From: a virus
Length of the DNA stretch: 40,679 nucleotides
Direction: 5' to 3' (one strand)
IMG/VR virus record: IMGVR_UViG_3300030012_001399
Span: 1 to 40,679 of that record
Part shown: positions 1 to 40,679 of the stretch, piece by piece
Position numbering within the stretch: position 1 is the stretch's first letter
Layout: each line of letters starts with the position of its first letter
Made by a program: the position numbers and the translations under genes
Notes under the pieces: generated by a model
The model's input: the letters and a program-made list of their open reading frames with translations, nothing else
What the model was told of the DNA's origin: nothing
Databases searched by the model: none

Positions 1-66
1 GTTGCTAACATACTAGCTAAACTAACAAAGAGCTAGCAAGCTAGCAGAACACTAACACTAACAAAG
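1..66 (+). repeat. Leader with CTAAC and GCTAGC repeats before the first gene
   Basis: The untranslated leader contains GCTAAC at 4-9, ACTAAC at 21-26, 51-56 and 57-62, and GCTAGC at 32-37 and 40-45. The inverse motif GTTAG recurs in the control region at 39664-39836. If the contig is circular this leader lies directly downstream of the promoter that spans the window ends. The repeats could be an operator, an iteron-like cluster or RNA structure; nothing here decides between these. Confidence 0.5.
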
Positions 67-75
67 GAGTTTGAT

Positions 76-264
76 ATGAAAAAGAAAAAAGACACTAAAG
101 GCGTACCATTTGAAATAACATTAAATGTTTACTATTACATAGATGATGAGGGAAACTATCTATTGTCTGATGATGATATGTTAGAACAATTTGATGTGAA
201 GATGGGAGCTATAAGACAGCTATTTGAAGACAAAAATAAGAAACATACAGGAGTGTGGAAATGA
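76..264 (+). CDS. Small acidic early protein, function unknown
   Basis: A 62-residue protein with a Lys-rich start and a following acidic stretch (IDDEGNYLLSDDDM). The start is fixed by AAAGGAG at 63-69, six bases before ATG 76. I recognise no family. It is the first gene after the window start and overlaps the next gene in an ATGA junction, so the two are probably translated together. Confidence 0.8.
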   Translation: MKKKKDTKGVPFEITLNVYYYIDDEGNYLLSDDDMLEQFDVKMGAIRQLFEDKNKKHTGVWK

Positions 265-506
265 GAGATAAAGAGATTTTAAATACAATTAGAGATTTTT
301 TAGATGACGAGCTTGTATCAGAGACTGAGATAGATTTAATCACTGATGGTACAGCAGACATCATCAGAGGTCGTAAAGAGTTAGCAATAACCTTGATAGA
401 TAGAATTAACACTATGACGAAGACAGCGTTTAAACGAGATAAGAAAGCTTGTAGCTATTGTTCGTATATACAAACTTGGGATGAAATGAAAGGACTAAGC
501 GAATGA
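261..506 (+). CDS. Small early protein with a CxxC pair, function unknown
   Basis: An 81-residue protein. I take ATG 261 rather than the upstream in-frame GTG 255, because AGGAG at 249-253 is correctly spaced and the ATG overlaps the preceding stop (ATGA). The C-terminal third holds CSYC, a possible half of a metal site, and one GTTTAAAC copy (428) encoding AFKR. The N-terminal part is helical and acidic. No family recognised. Confidence 0.8.
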   Translation: MRDKEILNTIRDFLDDELVSETEIDLITDGTADIIRGRKELAITLIDRINTMTKTAFKRDKKACSYCSYIQTWDEMKGLSE

Positions 507-637
507 AAGAAAAAAAATCAAAAAGAGCTTTAAAAATACACAAATTAATTCAAAAGCTAATTAAAAAACTAGATGAACTTGGATATGAGTTTATGCTTTT
601 CCCAGGAGGAACATCAATAAGAAGTAAAAGAAAATGA
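503..637 (+). CDS. Small basic protein, function unknown
   Basis: A 44-residue ORF (MKEKKSKRALKIHK...) joined by ATGA overlaps to the genes on both sides (503-506 and 634-637). It fills what would otherwise be an unexplained gap. It is Lys-rich with a predicted helix followed by LGYEFMLFPGG. No family is recognised; the tight overlaps are the main support. Confidence 0.65.
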   Translation: MKEKKSKRALKIHKLIQKLIKKLDELGYEFMLFPGGTSIRSKRK

Positions 638-870
638 GTAAAACATCTAAAAATATTAAAACAACAATTAAACATCTTAGAAAAAGAGTATCAGAACTAA
701 AAGATGAAATTGAAGAACTTAAAATAAAAATTGATAGGGCGTGGAGTGATAAAAGTTTAAAAAAGCTATATAAAAAGATTGAAGTAAAAAGAAAAAAATT
801 AAAACTTCAACAAGAGAAATTAGGGATATTTAGTTTAGCAGATTTTTTTACAAACAAGGAGGACAAATGA
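634..870 (+). CDS. Coiled-coil protein, function unknown
   Basis: A 78-residue protein, almost entirely charged heptad-like helix (hydrophobic residues spaced among Lys/Glu from about residue 10 to 65), so probably a coiled coil. There is no strong Shine-Dalgarno; the ATG overlaps the preceding stop as ATGA, suggesting coupled translation. Its own stop overlaps the next start in the same way. Confidence 0.75.
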   Translation: MSKTSKNIKTTIKHLRKRVSELKDEIEELKIKIDRAWSDKSLKKLYKKIEVKRKKLKLQQEKLGIFSLADFFTNKEDK

Positions 871-1115
871 AAAAAGAAAAAAATATAGAACTACAAAACA
901 AAAACTATAATGATGCTGTTGAAGGTAAAGTTAAAAGATTACAAGACCATCTAGACAGCAATGCAATACCGATTGTAAAGCAAGAGCTGTTTTATGTTAT
1001 TGAAACAAATGATAAAGGTTTACGAAAAGTTTCTATTGATATACCATTTACCATAAAAGCATTTACTGAACAGCTGTTAGAAATTCAAAAAATCTATAAC
1101 GCTAAAGACGTTTAA
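867..1115 (+). CDS. Small early protein, function unknown
   Basis: An 82-residue protein with a strong AAGGAGG site at 857-863 just before ATG 867. The middle part (FYVIETNDKGLRKVSIDIPF) looks like a small beta sheet, flanked by helices. The stop codon lies inside the GTTTAAAC copy at 1110-1117. No family recognised. Confidence 0.75.
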   Translation: MKKEKNIELQNKNYNDAVEGKVKRLQDHLDSNAIPIVKQELFYVIETNDKGLRKVSIDIPFTIKAFTEQLLEIQKIYNAKDV

Positions 1116-1119
1116 ACGA

Positions 1120-1168
1120 GGTCAAAATAATAGTAGACTTTGACCATAAAACTAATGTATATTATTAA
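1120..1168 (+). promoter_or_regulatory. Probable promoter overlapping a 7-bp inverted repeat
   Basis: TTGACC at 1140-1145, a 17-base spacer and TATTAA at 1163-1168 resemble a sigma-70 promoter. GGTCAAA (1120-1126) and TTTGACC (1139-1145) are perfect inverted repeats whose right arm covers the -35 box, as an operator would. A GTTTAAAC copy ends 3 bases upstream (1117). The promoter would serve the gene at 1206. Confidence 0.45.
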
Positions 1169-1205
1169 CGAGAGACTATAACTATAACAATATGAGGATT
1201 TAACG

Positions 1206-1412
1206 ATGCTAGATATTGAGACATATAAAAAGATTGATAAAGGTATACTTGCAAGTTTTGTATTTTTTATACCAAAAAAGAAAACTTCATTTACCTATCA
1301 CTATGTGGCTAAAAACGAAAAAGATGCGATAGTGAGACTAATGCAAGACTATGACATAGAGTTTGATATGAGCAAAGGTCATAGGCTAATCAATCTAAAT
1401 AATAATTTATAA
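1206..1412 (+). CDS. Small early protein, function unknown
   Basis: A 68-residue protein. The ATG is preceded by a TGAGGA purine run about nine bases upstream. It has a hydrophobic stretch ILASFVFFIP near residues 14-23, too short to be sure of a membrane segment, and a helical acidic C-terminal half. It is the last gene before the sRNA region and probably has its own promoter at 1140-1168. Confidence 0.7.
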   Translation: MLDIETYKKIDKGILASFVFFIPKKKTSFTYHYVAKNEKDAIVRLMQDYDIEFDMSKGHRLINLNNNL

Positions 1413-1417
1413 TTCAT

Positions 1418-1446
1418 TTGACACCTACATATAAAGGTGTTAAACT
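1418..1446 (+). promoter_or_regulatory. Sigma-70 type promoter of the small RNA
   Basis: A perfect TTGACA at 1418-1423, an exact 17-base spacer and TAAACT at 1441-1446. It lies outside any gene, and the expected start (about 1450-1454) falls at the foot of the first RNA hairpin. Confidence 0.65.
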
Positions 1447-1450
1447 AAAG

Positions 1451-1545
1451 CGTTGTCAATCAGACAACTTCAATGACGTTTTTTCATTGAACTCCTTAGT
1501 GTGTGTGGAAAGAGGCGAGATTTATTTCTTGCCTCTTTTATTTTA
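1451..1545 (+). ncRNA. Putative phage small RNA of about 95 bases
   Basis: A stand-alone transcription unit with a promoter directly upstream and a strong intrinsic terminator. Stem 1 is GTTGTC (1452-1457) with GACAAC (1463-1468). Stem 2 is TTCAATGA (1469-1476) with TCATTGAA (1484-1491), 8 bp, perfect. A single-stranded linker CTCCTTAGTGTGTGTGG (1492-1508) follows, then the terminator hairpin. The linker starts with an anti-Shine-Dalgarno sequence, so a trans-acting antisense or ribosome-competing role is possible. There is no ORF of note. I do not recognise a known RNA family. Confidence 0.6.
1509..1545 (+). terminator. Intrinsic terminator
   Basis: AAAGAGGC (1509-1516) pairs with GCCTCTTT (1531-1538). 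The stem continues inward as GAGA with TCTT (one G-U pair), giving about 12 bp around the loop TTTATT, and is followed by a T-rich tail. It ends the small RNA and probably read-through from upstream genes. Confidence 0.8.
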
Positions 1546-1562
1546 AATTATTATATTTTTTG

Positions 1563-1683
1563 TCTGGAGTAGATTTGTAAATTAAAATTTAATAGCACTT
1601 AAAAGGAGTGTTGCAGGTTTTAGTCCTGTTTGCCTTTGTTAATTAAATTTTGCATATACATTGGTTTGGCGACCTACTCCAGA
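1563..1683 (+). ncRNA. Predicted structured RNA upstream of the nuclease gene
   Basis: TCTGGAGTAG (1563-1572) pairs perfectly with CTACTCCAGA (1674-1683), closing about 100 bases. Inside, AAAATTTAAT (1584-1593) pairs with ATTAAATTTT (1642-1651), enclosing two small hairpins: CACTT/GAGTG (1596-1610) and CAGG/CCTG (1614-1628). The closing stem ends eight bases before the AAAAGGAG ribosome site of the gene at 1704. This is a plausible cis-regulatory RNA, but matches no riboswitch or ribozyme I recognise. The AT-rich inner stem alone would be weak evidence; the 10-bp outer stem is the stronger part. Confidence 0.45.
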
Positions 1684-1703
1684 AAATTTTAAAAGGAGTT
1701 TTT

Positions 1704-2582
1704 ATGGGAGCAGTAGGATTTATTTGTCCAGATGGAGAAGAGATAACGTTTAAACGATGTCTAAAAGAATGTCGTATGTCAGAGCGTTGTATGAGTGTAG
1801 CCACATTAAAGATGATGTCAGACCAAAGACCAAACGACAGACCTCCAAGTACAACAGAATTATTATCTGGAACTTGTGAGGCTTACCTCAAAAGAACTGA
1901 AGAATATTATGTAGACCCACAAGATATGGCATTTGCTGTTATGGGAACTATTCATCACTTGCACCTAGAAAGCCAAGAGCTTGATGATAGTGCAATACAG
2001 GAAGAAAAATTAGAAGGATTAGATATTACAGGTATCTTAGACTTTTATGATAAAGATACGGAAACACTTATTGATTATAAAAACACAGGTAGTTTCAAAG
2101 CATCTAAAGTACTAGGAATGACACACGTTATGATGCCAGACCCATCAGGAGCAAGATACAAAAAGTCAGGAGCTTGGGGTAGGAAGGGAGCGTTTAAACA
2201 GGTTAAAGTATTTCATAGAGACGAAAGCAAAGCAGACTTTGGAGATTGGCTATATCAAGTAAATATGTATAGATATTTATTAGAGAAGAAAGGATATAAA
2301 GTCAAAGCAATGAAACTACAAATGAATGTCAGAGATGCTGGCACACATTCAGCTATTGCCAGAGGAGTAGACAAAAATATTTATTTTGTTAATATACCAA
2401 TGGTTGACAATAAAGAAATTGTTTCGTATTTTACAAGCAAGAGAGATGTACTTTTAAAGCATCTAAATACTAACACAATACCAGGGAGGTGTAATGATGA
2501 AGAAACTTGGAACGGAAAAAAATGTGAAAAATATTGTGAGGTCAGAGGACTTTGCCCTTATGTTAATGGATTGGGCGAATAG
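1704..2582 (+). CDS. PD-(D/E)XK nuclease, RecB/Cas4-like with cysteine clusters
   Basis: A 292-residue protein. ATG 1704 is chosen over upstream TTG 1650 because AAAAGGAG (1691-1698) directly precedes it. The nuclease core is seen near residues 108-126: GILDFYDKDTETLIDYKNT gives the Asp and the D-x-K of the PD-(D/E)XK fold. The C-terminus holds RCNDEETWNGKKCEKYCEV followed by RGLC, like the Cys cluster of AddB/Cas4 exonucleases that binds Fe-S. A second Cys group lies at the N-terminus (ICPDGE, RCLKECRMSERC). It likely resects DNA ends for the annealing protein encoded next. Two GTTTAAAC copies (1748, 2192) lie inside. Confidence 0.85.
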   Translation: MGAVGFICPDGEEITFKRCLKECRMSERCMSVATLKMMSDQRPNDRPPSTTELLSGTCEAYLKRTEEYYVDPQDMAFAVMGTIHHLHLESQELDDSAIQEEKLEGLDITGILDFYDKDTETLIDYKNTGSFKASKVLGMTHVMMPDPSGARYKKSGAWGRKGAFKQVKVFHRDESKADFGDWLYQVNMYRYLLEKKGYKVKAMKLQMNVRDAGTHSAIARGVDKNIYFVNIPMVDNKEIVSYFTSKRDVLLKHLNTNTIPGRCNDEETWNGKKCEKYCEVRGLCPYVNGLGE

Positions 2583-2730
2583 TAATAATTACGGAGACTT
2601 TACTATGAGACCAGATATAGCTGGAATACCAATGGTACACGAAGGTAATTCAGATAGCTGGGTGAGTGTAGATAAATTTATAGAACTATATGAGGAGGAT
2701 TACGATGCCAAAGAAACTATCAGTGTTTGA
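2494..2730 (+). CDS. Small overlapping gene, function unknown
   Basis: A 78-residue reading frame. ATG 2494 has a good site (GGGAGG) but lies within the end of the nuclease gene in another frame. An internal ATG at 2605, with GGAG eight bases upstream, would give a 41-residue protein (MRPDIAGIPMVHEGNSDSW...) lying mostly outside both neighbours. The last 26 bases overlap the annealing-protein gene. The sequence looks like real protein, with an acidic C-terminal helix, but I recognise no family and cannot choose between the starts. Confidence 0.5.
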   Translation: MMKKLGTEKNVKNIVRSEDFALMLMDWANSNNYGDFTMRPDIAGIPMVHEGNSDSWVSVDKFIELYEEDYDAKETISV

Positions 2731-3316
2731 AACACTTAATAAAATAAATGTAAATGAGTTTAAAGAAAAGAAAGGTAATTATGATTATCTATCTTGGAGT
2801 GATGCAGTTCAATATGTTCTATCTGCATTTCCAGATGCTACTTGGGAAACTCACGAATTTGATGTACCTATGAATAAAGGAGAAGATTTTGGATGGCATA
2901 AATGTCCATATATGATAACAGATAGTGGATGTTTTGTTAAAGTATCTGTAACTATTGAAGGTGTTACAAGAACAGAAGTTCACGCTGTTATGGATAACTA
3001 TAATAAAGCTATTAAAGAACCAACAGCAACACAGATTAACAACTCTATTAAAAGATGTTTGGTAAAATGTTTTGCTTTATTTGGTCTTGGTCTTTATATT
3101 TATAGGGGCGAAGATTTACCAGAAGATGATAAACCTCAAGAAATATCAAAAGAGCAATATGATTACTTGATGACATTGTTAGAAGGTAGAGACAAAGCTT
3201 TTGTTGAAAGCATAGAAGTAGCAATAAGAAGTAAAAAACTAAACACAAATAATTTTGATGGCTATGTAGAACAGCTACAAAAGAAGAAACCTAAGAAGGA
3301 GGTAAAGAATGGATAA
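2705..3316 (+). CDS. Single-strand annealing recombinase, Sak3/DUF1071 type
   Basis: A 203-residue protein. ATG 2705 follows GAGGAGG at 2692-2698. The N-terminal LSVFETLNKINVNEF...GNYDYLSWSDAV and the later TQINNSIKRCLVKCFALFGLGLYIY match the DUF1071 (Sak3) pattern of phage annealing proteins, which pair complementary single strands during recombination. The C-terminal tail is Lys-rich (QKKKPKKEVK). It sits between the nuclease and the SSB-like protein, the usual exonuclease-annealase-SSB arrangement, and overlaps the latter by eight bases. Confidence 0.85.
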   Translation: MPKKLSVFETLNKINVNEFKEKKGNYDYLSWSDAVQYVLSAFPDATWETHEFDVPMNKGEDFGWHKCPYMITDSGCFVKVSVTIEGVTRTEVHAVMDNYNKAIKEPTATQINNSIKRCLVKCFALFGLGLYIYRGEDLPEDDKPQEISKEQYDYLMTLLEGRDKAFVESIEVAIRSKKLNTNNFDGYVEQLQKKKPKKEVKNG

Positions 3317-3830
3317 TACTGATTTAGATAATATACTTGGAGAAGATGCTTGGTACGAACCAAAATCACAGGGTGGTGGTAGTTCTGTTAAGCCAGGTAA
3401 ATATGAAAATGTTTTGGTCAAAGACCTAAATGTGAAGAAAGACATAGTAGTTAGTGGTAAGTTTTTAGCTGACATCTATGAACCAGTGTTTGATATAGAA
3501 GGTAAAGATGTTAAACACAAAGGGTTTTTTAGATTTAAGAAACCTGACCCAGCGAAATACCCACAACTACAAAGTGATATGGGAAGTAACGCTGGTTATC
3601 ATGCTCTATGTGATATGATGGATATGGTTCAAAAAAAGGATGATAAACTAATATTACCAGAGCTAGACTTGGAGTCGTTTAAACGCTTTCTATTTAATGT
3701 AGAAGTAGTAATAGAAGAGTGGGTAGGAAGAGAAGGAAACGATATGAAAACACCTAGAGTTAAGATGGTGTTAAAAGCAGAAACAAGAGGCAAAGAAGCA
3801 GTTATGGAGGATGATGATTTGCCATTTTAA
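3309..3830 (+). CDS. Single-stranded DNA-binding protein-like
   Basis: A 173-residue protein ending in MEDDDLPF, the acidic tip typical of bacterial SSB that recruits partner proteins. The body (PGKYENVLVKDLNVKKDIVVSG, then VFDIEGKDVKHKGFFRF) is compatible with an OB fold, but I cannot match it to canonical SSB. It is preceded by AAGGAGG and overlaps the annealing protein. The combination of tail and context supports a role in coating single-stranded DNA during replication and recombination. A GTTTAAAC copy (3677) encodes SFKR using the rare TCG codon. Confidence 0.75.
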   Translation: MDNTDLDNILGEDAWYEPKSQGGGSSVKPGKYENVLVKDLNVKKDIVVSGKFLADIYEPVFDIEGKDVKHKGFFRFKKPDPAKYPQLQSDMGSNAGYHALCDMMDMVQKKDDKLILPELDLESFKRFLFNVEVVIEEWVGREGNDMKTPRVKMVLKAETRGKEAVMEDDDLPF

Positions 3831-3840
3831 TTAGAACTTA

Positions 3841-3898
3841 GCGTGGGGGTCTTATACCTCTTAGCTCATCTACTACATCTCATACGAGATTCCCACGC
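3841..3898 (+). ncRNA. Predicted compact RNA fold in intergenic gap
   Basis: GCGTGGG (3841-3847) pairs perfectly with CCCACGC (3892-3898). The enclosed 44 bases contain GGT-CTTAT-ACC (3848-3858) and a perfect ATCTC-ATAC-GAGAT hairpin (3877-3890). It lies between two genes and just upstream of the ribosome site at 3906-3911, so it could control the downstream gene. It superficially recalls a tRNA (7-bp closing stem, 5-bp 3' arm) but lacks an anticodon arm and a 7-base T loop. Confidence 0.45.
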
Positions 3899-3917
3899 AT
3901 CACTATAAGGAGTAAAC

Positions 3918-4070
3918 ATGATTGATTTTATAGTAGTAACAACAACATTATATTTTTTTTACAAAGGATATTTATGGTTACGTAAACGAATTGATGACGA
4001 AGAGAAAAAACATAACGAGATATTTAGATTATCTGAAGATGAACACGACATAAGCGATTGGGGAGTTTGA
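3918..4070 (+). CDS. Small membrane protein, function unknown
   Basis: A 50-residue protein starting MIDFIVVTTTLYFFYKGYLWL, one N-terminal hydrophobic segment (about residues 3-20), then a charged tail RKRIDDEEKKHNEIF. AAGGAG sits seven bases before ATG 3918, and its stop overlaps the next start (TGATG). It follows a predicted RNA fold. A single-span inner-membrane protein is likely; the role is unknown. Confidence 0.75.
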   Translation: MIDFIVVTTTLYFFYKGYLWLRKRIDDEEKKHNEIFRLSEDEHDISDWGV

Positions 4071-4318
4071 TGAGTTTAAACAAAAGAGAGTTAGCTTGGC
4101 AACAGCGAAAAGAAAAAAATGTGCCAAAGCATTTACAACAAAGAAAAAGTCTAGTAGTTCAAAACGACAAATGGAGACAAGATACAGCAGAAGAATTTAG
4201 AGAAAAGTATGGAGCTTGGTGGATATTTGCTGGAATGGATATTAGACATAATAAGAAAGATAAACTATGGATGATGCAATACTGGAAAGGAAGGTTTGAC
4301 GATGCCAGCGAAGAATAA
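4070..4318 (+). CDS. Small basic protein, function unknown
   Basis: An 82-residue protein. ATG 4070 overlaps the preceding stop (TGATG), so it is preferred over in-frame TTG 4058. The protein is rich in Lys, Arg and Trp (KYGAWWIFAGMDIRHNKKD). A GTTTAAAC copy covers codons 2-4 (SLN). Its end overlaps the resolvase-like gene by 17 bases. No family recognised. Confidence 0.75.
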   Translation: MSLNKRELAWQQRKEKNVPKHLQQRKSLVVQNDKWRQDTAEEFREKYGAWWIFAGMDIRHNKKDKLWMMQYWKGRFDDASEE

Positions 4319-4643
4319 ATTAAGAGGAACGTATTACGAAAGAAGATGTGTTGAAAAAGCACAAGGATTTGATTTAAAAGCAGAGAGAACTTGGGGTAGT
4401 GATGGTAGGTCAAGAGGTTTAGCTCAAGAAGTAGATATGGTTATTGAAGATAACATCTATGTTCAATGTAAGAAAAGAAAAGTATTAGCTAAACACTTAA
4501 AGCCAACAAAAGAAATACACGTACAATTTGTAGGTGAAGATAGAGGTGAAGATTTAGCTATCATGTCTCAGGATTATTACTTAAGTTTAATTGCGATGAT
4601 AAAACAATTTGAACAAAAAGAAGAAGAAGCAATAACCTTTTAA
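4302..4643 (+). CDS. Holliday junction resolvase-like PD-(D/E)XK nuclease
   Basis: A 113-residue protein; ATG 4302 follows GGAAGG, preferred over TTG 4296. The N-terminus KLRGTYYERRCVEKAQ supplies the early Glu. Then SRGLAQEVDMVIEDNIYVQ followed by CKKRK supplies the Asp and the Q-x-K, as in archaeal Hjc and related phage resolvases. Such enzymes cut four-way junctions made during recombination and clear DNA before packaging. Its place after the annealing and SSB genes fits. The exact subfamily is uncertain. Confidence 0.7.
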   Translation: MPAKNKLRGTYYERRCVEKAQGFDLKAERTWGSDGRSRGLAQEVDMVIEDNIYVQCKKRKVLAKHLKPTKEIHVQFVGEDRGEDLAIMSQDYYLSLIAMIKQFEQKEEEAITF

Positions 4644-4645
4644 AA

Positions 4646-4918
4646 ATGAGTTATTTAGAATTTGTACAAAAAGAAAAAAGTGATAAGTACGGAATGTATG
4701 TTCCTGAAATTCAATGTTCTTATTGTGGAAATAGTAAGAAAGGAGATAGCCCTACTATCTCTATTGACAAGTGTGAAATGTGTGATGATAGGGATTGGCA
4801 AAGCTCTTGCTGTACAGCCCCTTCCTTCGGAAACTCATTCATAGAAGAAGAAAAAACAGGTATATGCTCTAAGTGTTATGATGGAGCAAACTTTGCCGAT
4901 TTAAATATGGAGGAATAA
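4646..4918 (+). CDS. Multi-CxxC zinc-binding protein
   Basis: A 90-residue protein with CSYC, CEMC, a CC pair followed by TAP, and CSKC, so two zinc ribbons are likely. The CCTAP...GICSKC tail resembles a recurring small phage protein of unknown role. It starts two bases after the resolvase stop without a clear ribosome site, so translation may be coupled. Confidence 0.75.
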   Translation: MSYLEFVQKEKSDKYGMYVPEIQCSYCGNSKKGDSPTISIDKCEMCDDRDWQSSCCTAPSFGNSFIEEEKTGICSKCYDGANFADLNMEE

Positions 4919-4919
4919 T

Positions 4920-5216
4920 ATGGGAAAAATGAAAGAGCTTGATATGGCAAAACAAGAAATGGAAGCTATACAAGAACCACAAGAACGTGAGCAAGTCATT
5001 AATCGTGATGGAGAAGAAATTAAGTTCTACTTGAGCGATTTAAGTACTGAAGGACAAATGGCTTACGTAAGAGCTAATCAAATAGCTCAAGAAACACAAG
5101 TGTTAGAACAACAACTTAATGAAAAAAGGTTTTTGGCTAACAACTACATTAATAATGTTCTTGAAGAACTAGATGGTGATAAGGAGAAAACAGAAGATGA
5201 ACAGAACACAGAATGA
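4920..5216 (+). CDS. Small coiled-coil phage protein, function unknown
   Basis: A 98-residue protein with a clear GGAGG site before ATG 4920. The centre, LSTEGQMAYVRANQIAQETQ followed by VLEQQLNEKR, is a long helix, and the C-terminus is very acidic (LDGDKEKTEDEQNTE). Similar short proteins occur widely in marine phages without known role. It overlaps the helix-turn-helix gene. Confidence 0.75.
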   Translation: MGKMKELDMAKQEMEAIQEPQEREQVINRDGEEIKFYLSDLSTEGQMAYVRANQIAQETQVLEQQLNEKRFLANNYINNVLEELDGDKEKTEDEQNTE

Positions 5217-5400
5217 TATGATATTAGTGGCTTTAAAAAATGGTGAACGTATTACGCCATTATCAGCTTTAGAGCAGTTCGGATGTTTTCGTTTAAGTGC
5301 TAGGATATGGGATTTACGTAATGATGGACACCCTATAAAAACTAGACACGTATCAACACCTCAAGGCAAAGTAGTAGCAGAGTATAGCTATGAAAATTGA
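5197..5400 (+). CDS. Small helix-turn-helix protein
   Basis: A 67-residue protein from ATG 5197 (upstream in-frame ATG 5173 lies deep in the previous gene). NRTQNDMILVALKNGERITP, then LSALEQFGCFRLSARIWDLR and NDGHPIKT, has the pattern of the compact phage helix-turn-helix domain (HTH_39-like): a helix, a TPLSAL turn region, and a recognition helix RLSARIWDLR, followed by a short wing. DNA binding is likely. It is the only obvious DNA-binding regulator candidate in the window. Confidence 0.7.
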   Translation: MNRTQNDMILVALKNGERITPLSALEQFGCFRLSARIWDLRNDGHPIKTRHVSTPQGKVVAEYSYEN

Positions 5401-5533
5401 ACTTGATAAGAACGATGTAACAACTCTTGTAAAAATTGCTCAAAAAATTATTGAAGCAATAGATAAAGAGAAGAAACAAAAAGAAATGCAACTTTCACAA
5501 GTAAACCCTAATTGTGAAGTTTGCGATGATTAA
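5390..5533 (+). CDS. Small protein with C-terminal CxxC, function unknown
   Basis: A 47-residue ORF overlapping the previous gene by 11 bases and the next by eight. It is a Lys-rich helix (TLVKIAQKIIEAIDKEKKQK) ending NPNCEVCDD, a single CxxC. There is no strong ribosome site. The support is that it fills the gap between coupled genes and reads as a sensible protein. Confidence 0.6.
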   Translation: MKIELDKNDVTTLVKIAQKIIEAIDKEKKQKEMQLSQVNPNCEVCDD

Positions 5534-5840
5534 AAAATTCGCAGAGAAGGTATGGTTATATCTCTATGAATCTTTATACTCTAAAGAAACTCTTAGAAAT
5601 TACTTTGATGATGAGTGGTTTGATGATGAATACATTGAATCAGAGAAGCGTAAGAAGAATGAAGTATCTTACAGCAATAAGTCAAAGTTCCAGCCTTATC
5701 GTTGTCCACGATGCGAAAGACCTTGGAGGTATTATACATTGCCAAAAGGGAAAGTTCCTATGAGGGAGTTCTTAGGTAAGCGTGTTCCTTTAGATAAACG
5801 TGAATGCCCAGAAGAGCTTCCTTGTAAGGAGCGTAAATGA
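5526..5840 (+). CDS. Zinc-finger-like protein, function unknown
   Basis: A 104-residue protein from ATG 5526 (GTG 5514 is an alternative). The N-terminal half is acidic and aromatic (FDDEWFDDEYIESEK). The C-terminal half has RCPRCERPW and later ECPEELPC, giving a four-Cys site. It overlaps the next gene by ATGA. Its place before the helicase suggests a replication accessory role, but that is inference. Confidence 0.7.
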   Translation: MIKKFAEKVWLYLYESLYSKETLRNYFDDEWFDDEYIESEKRKKNEVSYSNKSKFQPYRCPRCERPWRYYTLPKGKVPMREFLGKRVPLDKRECPEELPCKERK

Positions 5841-6187
5841 GATGTCCAGCTTGTGGCTGGTCAAACGCCTTGAAAAACTATCCAAAGATGATAGCAAGGC
5901 TACAAAAGAATTTAGATGATAATGCATTAGAGCGTTTAAACGACCTCTTCATATCAGCGTTAGATGACCTAACAGCCTATACTTTACTTAAAGCTTGTCA
6001 AGACATTGACGACGAAGTAATCAAACATTGTATAACAATTTGGGAACGCAAAGACTTAGCTGGAAAAGGCTATGATGTATATTATTTTATAGGTATATTA
6101 AGAAATGAGAATAAGAAGTATGAGAACAAATTAATTATAGAGCGTAAGAGATTGGATAGCTTACCACCAGATTTAAAGGAGGATTAG
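5837..6187 (+). CDS. Possible helicase-associated replication protein with N-terminal CxxC
   Basis: A 116-residue protein with AAGGAG before ATG 5837. It starts MRCPACGW, half a zinc site, followed by an all-helical body (residues 12-116). It lies directly before the DnaB helicase with no gap, the position often taken by helicase loaders or replication initiators in phages that use a DnaB-type helicase. I do not recognise the fold, so this role is context-based. A GTTTAAAC copy (5934) encodes RLN. Confidence 0.55.
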   Translation: MRCPACGWSNALKNYPKMIARLQKNLDDNALERLNDLFISALDDLTAYTLLKACQDIDDEVIKHCITIWERKDLAGKGYDVYYFIGILRNENKKYENKLIIERKRLDSLPPDLKED

Positions 6188-7543
6188 ATGGATGCTTTTG
6201 ATAAAAATATAGATGTGTCAAAGATGTATAGTGGCGTATCTGAAAAACAAGTTTTAGGGTGTGTACTTAGAAACCCAGAAAAAATGCAAGAAGCATTAAG
6301 CTTTATTACTACCAGCAAAGTATTTTATATGGATGACCATCAGCATATTTGGGGAGCTATGTATTATTTACACGAATCAAACAAAGATATAGATGTAGCA
6401 ACTGTATCAAACTTTTTGGGAGAAAAAGGTCATAAGCTTGCTTACTATGTTTCTGGTCTACAAAATGACATTATAACAGAAGCTACATTTAAAACACATT
6501 GTAAAACAATTTATGATTTATTTGTAAGAAGACAACTATGGAAGCGTATCGTTGGATTTAAAGACAGAATAGAAAAAGATACATCATATAAAGATGTATC
6601 GTCTGATGTTGATTATCTAGGTAAAATATCAGAGAAATTTAGCGATATGATTAAAATGGAACACCAGTCTATGGAAGGTCTTGATGAAGAGCTTATTGAA
6701 GCTATCTTCGCTAAAAAGAACCTTGTTCAGACTGGTATTTCATCTATTGATAAAGCTATTGTTGGTATGACAAAAGGTGAAATATCTATTATAGCTGGTA
6801 GACCTGGTAATGGTAAAAGTACTTTAGCTCTTAACATAACTAAAAATATGATACTTGATGGCAAAAAAGTAGTATTTATAAGTAGAGAAATGCCAAGAGT
6901 AGAGATTGTTAAAAAGTTTTTAGCTATGCATACTACCGTACCAAACAAGCAAATGCGTAATAATGCATCAGAACATAGAGAAGAAATAGAAAAAGGTTTA
7001 GATTTTATAAAAAAGTATTACAAATCGCTTCATTTATTTGATAATTTAAGAGGTCTAGATGAAGGCATTCAAGAAGCCAAAAAGATAAGACCTGATGTAA
7101 TCATTGATGACCATATAGGTTTTATTGAGTTTTCACAGCGTGATAATAGAGATGTCAGACATCGTATCGCCGAAGTGACAAGAAGATATAAATGGCTTGC
7201 AAAAGAACTTGATTGTTCTGTTATATTAGTCTCTCAACTAAATCGTAACATAGAGCATCGTGTAGATAAGATTCCAAGGCTCAGCGACCTTGCTGAGTCT
7301 GGTAATCTTGAGCAAGATGCAGAAATCGTAATCTTTAACTATTATCCATACGTATATGAATATGAACAAGCTGAACATGGAGAGTTTGGGCAACAGATTA
7401 TTATAGCCAAAAACAGATATGGAACAACTTGTAAGTTTGATGTGGGTTATCACGGTGATAGTGCATCTATATTAGACACACCAGAACAGGCAAAACAGAA
7501 GTTTAGAGACCGTTTAAACGATTTCTATGATAAATTAGACTAA
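6188..7543 (+). CDS. dnaB: Replicative DNA helicase, DnaB family
   Basis: A 451-residue protein, the usual DnaB size, with AAAGGAGG before ATG 6188. The N-terminal domain (EKQVLGCVLRNPEKM to about residue 90) matches the DnaB N-domain. The RecA-type core has Walker A GRPGNGKST near residue 204, Walker B VIIDDHIGF, and the characteristic SVILVSQLNR followed by RLSDLAESGNLEQDA. It unwinds DNA at the fork. There is no TOPRIM primase or polymerase nearby, so the host replisome must supply them. A GTTTAAAC copy sits near the stop (7512). Confidence 0.95.
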   Translation: MDAFDKNIDVSKMYSGVSEKQVLGCVLRNPEKMQEALSFITTSKVFYMDDHQHIWGAMYYLHESNKDIDVATVSNFLGEKGHKLAYYVSGLQNDIITEATFKTHCKTIYDLFVRRQLWKRIVGFKDRIEKDTSYKDVSSDVDYLGKISEKFSDMIKMEHQSMEGLDEELIEAIFAKKNLVQTGISSIDKAIVGMTKGEISIIAGRPGNGKSTLALNITKNMILDGKKVVFISREMPRVEIVKKFLAMHTTVPNKQMRNNASEHREEIEKGLDFIKKYYKSLHLFDNLRGLDEGIQEAKKIRPDVIIDDHIGFIEFSQRDNRDVRHRIAEVTRRYKWLAKELDCSVILVSQLNRNIEHRVDKIPRLSDLAESGNLEQDAEIVIFNYYPYVYEYEQAEHGEFGQQIIIAKNRYGTTCKFDVGYHGDSASILDTPEQAKQKFRDRLNDFYDKLD

Positions 7544-7558
7544 TTTTAGGCTAAAATT
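7542..7558. other. AT-rich hairpin at the helicase stop
   Basis: AATTTTAGGCTAAAATT overlaps the helicase stop codon and can fold into a 6-bp AT stem. There is no T tract, so it is probably a weak or accessory signal rather than the main terminator. Confidence 0.35.
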
Positions 7559-7634
7559 CAGTTAAGGCATCTAATTCAATCGTCACAGAACGTTCGTTAT
7601 TTAGGCGATAGTTATATCAAAGAATTTATTTTAC

Positions 7635-7667
7635 GAGCTTCTAGGGGCATTCTCGCAAGCTTTTTTT
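7635..7667 (+). terminator. Probable terminator between convergent arms
   Basis: GAGCTT (7635-7640) pairs with AAGCTT (7657-7662, one G-U pair) and is followed by a run of seven T at 7661-7667. It lies between the + early arm and the - structural arm and points at the early transcript. The stem is short, and the T run enters the end of the opposite gene. Confidence 0.5.
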
Positions 7668-10600
7668 AAGGGCGATAGCGATTTTTTTGACTTTTGACAT
7701 ATTGTCTATACTCTCTTAGCTTTTTCTTGTATGTTTGCTCTAATCCTTTTAATTCTTGTAATTCATCATTATCTAATCTTGAAACAAAATCATCATAATC
7801 AGATGTTTTTCTACCTTGTGTTCTTTTCTTTGATAAACTAATAGGTTCTGAATCTTCTAAATAATCTAAAGCTCTGTTATATGCATAGTTAAAAGCTTTT
7901 CTTTTGTTAGTTCTTGTGGTGTTTGCCATTTCATACTGATGTTGTATATAAGTAACTGCAGCCCAGAAGTCTTTGTTCTTTTGTTCCAGAGTTCTATCGC
8001 TATAAAGATTTGCTTGTAGCTGTCTATACATAAGACTTTTTGTGGTAGCATTATTAAAATTAAATTTACCACTATATTCTGTATTTAAAATATCGCTTTT
8101 ATATGCACCTTGTTTTTGTCTAAATGTTCTAAATCTTGTTTCTGTTTTTTTATCAGTTCTTTTTCTAATACCATTTACAATATCATTTGCTATTGGTACT
8201 GCTTTAGTAAGCTGATTTCCTGCTTCTTTTAATAGCACTTGTCTTTGTCCTGGTGTTTCTGATGCAAATGTTCCTTGTGCCACTAATGAAGCTGCACCTA
8301 ATAAGTTTTGTCCATTTTGTACAATAGCTGGTGTAAGAGATTGTGCGATAGGTCTATTGGTCTCAGCTAATGCTGAAAAAATACCTAAACCTTCACCATC
8401 AACAAAATAATTCCAAAAACGTTCTGGTGCTGATACAAACTTGTCTGGGTCTGTGTTATGTACAGTATAATACATATTTTGTATTGCTGCTCCTGCTCCA
8501 ACAGATGCTCCAATATATCTTAACATTGGTGCGACCTCACCATTTTGAACTAATGGCTTATATGCATTTTGATATACATTTTCTGTTACACGGTAAGCAA
8601 TACGATAAAACAATGTAAATGGTTTTGCATAAGCATTGCTCATAAATCTTGGCAGAGCTGTTGGGTCTGCTAAACCTTGTGTTAAAGTATGACCTCTAAA
8701 ATATATTTGATTTAATTGGTCTTCTGTAAATGAGCCTTTCTTTACAGCTTTCTCCCATCCATCAACTTTAAATACATCTTCTAATATTCTTCTTGCAGAG
8801 GATTTGTCTATGTTAGCAAATAAACCTTCTGATTTACCAGCTAATACTTTTAATGCATCATCGGCTGCAACTTCTGAAACAGCAACAGAAAGCAATCTGT
8901 TTGCTTGCTCAGTCTTTTTCATCCCTAGTGTTAGTGCTCTTTGTGCTCTCGCTTGAAGACCTTGACCACGTATACCTACTGTTTCTACTAATTGTTCTCC
9001 TGCATCTAAAGCACCAATCTTTACTGCTCTTTCATACACTGCCTTTTGAAACTTATCATCAGTAGCCATTTTAGCCATAGCTCTCATAAATTTTGCACCA
9101 CCAAATGTGGTAATATTTTGAGTTTGACCTAAGAAGAAGTTCTTTATAGCTGACCTAGGACTACTTAAACCAGTAGCTGCTGTCCAAGCCGTAGCTTGTC
9201 TTAACACAGGACTTACAATATCATCATAAGAGTCACCTCTTAACACTATGTCCATATCTTTTTGTAGCTCTGATTTGATATAATTTATATCTTGTATATT
9301 TCCTACTTCTTGTTCTATTTGTCTAATTCTTTTTGTAAATGCTTTTGTAAAATTACCATCTTTAATTACACCTTCAGGACCAAAGAATTTTGTAGTAGAA
9401 GTAATACTAGCTGCTCTACCAGCATATCTATCCATTGCTAATCCATAGTCTTCAATATAAGTATCTACAACTTTACCTATTTTTACACCATTAAACTCAT
9501 CACCAACTTTGAGCTTCATATTATCTACACCAGATATTATACCACCATTTTCATCTAAAAATATCTTAGGAGGTAGTTTGGCTGTACGTGAATATTGAGC
9601 CCCATAAATACCATGCTTAGCACTATGTGAAAGTGTTTCATCTAATATTTCACCAGCTTGTTTGTATTTGTCCTTGGAAGCAAAAAACTCTCCACCACGT
9701 TTAAACCTTTTGTCTGTTTTAAGTATTGCATCAATCATAGAATCTCTAAGTGGTCCGTCTTGTTTTGATAACAAGTCTGCTGCTTCATCTGAAACTGTAA
9801 GACTTACAAAGTTTTTTACTTTTTGAATATCTTTGTTTTTAAAATTCTTACCATCAAAGAACTTTTCTTGAACACCAGCTTTCTTCATTTGGTCATATAT
9901 ATTGTTTACAAACTTTTGGTGTATTTGTTTTATGTCTTCTAATGCACGTTTTTGTTTACTATTTAATTCGCTTCTTAAATCTACAAACCTATCATCAATA
10001 TGATATATTAACTCTTTATCTAACAAACTTCTTTCTTCTTTTGTTAAATCATAGAAGTCATATTTTTTAGTCATATCATTTCTTGATGCTCTATAAGTAC
10101 CTTTAATTTCTTCTCTTAGTCTTGTCATCTGAGTTAAGTCTGTTTCTATTTTAACAAGAGCTTCACTACCTAACTCTCTGCCTAAATTACCAAACTTAGT
10201 ACTTACAGGCATAATTCTATTCATAAACTTCTTAAAGTTTCCTATCACTGGGTTATTATCAAATACAATACCACCATTTTCATCGTGTAGTTTTGTAGTG
10301 TATGAAGGTTGATTATCTATAAGTGCTTTATATTGTTGTAACTCATCATCTGTCATTTCTGTGATAGACTTCTTACCAAAAACATTAACTTTTAATGCTG
10401 TGTGTCTTTGGTCAACTGGACTTTTTGTTAATAAACCTGCTTCTCTTTCTAAAGCTTTGATTTCTTTAAATAGTGTCAAGTTTTTGTTTCCAGTCACTTT
10501 CTCAGATGATTTTAATAGTATTTCGTCAGCTCTTATGAGCTGTTGTTTTTTACTCATGGTAGGATTTCTTAAGCCTACATCTTCTGCAAAGTCTATCAAA

Positions 10601-12447
10601 TAACTAAATGAAAGCTCATCGTTATTCTTACTCATAATGCTTGTAGAATAATCACTAGCTAATGCATCTTTACCATACAATACATTGCCTTTACCTTGCG
10701 ACCTTAAATTATAAGCAACAGAAGTAATCTCGTTTTTCTTTGCACCTACTTTATATGGAACATCTTCAAATTGTATGTTACCATCTTTATCTACAACATT
10801 CTGACCATTTACTGTTTGTTTTACTTTTCTTGTAGGTCTTTTTACGTTTAATAATCCTTTGTTTGTAGTAACAGATTCTTGACCAAATATCTTTGCTAGT
10901 TCAACAGCATCTTTTTCTTTTAATCCTTTTACTAAAAATCCTCTACCATCAGCAGTGCCTTTATACATACCTTCAACAGCCATAATTTGATTACGATTAT
11001 ATCCTCTTGCTAAAAGCTCTCTAATTAATGTTTCATTAGCAGTTTCTCCGTATAATCCAACAGCTTTATTATTGAAGAATGCTGGTTCATTAGCTGTAAT
11101 GATACCAAACTTTTTAGTGTTTATAAAATTTTCTAGGTCATCTTGGTCATCAAAGAATGAAAACTTATTACCCTTATTATCAAAGTTATATTTTATTTGT
11201 TGTATGATGTTATCATCAGACCTCTTATAGTCTTGATTAAATTTATTAAAATCTTTTACTACTAAATCTTTTTCTTTACCATTAGCATAGTATGTCTGAT
11301 ATTCTACTTTTAATTTACCGTCTTTTGGTTCTACATAAACTTTTCTTACTTTAGCTGTAGTTTTAACTTCACCTGTTTTTTTGTCAAAGCTACTAAAATC
11401 TATTGTTTTATATTGTTCGTCTACTTGTGCTATTGCTTGTTTATTAATAACACCCATAGCTATCTGTGAGTAGTCTCCTAATTTCTTTTCATCAGTAAGA
11501 CCAATTCTTTCTAGTGCTCTTCTTACATCTTGTTTAGATGCTTGCATTGTAGCACCACCAAATAAACTACCAAGACCTGTAGTGAGTGCACCTGTAAGAA
11601 CTCTACTACCCATATCCATACCTTCTTCATTTGGTAAACTAGTAGTAAACCCAGACATAAAATATGTACCTAATTCTGCAGGCTTACTCTTACCTAGGCT
11701 TTTCATGTAAGGATTGTTAGCAAATTTAAACGCTGGAGCTACAGCAAACAATGCACCTGCTACTGCATCTTGACCAAAAGCTACTGCACGCTGTTTAAAC
11801 GTTGCGTCATCTTCTTGCATCATCTGACCAGTAGAACCAAATATGAAGGCTTCTCTACCCATCTCACGACCTAAAACAAATCTTCTTGCAGCAGCTACAT
11901 CATTCTCTGCAAGTTTCATAAATTTATCTATATAACCTTTTTGTACACCATTTCTTCCTAATGCATTTACAAGTAAAGAGTTTTTAACACCAATACCAGC
12001 CTTTGCAACACCTTGTGCCATTTCATCTACATTGCCTGCTTTTTTAGCAGCATTATATATTTTAGCACCCTGTGATAATCTAGCAGCACTTGAACCTAGC
12101 ATAGCTAAACCTCCAAGACCACCTGTCATTACTGTCGCTAATGCTGTAACTCCAAAGAATGCAGCACCAGCACCTAACATCTTACCAGCTTTTGCTGCTC
12201 CTGATAGTTCATCTGCATCTAATCTTGGGTCATTGTATAATTTACCAAATGTAAGCTCTTCACCTAAACTACCAAAGAATGCTTCACTGAATGATGGCAT
12301 CTCTGTTCTGATGGATGGTGTTGTTTGTGTTGGAGATTCTACTCCAGCTAGTTCTAAGAAGTTTGGTCTATTTTGAGTTTGAGTTATAGATGTATCTACA
12401 CCTGCTAATTCAAAGAAATTAGGTCTTGTTTGGTCGCCATTTGCCAT
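7666..12447 (-). CDS. Very large internal virion / ejection protein
   Basis: A 1593-residue protein. The N-terminus has a near repeat (RPNFFELAGVD and RPNFLELAGVE), then a Gly/Ala-rich hydrophobic stretch near residues 85-120 (MLGAGAAFFGVTALATVMTG) and long helical Lys/Glu-rich regions. The size, hydrophobic patch and place at the end of the structural arm fit the largest ejected core protein of short-tailed phages. I see no lysozyme or transglycosylase motif. It shares the MANG start with two neighbours. There is no clear Shine-Dalgarno; it starts nine bases after the upstream stop. Two GTTTAAAC copies (9699, 11793) lie inside. Confidence 0.7.
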   Translation of the reverse strand: MANGDQTRPNFFELAGVDTSITQTQNRPNFLELAGVESPTQTTPSIRTEMPSFSEAFFGSLGEELTFGKLYNDPRLDADELSGAAKAGKMLGAGAAFFGVTALATVMTGGLGGLAMLGSSAARLSQGAKIYNAAKKAGNVDEMAQGVAKAGIGVKNSLLVNALGRNGVQKGYIDKFMKLAENDVAAARRFVLGREMGREAFIFGSTGQMMQEDDATFKQRAVAFGQDAVAGALFAVAPAFKFANNPYMKSLGKSKPAELGTYFMSGFTTSLPNEEGMDMGSRVLTGALTTGLGSLFGGATMQASKQDVRRALERIGLTDEKKLGDYSQIAMGVINKQAIAQVDEQYKTIDFSSFDKKTGEVKTTAKVRKVYVEPKDGKLKVEYQTYYANGKEKDLVVKDFNKFNQDYKRSDDNIIQQIKYNFDNKGNKFSFFDDQDDLENFINTKKFGIITANEPAFFNNKAVGLYGETANETLIRELLARGYNRNQIMAVEGMYKGTADGRGFLVKGLKEKDAVELAKIFGQESVTTNKGLLNVKRPTRKVKQTVNGQNVVDKDGNIQFEDVPYKVGAKKNEITSVAYNLRSQGKGNVLYGKDALASDYSTSIMSKNNDELSFSYLIDFAEDVGLRNPTMSKKQQLIRADEILLKSSEKVTGNKNLTLFKEIKALEREAGLLTKSPVDQRHTALKVNVFGKKSITEMTDDELQQYKALIDNQPSYTTKLHDENGGIVFDNNPVIGNFKKFMNRIMPVSTKFGNLGRELGSEALVKIETDLTQMTRLREEIKGTYRASRNDMTKKYDFYDLTKEERSLLDKELIYHIDDRFVDLRSELNSKQKRALEDIKQIHQKFVNNIYDQMKKAGVQEKFFDGKNFKNKDIQKVKNFVSLTVSDEAADLLSKQDGPLRDSMIDAILKTDKRFKRGGEFFASKDKYKQAGEILDETLSHSAKHGIYGAQYSRTAKLPPKIFLDENGGIISGVDNMKLKVGDEFNGVKIGKVVDTYIEDYGLAMDRYAGRAASITSTTKFFGPEGVIKDGNFTKAFTKRIRQIEQEVGNIQDINYIKSELQKDMDIVLRGDSYDDIVSPVLRQATAWTAATGLSSPRSAIKNFFLGQTQNITTFGGAKFMRAMAKMATDDKFQKAVYERAVKIGALDAGEQLVETVGIRGQGLQARAQRALTLGMKKTEQANRLLSVAVSEVAADDALKVLAGKSEGLFANIDKSSARRILEDVFKVDGWEKAVKKGSFTEDQLNQIYFRGHTLTQGLADPTALPRFMSNAYAKPFTLFYRIAYRVTENVYQNAYKPLVQNGEVAPMLRYIGASVGAGAAIQNMYYTVHNTDPDKFVSAPERFWNYFVDGEGLGIFSALAETNRPIAQSLTPAIVQNGQNLLGAASLVAQGTFASETPGQRQVLLKEAGNQLTKAVPIANDIVNGIRKRTDKKTETRFRTFRQKQGAYKSDILNTEYSGKFNFNNATTKSLMYRQLQANLYSDRTLEQKNKDFWAAVTYIQHQYEMANTTRTNKRKAFNYAYNRALDYLEDSEPISLSKKRTQGRKTSDYDDFVSRLDNDELQELKGLEQTYKKKLREYRQYVKSQKNRYRP

Positions 12448-12456
12448 ATTTATTAA

Positions 12457-13665
12457 CTAGAAAAAGAAACTACCACGTCTAGAAGCTCTTTCTCTAAATT
12501 TCTCTCCTCGTATTTCTTTTTCAACTTCTTGACCAGGTGTTAAGGGTTTTGGTTTATTAGATTCTTCTTTAAGAGCATTTACTTCTTCTCTCAATTTATT
12601 ATATTCATCTTTAGTTATATTAGGATTATTTTTCGCAGATTCTAATTCATCTTGTTTAGTTTTAAGCTCTTGATTTATATCTCTAATAGGTGCTTCATCG
12701 TCGGTATATGTATATTCTCCAGTATCTAGATTAATTCGTATGCTTTTTTCTGTCCTACTGTCATCATTGTTAGGAACAGTGATTGTTCCAGATTGACCTT
12801 TTGATTTAAATGCTTCCATTTCTGCTTCTGTCAAAATACCATCTGACTCTACAGATTCTCCTTCCATTGATGACGCACTTAATAATGCTAATTTATTTTC
12901 ATATCTTTTGATAACTGACTCTGGTGCGTCTGAATTTCTTAAAGATGATATAACATTTCCTAAATCTATCATTAGTTTATTTTTATCTTTTTGATTTTCA
13001 ATGGAATCTAGCTTATCTTTATCTAGTCTATCTATCATAAATGTAGCTATTTGTGTAGGATTGTTTGAGTCTTTAATTATATCTCTTAATTCATCTTCAT
13101 TTTCAAACTCAACAATATCAAGCACATCGTTTGCAAATTCTCTGTTTTTCATAACTGCTAATCTTTTGTCAAAATTAGATGTATCTCTCTTAATACCTTT
13201 AGAGTCTAACTCTAATCTAAACTCATTTAACTGTATTTCTGCTTCTTCAACAGTCAGATTTGCAAAATTATCTGACAAATTTTTAAATTTTGTATTTATA
13301 TCATTATTGTTTGTAACAGTAACATTTTTATATTTTTTTACAGCATTCCCTAAGTTTCTACCTCTATCAGTTTTATAAGTAACAGTATCTCCAAAAGCAA
13401 CAGCTTCGTCACCTTCTAAATCTGCAAGTATATCAACCATCGCAACATCTTCTGAAAAATTTCTAGAATCTATCATGTCGTTATATTGTTGGTTTCTAAA
13501 TGCTTTTTCATCAGCATATCTTTCATCTTCTCTTTGTTGCTCATCTCTATATCTTTGTTGTTCTACCAACAATCCAGGTATTTGATTTAACATATCACCA
13601 AGCGTATCTTGGCTTGATGCCATTGCTGCTGCATCTAAAATGGTGTCTACATAACTTCTAGCCAT
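12457..13665 (-). CDS. Probable internal virion protein
   Basis: A 402-residue, very hydrophilic protein. ATG 13665 (MARSYVDTILDAA) is preferred to the upstream TTG at 13713, as GAGG lies nine bases before it and it overlaps the upstream gene by only eight bases. It has long charged helices, including QLRED-type stretches (YRDEQQREDERYADEKAF) near residues 37-54, and a basic end (RGEKFRERASRRGSFFF). No family is recognised; the assignment comes from position beside the large ejection protein. Confidence 0.55.
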   Translation of the reverse strand: MARSYVDTILDAAAMASSQDTLGDMLNQIPGLLVEQQRYRDEQQREDERYADEKAFRNQQYNDMIDSRNFSEDVAMVDILADLEGDEAVAFGDTVTYKTDRGRNLGNAVKKYKNVTVTNNNDINTKFKNLSDNFANLTVEEAEIQLNEFRLELDSKGIKRDTSNFDKRLAVMKNREFANDVLDIVEFENEDELRDIIKDSNNPTQIATFMIDRLDKDKLDSIENQKDKNKLMIDLGNVISSLRNSDAPESVIKRYENKLALLSASSMEGESVESDGILTEAEMEAFKSKGQSGTITVPNNDDSRTEKSIRINLDTGEYTYTDDEAPIRDINQELKTKQDELESAKNNPNITKDEYNKLREEVNALKEESNKPKPLTPGQEVEKEIRGEKFRERASRRGSFFF

Positions 13666-14233
13666 ATCTTCTGTCCTCGTATTGGTCTTGCTCTTCCATC
13701 TCTGATGGGTCAAACGGTTGCATTGTTCTGTTGTCTTGGTTGAATAAACCAGCTAATTCTGCAAGTCTTAATGCATCACTTCTTCTTTGTGCTTCTAAGC
13801 CTGCTACATATCTTCTTTCTGCTCCTACTCTGTCTACAATATCTTCTTCAATATCATATAAACCTCTACCAAAAGCAGACGCAGCTCTTTCACCTCTCAT
13901 AGATGCTGCCTCACTTATTTCTCCCATAAAATCTCTACCTGTAACAAATCCTCTTCTACCTTGCATACCTCTTGCTTCTCTTTGACCTTGAAACAAGCTA
14001 GATTGTAAACCTGTATATGTTTCTCCTAATTGGTCTGAAAGCCTACCTTGTCGTTCAGTTCTAAACTGTTGGTAAATATCAGCATTAGGGTCTGTCAGTG
14101 CATATAACTCTTCTGGTATTTCACCTAAAAACTGAGAGTATTGACCAAACTGGTCTTGTGTAACACCTAAAGGTTGATACATAGATTCTAAAAAATCCAT
14201 AGTAGACTGTGGTGTAAACATTCCGTTTGCCAT
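13658..14233 (-). CDS. Probable internal virion protein
   Basis: A 191-residue protein starting MANGMFTPQSTMDFLESMY. It is helical and Arg/Gln-rich, with a Gly/Arg segment (GMQGRRGFVTGRDFMG) near residues 88-103. The start is fixed by a TAATG junction with the gene before it. It sits among four consecutive genes that look like ejection or core proteins. No family recognised. Confidence 0.6.
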   Translation of the reverse strand: MANGMFTPQSTMDFLESMYQPLGVTQDQFGQYSQFLGEIPEELYALTDPNADIYQQFRTERQGRLSDQLGETYTGLQSSLFQGQREARGMQGRRGFVTGRDFMGEISEAASMRGERAASAFGRGLYDIEEDIVDRVGAERRYVAGLEAQRRSDALRLAELAGLFNQDNRTMQPFDPSEMEEQDQYEDRRYG

Positions 14234-15336
14234 TATCTCATTCCTTCCATTGGTCCAACCATATACTGAAACATACCATTTCTTTTAGGGTTATTAAATA
14301 AATTATTTATTTTCATTATATCATCATCTAAAAGTTCAGGATATTCTTCTGTTAATTGTCCTGTTGCAAGATTTTTAATTAACCCATCTGTATCTTGAAA
14401 ATCAAGAAATCTTTGGTCTCCAATAGAAACCCCAGTAGGAGAAGTTCCTTCTACTAGACCTCTTAACGTACCTGTTGGAGCTACAGGTTTTGGTAGAGCT
14501 GCAGTTTGTATATTAGGACCACTAACATTAGGTGCACCAAATAAAGATTCTGCCAACACATTGCTACTTACTTTTGGTGTTATATCTGGTCCAAGTTGTG
14601 ATAATCCTTCTACCTGTTCCATAATATCTGTACTAAGTCTTGGTTGTAAAGCATCAAGAGCATCTCCTGTTTTTGGGTCTATTTTAAATCCTTGAGTTTC
14701 TAGTTTTATATTTCTTACTGTTTCTGTAGGGTCTAATCCTAAAGCTTTGTTAAATACGTTTTTTAAATATTCTACGTTATCTATAGCTTCTGCTTTTAAA
14801 AGAGGTTCAAACTCTTTACCGAGCTTGCCAAGACTTCTACCTGTAAGATAGTCTGTAAGCAAATTCTTACCTATAGCATCTCTTTGTGCTTTTGTTAAAT
14901 CTTTCATTGCTTCTTCAAGGTCATCTGCACGCTGTTTAAACGCTTCCCTTTCTCTGCCGTAAAAGATACCACCAGGTACTAAACTGTCAGGAACATCTAC
15001 ATCATATTTTTTAAATCCACCTGCTGCTGCTGTACCTGCTAGTCCACCTAATGCTGTACCTAACGCTGCTTTACCAGCTGGTCCACCAAGTACAAAACCT
15101 ACAGTAGAACCTAACAATCTACCAAAAGAAGCTCTTCTTCCACGTCTACGTGCATTTCTTTCTGCTTCTTTTGCTATTTTTTCAAGCTGGTCTGCTGCTC
15201 TTTCTAAAGCCTCTTTTTCCTGTACAGCAGTAAGTCCAGTACGAAACTGAGCCTGACTACGTTCAGATATAGCTCTAGCTTTAGCAGCAGAAACCCCTAA
15301 TTGTGATTGTTGATATTGTGAAAATCCGTTTGCCAT
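14233..15336 (-). CDS. Probable internal virion protein with Gly/Ala membrane-like patch
   Basis: A 367-residue protein. The first 60 residues are an Arg/Lys/Glu helix (AADQLEKIAKEAERNARRRG). Then comes a Gly/Ala-rich hydrophobic stretch (FGRLLGSTVGFVLGGPAGKA and following Gly/Ala run, about residues 70-105) that could insert in a membrane, as ejection proteins do. The C-terminal half is less ordered. It shares the MANG start with two genes downstream. A GTTTAAAC copy (14934) encodes AFKQ with the rare GCG codon. Confidence 0.6.
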   Translation of the reverse strand: MANGFSQYQQSQLGVSAAKARAISERSQAQFRTGLTAVQEKEALERAADQLEKIAKEAERNARRRGRRASFGRLLGSTVGFVLGGPAGKAALGTALGGLAGTAAAGGFKKYDVDVPDSLVPGGIFYGREREAFKQRADDLEEAMKDLTKAQRDAIGKNLLTDYLTGRSLGKLGKEFEPLLKAEAIDNVEYLKNVFNKALGLDPTETVRNIKLETQGFKIDPKTGDALDALQPRLSTDIMEQVEGLSQLGPDITPKVSSNVLAESLFGAPNVSGPNIQTAALPKPVAPTGTLRGLVEGTSPTGVSIGDQRFLDFQDTDGLIKNLATGQLTEEYPELLDDDIMKINNLFNNPKRNGMFQYMVGPMEGMR

Positions 15337-15398
15337 AATATATATATCCTAACTAATTTATTAAAAAGTTATTCTCCATTTCTACTATTTTTTTATTA

Positions 15399-15716
15399 TT
15401 ATTGCCCTGGTCCACCACCAGCTTCATGGAATCCACCTATCGCATGACTCATGTGATGTGGTGTATTACCTATAGCAGCTCTATCTGTAGCAGTCAATGC
15501 TGTATTTGGTGTGCTTTGTAATGGATTATTGCTACCTCCAAACTTTTCAAAGTCTTGAACTGGTCCACTTGTTTGTCCTGCAAAAGTATGTTGTATGCCA
15601 CCTACATTACCTCCAGTCATTAACGAACCTAAACTAATATTAGTAGTTTGTACTACTTTACATCCGTCGTTGCCAATTTCTGACCTTAATGCTACATTTG
15701 TATTACTTACTGCCAT
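15399..15716 (-). CDS. Small Gly/Asn-rich structural protein, function unknown
   Basis: A 105-residue protein (MAVSNTNVALRSEIGNDGCK...) rich in Gly, Thr and Asn, ending HEAGGGPGQ. AAGGG lies before ATG 15716. Low-complexity composition and place between the fibre and the core proteins suggest a minor virion component. No family recognised. Confidence 0.6.
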   Translation of the reverse strand: MAVSNTNVALRSEIGNDGCKVVQTTNISLGSLMTGGNVGGIQHTFAGQTSGPVQDFEKFGGSNNPLQSTPNTALTATDRAAIGNTPHHMSHAIGGFHEAGGGPGQ

Positions 15717-15762
15717 TATTTGCCCTTCATTTTGTTAATCAATCTAATAAGATAGCCAATCA

Positions 15763-16014
15763 TTATTCAGCATCTCTAATTGCTATGTAGTCTGCTAATT
15801 CTGCTTCACACTCACTAAGTTGTGTTTCTAAGTTAGCTTTATGTGCTTCACATTGTGATATAGCTTCATCTACTGGTTTAATATCTACATAATCCACTAC
15901 TTCTACATCATTACCTGAAGCATCTTGCATAGTTCTTGTATGTTTGATTTCTACCATTTTAGTTGAATCAACCTGTACTTGTTCTTGTACTTTTTCTGCG
16001 ATTACTTTAGCCAT
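15763..16014 (-). CDS. Small coiled-coil protein following the fibre
   Basis: An 83-residue protein with a strong AAGGAG site. A beta-like N-terminal part (VDYVDIKPVDEAISQ) is followed by a heptad helix containing two Cys (QCEAHKANLETQLSECEAEL). It overlaps the end of the fibre gene by eight bases. It may be a fibre-associated or minor virion protein. Confidence 0.65.
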   Translation of the reverse strand: MAKVIAEKVQEQVQVDSTKMVEIKHTRTMQDASGNDVEVVDYVDIKPVDEAISQCEAHKANLETQLSECEAELADYIAIRDAE

Positions 16015-19000
16015 TTAACTTCTCCTTTAATTCGTTTATTTGTTTTTGTTGTTCTTTTATTGCTTCTATTAAAACACCAACCATTTTCTCATAGTCTACT
16101 GTTTTATAATCTTTTTCATTACCTTTCATATCACCCATACAAAGTTTTTTATCAATAACAACTTCAGGTAAAACCTCTTCTACTTCTTGTGCTATTAAAC
16201 CTATATCGTGCTGTCCTTTTCTTGAGGTAGCATTCCAATCAAACTCTACACCTCTTAATCTCATTACCTTATCAATAGCATTATCTATTGTTTTAACATT
16301 ATCTTTAAGTCTTTTGTCTGATACTGTAGTTGAAAAAGCAATAACATCTCTGTCAAAAAAGCCATCTCCGTCAGCATCAACTCTAAATCTTTCAGTCATA
16401 GTAACAGCTGAATCTAAAGCATATCCACTTCCTGCTCCTGCATTAAAAAATCTTAATTCATCGTCAAAATATAATGCTCCTCTAACAAAATTAGCATTAT
16501 CTGCACTACTAATAAATTCGGCATCTGTTGTTGTGCTTGGTTTTACTCCAAATCCAAATACATTTGCTGCTGCCGAATAAGACATACCCCAAGTATTTAA
16601 ATAATCTTTGTTAGCATCTCCATAACCAATAGCATAAGCTATTGCTCCATTTGTTTGAGATGGATTTGATACAATACCTGGACTTGTTGCATCTTCACAT
16701 TGTACATATAATCTTTCATAAGGTGTAACATTTCCTACACCTAAATATTGTGAACTTGTTATTCTTAATGCTTGTGTACCACCAGTATCAAAACTGATTT
16801 GGTCAGTTTCAAATTCCATTCTTGTATCAGTATCACCTAAATGTCTTAAAAATTGTGGTATATCAACAGATGATGCTCTCATGTGACATACATCTGATGT
16901 TGTTACAGAACTTCCATCAGTAACACCACTTGCTACTTCAAACTCTATATGACAATCAGAAGAAGCATCAGTATTAACATGAATCCTTGCTGAGTTTCCA
17001 TTTTGTTCAGGAACTTGACTTCTATGGTTAAAACAAATATTAGCGTTACCACCACCATCATTAGTAGTAATAGCAACACCACCAGTATCATTACCTACTA
17101 TTAGTTGACCTGCTACTGACAAATAATTATCAGCAGCAAAAGGTGCCATACCAATACCTAATGAGCCACTATGTATTTGCATTCCATTAGTATTAATTCT
17201 AACTCTTTCAGTACCACTACTACTACCAGTAGTTGCACCAGTTCTAAAGCTTAAATCATTGCCTTCTTGGAATATTGCACTTGTAGAAGTTCCTTCAAAA
17301 AATATTCTACCTGAATTTGCAGTATTACCATCATCTTGATTTAATAATATACCATTAGGACCACTATGACTTACTACTAATTTAGTAGATGCATTAGTAG
17401 TATAATCACTACCTACAATCATATTACCATTAGATGCTATTCTTATTTTTTCTGCATTATTTGTACCTAATATTAAATTATTACCAAACTGATTTAAAAT
17501 CTTAAAGTCATTACCATTAGTAAGTTGTAATAATACACCATTACCAGTTTCACTACCTGATGTGGCATTTCTAAATCTTAGGTTAGTTGTAGCACTTGAA
17601 TTGCTTGTTAAATTAACAATACTTAATTCAGTTGCAGCTGATTGGTCTTTTCTTAAAACCATTTCGTGTGCAGGTGAGTTAGTGCCTATCCCAACATTTC
17701 CAGTAGTATGAGCAATAGCTAATCTTACTGCATTACTTTGACTAACATCTTCTACACCCCAAAAAGACGATGGAATATTAGATGAACCTGAACTTGCACC
17801 ACCAACACCTGCAATCCAATTATAACTACCACCTCTTGAATAAGAAATAGTTGCACCATAACTTGCATTTCCATCAAGTCTAATGGCTTCTCCATTATTA
17901 GTCGTAAATCCTATTTGTAAAGGTCTTGAAGGCGATGTATTTCCTATACCTAAATTCCCTGATGAATCTATTGTTAGTCTTGTAGCACTTGCAGTAGCAT
18001 CATATACACCCCAAGCATCAACATTATTAAGACCAACATTATATTGCTTTGCGTCATTAAGGTATTGTACTTGTGCCATACCATCTGTTTTATCAGTTTC
18101 TATTCTTAGATTTATATTGTTAGAAGCATCTTTAATGTGAAGCTTTTCACTTGTTGAAATATTACCAAGTGACATATTCCCTGAACTATCTATTCTAACT
18201 CTTTCAGTATTGTTTGTATAAAATCTTACACTTCCTGCATCTTGTGCATTTAATGATAATACACCAGTACCTCTATGTTTAATTTCTGTACTGGTATTTG
18301 CACCACTATTATTTCTAATAAATCTTGCACCATAATCTGTATAAGTAGTATCTCCAATTAAATCTATATAGGCATATCCATTAGCTTGTCTATTTGAACC
18401 AATTTCTAAATGTCTATCAGCAGAAGAATAACCTGACATATCAATAGCACCATTACTAAAAATAGCTAATTGTTCATTACCTGCTGTAAAAAACCTATGC
18501 GTTGAACTTTCATACCTGTAGGCAAATTCATTACCACTTGCAGTTGGTCCAAATAAATAAAAAGCGTCATCGTTCCAAGAAGGTATACCAATCCAAGCAT
18601 TTGCACCAGTAGCAGTATCTGCAAACTCAAGTCTTTGATTACCAGTTCCACTTATTTTGACTACTGTATCTCCTGATGATTGGTCAAAGTTTACTGTTTC
18701 TAACGATGATAATGTTCCTGTTACTTTAAAGTCTCCATCAAAAGTAAGATTAGATTCTACTGTTGCTTGTGTACTTGAATTTCTTGTTAGTATACCATTG
18801 TTAGTACTACCTGACATTGTGATAGCTGTGTTTGCTGCATTTACCCATTTAGATTCTGCAGAACTGTATTGTAATATTTGGTCATCAGCAACACTTGTTA
18901 TTTGAACATCTGATAAGTCATTAATACCTGCACTAAAATTAACTGTTACTGTATCTCTGCCTGAATCTAAACTTGCAACAGTAGTTATACCTGTACCACC

Positions 19001-21994
19001 TGCTATATCTACAGTGTTAGCATTTGTTACTGTTGTACTTCCACTATCTCCTTCTAAAGTCCAGCTACTCATTGTACCTGTTCCATAACCAAATGATTCA
19101 ATTCTGTCATTGATAGCTGCTGCAGTCATTAATAAGTCATCACTATCACTAAATGATTCACTACTTGTTTGAATATCTCCTGCTAAGATTTGGTCTATAC
19201 CTACACTAAAGGTAGCAAAAGATAATGTTCCACTACCATTTGTTCTAAGTATTTGATTGCTACTACCATCTGAAGTAGGGAATGTATAAGCACCATTCAT
19301 TTTTACTGCATTACTTGAACTACCAACCTCAATTTGATTGCTTGTGTTCATTTTTAGCATACTTCTTGTAGTGCCACCAGTTTCTCTACCTACCAATGAA
19401 GTATTATTATTATTCAATAAAATATTTTTATTCCAATACAGAACTCCTGAAGTTGGTATAAATCCAGCATTAGCACCAAGAGAACTATGATACCATACAT
19501 ATTGGTCTGCACTACTTACACCAGTATAAACACTAATATTATCGTTTTGATGTCTTACTTGTGCATTTGCATCTCCTGAAGTTTGCAGATGAATTAATGC
19601 AGAACTACTATCTAAAATGTGTAGTTTTTGTGCAGGTGAGTCAGTTCCTATTCCAACCTTTCCACCATTAAATGTCATAGCTGCATTAGTGCCATCTCCA
19701 TCTGCATAAATTCTTGTAATACTATTGTTGTCATGAAATGCTGCTCTAAAACCACCTGAAGCATTATACCTATAAAATCCACCACTATCTGTATAATTAG
19801 CTATTATTCCACCTACTACATGAAGTGGATGGCTTGGTGATTGAGTTCCTATCCCAACATTCCCAGTATCACCTTTAATAGTCATATTAGTATCTGAAGC
19901 ATCTTTAAATATTATATCGCCATTTGTACTATTACCATTTATAATCTCAATATGATTAGAACTATTAAGTCTAAATAATGGTACAAGAGTTCCTACACTA
20001 TTTCTTGCTTTAAAATATGTATTATTTGACAATGCAATACTTCCATTAACTTCTAATTTTTCTCCAGGGTTTGTGACTCCTATACCGACATTACCCTCTT
20101 CATCAATTCGCATTCTTTCAGTAAGAGATGGAGAACTATAATTTGCAATGTTTGTATAAAATGCTAATATACCACCACTTTCTGCATTTTGATTTCCTGT
20201 GCTATTTCCTACAACACCTATTCTTGCTTGTGGAGTTGATAATTGAGTATTACTATCCCATAAGTGAAAATCTAAATCTGCAGTTAAAGATGCAGTTTGG
20301 TCGCCATTAGGGTCACTTGCTTTTAAAGATAATACTGTTGTTTGTGCAATACCATTATCTCTTGTAACAGATAATAAACCACCATCAAAAGTAAGATTAG
20401 ATTCTGCTTGTATAGCACTTGTACCATTACCAGTTAATAAAGAGTTAGAAGTTAGAGTAGTAGCACCAGTACCACCATGTTGTACAGATAGCACTCCTGA
20501 TAAATCTGAAACATCCAAACTTGCTCCTGCATTAGAAGGAGATATAAATTTAGGGCTAGTGCCATCAAATATTAAAAAGCTATCTCCAGAAACCATAGCT
20601 TCATCTAATTCTGTACTTGGTTTAGCTACGTTTACTGTAATAGTATCAGTAACACCAACAGAAGTTGAAATACCTGTTCCTCCAGCTATATTAAGCGTAT
20701 CGCCACTAGCAATTCCTTGATTACTACCACTATCAGCTGTAACATTAAAGCTATAAGTAGAAGCTGAAATCTTAGTATCTATTCTGTCATCTATAGCTCC
20801 AGCTGTCATAAGATTAGCATCGCTGTCTACAAAAGTTTCTCCGATAACAAGTTTTACGCCAGCACCTATTTGGTCAATATCATCTATTTCGCTTTTTTGT
20901 GCTAAAGTACCTAGTCCTAAATTACCTCTCGCAGTTCCTGCATTTGCTAAATCTGATAAGTTATTAGATGTTAAAAGATTAAGACTTGCACTACCTGTTA
21001 CATTACCAGTAACATTACCTTCTAAAGCTGCTACTAATGTTCCAGCAGTTATAGTTAAATTACCTGTATCACTTGGTATTGCAGTTGTTGTACCTAAAGT
21101 AAATTTATCTTCAGATTCATCCCATATAATTGCTGCATTATTTCCAGCACTACCTCTTTCTATAATTAATCCTGAATCATTTGTATTATTAGATACTCCA
21201 CGATTTAATCCTATAATATTATCAGATACATCTAAATTAGTTTGATTCACAGTAGTAGTTGTTCCATTTACTTGTAAATCTCCAGTAACAGTAGCATTTC
21301 CAGTAACACTCAATGTTCCAATTTCTGTTGTTGATGTTCCTGCATCTACTTTAAATACTACATTACCACTACTATCTTTTGCTCTAAAATCTAAATCATT
21401 ACCACCATTGTTGTGCATTGTGTATTGACCAAAAAGAGTAATATGTCCTACTCCATTTCTTATAATACCAAGATTATGAGCTGTTGTTGTACCAACATTA
21501 CCACTATTGTCTTGCGACCTAATTTCGGTTTTAACAGTATTTGTGGTATCTGTTACAGTAAACTTTGGCGTATTAGCATCGCTAAAATCTATATCTCCAG
21601 AAAAAGTAGGACTTGTCAAAGTTTTGTTTGTTAAAGTCTGTGTGCCTGTAAGTGTTGTTACTGTAGAATCAATATTTAAAGTTATGTTACCACTAGCTCC
21701 ACCTCCAGAAAGTCCTGTACCAGCAGTAATACCTGTTATGTCTGCTTCTCCAGAAGAAGAACCTTGAACTATTAAATTAGTAACATCTCCAGTTGTTTGT
21801 GCTAGTTTTTGTGTTGCTTTGTTTTGTTCTGCATATACCTGTTCATATACGATACCATTTCTTTTTTCTTGTTTTATCAGCTTTCCGTCTTCAATGAATG
21901 ATATATGTTCACCCTCTCTTATATTTTGAGCAGATGGTCTGACTCTAAAGAATGAGTCAATTTGATTAACTCTATGTTCACCAGATTTTGGCAT
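16007..21994 (-). CDS. Giant tail fibre with C-terminal S74 chaperone domain
   Basis: A 1995-residue receptor-binding fibre. The N-terminal ~80 residues (VNQIDSFFRVRPSAQNIREG...) are the likely virion anchor. Then come Gly/Ser/Asn/Thr-rich beta repeats: TLTGTQTLTNKTL, and many units of the type SGNVGIGTNSP and NLTFDG. The last ~100 residues are a peptidase S74 intramolecular chaperone: VSDKRLKDNVKTIDNAIDKV, GVEFDW, DIGLIAQEVEEVLPEVV, then a trimerising coiled coil. In that family the domain trimerises the fibre and cuts itself off before the Ser of SDKRLK. The start is in a TAATG junction with the tail gene upstream. Confidence 0.92.
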   Translation of the reverse strand: MPKSGEHRVNQIDSFFRVRPSAQNIREGEHISFIEDGKLIKQEKRNGIVYEQVYAEQNKATQKLAQTTGDVTNLIVQGSSSGEADITGITAGTGLSGGGASGNITLNIDSTVTTLTGTQTLTNKTLTSPTFSGDIDFSDANTPKFTVTDTTNTVKTEIRSQDNSGNVGTTTAHNLGIIRNGVGHITLFGQYTMHNNGGNDLDFRAKDSSGNVVFKVDAGTSTTEIGTLSVTGNATVTGDLQVNGTTTTVNQTNLDVSDNIIGLNRGVSNNTNDSGLIIERGSAGNNAAIIWDESEDKFTLGTTTAIPSDTGNLTITAGTLVAALEGNVTGNVTGSASLNLLTSNNLSDLANAGTARGNLGLGTLAQKSEIDDIDQIGAGVKLVIGETFVDSDANLMTAGAIDDRIDTKISASTYSFNVTADSGSNQGIASGDTLNIAGGTGISTSVGVTDTITVNVAKPSTELDEAMVSGDSFLIFDGTSPKFISPSNAGASLDVSDLSGVLSVQHGGTGATTLTSNSLLTGNGTSAIQAESNLTFDGGLLSVTRDNGIAQTTVLSLKASDPNGDQTASLTADLDFHLWDSNTQLSTPQARIGVVGNSTGNQNAESGGILAFYTNIANYSSPSLTERMRIDEEGNVGIGVTNPGEKLEVNGSIALSNNTYFKARNSVGTLVPLFRLNSSNHIEIINGNSTNGDIIFKDASDTNMTIKGDTGNVGIGTQSPSHPLHVVGGIIANYTDSGGFYRYNASGGFRAAFHDNNSITRIYADGDGTNAAMTFNGGKVGIGTDSPAQKLHILDSSSALIHLQTSGDANAQVRHQNDNISVYTGVSSADQYVWYHSSLGANAGFIPTSGVLYWNKNILLNNNNTSLVGRETGGTTRSMLKMNTSNQIEVGSSSNAVKMNGAYTFPTSDGSSNQILRTNGSGTLSFATFSVGIDQILAGDIQTSSESFSDSDDLLMTAAAINDRIESFGYGTGTMSSWTLEGDSGSTTVTNANTVDIAGGTGITTVASLDSGRDTVTVNFSAGINDLSDVQITSVADDQILQYSSAESKWVNAANTAITMSGSTNNGILTRNSSTQATVESNLTFDGDFKVTGTLSSLETVNFDQSSGDTVVKISGTGNQRLEFADTATGANAWIGIPSWNDDAFYLFGPTASGNEFAYRYESSTHRFFTAGNEQLAIFSNGAIDMSGYSSADRHLEIGSNRQANGYAYIDLIGDTTYTDYGARFIRNNSGANTSTEIKHRGTGVLSLNAQDAGSVRFYTNNTERVRIDSSGNMSLGNISTSEKLHIKDASNNINLRIETDKTDGMAQVQYLNDAKQYNVGLNNVDAWGVYDATASATRLTIDSSGNLGIGNTSPSRPLQIGFTTNNGEAIRLDGNASYGATISYSRGGSYNWIAGVGGASSGSSNIPSSFWGVEDVSQSNAVRLAIAHTTGNVGIGTNSPAHEMVLRKDQSAATELSIVNLTSNSSATTNLRFRNATSGSETGNGVLLQLTNGNDFKILNQFGNNLILGTNNAEKIRIASNGNMIVGSDYTTNASTKLVVSHSGPNGILLNQDDGNTANSGRIFFEGTSTSAIFQEGNDLSFRTGATTGSSSGTERVRINTNGMQIHSGSLGIGMAPFAADNYLSVAGQLIVGNDTGGVAITTNDGGGNANICFNHRSQVPEQNGNSARIHVNTDASSDCHIEFEVASGVTDGSSVTTSDVCHMRASSVDIPQFLRHLGDTDTRMEFETDQISFDTGGTQALRITSSQYLGVGNVTPYERLYVQCEDATSPGIVSNPSQTNGAIAYAIGYGDANKDYLNTWGMSYSAAANVFGFGVKPSTTTDAEFISSADNANFVRGALYFDDELRFFNAGAGSGYALDSAVTMTERFRVDADGDGFFDRDVIAFSTTVSDKRLKDNVKTIDNAIDKVMRLRGVEFDWNATSRKGQHDIGLIAQEVEEVLPEVVIDKKLCMGDMKGNEKDYKTVDYEKMVGVLIEAIKEQQKQINELKEKLNG

Positions 21995-24558
21995 TATGAA
22001 GGTCTCTTATTAGTTTGTCTGTAATCTATGTTTATGTCATTAATATCAATAGAGCCATCAGCAGTTATCTTTAACGCCATTGATTCACAATTTCTGTCTG
22101 CTGTGTCTATTGTAAATTCTTTTATTGCGTACTCTGTTCCTAAGGCTTGAGCTGATAAATCATTATAGGTAGATTCTCCGTCATTCGCATAGCCTAAAGT
22201 TAGATTTGTACCATTACCTCTCGCTGTTACAAAGACTCTATTTACTCTTTTTACTAAACCTGGATTACCAAAATCTATATCTTTTGTTCTTAAATCTATA
22301 CTCTGAGTTCCAGAATCATTTGTAAGTTTGTGTATTTTATCATCTGAGTGCTTAAAGAAGTACACACCATCAAAAGACTCTACAAAATTAGATACATCTT
22401 GACTACCAATACATTGTCTTGTAGTCCACCCTTGTGTCGCAAAGTCATAACAAAAGACCCTATCTTCTGTCTCTACACCACTATTTGATGTCATTGCAGA
22501 GTCTTGTAAAACATATAATTGTTTATATTTTGGCTCATAAGATATAGATGGCTTTAACAAAGCATCGCTTAACTCTTGTCCTTTTTGCCACAAATCATCA
22601 TCTAGTCTTGCAGTCAATTCTTTTGGAGCTGATGTACCGTCAAAAATATATACACCATCTCTGTTTACCCAACATACACCAAAAGGAGTTTTAGATACAG
22701 CATTTTGAAAAATACATCCCATACCATCATACTCTGCCTCTAAATACCATCCAGCATCTGATGAAGAAGATACATTTATGACGTATAGTTTTTTCTGTTT
22801 AAACGCTAGCAATCTATTGCCTAAACTATGTAATGCTGTAAATGAGTCTCCATCATTAATACCAATATCTAGATAATAACTATCAGGAAACGTAGCGAAT
22901 CTATTTACTGGAGTGTAGTAAATTCTATCATCATATACTTCTCCGTTCTTCTTTACATTAGCTACCCATGCTCTTCTAGCACAAACAGTAGCTGCTTTAA
23001 ATCCACCAGCTGTTGCTGTTGCATTACCTGTTCCAATGTCTATACTTTCTTCATCTTGTGAATATCCGTTAATACTTTCATAGGTGTCTAGTGATGGGTT
23101 TACAATATCAAAAGCTGTAGAGTTTTCATGATATAATGTGTCTACCTGTGATAACGCTTGATAGTCTTCAAATAAATTTTTTCTTACTCCTCTTTGGTAG
23201 TCTACATCTAAAAACAATATCCATCTACCATTACCATCTTTCTTTCTTGTGTAAACTCTTACACCTTTTTCGTTCATTCTCCAAGTTCCAGCATCTTTTA
23301 TTCTAAACTTAACACCAGTAAAGTATGCACCAGATGTAATTGCAAATAAATCTGATTTAGGTGTTTGAGGCAGTGTTTCATTGTCTTGCAAATCAACTAC
23401 TGTATGACAAAACTCATAAGAACCAGCTTCCCATCCACCACCAGTTACTGTGATATTTGTCTCTAAAGCTACCTGCACCTCAGAAGTACCTGCGTGCTCT
23501 AATGGTGTACCTGTAAATACAGCTCTATCTACTGTTACTTCCAGTATATCGCCTGTTGATGAACCATTAATTGCACTAACTTTTCTTACTCTCATAGCTT
23601 CGTTATTTATGTAAATAATATTACCCATCATATTAGTGTTATTAAATGCACCAGCAGAATATACATTCGTAGTAGTTGCATCTACAGTGACTGCGTATGT
23701 TAAAGATTGTGAAGACAAATTATCATCTATGCCTTGTAGTGTTAAGTAAATAACCGTGTCTGTAAGTCTAATATCAGCTGTTTGGTCTGGATTTGTTTCA
23801 TTAGGGTTTGTAGTTGTTACAAGTTTTTCTGTTGAACCTGTTTTAACAATCGTACCAAAATCTTGAGAATCTAATGTTGGGTCTGTCTGAACTATAATGC
23901 TGAACTCACCGTCAGCAGATGGATTAGTGCTAAAAGCATCTGCATTTGATATATCTTCAAACTGAGTATCGCTAGTTTCTATTTTTAGCGTAGTGTCTAC
24001 CCACTTATTTGCACTAGATATGTCAGTGCCTAACCTGGTAGCATCTTTTACATATACTAAACGTCTTGGTTGTTCATTAGTAGTTTCTTCTACTACTTTT
24101 TCATCTGATACAAACAAACTGCCATCTACATAATAATATACTGGCAACACTTCATTTTCAGTTTGCATATCAATCTGTGCATCACGTGTATCTTCGTTTA
24201 GTAAAAAAACTCCAGTGCTTCCAAAGTTTCTAGCGTATGTTAAAATCTTTGTGCTTGTTCCAGATGCATTGTTTTCTGGAAATGCAAATACTTGAACTGC
24301 ATTACCTTCAGTACCACTTATATCTGTATTATATTGACTATTAAACATAAACGCACCATATCCTGCAGTTGTTTGTGCATTAGGTGCATTCGCTGTTGAT
24401 AATTTAGCTGAAGATGTAGAAGAAGATAATATAAGACCAGGATTGTGCAGGTTTACATTATCTGCTTTTATAACCTGATTGGGTGCAATATCCCTAGGAG
24501 AGGACTTAGTATTAAGTCCTCCACTAAAATCATTTAATTGTAATGACCTTCTAGGCAT
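21994..24558 (-). CDS. Large tail / stabilisation protein
   Basis: An 854-residue protein starting MPRRSLQLNDFSGGLNTKSS followed by PRDIAPNQ. This opening (a basic start, FSGGLN, then PNQ...N) is seen in tail-hub or stabilisation proteins of short-tailed phages. The body is beta-rich with a segment CARRAWVANVKKNG...YYTPVNR and repeated FDGVYFF/IFDGTS motifs suggestive of a propeller. It lies directly before the fibre and probably forms the tail tube or knob it attaches to. A GTTTAAAC copy (22797) encodes AFKQ. Confidence 0.7.
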   Translation of the reverse strand: MPRRSLQLNDFSGGLNTKSSPRDIAPNQVIKADNVNLHNPGLILSSSTSSAKLSTANAPNAQTTAGYGAFMFNSQYNTDISGTEGNAVQVFAFPENNASGTSTKILTYARNFGSTGVFLLNEDTRDAQIDMQTENEVLPVYYYVDGSLFVSDEKVVEETTNEQPRRLVYVKDATRLGTDISSANKWVDTTLKIETSDTQFEDISNADAFSTNPSADGEFSIIVQTDPTLDSQDFGTIVKTGSTEKLVTTTNPNETNPDQTADIRLTDTVIYLTLQGIDDNLSSQSLTYAVTVDATTTNVYSAGAFNNTNMMGNIIYINNEAMRVRKVSAINGSSTGDILEVTVDRAVFTGTPLEHAGTSEVQVALETNITVTGGGWEAGSYEFCHTVVDLQDNETLPQTPKSDLFAITSGAYFTGVKFRIKDAGTWRMNEKGVRVYTRKKDGNGRWILFLDVDYQRGVRKNLFEDYQALSQVDTLYHENSTAFDIVNPSLDTYESINGYSQDEESIDIGTGNATATAGGFKAATVCARRAWVANVKKNGEVYDDRIYYTPVNRFATFPDSYYLDIGINDGDSFTALHSLGNRLLAFKQKKLYVINVSSSSDAGWYLEAEYDGMGCIFQNAVSKTPFGVCWVNRDGVYIFDGTSAPKELTARLDDDLWQKGQELSDALLKPSISYEPKYKQLYVLQDSAMTSNSGVETEDRVFCYDFATQGWTTRQCIGSQDVSNFVESFDGVYFFKHSDDKIHKLTNDSGTQSIDLRTKDIDFGNPGLVKRVNRVFVTARGNGTNLTLGYANDGESTYNDLSAQALGTEYAIKEFTIDTADRNCESMALKITADGSIDINDINIDYRQTNKRPS

Positions 24559-24561
24559 CTA

Positions 24562-24591
24562 TTAACACCCACATCCACATTCACAGTTCAT
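24562..24591 (-). CDS. Nine-residue cysteine-rich leader ORF (MNCECGCGC)
   Basis: ATG 24591 has an ideal AAGGAG six bases upstream, while the next gene (the 854-residue tail protein, ATG 24558) has none of its own and starts three bases after this ORF's stop. The peptide has four Cys in nine residues. It could simply be a translated leader that delivers ribosomes to the tail gene, or a metal-binding micropeptide. Translation is unproven. Confidence 0.5.
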   Translation of the reverse strand: MNCECGCGC

Positions 24592-24601
24592 GTCCTTCTC
24601 C

Positions 24602-24754
24602 TTATTTTAGGGCTTTTTTAACTTCAGCCCAGATTTCATCATCTAATTTATTGTCTGACCTTTTAATAAAATGGTCACCAAGTTTAATTAACACAGCTTT
24701 TAAGATTTTTTCACTTAATAGACCTGTTAACATTTTACTGATTACTATATTCAT
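24602..24754 (-). CDS. Small helical protein, function unknown
   Basis: A 50-residue ORF (MNIVISKMLTGLLSEKILKA...) with a GGAG-type site before ATG 24754. It is an amphipathic to hydrophobic helix (about residues 3-25), then HFIKRSDNKLDDEIWAEVKK. Short proteins of this look are common in phage structural arms. No transmembrane segment is certain. Confidence 0.65.
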   Translation of the reverse strand: MNIVISKMLTGLLSEKILKAVLIKLGDHFIKRSDNKLDDEIWAEVKKALK

Positions 24755-24769
24755 GTTATCTCCTATTGT

Positions 24770-25069
24770 TTAACATTTCCATCTTCTTCGTGCTTGTCTA
24801 ATTCTAGAATTTGGATTATTTCTAGTTTTAGCAGAACTTCTTTTCAGTTGCCCTAATGACCTTGCACAATAAGACTTTCTTCTTTTAGCTGCTTTACTAC
24901 CTTTTTTAACTTTACCAGTAACAGCAGTTTTTAATTTACTACCAGGGTTAGCTCTTCTGTAAGCAGCTACACCCTTCTTTGTCATTCCAGCACCCTTCTT
25001 TGTAGGTCTGTAATTAGCGTTCTTACCTTTAGTAGTTCTTCTTATAGCTTTAGCTTTTTTTCTAGGCAT
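24770..25069 (-). CDS. Very basic small protein, DUF6321-like
   Basis: A 99-residue protein dominated by Lys and Arg. GAGMTKKGVAAYRRANPGSK and GSKAAKRRKSYCARSLGQL match a widespread small phage protein (DUF6321 as I recall it). The function is unknown; the charge suggests nucleic-acid binding. The start is in a TAATG junction with the thioredoxin-like gene. Confidence 0.8.
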   Translation of the reverse strand: MPRKKAKAIRRTTKGKNANYRPTKKGAGMTKKGVAAYRRANPGSKLKTAVTGKVKKGSKAAKRRKSYCARSLGQLKRSSAKTRNNPNSRIRQARRRWKC

Positions 25070-25452
25070 TACCTAATCTCTTTTTTAATTTTTTCAAAAA
25101 CTTCTTGTTCATCAAATCTCATACTTATGCCAGGTTCATATCTCATAACCTCTTTACCTTCTTTTAAAATAATAATAGTAGGTACAACTTTAATGTTCCA
25201 TTCTTTCTGTATAACTGCACCAACAACTTTATTATTTAAATCTATTTCACCTACATAACAAAGCTTAGCTAGTTTTTCTACCTTAACTCTGTTTGCGTGA
25301 TTCCAAGATGCATTAACCTGTACTACTGCACACTTTTGCACATTAAGTCCTTGTATTGATGCAAAGTTATCTAAGTTGACTGACTGTGAGTGCAACCAAG
25401 ATAGCGATGAGAATACTGTTAATACCAAGTATGATATAAATTTGTTGTTCAT
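25069..25452 (-). CDS. Exported thioredoxin-fold protein lacking the CxxC site
   Basis: A 127-residue protein with a likely signal peptide (residues 1-23, hydrophobic ISYLVLTVFSSLSWL). The remainder has the thioredoxin layout: VVQVNASWNHAN where WCGPC would be, then EIDLNNKVVGAVIQKEW, then VVPTIIILKEGKEVMRYEPG with the cis-Pro loop. Both catalytic Cys are replaced (WNHAN), leaving Cys41 and Cys65, so redox activity of the usual kind is unlikely. A structural or chaperone role in the periplasm is inferred. GAGG lies eight bases before the start. Confidence 0.75.
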   Translation of the reverse strand: MNNKFISYLVLTVFSSLSWLHSQSVNLDNFASIQGLNVQKCAVVQVNASWNHANRVKVEKLAKLCYVGEIDLNNKVVGAVIQKEWNIKVVPTIIILKEGKEVMRYEPGISMRFDEQEVFEKIKKEIR

Positions 25453-25464
25453 CTGTAAACCTCA

Positions 25465-25761
25465 TTATTTGTTATTCATGTCTATTAGGGTTTCAGTAAT
25501 AGCTCTAGTATCGTCTTTAATATCATCTACTTTTTCTTCAAGCTTGTCTACTTTACCCTCTGTGTTTAATATTGAATCACGAATCATTTGGTCTTTTAAA
25601 TCATATTCCATACGTGAAACCTCAGGCTCTGGTAACTCTTTAGCAAGTTCTATTTCTGCCTGCAGAGAATACCACATCCCTATAATCATACCTACAGTAA
25701 CTAAGATGCTAATACCTGTTTCTATAGATAATGTAAATTTAGTGTCTTTTCCTACTTCCAT
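25465..25761 (-). CDS. Membrane-anchored coiled-coil protein, possible holin or spanin
   Basis: A 98-residue protein with one transmembrane helix (IETGISILVTVGMIIGMWYS, residues 13-32) followed by an acidic linker and a coiled coil (GKVDKLEEKVDDIKDDTRAI). A one-span protein with a coiled-coil tail fits several lysis-related types, and no better holin candidate is seen. It lies far from the lysozyme gene, so the lysis role is only a possibility. Confidence 0.65.
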   Translation of the reverse strand: MEVGKDTKFTLSIETGISILVTVGMIIGMWYSLQAEIELAKELPEPEVSRMEYDLKDQMIRDSILNTEGKVDKLEEKVDDIKDDTRAITETLIDMNNK

Positions 25762-25764
25762 TTT

Positions 25765-26454
25765 TTACCTCATATTTGCTGGTACAATACCTCTTGTACC
25801 ACCTGTTTTATCGTTCTTCTTCATACCAAATTTTCTCAAACCTTCTCTATAACTTGCTAAACATTGTTGTGCAGATGCCATTCTTATTTGTGCTATAGCA
25901 GGGTTATCTTCTCTTGATGCTGCGTCCATCAAAGCTTTATGTTTTACATAATCAATTAACAAAGGCTGTAATGTATTATCTATATCTAGTGTACCTGTGA
26001 TAGATGTTAACTTATCTGGCTCTGCATAGTAAGATATAATAATACCATTCTCAACATAATTTAGTGTATACACTTCACTATCGTTGTCATGAGTGGCTGC
26101 AGTTGTGCCGTTATACCCTCTTGTTACAGTTAAGGTGTTAGTAGCTATATTTGTTACCTTCATCATTTCTGAATCTATTTTAATTATATCTCCAACGCTA
26201 ATTTGACCACCTTCATCAACATCTACTTCTGTTTCAGATGCATCTAATGCTTCATTTAATAAGTTCTTAGGTAGTGGGTCACCAGTAGACTGCATAGACA
26301 AAGTAAAGCCTAACTGTGGTGCTTTTAATTTTGTTTCTGATGTTTCTGTAGTTCCACCATCACCTATTTCAGTAGCAATAGCTAATTTATCTCCTTCAAT
26401 CCACCATACTATTGATGTTGATGGGTCTTTATATGTACTGCTTATCTTAGCCAT
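25765..26454 (-). CDS. Virion structural protein
   Basis: A 229-residue protein. ATG 26454 (MAKISSTYKDPS) is preferred over upstream ATG 26469 because it forms a TAATG junction with the previous gene. Residues ~58-115 hold a compact beta unit (EVDVDEGGQISVGDIIKIDS, then EMMKVTNIATNTLTVTRGYN) found in many phage virion proteins. The C-terminal helix region holds QIRMASAQQCLASYREGLRK. It is probably a neck or tail component. Confidence 0.7.
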   Translation of the reverse strand: MAKISSTYKDPSTSIVWWIEGDKLAIATEIGDGGTTETSETKLKAPQLGFTLSMQSTGDPLPKNLLNEALDASETEVDVDEGGQISVGDIIKIDSEMMKVTNIATNTLTVTRGYNGTTAATHDNDSEVYTLNYVENGIIISYYAEPDKLTSITGTLDIDNTLQPLLIDYVKHKALMDAASREDNPAIAQIRMASAQQCLASYREGLRKFGMKKNDKTGGTRGIVPANMR

Positions 26455-26795
26455 TATTGTATACTCCAACTTGTTTCATCTGCTGTATTCTTTTCAGCAT
26501 AAAATTGTTTAATTTCTTGATTTGTCAGTCTAGGAATCTGTATATATTCACCTGCATCATTTTTAATTGCACATCTGAATACTTTATTTACTGTAATATC
26601 CTCATCATCGTCTATTGCATACCAAAGTCTATTGTTTTGTAAATCTGTTTTAGCATATTCTACTTTTTGCAAAAACTGACCCATGTCAATTAACGCTTCA
26701 TTAATTAAGTTTAATACATAGTTTTCTGATACTCCAGGAACAGCCTGAAGTACTCTACTGTATATCTCTTTACCTGTAAATTCTATTGCAGCCAT
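26454..26795 (-). CDS. Probable head-tail connector-type small protein
   Basis: A 113-residue protein, MAAIEFTGKEIYSRVLQAVP..., with helix-rich N-terminal 50 residues and a beta C-terminal half (LWYAIDDDEDITVNKVFRCA). Size, place between two structural genes and TAATG junctions on both sides suggest a neck or connector protein; I do not recognise the family. Confidence 0.6.
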   Translation of the reverse strand: MAAIEFTGKEIYSRVLQAVPGVSENYVLNLINEALIDMGQFLQKVEYAKTDLQNNRLWYAIDDDEDITVNKVFRCAIKNDAGEYIQIPRLTNQEIKQFYAEKNTADETSWSIQ

Positions 26796-28426
26796 TATAT
26801 TGCTCCTTGAAGAGTTTGTATTTGTTCTTTATACCTAGCATCTACCTGAGCATACTGTTGAGTATACCACTGATACTTAGCCTGGTCTCTAGTAAGTCTA
26901 GCTTGAAATTCTTGACCATACTGAGCAGCTGCTGCTAACCTTGATGATACTTCACTCATATAAGGAGCAACACTTTGAAGTTCTAAAGAATATGAAGCCA
27001 TTAAAGAGTTTATTTCTAATATAGCTACATTTGCTCTTTGTAATTCTTGTTGTGCTACTGCCACACCTAAATTAGCTTGAGCTATTCTAGAAGAACCTTC
27101 TTGTCTTCTAGCATTTGCTGCAGCTATGTAAGCTGATGCATATCCAAGTCTAGCTTGTACTTCTTTTGCATAACCATCTGCTTCATTTAATGCTACTTGT
27201 ACTTCTTTAACTCTCATGTCTCCAATAGAAGTCCATTCTGATAAATGCATTTGAGCTTTTCGTATTTCTGTTTGTACAATATTTAATGCAGAGGCTACTA
27301 ACTCTACATCTTCTGCTGCTTGAGCTCCAAATGCATCAGTATTAGCATCAGGCTGATTACCATTTATGACATCTCCTGCTTGGTCTAAAGAAGCTTTAAC
27401 TCTAGTTAATTGAGAGCTACTAGTTAAGAATGTATCTTCGTCTCCAAAAACAGATTCATCAGCTGAAGTAAATTTTCCTGCTGCTGTTGCTGCTTGGTCT
27501 ACAGCTGTTGTAATATTTCCTAATGCTGTAGAAATATCTCCAGAAGTTGGGTCATCAGTTAATATAGCTTCTTCATCAATTAGATGTGCATTTATTTTAC
27601 CTAAAGCTGTATCTACATCTCCAACAAAATCAGTTACATCTAAATTAGAACCAAAACCATCATTATCTATAATATCTTGAGCTTTTACTAAAGCATCTCT
27701 TACTACTTTAAATCTTTTATTTGTATTATCAAATAGCTCTGTAGTGTCATCTATATCTCCTATAGATGTAACAAAAGCACCTATTTGGTCTTTAGCCAAT
27801 TTAAGTGAACCAGTTGTATCATTTACTACATCATCAATCTCTGCATTCATAAGAGCTAATGCACCTGTTGAAGAGTTGTCTATTAAATCATTAGTATGTA
27901 AATCATTCATTAATCTTTCTAATGCATTTCTTGCTCCGTATAAAACCACTGCTTCTTCTGCTTCATCTGGAAAGTCTGATATAGAACTAGCACTATATGA
28001 TACAGTAATAGATGTATCTATATGAACTACCGAAGAAGAATTGCTATTAGAGTGTGTTGGAACTACATTTAACACATCATTTTCTATATAATAAACAGGG
28101 TCGCTAGTAGATGCTGCTTCCATATAATTACTATCAGTTACTTTGCCTTTTAATGCAGGAGAAACTTTTCTACAAGGTATTAATATGTTAGTATCAGTTG
28201 GATGATTTTCATCTTTACGCATAACAGCAATAATTTTTTTACCTTCTACATCTTGACTGTCTTGAAATGTAGTAGTTGAAGCTATTCTTTCAAGTTTATT
28301 AAAAGGTAATATGTTTAAAACAGAACGAGCACCAGCTGACAGCCAGTCATTAACACTAGCTTGTTTTGCTGAATTGTCTGCATCAAATCCAGTTAAATCT
28401 TTTATTCTTGTTGCAAAATTAGCCAT
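26795..28426 (-). CDS. Structural protein with long coiled coil, neck or tail
   Basis: A 543-residue protein. The first ~190 residues (FATRIKDLTGFDADNSAKQA...) look like an adaptor-type domain with VVLYGARNALERLM. The middle is Asp/Thr/Ala-rich helical. The C-terminal 200 residues are Ala/Gln-rich coiled coil (RIAQANLGVAVAQQELQRAN). It may be a tail or neck protein. It overlaps the upstream gene by eight bases. Confidence 0.65.
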   Translation of the reverse strand: MANFATRIKDLTGFDADNSAKQASVNDWLSAGARSVLNILPFNKLERIASTTTFQDSQDVEGKKIIAVMRKDENHPTDTNILIPCRKVSPALKGKVTDSNYMEAASTSDPVYYIENDVLNVVPTHSNSNSSSVVHIDTSITVSYSASSISDFPDEAEEAVVLYGARNALERLMNDLHTNDLIDNSSTGALALMNAEIDDVVNDTTGSLKLAKDQIGAFVTSIGDIDDTTELFDNTNKRFKVVRDALVKAQDIIDNDGFGSNLDVTDFVGDVDTALGKINAHLIDEEAILTDDPTSGDISTALGNITTAVDQAATAAGKFTSADESVFGDEDTFLTSSSQLTRVKASLDQAGDVINGNQPDANTDAFGAQAAEDVELVASALNIVQTEIRKAQMHLSEWTSIGDMRVKEVQVALNEADGYAKEVQARLGYASAYIAAANARRQEGSSRIAQANLGVAVAQQELQRANVAILEINSLMASYSLELQSVAPYMSEVSSRLAAAAQYGQEFQARLTRDQAKYQWYTQQYAQVDARYKEQIQTLQGAI

Positions 28427-28718
28427 CTATCACTCTACTGTTTTTTAATTTATTAATTTCTTCGTTTACTCTTTTACTTTCTTTTTCAAGACGTTGCATT
28501 TTTTTCTGAAAGTTGTACTCATCAGCCTTTCTTCCAGCTTCTTGTCTCATTTTTTGTAAATTTTTTCTTTTTTGTTTAAAAAGCCTTACTTGTTTTTTAG
28601 CATATCTACCTATAGATTTTTCATCAATAGGACCAGACTCTGCCATATGAGCTGACAAAGGCTGTTCTTTACGACCTAAAAAATTATAGTTCCATGGATT
28701 TTTTTTATCTTTATTCAA
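28419..28718 (-). CDS. Basic coiled-coil small protein with TTG start
   Basis: A 99-residue protein. The only start that covers the conserved-looking N-terminus (NKDKKNPWNYNFLG) is TTG at 28718, which overlaps the upstream stop as TTGA and has GAGG just before it. An internal ATG would drop the first 24 residues. The body is a Lys/Arg/Gln helix. The function is unknown; it belongs to a run of small basic genes. Confidence 0.65.
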   Translation of the reverse strand: MNKDKKNPWNYNFLGRKEQPLSAHMAESGPIDEKSIGRYAKKQVRLFKQKRKNLQKMRQEAGRKADEYNFQKKMQRLEKESKRVNEEINKLKNSRVIDG

Positions 28719-28855
28719 CCTTGTCCTCTATATTTTTTCTTATAATATTTTATACTCATCTTATTTCCAAATTTTGTATTTACGCTTTGACCTTGCCTTG
28801 TTTTCTTCTTACCGTTCGTATGTCTGACTTGTGTTCCGAAACTTGGTCTAGGCAT
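28715..28855 (-). CDS. Basic micro-protein (46 residues)
   Basis: MPRPSFGTQVRHTNGKKKTR... has 13 Lys/Arg in 46 residues. It starts in a TAATG junction with the previous micro-gene and ends in a TTGA overlap with the next, so it is part of a translation-coupled series. No family is recognised; nucleic-acid binding is a guess from charge. Confidence 0.65.
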   Translation of the reverse strand: MPRPSFGTQVRHTNGKKKTRQGQSVNTKFGNKMSIKYYKKKYRGQG

Positions 28856-28965
28856 TACTTTTTCTTCTTACTTTTTAAAATTTTTTTCTGTAGAAACTTT
28901 GGTAAAGTTTTCTGTTTAGCTGTTAAGCCATTTTTCTTTTTTTTCATTTTCTTTTTTTTAACCAT
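28855..28965 (-). CDS. Lysine-rich micro-protein (36 residues)
   Basis: Half of the 36 residues are Lys. The core GLTAKQKTLPKFLQKKIL is a motif seen in many small phage proteins, which supports it as a real gene despite low complexity. It starts and ends in TAATG junctions. Confidence 0.7.
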   Translation of the reverse strand: MVKKKKMKKKKNGLTAKQKTLPKFLQKKILKSKKKK

Positions 28966-29246
28966 TATGCTCTTCTCTTTCCATTTCTTTTTCTAGCAAA
29001 TGTACGCACATTTGTAGGCTTTCCCCCTACTCCTTGCTTTTTTGCTCTCTTTCTTCTTACGGCACTTCTTTTTTGTGCAGCAGTCATACTTGCTGCTTTT
29101 GAGGCTGGTACACACTTAGGATATTTTCTTTTACTTCCTTTGGCAGATTTACGACCACATTTTTTGTGACCTCCACCTTTTTTCTTAGAACCAATGTCTA
29201 CCCAGTTCTCACTGAACCATTTCCTAAGTCCACCTCTGTAAGCCAT
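28965..29246 (-). CDS. Basic small phage protein, DUF5872-like
   Basis: A 93-residue protein. GLRKWFSENWVDIG, CGRKSAKGSKRKYPKCVPAS and MTAAQKRSAVRRKR match a widespread small phage family (DUF5872 as I recall it). Two Cys in the conserved centre could bind metal. Strongly positive. TAATG junctions on both sides place it in the micro-protein series. Confidence 0.8.
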   Translation of the reverse strand: MAYRGGLRKWFSENWVDIGSKKKGGGHKKCGRKSAKGSKRKYPKCVPASKAASMTAAQKRSAVRRKRAKKQGVGGKPTNVRTFARKRNGKRRA

Positions 29247-29425
29247 TAATATCTACCACCACGTTTTTTATATTCTCTAACAAGCCAAGCATTAGCATAC
29301 GCTGATGGGTAAACATCAAACTTACGCTTAGCTGCTGCTTTAACTCTAGAATATAGTGCCTTGTTTTTTGGTGTAGGTTTACTACTTCTTTTTTTTCTTT
29401 TTACTGACTTTCTTTTTCTTGCCAT
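29246..29425 (-). CDS. Basic small phage protein (59 residues)
   Basis: After a Lys/Arg-rich start it contains KALYSRVKAAAKRKFDVYPS followed by AYANAWLVREYKKRGG. This block recurs in many phage small proteins (often fused to DUF5872-like domains), so this is a genuine gene. It has AAGG five bases before its start and a TAATG junction with the next gene. Confidence 0.8.
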   Translation of the reverse strand: MARKRKSVKRKKRSSKPTPKNKALYSRVKAAAKRKFDVYPSAYANAWLVREYKKRGGRY

Positions 29426-29456
29426 AACCTTTTTTCTTCATTCTTTTTGCGTACAT
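29382..29456 (-). CDS. Possible 24-residue poly-basic ORF
   Basis: ATG 29456 with GGGAG six bases upstream opens a 24-residue frame in which 15 residues are Lys or Arg. It overlaps the 59-residue gene in a different frame and could simply lead ribosomes into it. Low complexity makes it uncertain. Confidence 0.35.
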   Translation of the reverse strand: MYAKRMKKKGYGKKKKVSKKKKKK

Positions 29457-29472
29457 TTTATCTCCCTATAAT

Positions 29473-29724
29473 TTAATCCCACTTAATAAGTGAGTTCATC
29501 TTCTTTTCTCTTAACTTTGCATTTTTCTTTTTAGTTTGTTCTATATGGTCTCCCATACTTTTAGAACCAAATTCTATTTGGTCAGTTCTAATAGCTCTTG
29601 CCATAGGAGTATCTCTCATAACAAATTGAGTGCTCCACTTAGGTGGATGTGCACGTTTACCACAAGACCTGCAATTAAAATGACCTTCTGGATTAGGTGT
29701 ACTACAATGTTGACACTTAGCCAT
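29473..29724 (-). CDS. Zinc-ribbon small protein
   Basis: An 83-residue protein. KCQHCSTPNPEGHFNCRSCG near the N-terminus is a textbook four-Cys zinc ribbon (CxxC-x12-CxxC). The C-terminal part is a charged helix. It is the first member of the small basic cassette in transcription order after the 63-residue gene. A role in nucleic-acid binding is possible. Confidence 0.75.
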   Translation of the reverse strand: MAKCQHCSTPNPEGHFNCRSCGKRAHPPKWSTQFVMRDTPMARAIRTDQIEFGSKSMGDHIEQTKKKNAKLREKKMNSLIKWD

Positions 29725-29725
29725 A

Positions 29726-29917
29726 CTACATATAAGCTACTATGTAAGCAACTCTTGAGCTATCTAACTTTACTGTGTTTATTGAAATAACTGTATTATC
29801 TGTCAATGTAGCTAAGAATGTCTTCACTTCTTTTGCTAATGAACCATCAACACTACTAGCTTGTGAACTAATATCGTTTACAATTACTTTTACTTCTGCT
29901 CCACTATAATTTGCCAT
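29726..29917 (-). CDS. Small protein, function unknown
   Basis: A 63-residue protein with TAGGAG before ATG 29917. It reads as one helix pair then a short beta hairpin (NTVISINTVKLDSSRVAYIV). It lies directly downstream of the strong RNA hairpin at 29955. No family recognised. Confidence 0.65.
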   Translation of the reverse strand: MANYSGAEVKVIVNDISSQASSVDGSLAKEVKTFLATLTDNTVISINTVKLDSSRVAYIVAYM

Positions 29918-29946
29918 TTTATTCTCCTATTATTTAAAATTCTTTT

Positions 29947-29987
29947 AAGCTTTTGGGAGAGCGTTTAAACGCCCTCCCCAGTAGCTT
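29947..29987 (-). promoter_or_regulatory. Strong RNA hairpin containing GTTTAAAC
   Basis: Bases 29955-29978 form a near-perfect palindrome centred on GTTTAAAC. On the transcribed (-) strand all ten pairs form around a TTAA loop, with one G-U pair; on the + strand the same position is an A-C mismatch. An outer AAGCT/AGCTT pairing extends it. There is no T run, so it looks more like an mRNA-stabilising, processing or attenuating element after the capsid genes than a standard terminator. Confidence 0.65.
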
Positions 29988-29999
29988 ATACTGCCACTA

Positions 30000-30437
30000 T
30001 TATGATAGTGTAATATGGTCAGCGTCATGTTGTTGCCCAAACACATAAAAGTTTGAACCGTCACATACTAACTCTGCCCAGTCACCTGGTGCTGCTGTTG
30101 AAGCAACCCAGATAAGCTCATCAACTCCTGACTCAGCAGAAGGTGATGCTGCTCCATCTGCAGCTGTAGTAATCATACCAATTAAGGTATCTTCAGCTGA
30201 ATTTGGAATCACTTTAACTGTACCACTACCAGCGTCAGTTAGGATGAACTTAGCGTGCCATCCTGCACCTGCTGCTGCAGCAGTTGGTAATGTAATATTA
30301 AATGAAGCGTCTTGGTCTAGTGTAAACACTTTACCTGAGTCGTTTGCAGTTAGTGTTCTATCTGCTACAACATTTTCAACTTTCATTTTAAAATTACTTA
30401 CACCACTATTTACTTCTAAGTATGATGCTCTAGCCAT
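30000..30437 (-). CDS. Probable capsid decoration protein
   Basis: A 145-residue beta-rich protein with small residues (KVFTLDQDASFNITLPTAAA, LIWVASTAAPGDWAELVCDG). It follows the major capsid gene by one base between genes, a usual place for a head decoration or accessory protein. The family is not recognised, so the role rests on place and composition. Confidence 0.55.
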   Translation of the reverse strand: MARASYLEVNSGVSNFKMKVENVVADRTLTANDSGKVFTLDQDASFNITLPTAAAAGAGWHAKFILTDAGSGTVKVIPNSAEDTLIGMITTAADGAASPSAESGVDELIWVASTAAPGDWAELVCDGSNFYVFGQQHDADHITLS

Positions 30438-30438
30438 G

Positions 30439-31821
30439 TTATACTCCTTCCACGTTGATTAAGTAGTGAGATTCTGGTAAACATACCTCAAGACCTGCTT
30501 CAGTAAGAATCATGTCTTTTCTCAAGTCTTCATCTGCACTTTGTACATTTGTCATAACTTGAGTATCTCTGTTAACACCGTTACCAACTAATGGTCTGTA
30601 GTATAGCTTACTCATATCAGCCATCAACATTAAACCAGATGAATGTCCTCTGAATAATGGTTCTTTAACCATGTATACAGAACCGTGAACAGTGTTGATT
30701 TCCATTAACTGGTGACCAAACTGTCCTGATAATTCATCCATATTAATTTGATATTGAGTTGATGCTGTTGAAACATCAGCAAAACTATTATTACCCATTT
30801 TGTTGAAGTAAGAAATTACAGGAAGAGAAGCTAATGCTAATCTTTCGTTACTTCCACCTCTAGCTGGGTCAAATAGTACTTCAAAGTCGCCAAGCAATGC
30901 ATCATAAGTTAATTCTGATGTTGCATATTGTTTAGCGTATGCTTTACCTGATTCGTATTTTAATGCTGGGTCAGCAGCAGAAGCATCAACAAAAGTACTA
31001 TTTTTGATGATGTGTCCTACTAGACCTTCAGAATATTGAATACCGTTGATTCTAGCTTTTTGATTAAAAAGCATAGCTCTTTCAATATCAATTTTGTGCT
31101 CTCTCATTTTCATAGCTAGCACTCTTTCAAATTCGTTGGAATATCCACGAAGTTGAGTTGCGTATGCAGTGTTTGTAATCTCTGCAGCAGTTTTGAAGAT
31201 TTGAGTATATCCAAATCCATCATCAATGCCTTCTGAGAATACGTCTGGTGACCCAGTACCTTCTGCAAACGCTGAACCGATTACTTGACATCTATCTTCA
31301 TCTGCGATAGAGTCAGAACCTGTAGTTCCTGATACAGAAATACATTTAGCTGTAAAAGATGAATCTGAACCATTGTCGGTTACTGCTGATTCAATTCTTA
31401 AGATTGCATTTCCATATCCTGCATCCGTACCACCGTCTCCTAATGTTCTTACTGCAATTACCATACCTTTTACAAGGAAGTCTACAGAAGCTCCATTAGT
31501 TTTAGCTGTTTCTACGGTTACGTTATAATCTGTTCCAGCTGCTACTGTACCAACAGCTCCTTTAATGAAGAACTCTCTACTTGTATAACTAATCTTTGAC
31601 CTATCTTCAAGATAACGGAACAAAGAATCGTCAGTAGGAAGTTTAGCTGTTTTTGATAAGTACACGAAGAATGGTGATTCTTCAGGTGCTAATTCAGCAA
31701 TTCTATCGCTGAAGTTAAACAGTCTTCTTTGGTCAGGAGCTACACCAGTGTTACTAGCACCAGTTGCTGTAGTAGAAGCAGAAAGATTATGTACTTTAAG
31801 TTGTCCACTATTTATTGCCAT
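30439..31821 (-). CDS. Major capsid protein
   Basis: A 460-residue protein following the portal and scaffold genes. The N-terminus FNFSDRIAELAPEESPFFVY followed by LSKTAKLPTDDSLFRYLEDR resembles the SU10/DUF5309 branch of HK97-fold capsid proteins. Later segments LAMKMREHKIDIERAMLF and YDALLGDFEVLFDPARGG fit the capsid body. Hundreds of copies would build the head. Confidence 0.85.
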   Translation of the reverse strand: MAINSGQLKVHNLSASTTATGASNTGVAPDQRRLFNFSDRIAELAPEESPFFVYLSKTAKLPTDDSLFRYLEDRSKISYTSREFFIKGAVGTVAAGTDYNVTVETAKTNGASVDFLVKGMVIAVRTLGDGGTDAGYGNAILRIESAVTDNGSDSSFTAKCISVSGTTGSDSIADEDRCQVIGSAFAEGTGSPDVFSEGIDDGFGYTQIFKTAAEITNTAYATQLRGYSNEFERVLAMKMREHKIDIERAMLFNQKARINGIQYSEGLVGHIIKNSTFVDASAADPALKYESGKAYAKQYATSELTYDALLGDFEVLFDPARGGSNERLALASLPVISYFNKMGNNSFADVSTASTQYQINMDELSGQFGHQLMEINTVHGSVYMVKEPLFRGHSSGLMLMADMSKLYYRPLVGNGVNRDTQVMTNVQSADEDLRKDMILTEAGLEVCLPESHYLINVEGV

Positions 31822-31840
31822 TTTATTTCCCCTTTACGTT

Positions 31841-32578
31841 TTACTTTTTTGCAATACTGCCACGTATAGAACGAGTATTACCAGCTTTCATAATATTGGA
31901 CCACATACTATCTTCATCAGATGCTTTAGGAGGTTGTCCACCTTGAACTAAACCAGCTGACTTAGGTTTTTGTTGTGTTCGCTTTACGCTTTCAATATTT
32001 TCATTTACTTGTGGTAAACCGTTTTTGTTTGTATTCCATACGTTAAACAGTGTCTCTAGAGGAAGTTGCTCTTTAGGTTTTGTAACAAAATCTACAAAGT
32101 CGTTTGCATCAGTTTCAGACATCTTGTATTCAGTTTGTGCTCTTAATTTAAGAGTGTCCACTTGACGCTGTGCTTCTAAGCGACCCATATAGTCTCTCAT
32201 TCTTGAGCTAACAGCATCATCAATCTCTTGTTGTCTTAATTGATACGATTTACTATTTGGATTTGTATACGCATCCCAAGGATTAAATTCCTCTTCATTT
32301 ATTTGTATTTGCTCTTTGTCCTGTCCTTTACCCCCTGTTAAGTGGTTTCTAACAACGTCTACCAGTTCAGGATTATCCTGAAATAGCTTTGCTACTGGTT
32401 TTACTTTGTCTAACTCAGCCTGAGCTTTATCATACATAGACTGGAATTTACGTACCTCATCTTCTTGTGGTACGTCAGAACTCAAATCCTGTTGAACCTC
32501 TGGCTCACTTAAGTCATTATTTTCAGAAGTTTCAGAACCTTCTAAAGTTTCATTTTCATTTATATATTCGTCACTCAT
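31841..32578 (-). CDS. Scaffolding protein
   Basis: A 245-residue protein with a very acidic N-terminal ~60 residues (EYINENETLEGSETSENNDL), a helical middle (RMRDYMGRLEAQRQVDTLKL) and a basic C-terminus (GNTRSIRGSIAKK). This acid-helix-basic layout and position between portal and capsid genes are typical of scaffolds that shape the prohead and then leave. Confidence 0.8.
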   Translation of the reverse strand: MSDEYINENETLEGSETSENNDLSEPEVQQDLSSDVPQEDEVRKFQSMYDKAQAELDKVKPVAKLFQDNPELVDVVRNHLTGGKGQDKEQIQINEEEFNPWDAYTNPNSKSYQLRQQEIDDAVSSRMRDYMGRLEAQRQVDTLKLRAQTEYKMSETDANDFVDFVTKPKEQLPLETLFNVWNTNKNGLPQVNENIESVKRTQQKPKSAGLVQGGQPPKASDEDSMWSNIMKAGNTRSIRGSIAKK

Positions 32579-32601
32579 TTTATTTTCCTTCCGATGTGCT
32601 G

Positions 32602-34602
32602 TTATTGTTCACCAATATCTTCTGACAGTAATGAATTTATTCCAGCCTGCACCTGTTGTTCTTGTTGACGTTTGGTTCTTTCTGTATTTACTTTCTGTTG
32701 AGCTTTTGCCCCAGTAACCACTTTATTCAGGTCAGTTTTAAATTTCTGAACCTCAACACGTTTTCTGTCAGACATAGACTCTCTTTGGGCAGTTTGTAAA
32801 TCTCCAGATAGAATCTTTATTTGGTCTTGTAATTGTTTAATAATACCTTGCATTTGCTGTACTTCTCCAGTACGCTGCAGAACTCCTTCTTTATCAAAGA
32901 TTTCTGTTTTCTTTAATGCTTCAGTTCTATCAATCAACCCTAACTGATATGCTTCTAGGTACATTTGATATTCAGCGTGTTTGTTATTAGGCATTGTTGA
33001 ACCTGAAACAACACGAACATCAAATTGTCCTGCAGTAATATCATTTTCTATTTTGACCAATTCTTTTGTTTTATCATCATACAATCTATTGTTTATAGCA
33101 AACTGTGTAATATCATTGTTTGGTTGTACGATTCTAAATTTCTTTTCAAATGTGTAATGTTCTTTAGACATTTGATATAATACTTTCCCAAGCTGTTGCA
33201 ATGCCATTTCAATGTCACGCAACTTAGAAGCACCACGACCTTCTCCCATTTGTGCTAGTAGCATTGTGCCACGTACACTTTGAGGTGCACCTTCTTTGAA
33301 CCCCTGCAATAGTTCAGGAACTCCGAAGTTTAAATCAATATAACGCTCTACTTGATTGATAAGAGCATAAAACTGACTTGTTAAAGGTTGTGGAGAAGGA
33401 AAATGTGGTTCTCCATAACTTGGGTCATATTCAATTACAGCATTAGGATTAGCCCAATCTTTCTCAAGTTGTGAAATACTTTCCACACTTCCTTGTGGTA
33501 CTAATAGTTTTAGACCAGCAGAAGTTTGAGCATGAGACAATGCAAGAGAAAATAGCTTATTAAGCAATCTCTGCATATCTTTAACTTTATTCACATCTGA
33601 TTTAGGATATGGTGTATTAGTCCATATATTTGGTATAGGAACGATAGGATAAGTATCAGTGTCCAATATAGTTTCATATAGAAGGACTTGCCCTAATGAT
33701 GCTGTAACTTTAATTCTTGTTTGTGGTATTTCTACAAAAGCATAAGTATTATTATTAAACTGAGCTTCATTTTCAGCCATAAATATTTGAAATGCTTCTG
33801 CACTCATAATTGTTTCAGTGTTCTGCTGTTGGTCAGCTACCCTATAGTAAGGTACTCTTACTTTACTAAAACGTTCAATAATACGATAACGTTGTGCTAT
33901 TGTACTTTCATAATCTTTGTCTTCTACTTCAGCAGGTGTAAATATATTTTGTGAGTTCTTTTGCTGTGAGTCAGGGTAATCGTCATAATAGTCAGACATA
34001 TTGTGTGTTTCAATATTAGGTAGAAACTCTTCTACATCTGGATATAAGTCTAATAACTGCTCTTTAGTTAAGATAGTAGACATTAAAATGTTTGCAGCAT
34101 CTTTAAAATACCTGTCTCTAGAAGCAGGGTCTACGTACACTCTGAATGGATTTACGTGAGTAAACATTACTTCTCCTCTACCATAATCTGCTTCTGGTTC
34201 TGTGTATGCATAAAAGTAACCAATACCAGCAGTAGCATAATCGTGTACAGCTTGTTTGAAGTGATGCTGCCCATCTGATATATCATATATATATTCTAAT
34301 AATGTTCTCCAAACATTAGCCAACTTAGTATCTGAATCTTCTCTAGCTGTTACACCAAACTTAACAGGTCTTGATGTCATTAGAGATTTTAGTTTATCTA
34401 TAGCAGCATATATTCTATCAATAGTAAAGTCTGCTTGACCTACAGATTGTAATACTTCTGACTCTTCTGCTGTATAATGATTCCCTAGTGTAAAATCTAT
34501 TGCGTCTCTAGCTTCAACATCCCAGTCTCTTCTAGCTTCTGCATAACGTTGAAAAATTTCTCTATTTTCTCTTGCTTTATCGTCTTCTTTGATTCGTGAC
34601 AT
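32602..34602 (-). CDS. Portal protein
   Basis: A 666-residue protein, in the size range of large podovirus/P22-like portals. The N-terminal RYAEARRDWDVEARDAIDFT, the VYVDPASRDRYFKDA segment, LLQGFKEGAPQSVRGTMLLA and the C-terminal Gln-rich coiled coil (GIIKQLQDQIKILSGDLQTA) fit this family. Twelve copies form the ring through which DNA is packaged and to which the tail joins. It starts in a TAATG junction. Confidence 0.85.
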   Translation of the reverse strand: MSRIKEDDKARENREIFQRYAEARRDWDVEARDAIDFTLGNHYTAEESEVLQSVGQADFTIDRIYAAIDKLKSLMTSRPVKFGVTAREDSDTKLANVWRTLLEYIYDISDGQHHFKQAVHDYATAGIGYFYAYTEPEADYGRGEVMFTHVNPFRVYVDPASRDRYFKDAANILMSTILTKEQLLDLYPDVEEFLPNIETHNMSDYYDDYPDSQQKNSQNIFTPAEVEDKDYESTIAQRYRIIERFSKVRVPYYRVADQQQNTETIMSAEAFQIFMAENEAQFNNNTYAFVEIPQTRIKVTASLGQVLLYETILDTDTYPIVPIPNIWTNTPYPKSDVNKVKDMQRLLNKLFSLALSHAQTSAGLKLLVPQGSVESISQLEKDWANPNAVIEYDPSYGEPHFPSPQPLTSQFYALINQVERYIDLNFGVPELLQGFKEGAPQSVRGTMLLAQMGEGRGASKLRDIEMALQQLGKVLYQMSKEHYTFEKKFRIVQPNNDITQFAINNRLYDDKTKELVKIENDITAGQFDVRVVSGSTMPNNKHAEYQMYLEAYQLGLIDRTEALKKTEIFDKEGVLQRTGEVQQMQGIIKQLQDQIKILSGDLQTAQRESMSDRKRVEVQKFKTDLNKVVTGAKAQQKVNTERTKRQQEQQVQAGINSLLSEDIGEQ

Positions 34603-34805
34603 TATTTGCCTCTTTCATGTTTTGTGCCCTTAAGAGTATAGATATACTTTACTTTTTTATCTTTATCTTTACCAGCGTTGTAAATGGCTCTTCTTTTATT
34701 TTCTGCGTCAACAGTAAACCTGTCCATAAACTTTCTTGTTTTATCTCTGGTCTTTTTTCCAAAGTTAAAAAGTCTTCTTTGTAAACCTGCTGTGTCTATT
34801 TTCAT
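34602..34805 (-). CDS. Small basic protein before the portal
   Basis: A 67-residue protein, Lys/Arg-rich (FNFGKKTRDKTRKFMDRF). It overlaps the lysozyme end by four bases and the portal start by one. Function unknown; one more member of the small basic set. Confidence 0.65.
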   Translation of the reverse strand: MKIDTAGLQRRLFNFGKKTRDKTRKFMDRFTVDAENKRRAIYNAGKDKDKKVKYIYTLKGTKHERGK

Positions 34806-35374
34806 ACTTGCTCCGTATACGGTTGTAAAAACTCTTTGTAGAACTCTTTGTTTCTACCTAATCTTCTTCTTTTACCTTCTGGGTCTCTAAATACTCTTTC
34901 ATACTGCTTAAACCCAGGTCTTCCTGGGTCGTCTTCTAATACACCCTCTACATTGTTATGCATTAAGAATTTTGCAGTAGTTGGGAACTTTCTTAGCCCC
35001 CCTAAGTTAAAACAGTAATCAGCTAAGGCATATTTCAGCCTATCATCCACATCAGACCATTTTCTATTTTTGCTTACACAAAAGTTTTTAGCTTTTACAA
35101 CAGATAGTTGTGCTTCGTGTAATAAGAGGTCTTCTACCTCTCTTTCGCTCAAACCTGTTTTCTCATAAGTATTTTGTTCTTCAAGCGTTTTTAGCTTGTA
35201 ACCGTAACCAATAGTTTTAAGCCCACCTTCTGGTGAGTCATACGGATAAAACTTTTCCCCTACTTTATTTGCGTACCCTTCTACCCTTTTTAAGTAGTCA
35301 ATGTATTTTTCTAATGTATAATCAGATACCATAACCCTGTTTAATTTAAAACAGCCTTTTAGGCGATTTCTCAT
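34802..35374 (-). CDS. Lysozyme-type endolysin, GH24 (T4 type)
   Basis: About 190 residues. ATG 35374 is chosen for its ATGA overlap with the terminase stop; ATG 35332 (MVSDYTLEKY) is an alternative. The catalytic region is LKRVEGYAN, then FYPYDSPEGGLKTIGYGYKL, with the Glu, Asp and Thr arrangement of GH24 muramidases. ALADYCFNLGGLRKFPT and the later PGFKQYERVFRDPEGK/RR also fit. It cuts peptidoglycan for release. No signal peptide is evident, so a holin is expected. Its place between terminase and portal is unusual. Confidence 0.85.
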   Translation of the reverse strand: MRNRLKGCFKLNRVMVSDYTLEKYIDYLKRVEGYANKVGEKFYPYDSPEGGLKTIGYGYKLKTLEEQNTYEKTGLSEREVEDLLLHEAQLSVVKAKNFCVSKNRKWSDVDDRLKYALADYCFNLGGLRKFPTTAKFLMHNNVEGVLEDDPGRPGFKQYERVFRDPEGKRRRLGRNKEFYKEFLQPYTEQV

Positions 35375-36936
35375 ATTTTTAATCCTGTCATCCAATTTAT
35401 TTTTGTACGTGCTTGTGTTGGGAAATCATCAGGTCTTTCGTACTCATCATTTTTAATAACTCTACTTCTAGGTGCTTTAGCAAAAAAGTCTGCATAATAC
35501 AATCCATCTAGCAAGTCATCATTCTTTCCTTTAGGGAACTCAAAGATTTCATCAATTAGTTCTGAGTGTTCTTTTTTAATATACAGCTTCTTGCTGTTAA
35601 TAATACTTCCTAAAGCCATTTCTAACCTGTCCTCTTTTTTAATACCATGTGGTGGTCTTACTCCTTTATTAATACCAGGTAGTAATCTTTTCTCTTTACG
35701 TGCCATACGTTCTACCATATCACGCACCATTTCTTGTGCACCTACTGTTTCTACAGCACATCTACGTATTGGTGAGTATTTCTTAGCCATCTTTAATATT
35801 TCTTCTGGCATATCAAATGCTGGTATCTTATCGTGATAATAATCTATAACATATCTGTTTTTATCTGCATCCATACCCATTACTACAATAACTTGATAGT
35901 CAGAGGTACTAGATGCTGTGTGTGCTAAGTCAACACCCATGTAAGTATAAATAGGTATCATTTCTTTATCGTCTTTTAAATAAGTAAACTGTCCATCTGT
36001 GTGAAACTCATAATTATGGTAATGTATGTTATCCATCTTAAATGACGCAGAAGCAGCATCTCTAGCATCGTTTAGATACTCTTGAGCAAACTTATCTACT
36101 TTACCTGCCTCTATATATTCTTTTCTTTTTTGATTTAACTTAGATAGTGGAAACTGTTCTTCCCACGCTGGTTTACCATCTTCTATAGCACGAATAAAGG
36201 TTACATCCCATGGGTACTTCTTTTTAGCTTTTTCTGAATCTTTCCATCCATCTACAATGTTTTGTAAGAATGCATCATAGTGTACAATCGTACCAGATAG
36301 CCATATCCATCCTTCTTTACCAGGACTTTCTTCTAGCGATGGATATACTGTAGATACAATCCATTGTTTAATCTCATCTCTACGTATAGCAGTCTTTGTG
36401 TTTAACTCTGATTCAAAGTCATCTAGTATAATACCTGTATAACGTGTATCTACCTCAGCACGACCTCTAAGACGCTGTGAAGTACCTTTTGCTATAATAC
36501 GATGTCCTTTTGTTGTAATTAAGTCTTTTTCTGTCCATCTCTTTCCGACGTCACCTCCACATAGATTTCCAAAGTAATATCTAATAGCTTGATTTGTTTC
36601 TAAGTGTGAACGTATATACTTTACGTGGTCAATAGACTGACCTTGTTCCTCAGCTACCCAAGCCATAAACATAGATTGGTCTTCTGGCGTAAAGCACAGC
36701 TTATGCATGATTGCTGCTTTCATTAATACTGATTTTCCAAAACCTCTTGGAAGCACATTACAAATACGTGCTCCAGGTTTTGTACTAATTAATTTTTTAC
36801 CAAGGTCGTAGTGAAAAGGAGGGGAAGCTGATTTATGTAAAAAATCATTTGGTAAAAACAACTTACCAAACAGTATTAAATCTTTAGAGGCTTTATGTAA
36901 CAGCACCTCCTTATCAGATAAACTAAGCTTTTCCAT
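35371..36936 (-). CDS. terL: Terminase large subunit
   Basis: A 521-residue packaging motor. The ATPase has Walker A-like PRGFGKS at residues 63-69 and Walker B GIILDDFES near residue 170. The C-terminal nuclease has YMGVDLAHTASSTSDY and the late acidic group KGKNDDLLDGLYYADFF. It pumps and cuts DNA at the portal. Genes for the small subunit and the portal lie on either side. Confidence 0.93.
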   Translation of the reverse strand: MEKLSLSDKEVLLHKASKDLILFGKLFLPNDFLHKSASPPFHYDLGKKLISTKPGARICNVLPRGFGKSVLMKAAIMHKLCFTPEDQSMFMAWVAEEQGQSIDHVKYIRSHLETNQAIRYYFGNLCGGDVGKRWTEKDLITTKGHRIIAKGTSQRLRGRAEVDTRYTGIILDDFESELNTKTAIRRDEIKQWIVSTVYPSLEESPGKEGWIWLSGTIVHYDAFLQNIVDGWKDSEKAKKKYPWDVTFIRAIEDGKPAWEEQFPLSKLNQKRKEYIEAGKVDKFAQEYLNDARDAASASFKMDNIHYHNYEFHTDGQFTYLKDDKEMIPIYTYMGVDLAHTASSTSDYQVIVVMGMDADKNRYVIDYYHDKIPAFDMPEEILKMAKKYSPIRRCAVETVGAQEMVRDMVERMARKEKRLLPGINKGVRPPHGIKKEDRLEMALGSIINSKKLYIKKEHSELIDEIFEFPKGKNDDLLDGLYYADFFAKAPRSRVIKNDEYERPDDFPTQARTKINWMTGLKI

Positions 36937-37159
36937 TATTTTCTATAAATTCCTTACTAAACCCTATCAAGTCCATATCCTCGTCATACATACAAAGACA
37001 AGCACAATCAACAGTAATGTACTTATCCATAGGTATATCCATAATAGTATTTAACAAAAAGTCACTATACGTTATCGGCGACTTCTTTATCTTCACTTTC
37101 CTCTCGCACATCTGGCAGTTGAGGAATTTCTCGTTCTTGGCTTGCGATTTTTTTGACAT
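36923..37159 (-). CDS. Small cysteine-rich protein, function unknown
   Basis: A 78-residue protein overlapping the end of TerS by about 95 bases in another frame and the TerL start by 14. CQMC near residue 15 and DCACLC near residue 51 suggest a metal site, which supports the long version. No family recognised. Confidence 0.6.
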   Translation of the reverse strand: MSKKSQAKNEKFLNCQMCERKVKIKKSPITYSDFLLNTIMDIPMDKYITVDCACLCMYDEDMDLIGFSKEFIENNGKA

Positions 37160-37859
37160 CTTTACCTTCCAATGCTGCTAGCTGTTCAGGGCTAAAACCC
37201 TTAAACAATGCGATAGATTCTGTTTTTTGTTCTTTCTTACCTAGTAACCCAGATATTTCCATCAACATCTTTAGCGACGAAATCTTATCGCTATCTCTTG
37301 CTTCAATATTATCTACAATCTCTTTTGTCTTTAATAGTAGATACTCTGGTGTTATCTCTGTTTTTTCTAATATTTTTTGTATTTCTTTGTCAATCAAGGT
37401 TTTTATCCTTTCTGTTTTTAATAACATACTACTTTGTTCTTTAATATATTGCTCAGACTTAGATTGAGGATAAGCTCGTTTAAACGCTTCTATTATCCCA
37501 TCTCCCTTTGCAACATACTTTGCAAACAAAAATTCTTTCTTTGTAGGCTTCTCACGTTCTTTAAATACAGTATTAGAGTTTTTACCACTAAACTTGTATA
37601 TACTTTGTCGTAGTTCGCCTTCCATTTTTATGGTAGGAGCACAGTTAAACATCCCAATCGCTGTGCGTACATATCGTTGATTGTTGATAACCCCACGTTC
37701 TAACACCTCACAAACCTGCCCATCGTCTGTTAAGGTCCATGAACCAACTGGAGCATTACGCCAATCTTCTAGTACGTCTTGTAATGGCATAGCCTGCCTG
37801 AGCTCGTTGATATTGTCATATACAATGTGCTCCTGACCTTTTATAGTTCTTTTCTTCAT
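37065..37859 (-). CDS. terS: Terminase small subunit
   Basis: A 264-residue protein. The central TKKEFLFAKYVAKGDGIIEA followed by FKRAYP is the start of a Terminase_2-type DNA-binding domain. A helical oligomerisation part (EYLLLKTKEIVDNIEARDSD) and an acidic C-terminal tail follow. The N-terminal ~100 residues are an extra beta-rich part not usual for the family. It recognises phage DNA for packaging. A GTTTAAAC copy (37478) encodes AFKR within the DNA-binding domain. Confidence 0.8.
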   Translation of the reverse strand: MKKRTIKGQEHIVYDNINELRQAMPLQDVLEDWRNAPVGSWTLTDDGQVCEVLERGVINNQRYVRTAIGMFNCAPTIKMEGELRQSIYKFSGKNSNTVFKEREKPTKKEFLFAKYVAKGDGIIEAFKRAYPQSKSEQYIKEQSSMLLKTERIKTLIDKEIQKILEKTEITPEYLLLKTKEIVDNIEARDSDKISSLKMLMEISGLLGKKEQKTESIALFKGFSPEQLAALEGKDVKKIASQEREIPQLPDVREESEDKEVADNV

Positions 37860-38599
37860 TTACGGTGTACGATGTATTCTGGGTCTTTATCACTTAAACG
37901 CACTTCTACCCATCCTTTTGTTTGTGGTTCAAACATAGCATAGCGTGCATATTCAGCATATCCTATAAAAGAACCTCCACGCACAAACCATTGTCTTCTT
38001 ACTTCTTCGCTATCTTGCATAATTTCAAAAGAATCTACTGGTTTTGCGTATAATTGGTGGTTATGCCCCAAATAATACATATCAGCGTCTGGAAATATGT
38101 TTCTAAGTCTAGTTAGCTCCATATCTCCGTTCTTAGCACCACTTTTTCCATGTCCACTTGCAAATGTGAAGCGATTATGCTTGTAATTAATCACTGCATA
38201 CCCTGGAAATGGGTAATATGGTACTTCAAGGTCGTCACATAGCACACGAATTATATCAATTCCTGCTAATCTAACAGAACGTAGCGTATCATGATTACCT
38301 CCACGTAGAAATACACACTTATTCATGATAGGTCGTATCATTTGTACAAATTGAGCGTACTGTTCGTTGTTATCAAACAACTGGTCGCCCTCTGGTATAT
38401 GATAATTAGGTGGTATAAACTCTAACATATCACCATTTCCGAACCAAAGTGCATTTGGGTCTTCATCTATCATCTGTACTGCTTTTAAAAACAGACTTCT
38501 ATCAAAGACTTTGCTACCTACGTGTATGTCAGTAAGACAATGTAGGTTTACTTTAGCTTTTTTTGTATTGTGTTCTAATATTTTACCTGGATTAATCAT
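37856..38599 (-). CDS. Calcineurin-like metallophosphoesterase
   Basis: A 247-residue protein from ATG 38599, which has GGAG seven bases upstream (ATG 38623 has no such site). All family motifs are seen in order: TDIHVG, GNGDMLEF, RGGNHDT, ASGHGKSG and YLGHNHQ. Such enzymes are two-metal phosphatases, phosphodiesterases or nucleases. In phages they sit near DNA packaging or metabolism genes, but the substrate is not known here. It overlaps TerS by ATGA. Confidence 0.85.
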   Translation of the reverse strand: MINPGKILEHNTKKAKVNLHCLTDIHVGSKVFDRSLFLKAVQMIDEDPNALWFGNGDMLEFIPPNYHIPEGDQLFDNNEQYAQFVQMIRPIMNKCVFLRGGNHDTLRSVRLAGIDIIRVLCDDLEVPYYPFPGYAVINYKHNRFTFASGHGKSGAKNGDMELTRLRNIFPDADMYYLGHNHQLYAKPVDSFEIMQDSEEVRRQWFVRGGSFIGYAEYARYAMFEPQTKGWVEVRLSDKDPEYIVHRK

Positions 38600-38921
38600 T
38601 CTGTTCTCCGTTTTCTGAGTCATATTGTTTACTGTACATAGTGTAACTCAGTAATATTACACTATAATTTATCAAATCAAGCATTGTGTCTTCTACCTTT
38701 TCTTCATTTACAGCTCTTTCACCATTTCTCTTCAAGAGATTAGAGATTCTAGCTATTTTATCAGAGATACGAACAAGAATGCCAGTTTGTGCATCACATA
38801 TTTTTAATGCTTCAACCATTTCAAAGTTAGAAAACGGTTCTTTTACTTGTGCATAGTCTATATTCTTATCATCACATAGTGCTTTTGCTTTTTTTATTAT
38901 TGCATCATAATTAGGAATCAT
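38592..38921 (-). CDS. DUF1599-like, nucleotide-modification-associated protein
   Basis: About 109 residues from ATG 38921, which has AGGAGG directly upstream. IKKAKALCDDKNIDY, then ILVRISDKIARISNLLKRNG and VEDTMLDLINYSVILLSYTM match the DUF1599 pattern (an all-helical MazG-like fold, named for association with modified nucleotides). It might act on nucleotide pools. There is no obvious base-modifying enzyme in the window. Confidence 0.7.
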   Translation of the reverse strand: MIPNYDAIIKKAKALCDDKNIDYAQVKEPFSNFEMVEALKICDAQTGILVRISDKIARISNLLKRNGERAVNEEKVEDTMLDLINYSVILLSYTMYSKQYDSENGEQND

Positions 38922-39252
38922 ATTTTCCTCCTGCTTTTTTCCATAAATATTCACCAAAACCCAGTTGGTACAAACTATTAGATAATACTTGTACTTGTGT
39001 TTCAGTCATGTCTAAACTAGTTCCGTGTGTAATACCATGTAATACTTCATGTATTAATACTTCTAGTAGTTTACTATCTTTCATTTCGTGTTCTAGTACT
39101 ATTTCACAATTACGCATAGAAATAGCACCTAGTATTTCTGATTCATCTGAACCTAGGTCTACTTTAGCACCAGATATAAAACGAATCGTATACTCGTGAC
39201 CGTTTATAGGTAGCTTCATTGTTTTATTTTTTATCTTCTTTAGCTTTTTCAC
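38911..39252 (-). CDS. Small zinc metallopeptidase with HExxH
   Basis: A 113-residue protein with LIHEVLHGITH, the HExxH zinc site, and few other features (DLGSDESEILGAIS before it). GTG 39252 has GGGAG six bases upstream; ATG 39219 (MKLPINGHEY) is an alternative that avoids overlap. Short single-domain HExxH proteins are common in phages, with unknown substrates. Confidence 0.75.
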   Translation of the reverse strand: MKKLKKIKNKTMKLPINGHEYTIRFISGAKVDLGSDESEILGAISMRNCEIVLEHEMKDSKLLEVLIHEVLHGITHGTSLDMTETQVQVLSNSLYQLGFGEYLWKKAGGKYDS

Positions 39253-39445
39253 TTTTAGCTCCCTTTATTTGGTCTTGTAAATATTTATTAAATTTATCTG
39301 TATCTTTTTTCATTTTAATATATTTATTAATGACTGATTCTATTAACATCGTTTTCTCATGTAGTTTAAATATATCCTGTCTAATGAGGGCTATATGATA
39401 TAGTATATCTTTCTTAGTTGGTTTTTTTGGTTTTTTTATTGGCAT
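39224..39445 (-). CDS. Small helical protein, function unknown
   Basis: A 73-residue protein from ATG 39445 (MPIKKPKKPTKKD). A longer frame to 39541 would run across another well-supported gene and has no good site, while AAGG lies before 39445. The body is one Lys-rich helix (DIFKLHEKTMLIESVINKYI). No family recognised. Confidence 0.65.
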   Translation of the reverse strand: MPIKKPKKPTKKDILYHIALIRQDIFKLHEKTMLIESVINKYIKMKKDTDKFNKYLQDQIKGAKSEKAKEDKK

Positions 39446-39557
39446 CCTTCTTATCCTTTCTAAAGATTTTATCCCAGCGTTCTTCGTATTGTTTTCTAGA
39501 TATAGATGTAGGTCTTGGTTTATCACCCTTACCTGCTCCATTTGGTCCTTTGAACAT
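39414..39557 (-). CDS. Small phage protein (MFKGPNGAGKGDKPRP type)
   Basis: A 47-residue protein. GKGDKPRPTSISRKQYEERW followed by DKIF is a motif recurring in small phage proteins of unknown role, so the frame is trusted over the overlapping one. It is the first gene of the - arm. There is no clear ribosome site before the ATG. Confidence 0.75.
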   Translation of the reverse strand: MFKGPNGAGKGDKPRPTSISRKQYEERWDKIFRKDKKDANKKTKKTN

Positions 39558-40214
39558 ATTAAAGCTTAAACCTATAGATTGGAAAAAGTCAAGAAAAATT
39601 TTATAATATTTTTTATACCCTTAGTTACTTTGTACTTGACATCTGCCGTTTTTTTTATTAACTTTAGTTAGGATAACTGTACAAACCTACTAGCTAGTAT
39701 AGTTATATAGTTAGCCGTTTCTGTAACTCTAGCAATATCAACACTTCTAGACACAACACAAACTAAAAAAATAGCTCAAGTATTTGTGAGGTTCTTTTTT
39801 TTACATAGCCCCCCTGGTCTTTTTCTAGTTAGGATTTGTAGAAGTTCGTTGAGATTCGGTTGCTATCTCTACATATTGCTAGACTTAACAATATATTTAA
39901 AAGTCAAGCTTTTTTTTATTTTCTTATGCTATTACAATTATTTATGACCATCGCCAAACCACCCTTCTCCGTCTATAACTTGACAACCCCTAGATTATTA
40001 TTATATTACAGCCCGTTTTCATACGCCTGAAATTATATATACATCTTATTTCTAGACCCAAACCAGACCCAGTTCTATATATATATGACAGCGTTTAAAC
40101 AGCCCCAGAGATACAATTTACCAGAGACCAACCAGAAAAAGCTTGCCCTTAGTCATAGGAATTAATAACTTGTTTTATGTTATTAAAATCACACAAATAA
40201 AAGGAGAAATTACA
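39558..40214. promoter_or_regulatory. Divergent control region, 657 bases without a gene
   Basis: Non-coding gap between the - arm and the + arm. It contains TTGACA at 39636-39641 with a weaker -10 candidate (TAACTT), TAGTTAGGAT twice (39665-39674 and 39826-39835), the perfect palindrome TACTAGCTAGTA at 39688-39699, and a GTTTAAAC copy at 40093. The 3' half holds a strong + promoter. A replication origin or major regulatory hub is likely here but not shown. No clear - promoter was found by eye. Confidence 0.6.
39980..40007 (+). promoter_or_regulatory. Strong sigma-70 promoter for the + arm
   Basis: TTGACA at 39980-39985, a 16-base spacer and TATATT at 40002-40007. It would start transcription near 40013, giving a 200-base leader with a GTTTAAAC copy (40093) before the gene at 40215. 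Confidence 0.6.
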
Positions 40215-40619
40215 ATGGATAACATACAAAAAAGAAGATACGAAAAAGCGATTCAACTAGTAGATTATAGAGAAGACCTAAACTTAGTACAGAAACAATG
40301 TTACAAGGGCTTTTTAACTAAGGATAAAGAAGAGGTTGGACAATTACTAGATGCTGATGAAAGCGTAACAATAACGCTAAAAACTAAGTCTGGAAAAACG
40401 ATAGTTACTGGAGAAGGTGACACCGATTTTTCAAGCATAGAAAATAGGCTATTTCATACAGCTATGGACTATGTTTTAGCTACTCCAAGATGCATAGAAG
40501 TTAAGGAAAACGAAAGCTGGAAACAAAATGTATTTAGCGTCGGTACTAGATACTATAAAATTGACAGCTGGAGCTTATCATCAGAGCTGAAATCTTGGGA
40601 AGTAAAAATAAACAGATAA
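40215..40619 (+). CDS. Early protein, function unknown
   Basis: A 134-residue protein; AAAGGAG precedes ATG 40215, preferred over upstream in-frame starts. A helical N-terminal half (RRYEKAIQLVDYREDLNLVQ) is followed by a beta-rich part (VTITLKTKSGKTIVTGEGDT). It is the first gene after the main + promoter and may be made early. No family recognised. Confidence 0.75.
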   Translation: MDNIQKRRYEKAIQLVDYREDLNLVQKQCYKGFLTKDKEEVGQLLDADESVTITLKTKSGKTIVTGEGDTDFSSIENRLFHTAMDYVLATPRCIEVKENESWKQNVFSVGTRYYKIDSWSLSSELKSWEVKINR

Positions 40620-40631
40620 AACAGCAAATGT

Positions 40632-40653
40632 TGAGGGGGTTTAAACGCCCCCT
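40632..40653 (+). other. Hairpin holding GTTTAAAC between gene and promoter
   Basis: GGGGG and CCCCC flank TTTAAACG, giving a stem of five G-C pairs plus outer A-U and G-U pairs. It ends at the -35 box of the next promoter. It could stop transcription from the gene at 40215 (there is no T run) or be an operator for the following promoter. Confidence 0.5.
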
Positions 40654-40679
40654 TGACAAATTGAAAAATAATGATTATA
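40653..40679 (+). promoter_or_regulatory. Promoter that spans the window ends
   Basis: TTGACA at 40653-40658 and exactly 17 bases later TATA at 40676-40679; joined to GT at bases 1-2 this gives TATAGT. A perfect -35, ideal spacer and 5/6 -10 arise only if the contig is circular. It would drive the genes from 76 onwards. Confidence 0.6.

Follow-up and report, generated by a model that had tools for sequence, protein, structure and literature searches.

Short RNAs that base-pair with mRNAs have been described in several bacteriophages, among them sar of P22, c4 of P1/P7 and OOP of lambda, and of these sar and c4 pair near translation starts (PMC12197685). The RNAs PreS of lambda and VpdS of VP882 are encoded in trans and act on host or phage mRNAs (PMC12197685). 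RNAs are also known from Vibrio, Pseudomonas, Staphylococcus, Synechococcus and Yersinia phages (review PMC12197685), so the remark in our first-pass annotation that descriptions of such RNAs are rare outside enterobacterial phages is correct only in part. In alphaproteobacteria, the trans-acting RNAs alpha-r14/NfeR1 have ultraconserved anti-Shine-Dalgarno sequences in their unpaired parts and stems that have diverged (PMC10746234; PMC3927594). NfeR1 of Sinorhizobium silences ntrB by pairing at the translation initiation region (PMC10746234).

The locus investigated here lies in a 40,679-base virus record (the window) that belongs to a tailed phage, with recognisable genes for a terminase, portal, tail fibre, Sak annealing protein and DnaB helicase. 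To our knowledge, little has been learned about small RNAs in lytic phages of the environment, and the majority of predictions come from one genome. No close relative of the window was found among isolated phages, either by DNA or by exonuclease; the identity of its terminase to those of isolated phages is below 60%, and about 26% among the matches listed. The exonuclease had no match in phage or bacterial genome collections, none of the bacterial genomes searched for a host had the exonuclease or the terminase, and the genes scanned included none for lysogeny. The gene order of the window is common to its IMG/VR relatives, which we take to be marine from their sample names. One 64-kb contig (G002, with L061-L064) has parts of the late region matched twice and two matches to the terminase large subunit, one of them partial, and may therefore join two phages. 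The palindrome CGTTTAAACG, also present in relatives, occurs in 8 copies in the window together with 5 of CGTTTAAACA (positions 427, 1109, 1747, 3676, 5933, 7511, 29962, 37477 and others), giving 21 strand matches where 0.07 are expected; a binding site or other signal is likely.

A non-coding stretch of 291 bases separates a 68-aa ORF from the exonuclease gene (Table 1). The order small ORF, promoter P1, RNA, terminator and recombination exonuclease, here called the slot, is kept in 16 contigs and is missing in more distant phages, whose exonucleases are 46–55% identical. Upstream of the exonuclease of L107-L110, L119 and L120, where the RNA would stand, there is a short ORF (for example MKNKFQTSFVLDRELWIKFK...) that resembles a ribbon-helix-helix regulator.

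Table 1. Features of the slot and the start of the exonuclease operon in the window.
Feature	Position	Strand	Remarks
68-aa ORF (MLDIETYKKI...)	1206..1412	+	Conserved small protein, always immediately upstream of P1
Dyad TTTGACACCT-N8-AGGTGTTAAA over P1, likely operator	1417..1444	.	Between the hexamers; conserved
Promoter P1, TTGACA-17-TAAACT, extended -10	1418..1446	+	Hexamers 1418-1423, 1441-1446
Predicted small RNA, ~94 nt	1452..1545	+	Start placed 6 nt after the -10
Hairpin 1, 6 bp	1452-1457/1463-1468	+	Paired in every close member
Hairpin 2, 8 bp, perfect	1469-1476/1484-1491	+	Both-side changes in relatives
ACUCCUU core, candidate anti-Shine-Dalgarno seed	1491..1497	+	Invariant in 10 members; single-stranded in models
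Variable linker AGUGUGUGUG	1498..1507	+	Differs among relatives
Intrinsic terminator with T-rich tail	1508..1545	+	Stem 1508-1520/1527-1539
Promoter P2 for exonuclease, TTGCCT-17-TATATT	1529..1557	+	-35 inside terminator 3' arm; TATATT 1552-1557
Structured 5' leader of exonuclease mRNA	1562..1683	+	Outer stem TCTGGAGTAG/CTACTCCAGA
PD-(D/E)XK / Cas4-like recombination exonuclease	1704..2582	+	phrog_2139, E 4e-18; first gene downstream

The promoter, two hairpins, unpaired linker and terminator of the first-pass annotation are all present at 1418-1546. The minimum free energy of positions 1450-1550 is -33.3 kcal/mol, as compared with -16.7 +/- 3.0 in shuffled sequences (z -5.5; 0 of 200 shuffles), and the minimum free energy and centroid structures of the RNA are the same single fold. 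In this fold, about 1492-1507 is unpaired, and the terminator stem has 13 bp including two G-U pairs. Its T-rich tail has an interruption (ATTTTAAATT) and contributes four U to the stem as counted here; the weakness of this tail speaks against a small RNA. Nothing in Rfam 15 matched the window or seven relative loci above the gathering cut-off, and lax limits gave chance-level matches only. A 42-aa ORF overlapping the unit (1418-1546) was rejected as a gene; it begins inside the -35, and in relatives its frame is broken by 1- or 2-nt indels.

Promoter consensus alone would be worthless in the window, since 33 sites were found where 33.4 are expected, but P1 scores 10 of 12 and has a TG upstream of its -10. 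Each of the 16 slot contigs retains the -35 and -10, although the spacer sequence varies. Over P1 lies a dyad that the first-pass annotation overlooked, as it did the overlap of the terminator with P2. The dyad has the same centre in each of 9 members (for 8 of them, shuffle p <0.06), its inner letters show symmetric changes in L005 and L029, and P1 is probably under the control of a dimeric repressor bound there. An early promoter TTGACAAGTTGCTAACATACTAGCTAAACT followed by GCTAGC repeats is found at 1-60 of the window and at about 25004-25055 of G001, and an early promoter related to P1, with CTAGC repeats, stands directly before the window's first gene in relatives; P1 of L032-L034 and L040 is similar to TTGACAAGTTGCTAACATACTAGCTAAACT.

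Could the RNA instead belong to the operon of the 68-aa ORF, as its 3' untranslated region and terminator, possibly processed to a small RNA, with P1 fortuitous? The ORF stops 5 nt upstream of P1 and must use the same terminator. Fifteen homologs of the ORF were read in the slot, and its protein is predicted to have an alpha-beta-beta-alpha-beta fold (pLDDT 86.8), for which a fold search returned no significant match. However, the P1 hexamers are kept in 16/16 contigs, and the dyad in the close group, while the length of the ORF tail differs among contigs; we regard a 3' untranslated origin as doubtful.

The first-pass annotation had staked the RNA on the conservation of its stems in relatives. 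This comparison was run, and the stems are conserved. In the six close members 27 of 27 pairs are kept, with three both-side changes, and in a hand alignment of six distinct members both hairpins have only standard outer pairs. A covariance model built from the six close sequences only, with L029, L011, L036, L037 and L035 held out, recovered L029 and L011 (E about 5e-6) as well as L036, L037 and L035 (E 0.005-0.035), which are more distant, each in the same slot before the exonuclease. At convincing E, each contig has a single full copy. In an alignment of ten members, which was fitted to the structure of the model and is hence biased in its favour, there are both-side changes in 14 of 27 pairs, a level reached in 0 of 500 shuffles; changed cells number 28, against at most 5 after sliding the partners. 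Both-side changes in hairpins 1 and 2 are found in L028, L029 and L011.

The sequence between the hairpins and the terminator behaves differently. The linker AGUGUGUGUG is shortened by 2 nt in L028 and replaced in L011 and L029, and ACUCCUU is unchanged in 10 of 10 members. An invariant unpaired core with variable stems is the usual signature of a base-pairing RNA. Further classes have UCCUU or CCUUU in front of the terminator. In the place of ACUCCUU there is ACUCCUUUGC in the lineage of L098, CCCUUUGC in L033 and UUCCUUUCGUGG in L035-L037 (group 3), and this stretch pairs in neither L098 nor L033, while in group 3 part of it is unpaired. By shuffling, YCCUU near the terminator is expected by chance in 3–7% per class. 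A second pattern scan gave mostly chance matches, but L079/L098 are a real further class. In L032, L034 and L040, P1 and the terminator are present and no anti-Shine-Dalgarno sequence stands before the terminator, a point against the small-RNA reading.

These comparisons also bear on the suggestion that the palindromes function as DNA, as protein-binding or replication sites, rather than as RNA. The dyad overlapping P1 and the abundance of the conserved palindrome CGTTTAAACG elsewhere in the window are in keeping with it, yet the hairpin sequences change and still pair, where a binding site would keep its sequence, and the order hairpin, hairpin, seed, terminator is kept. We consider a role as DNA sites highly unlikely. 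Stem covariation, the invariant unpaired core, the conserved promoter and terminator, synteny and the held-out homologs together lend strong support to the proposal of a discrete non-coding RNA gene, and the RNA structure, seed, P1, terminator and P2 are supported by this comparison of sequences.

The gene was originally called stand-alone. It does have its own promoter and terminator in a non-coding stretch, but the term is too simple, because the terminator and the following promoter overlap, which couples the small-RNA unit to the exonuclease operon. P2, for which the hexamers of the window itself were read by eye, has the form TTGYCT-17-TANNNT in 16 of 16 slot contigs, with a spacing of exactly 17 nt. 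Since the 3' arm of the terminator doubles as the P2 -35, conservation of the terminator may owe part to P2. The main rival of the small-RNA reading arises from this arrangement. Polymerase from P1 would terminate on P2 and so restrain the exonuclease operon until the dyad repressor shuts P1, the RNA being mainly a by-product. P1, terminator and P2 occur together in 16/16 slot contigs, even in L032, L034 and L040 with their unrelated RNA bodies, and the dyad lies over P1; such transcriptional interference nevertheless leaves the both-side changes of hairpins 1 and 2 and the invariant ACUCCUU unexplained. As the sole explanation we think it possible but not probable, and it could instead be a companion of the small RNA. 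The two may be joined, although this too we put forward only tentatively, in a double-acting cassette in which a repressor-controlled promoter makes an anti-Shine-Dalgarno RNA whose transcription, by ending on the next -35, delays the recombination operon. If this is true, one terminator would stabilise the RNA, stop transcription and form part of a promoter.

P2 would give rise to an exonuclease mRNA beginning at the structured leader or, in L035 and L036, at the ATG itself. In these two the P2 -10 sits 5-6 nt upstream of the exonuclease ATG, and their exonuclease mRNA is therefore predicted to be leaderless and to have no Shine-Dalgarno. The exonuclease itself matches Pfam PDDEXK_1 at E 7e-4, which falls short of the cut-off of that family. 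The outer stem of its leader is TCAGGTAGTGATA/TATCGCTACCTGA in L032, with pairing preserved, and the interior is conserved at GCACUUAAAAGGAGUGUUGCAGGU..AAUCCUGU and UUGGUUUGGCGACC; there is no Rfam match to the leader (1562-1683). On the hypothesis of a cis-acting attenuator or leader, a longer exonuclease transcript would have the P1 RNA at its 5' end, with exonuclease expression set by read-through or by pairing of the seed with the exonuclease ribosome-binding site. The RNA is on the same strand as the exonuclease, and in the close group the exonuclease Shine-Dalgarno AAAAGGAGUUUUUAUG can pair with AACUCCUU. Against this, P2, beyond the terminator, gives the exonuclease operon a promoter of its own, an alternative antiterminator pairing is not apparent, and the group 3 mRNAs of L035 and L036 have no Shine-Dalgarno for binding in cis. 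This last point makes action in cis on the exonuclease alone unlikely and favours action in trans, and we consider a cis-acting leader improbable. A 7-nt pairing with the exonuclease leader (AAAAGGAGUG) was discarded as it is absent in L011 by inspection.

The reading that we favour, with modest confidence, is that the small-RNA gene is genuine in a clade of tailed phages that are uncultured and probably marine, and that its RNA most likely acts in trans, masking ribosome-binding sites. RNA polymerase would start at P1 and stop at the terminator, yielding an RNA of about 94 nt. The two variable paired hairpins and the terminator would protect the RNA and expose a single-stranded ACUCCUU (UUCCUUU in other lineages). 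Being reverse-complementary to the Shine-Dalgarno AAGGAGU, ACUCCUU can pair with AAGGAG(U) Shine-Dalgarno sequences, and the simplest mechanism is that the RNA in trans, like NfeR1, masks the ribosome-binding sites of a set of phage or host mRNAs. We infer transcription of the RNA and its timing, the repressor, the targets and any role of Hfq.

In none of 8 genomes did the linker, beyond the Shine-Dalgarno core, pair clearly better than shuffled flanks with ribosome-binding sites of the phages themselves; it may therefore be that the core alone matters, or else the targets are host genes or a small number of phage genes. Among single candidates the ORF at 3918-4070 was the best, being top-ranked in four genomes. 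It was rejected as a specific target, as the pairing stretch forms one arm of a different conserved hairpin and is partly lost in L028. This third conserved hairpin (3839-3900, GCGTGGGGGTCT/AGATTCCCACGC), upstream of a 50-aa ORF, has loop stretches GTCTTATACCTCTTA and ACATCTCAT that are near-invariant in seven relatives, few pair changes and no Rfam match. The small-RNA prediction is directly testable because it combines comparative support (covariation, held-out detection and synteny) with a defined seed, and the covariance model can be used for screening other phages and metatranscriptomes.

How does this RNA compare with those already described? It shares with alpha-r14/NfeR1 (SmelA075) of the Rhizobiales an unpaired conserved anti-Shine-Dalgarno and diverged stems. 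Those RNAs have CCUCCUCCC three times, each in a hairpin, whereas the window RNA is in a phage, lacks the three CCUCCUCCC hairpins and has a single ACUCCUU in a linker; no sequence homology is claimed. The RNAs sar, c4 and OOP have known single targets and belong to temperate phages, whereas the unit in the window precedes a recombination operon. PreS and VpdS are trans-encoded, as proposed for the window RNA, but they bind Hfq and have experimental targets, whereas the targets and any Hfq binding of the window RNA are putative. Phage small RNAs are of a kind already known, outside the enterobacteria too, and the window RNA is best read as a new family of trans-acting phage small RNA with an anti-Shine-Dalgarno seed. 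The less usual feature is the overlap of the terminator with the -35 of the following promoter, a compact design of interest in its own right.
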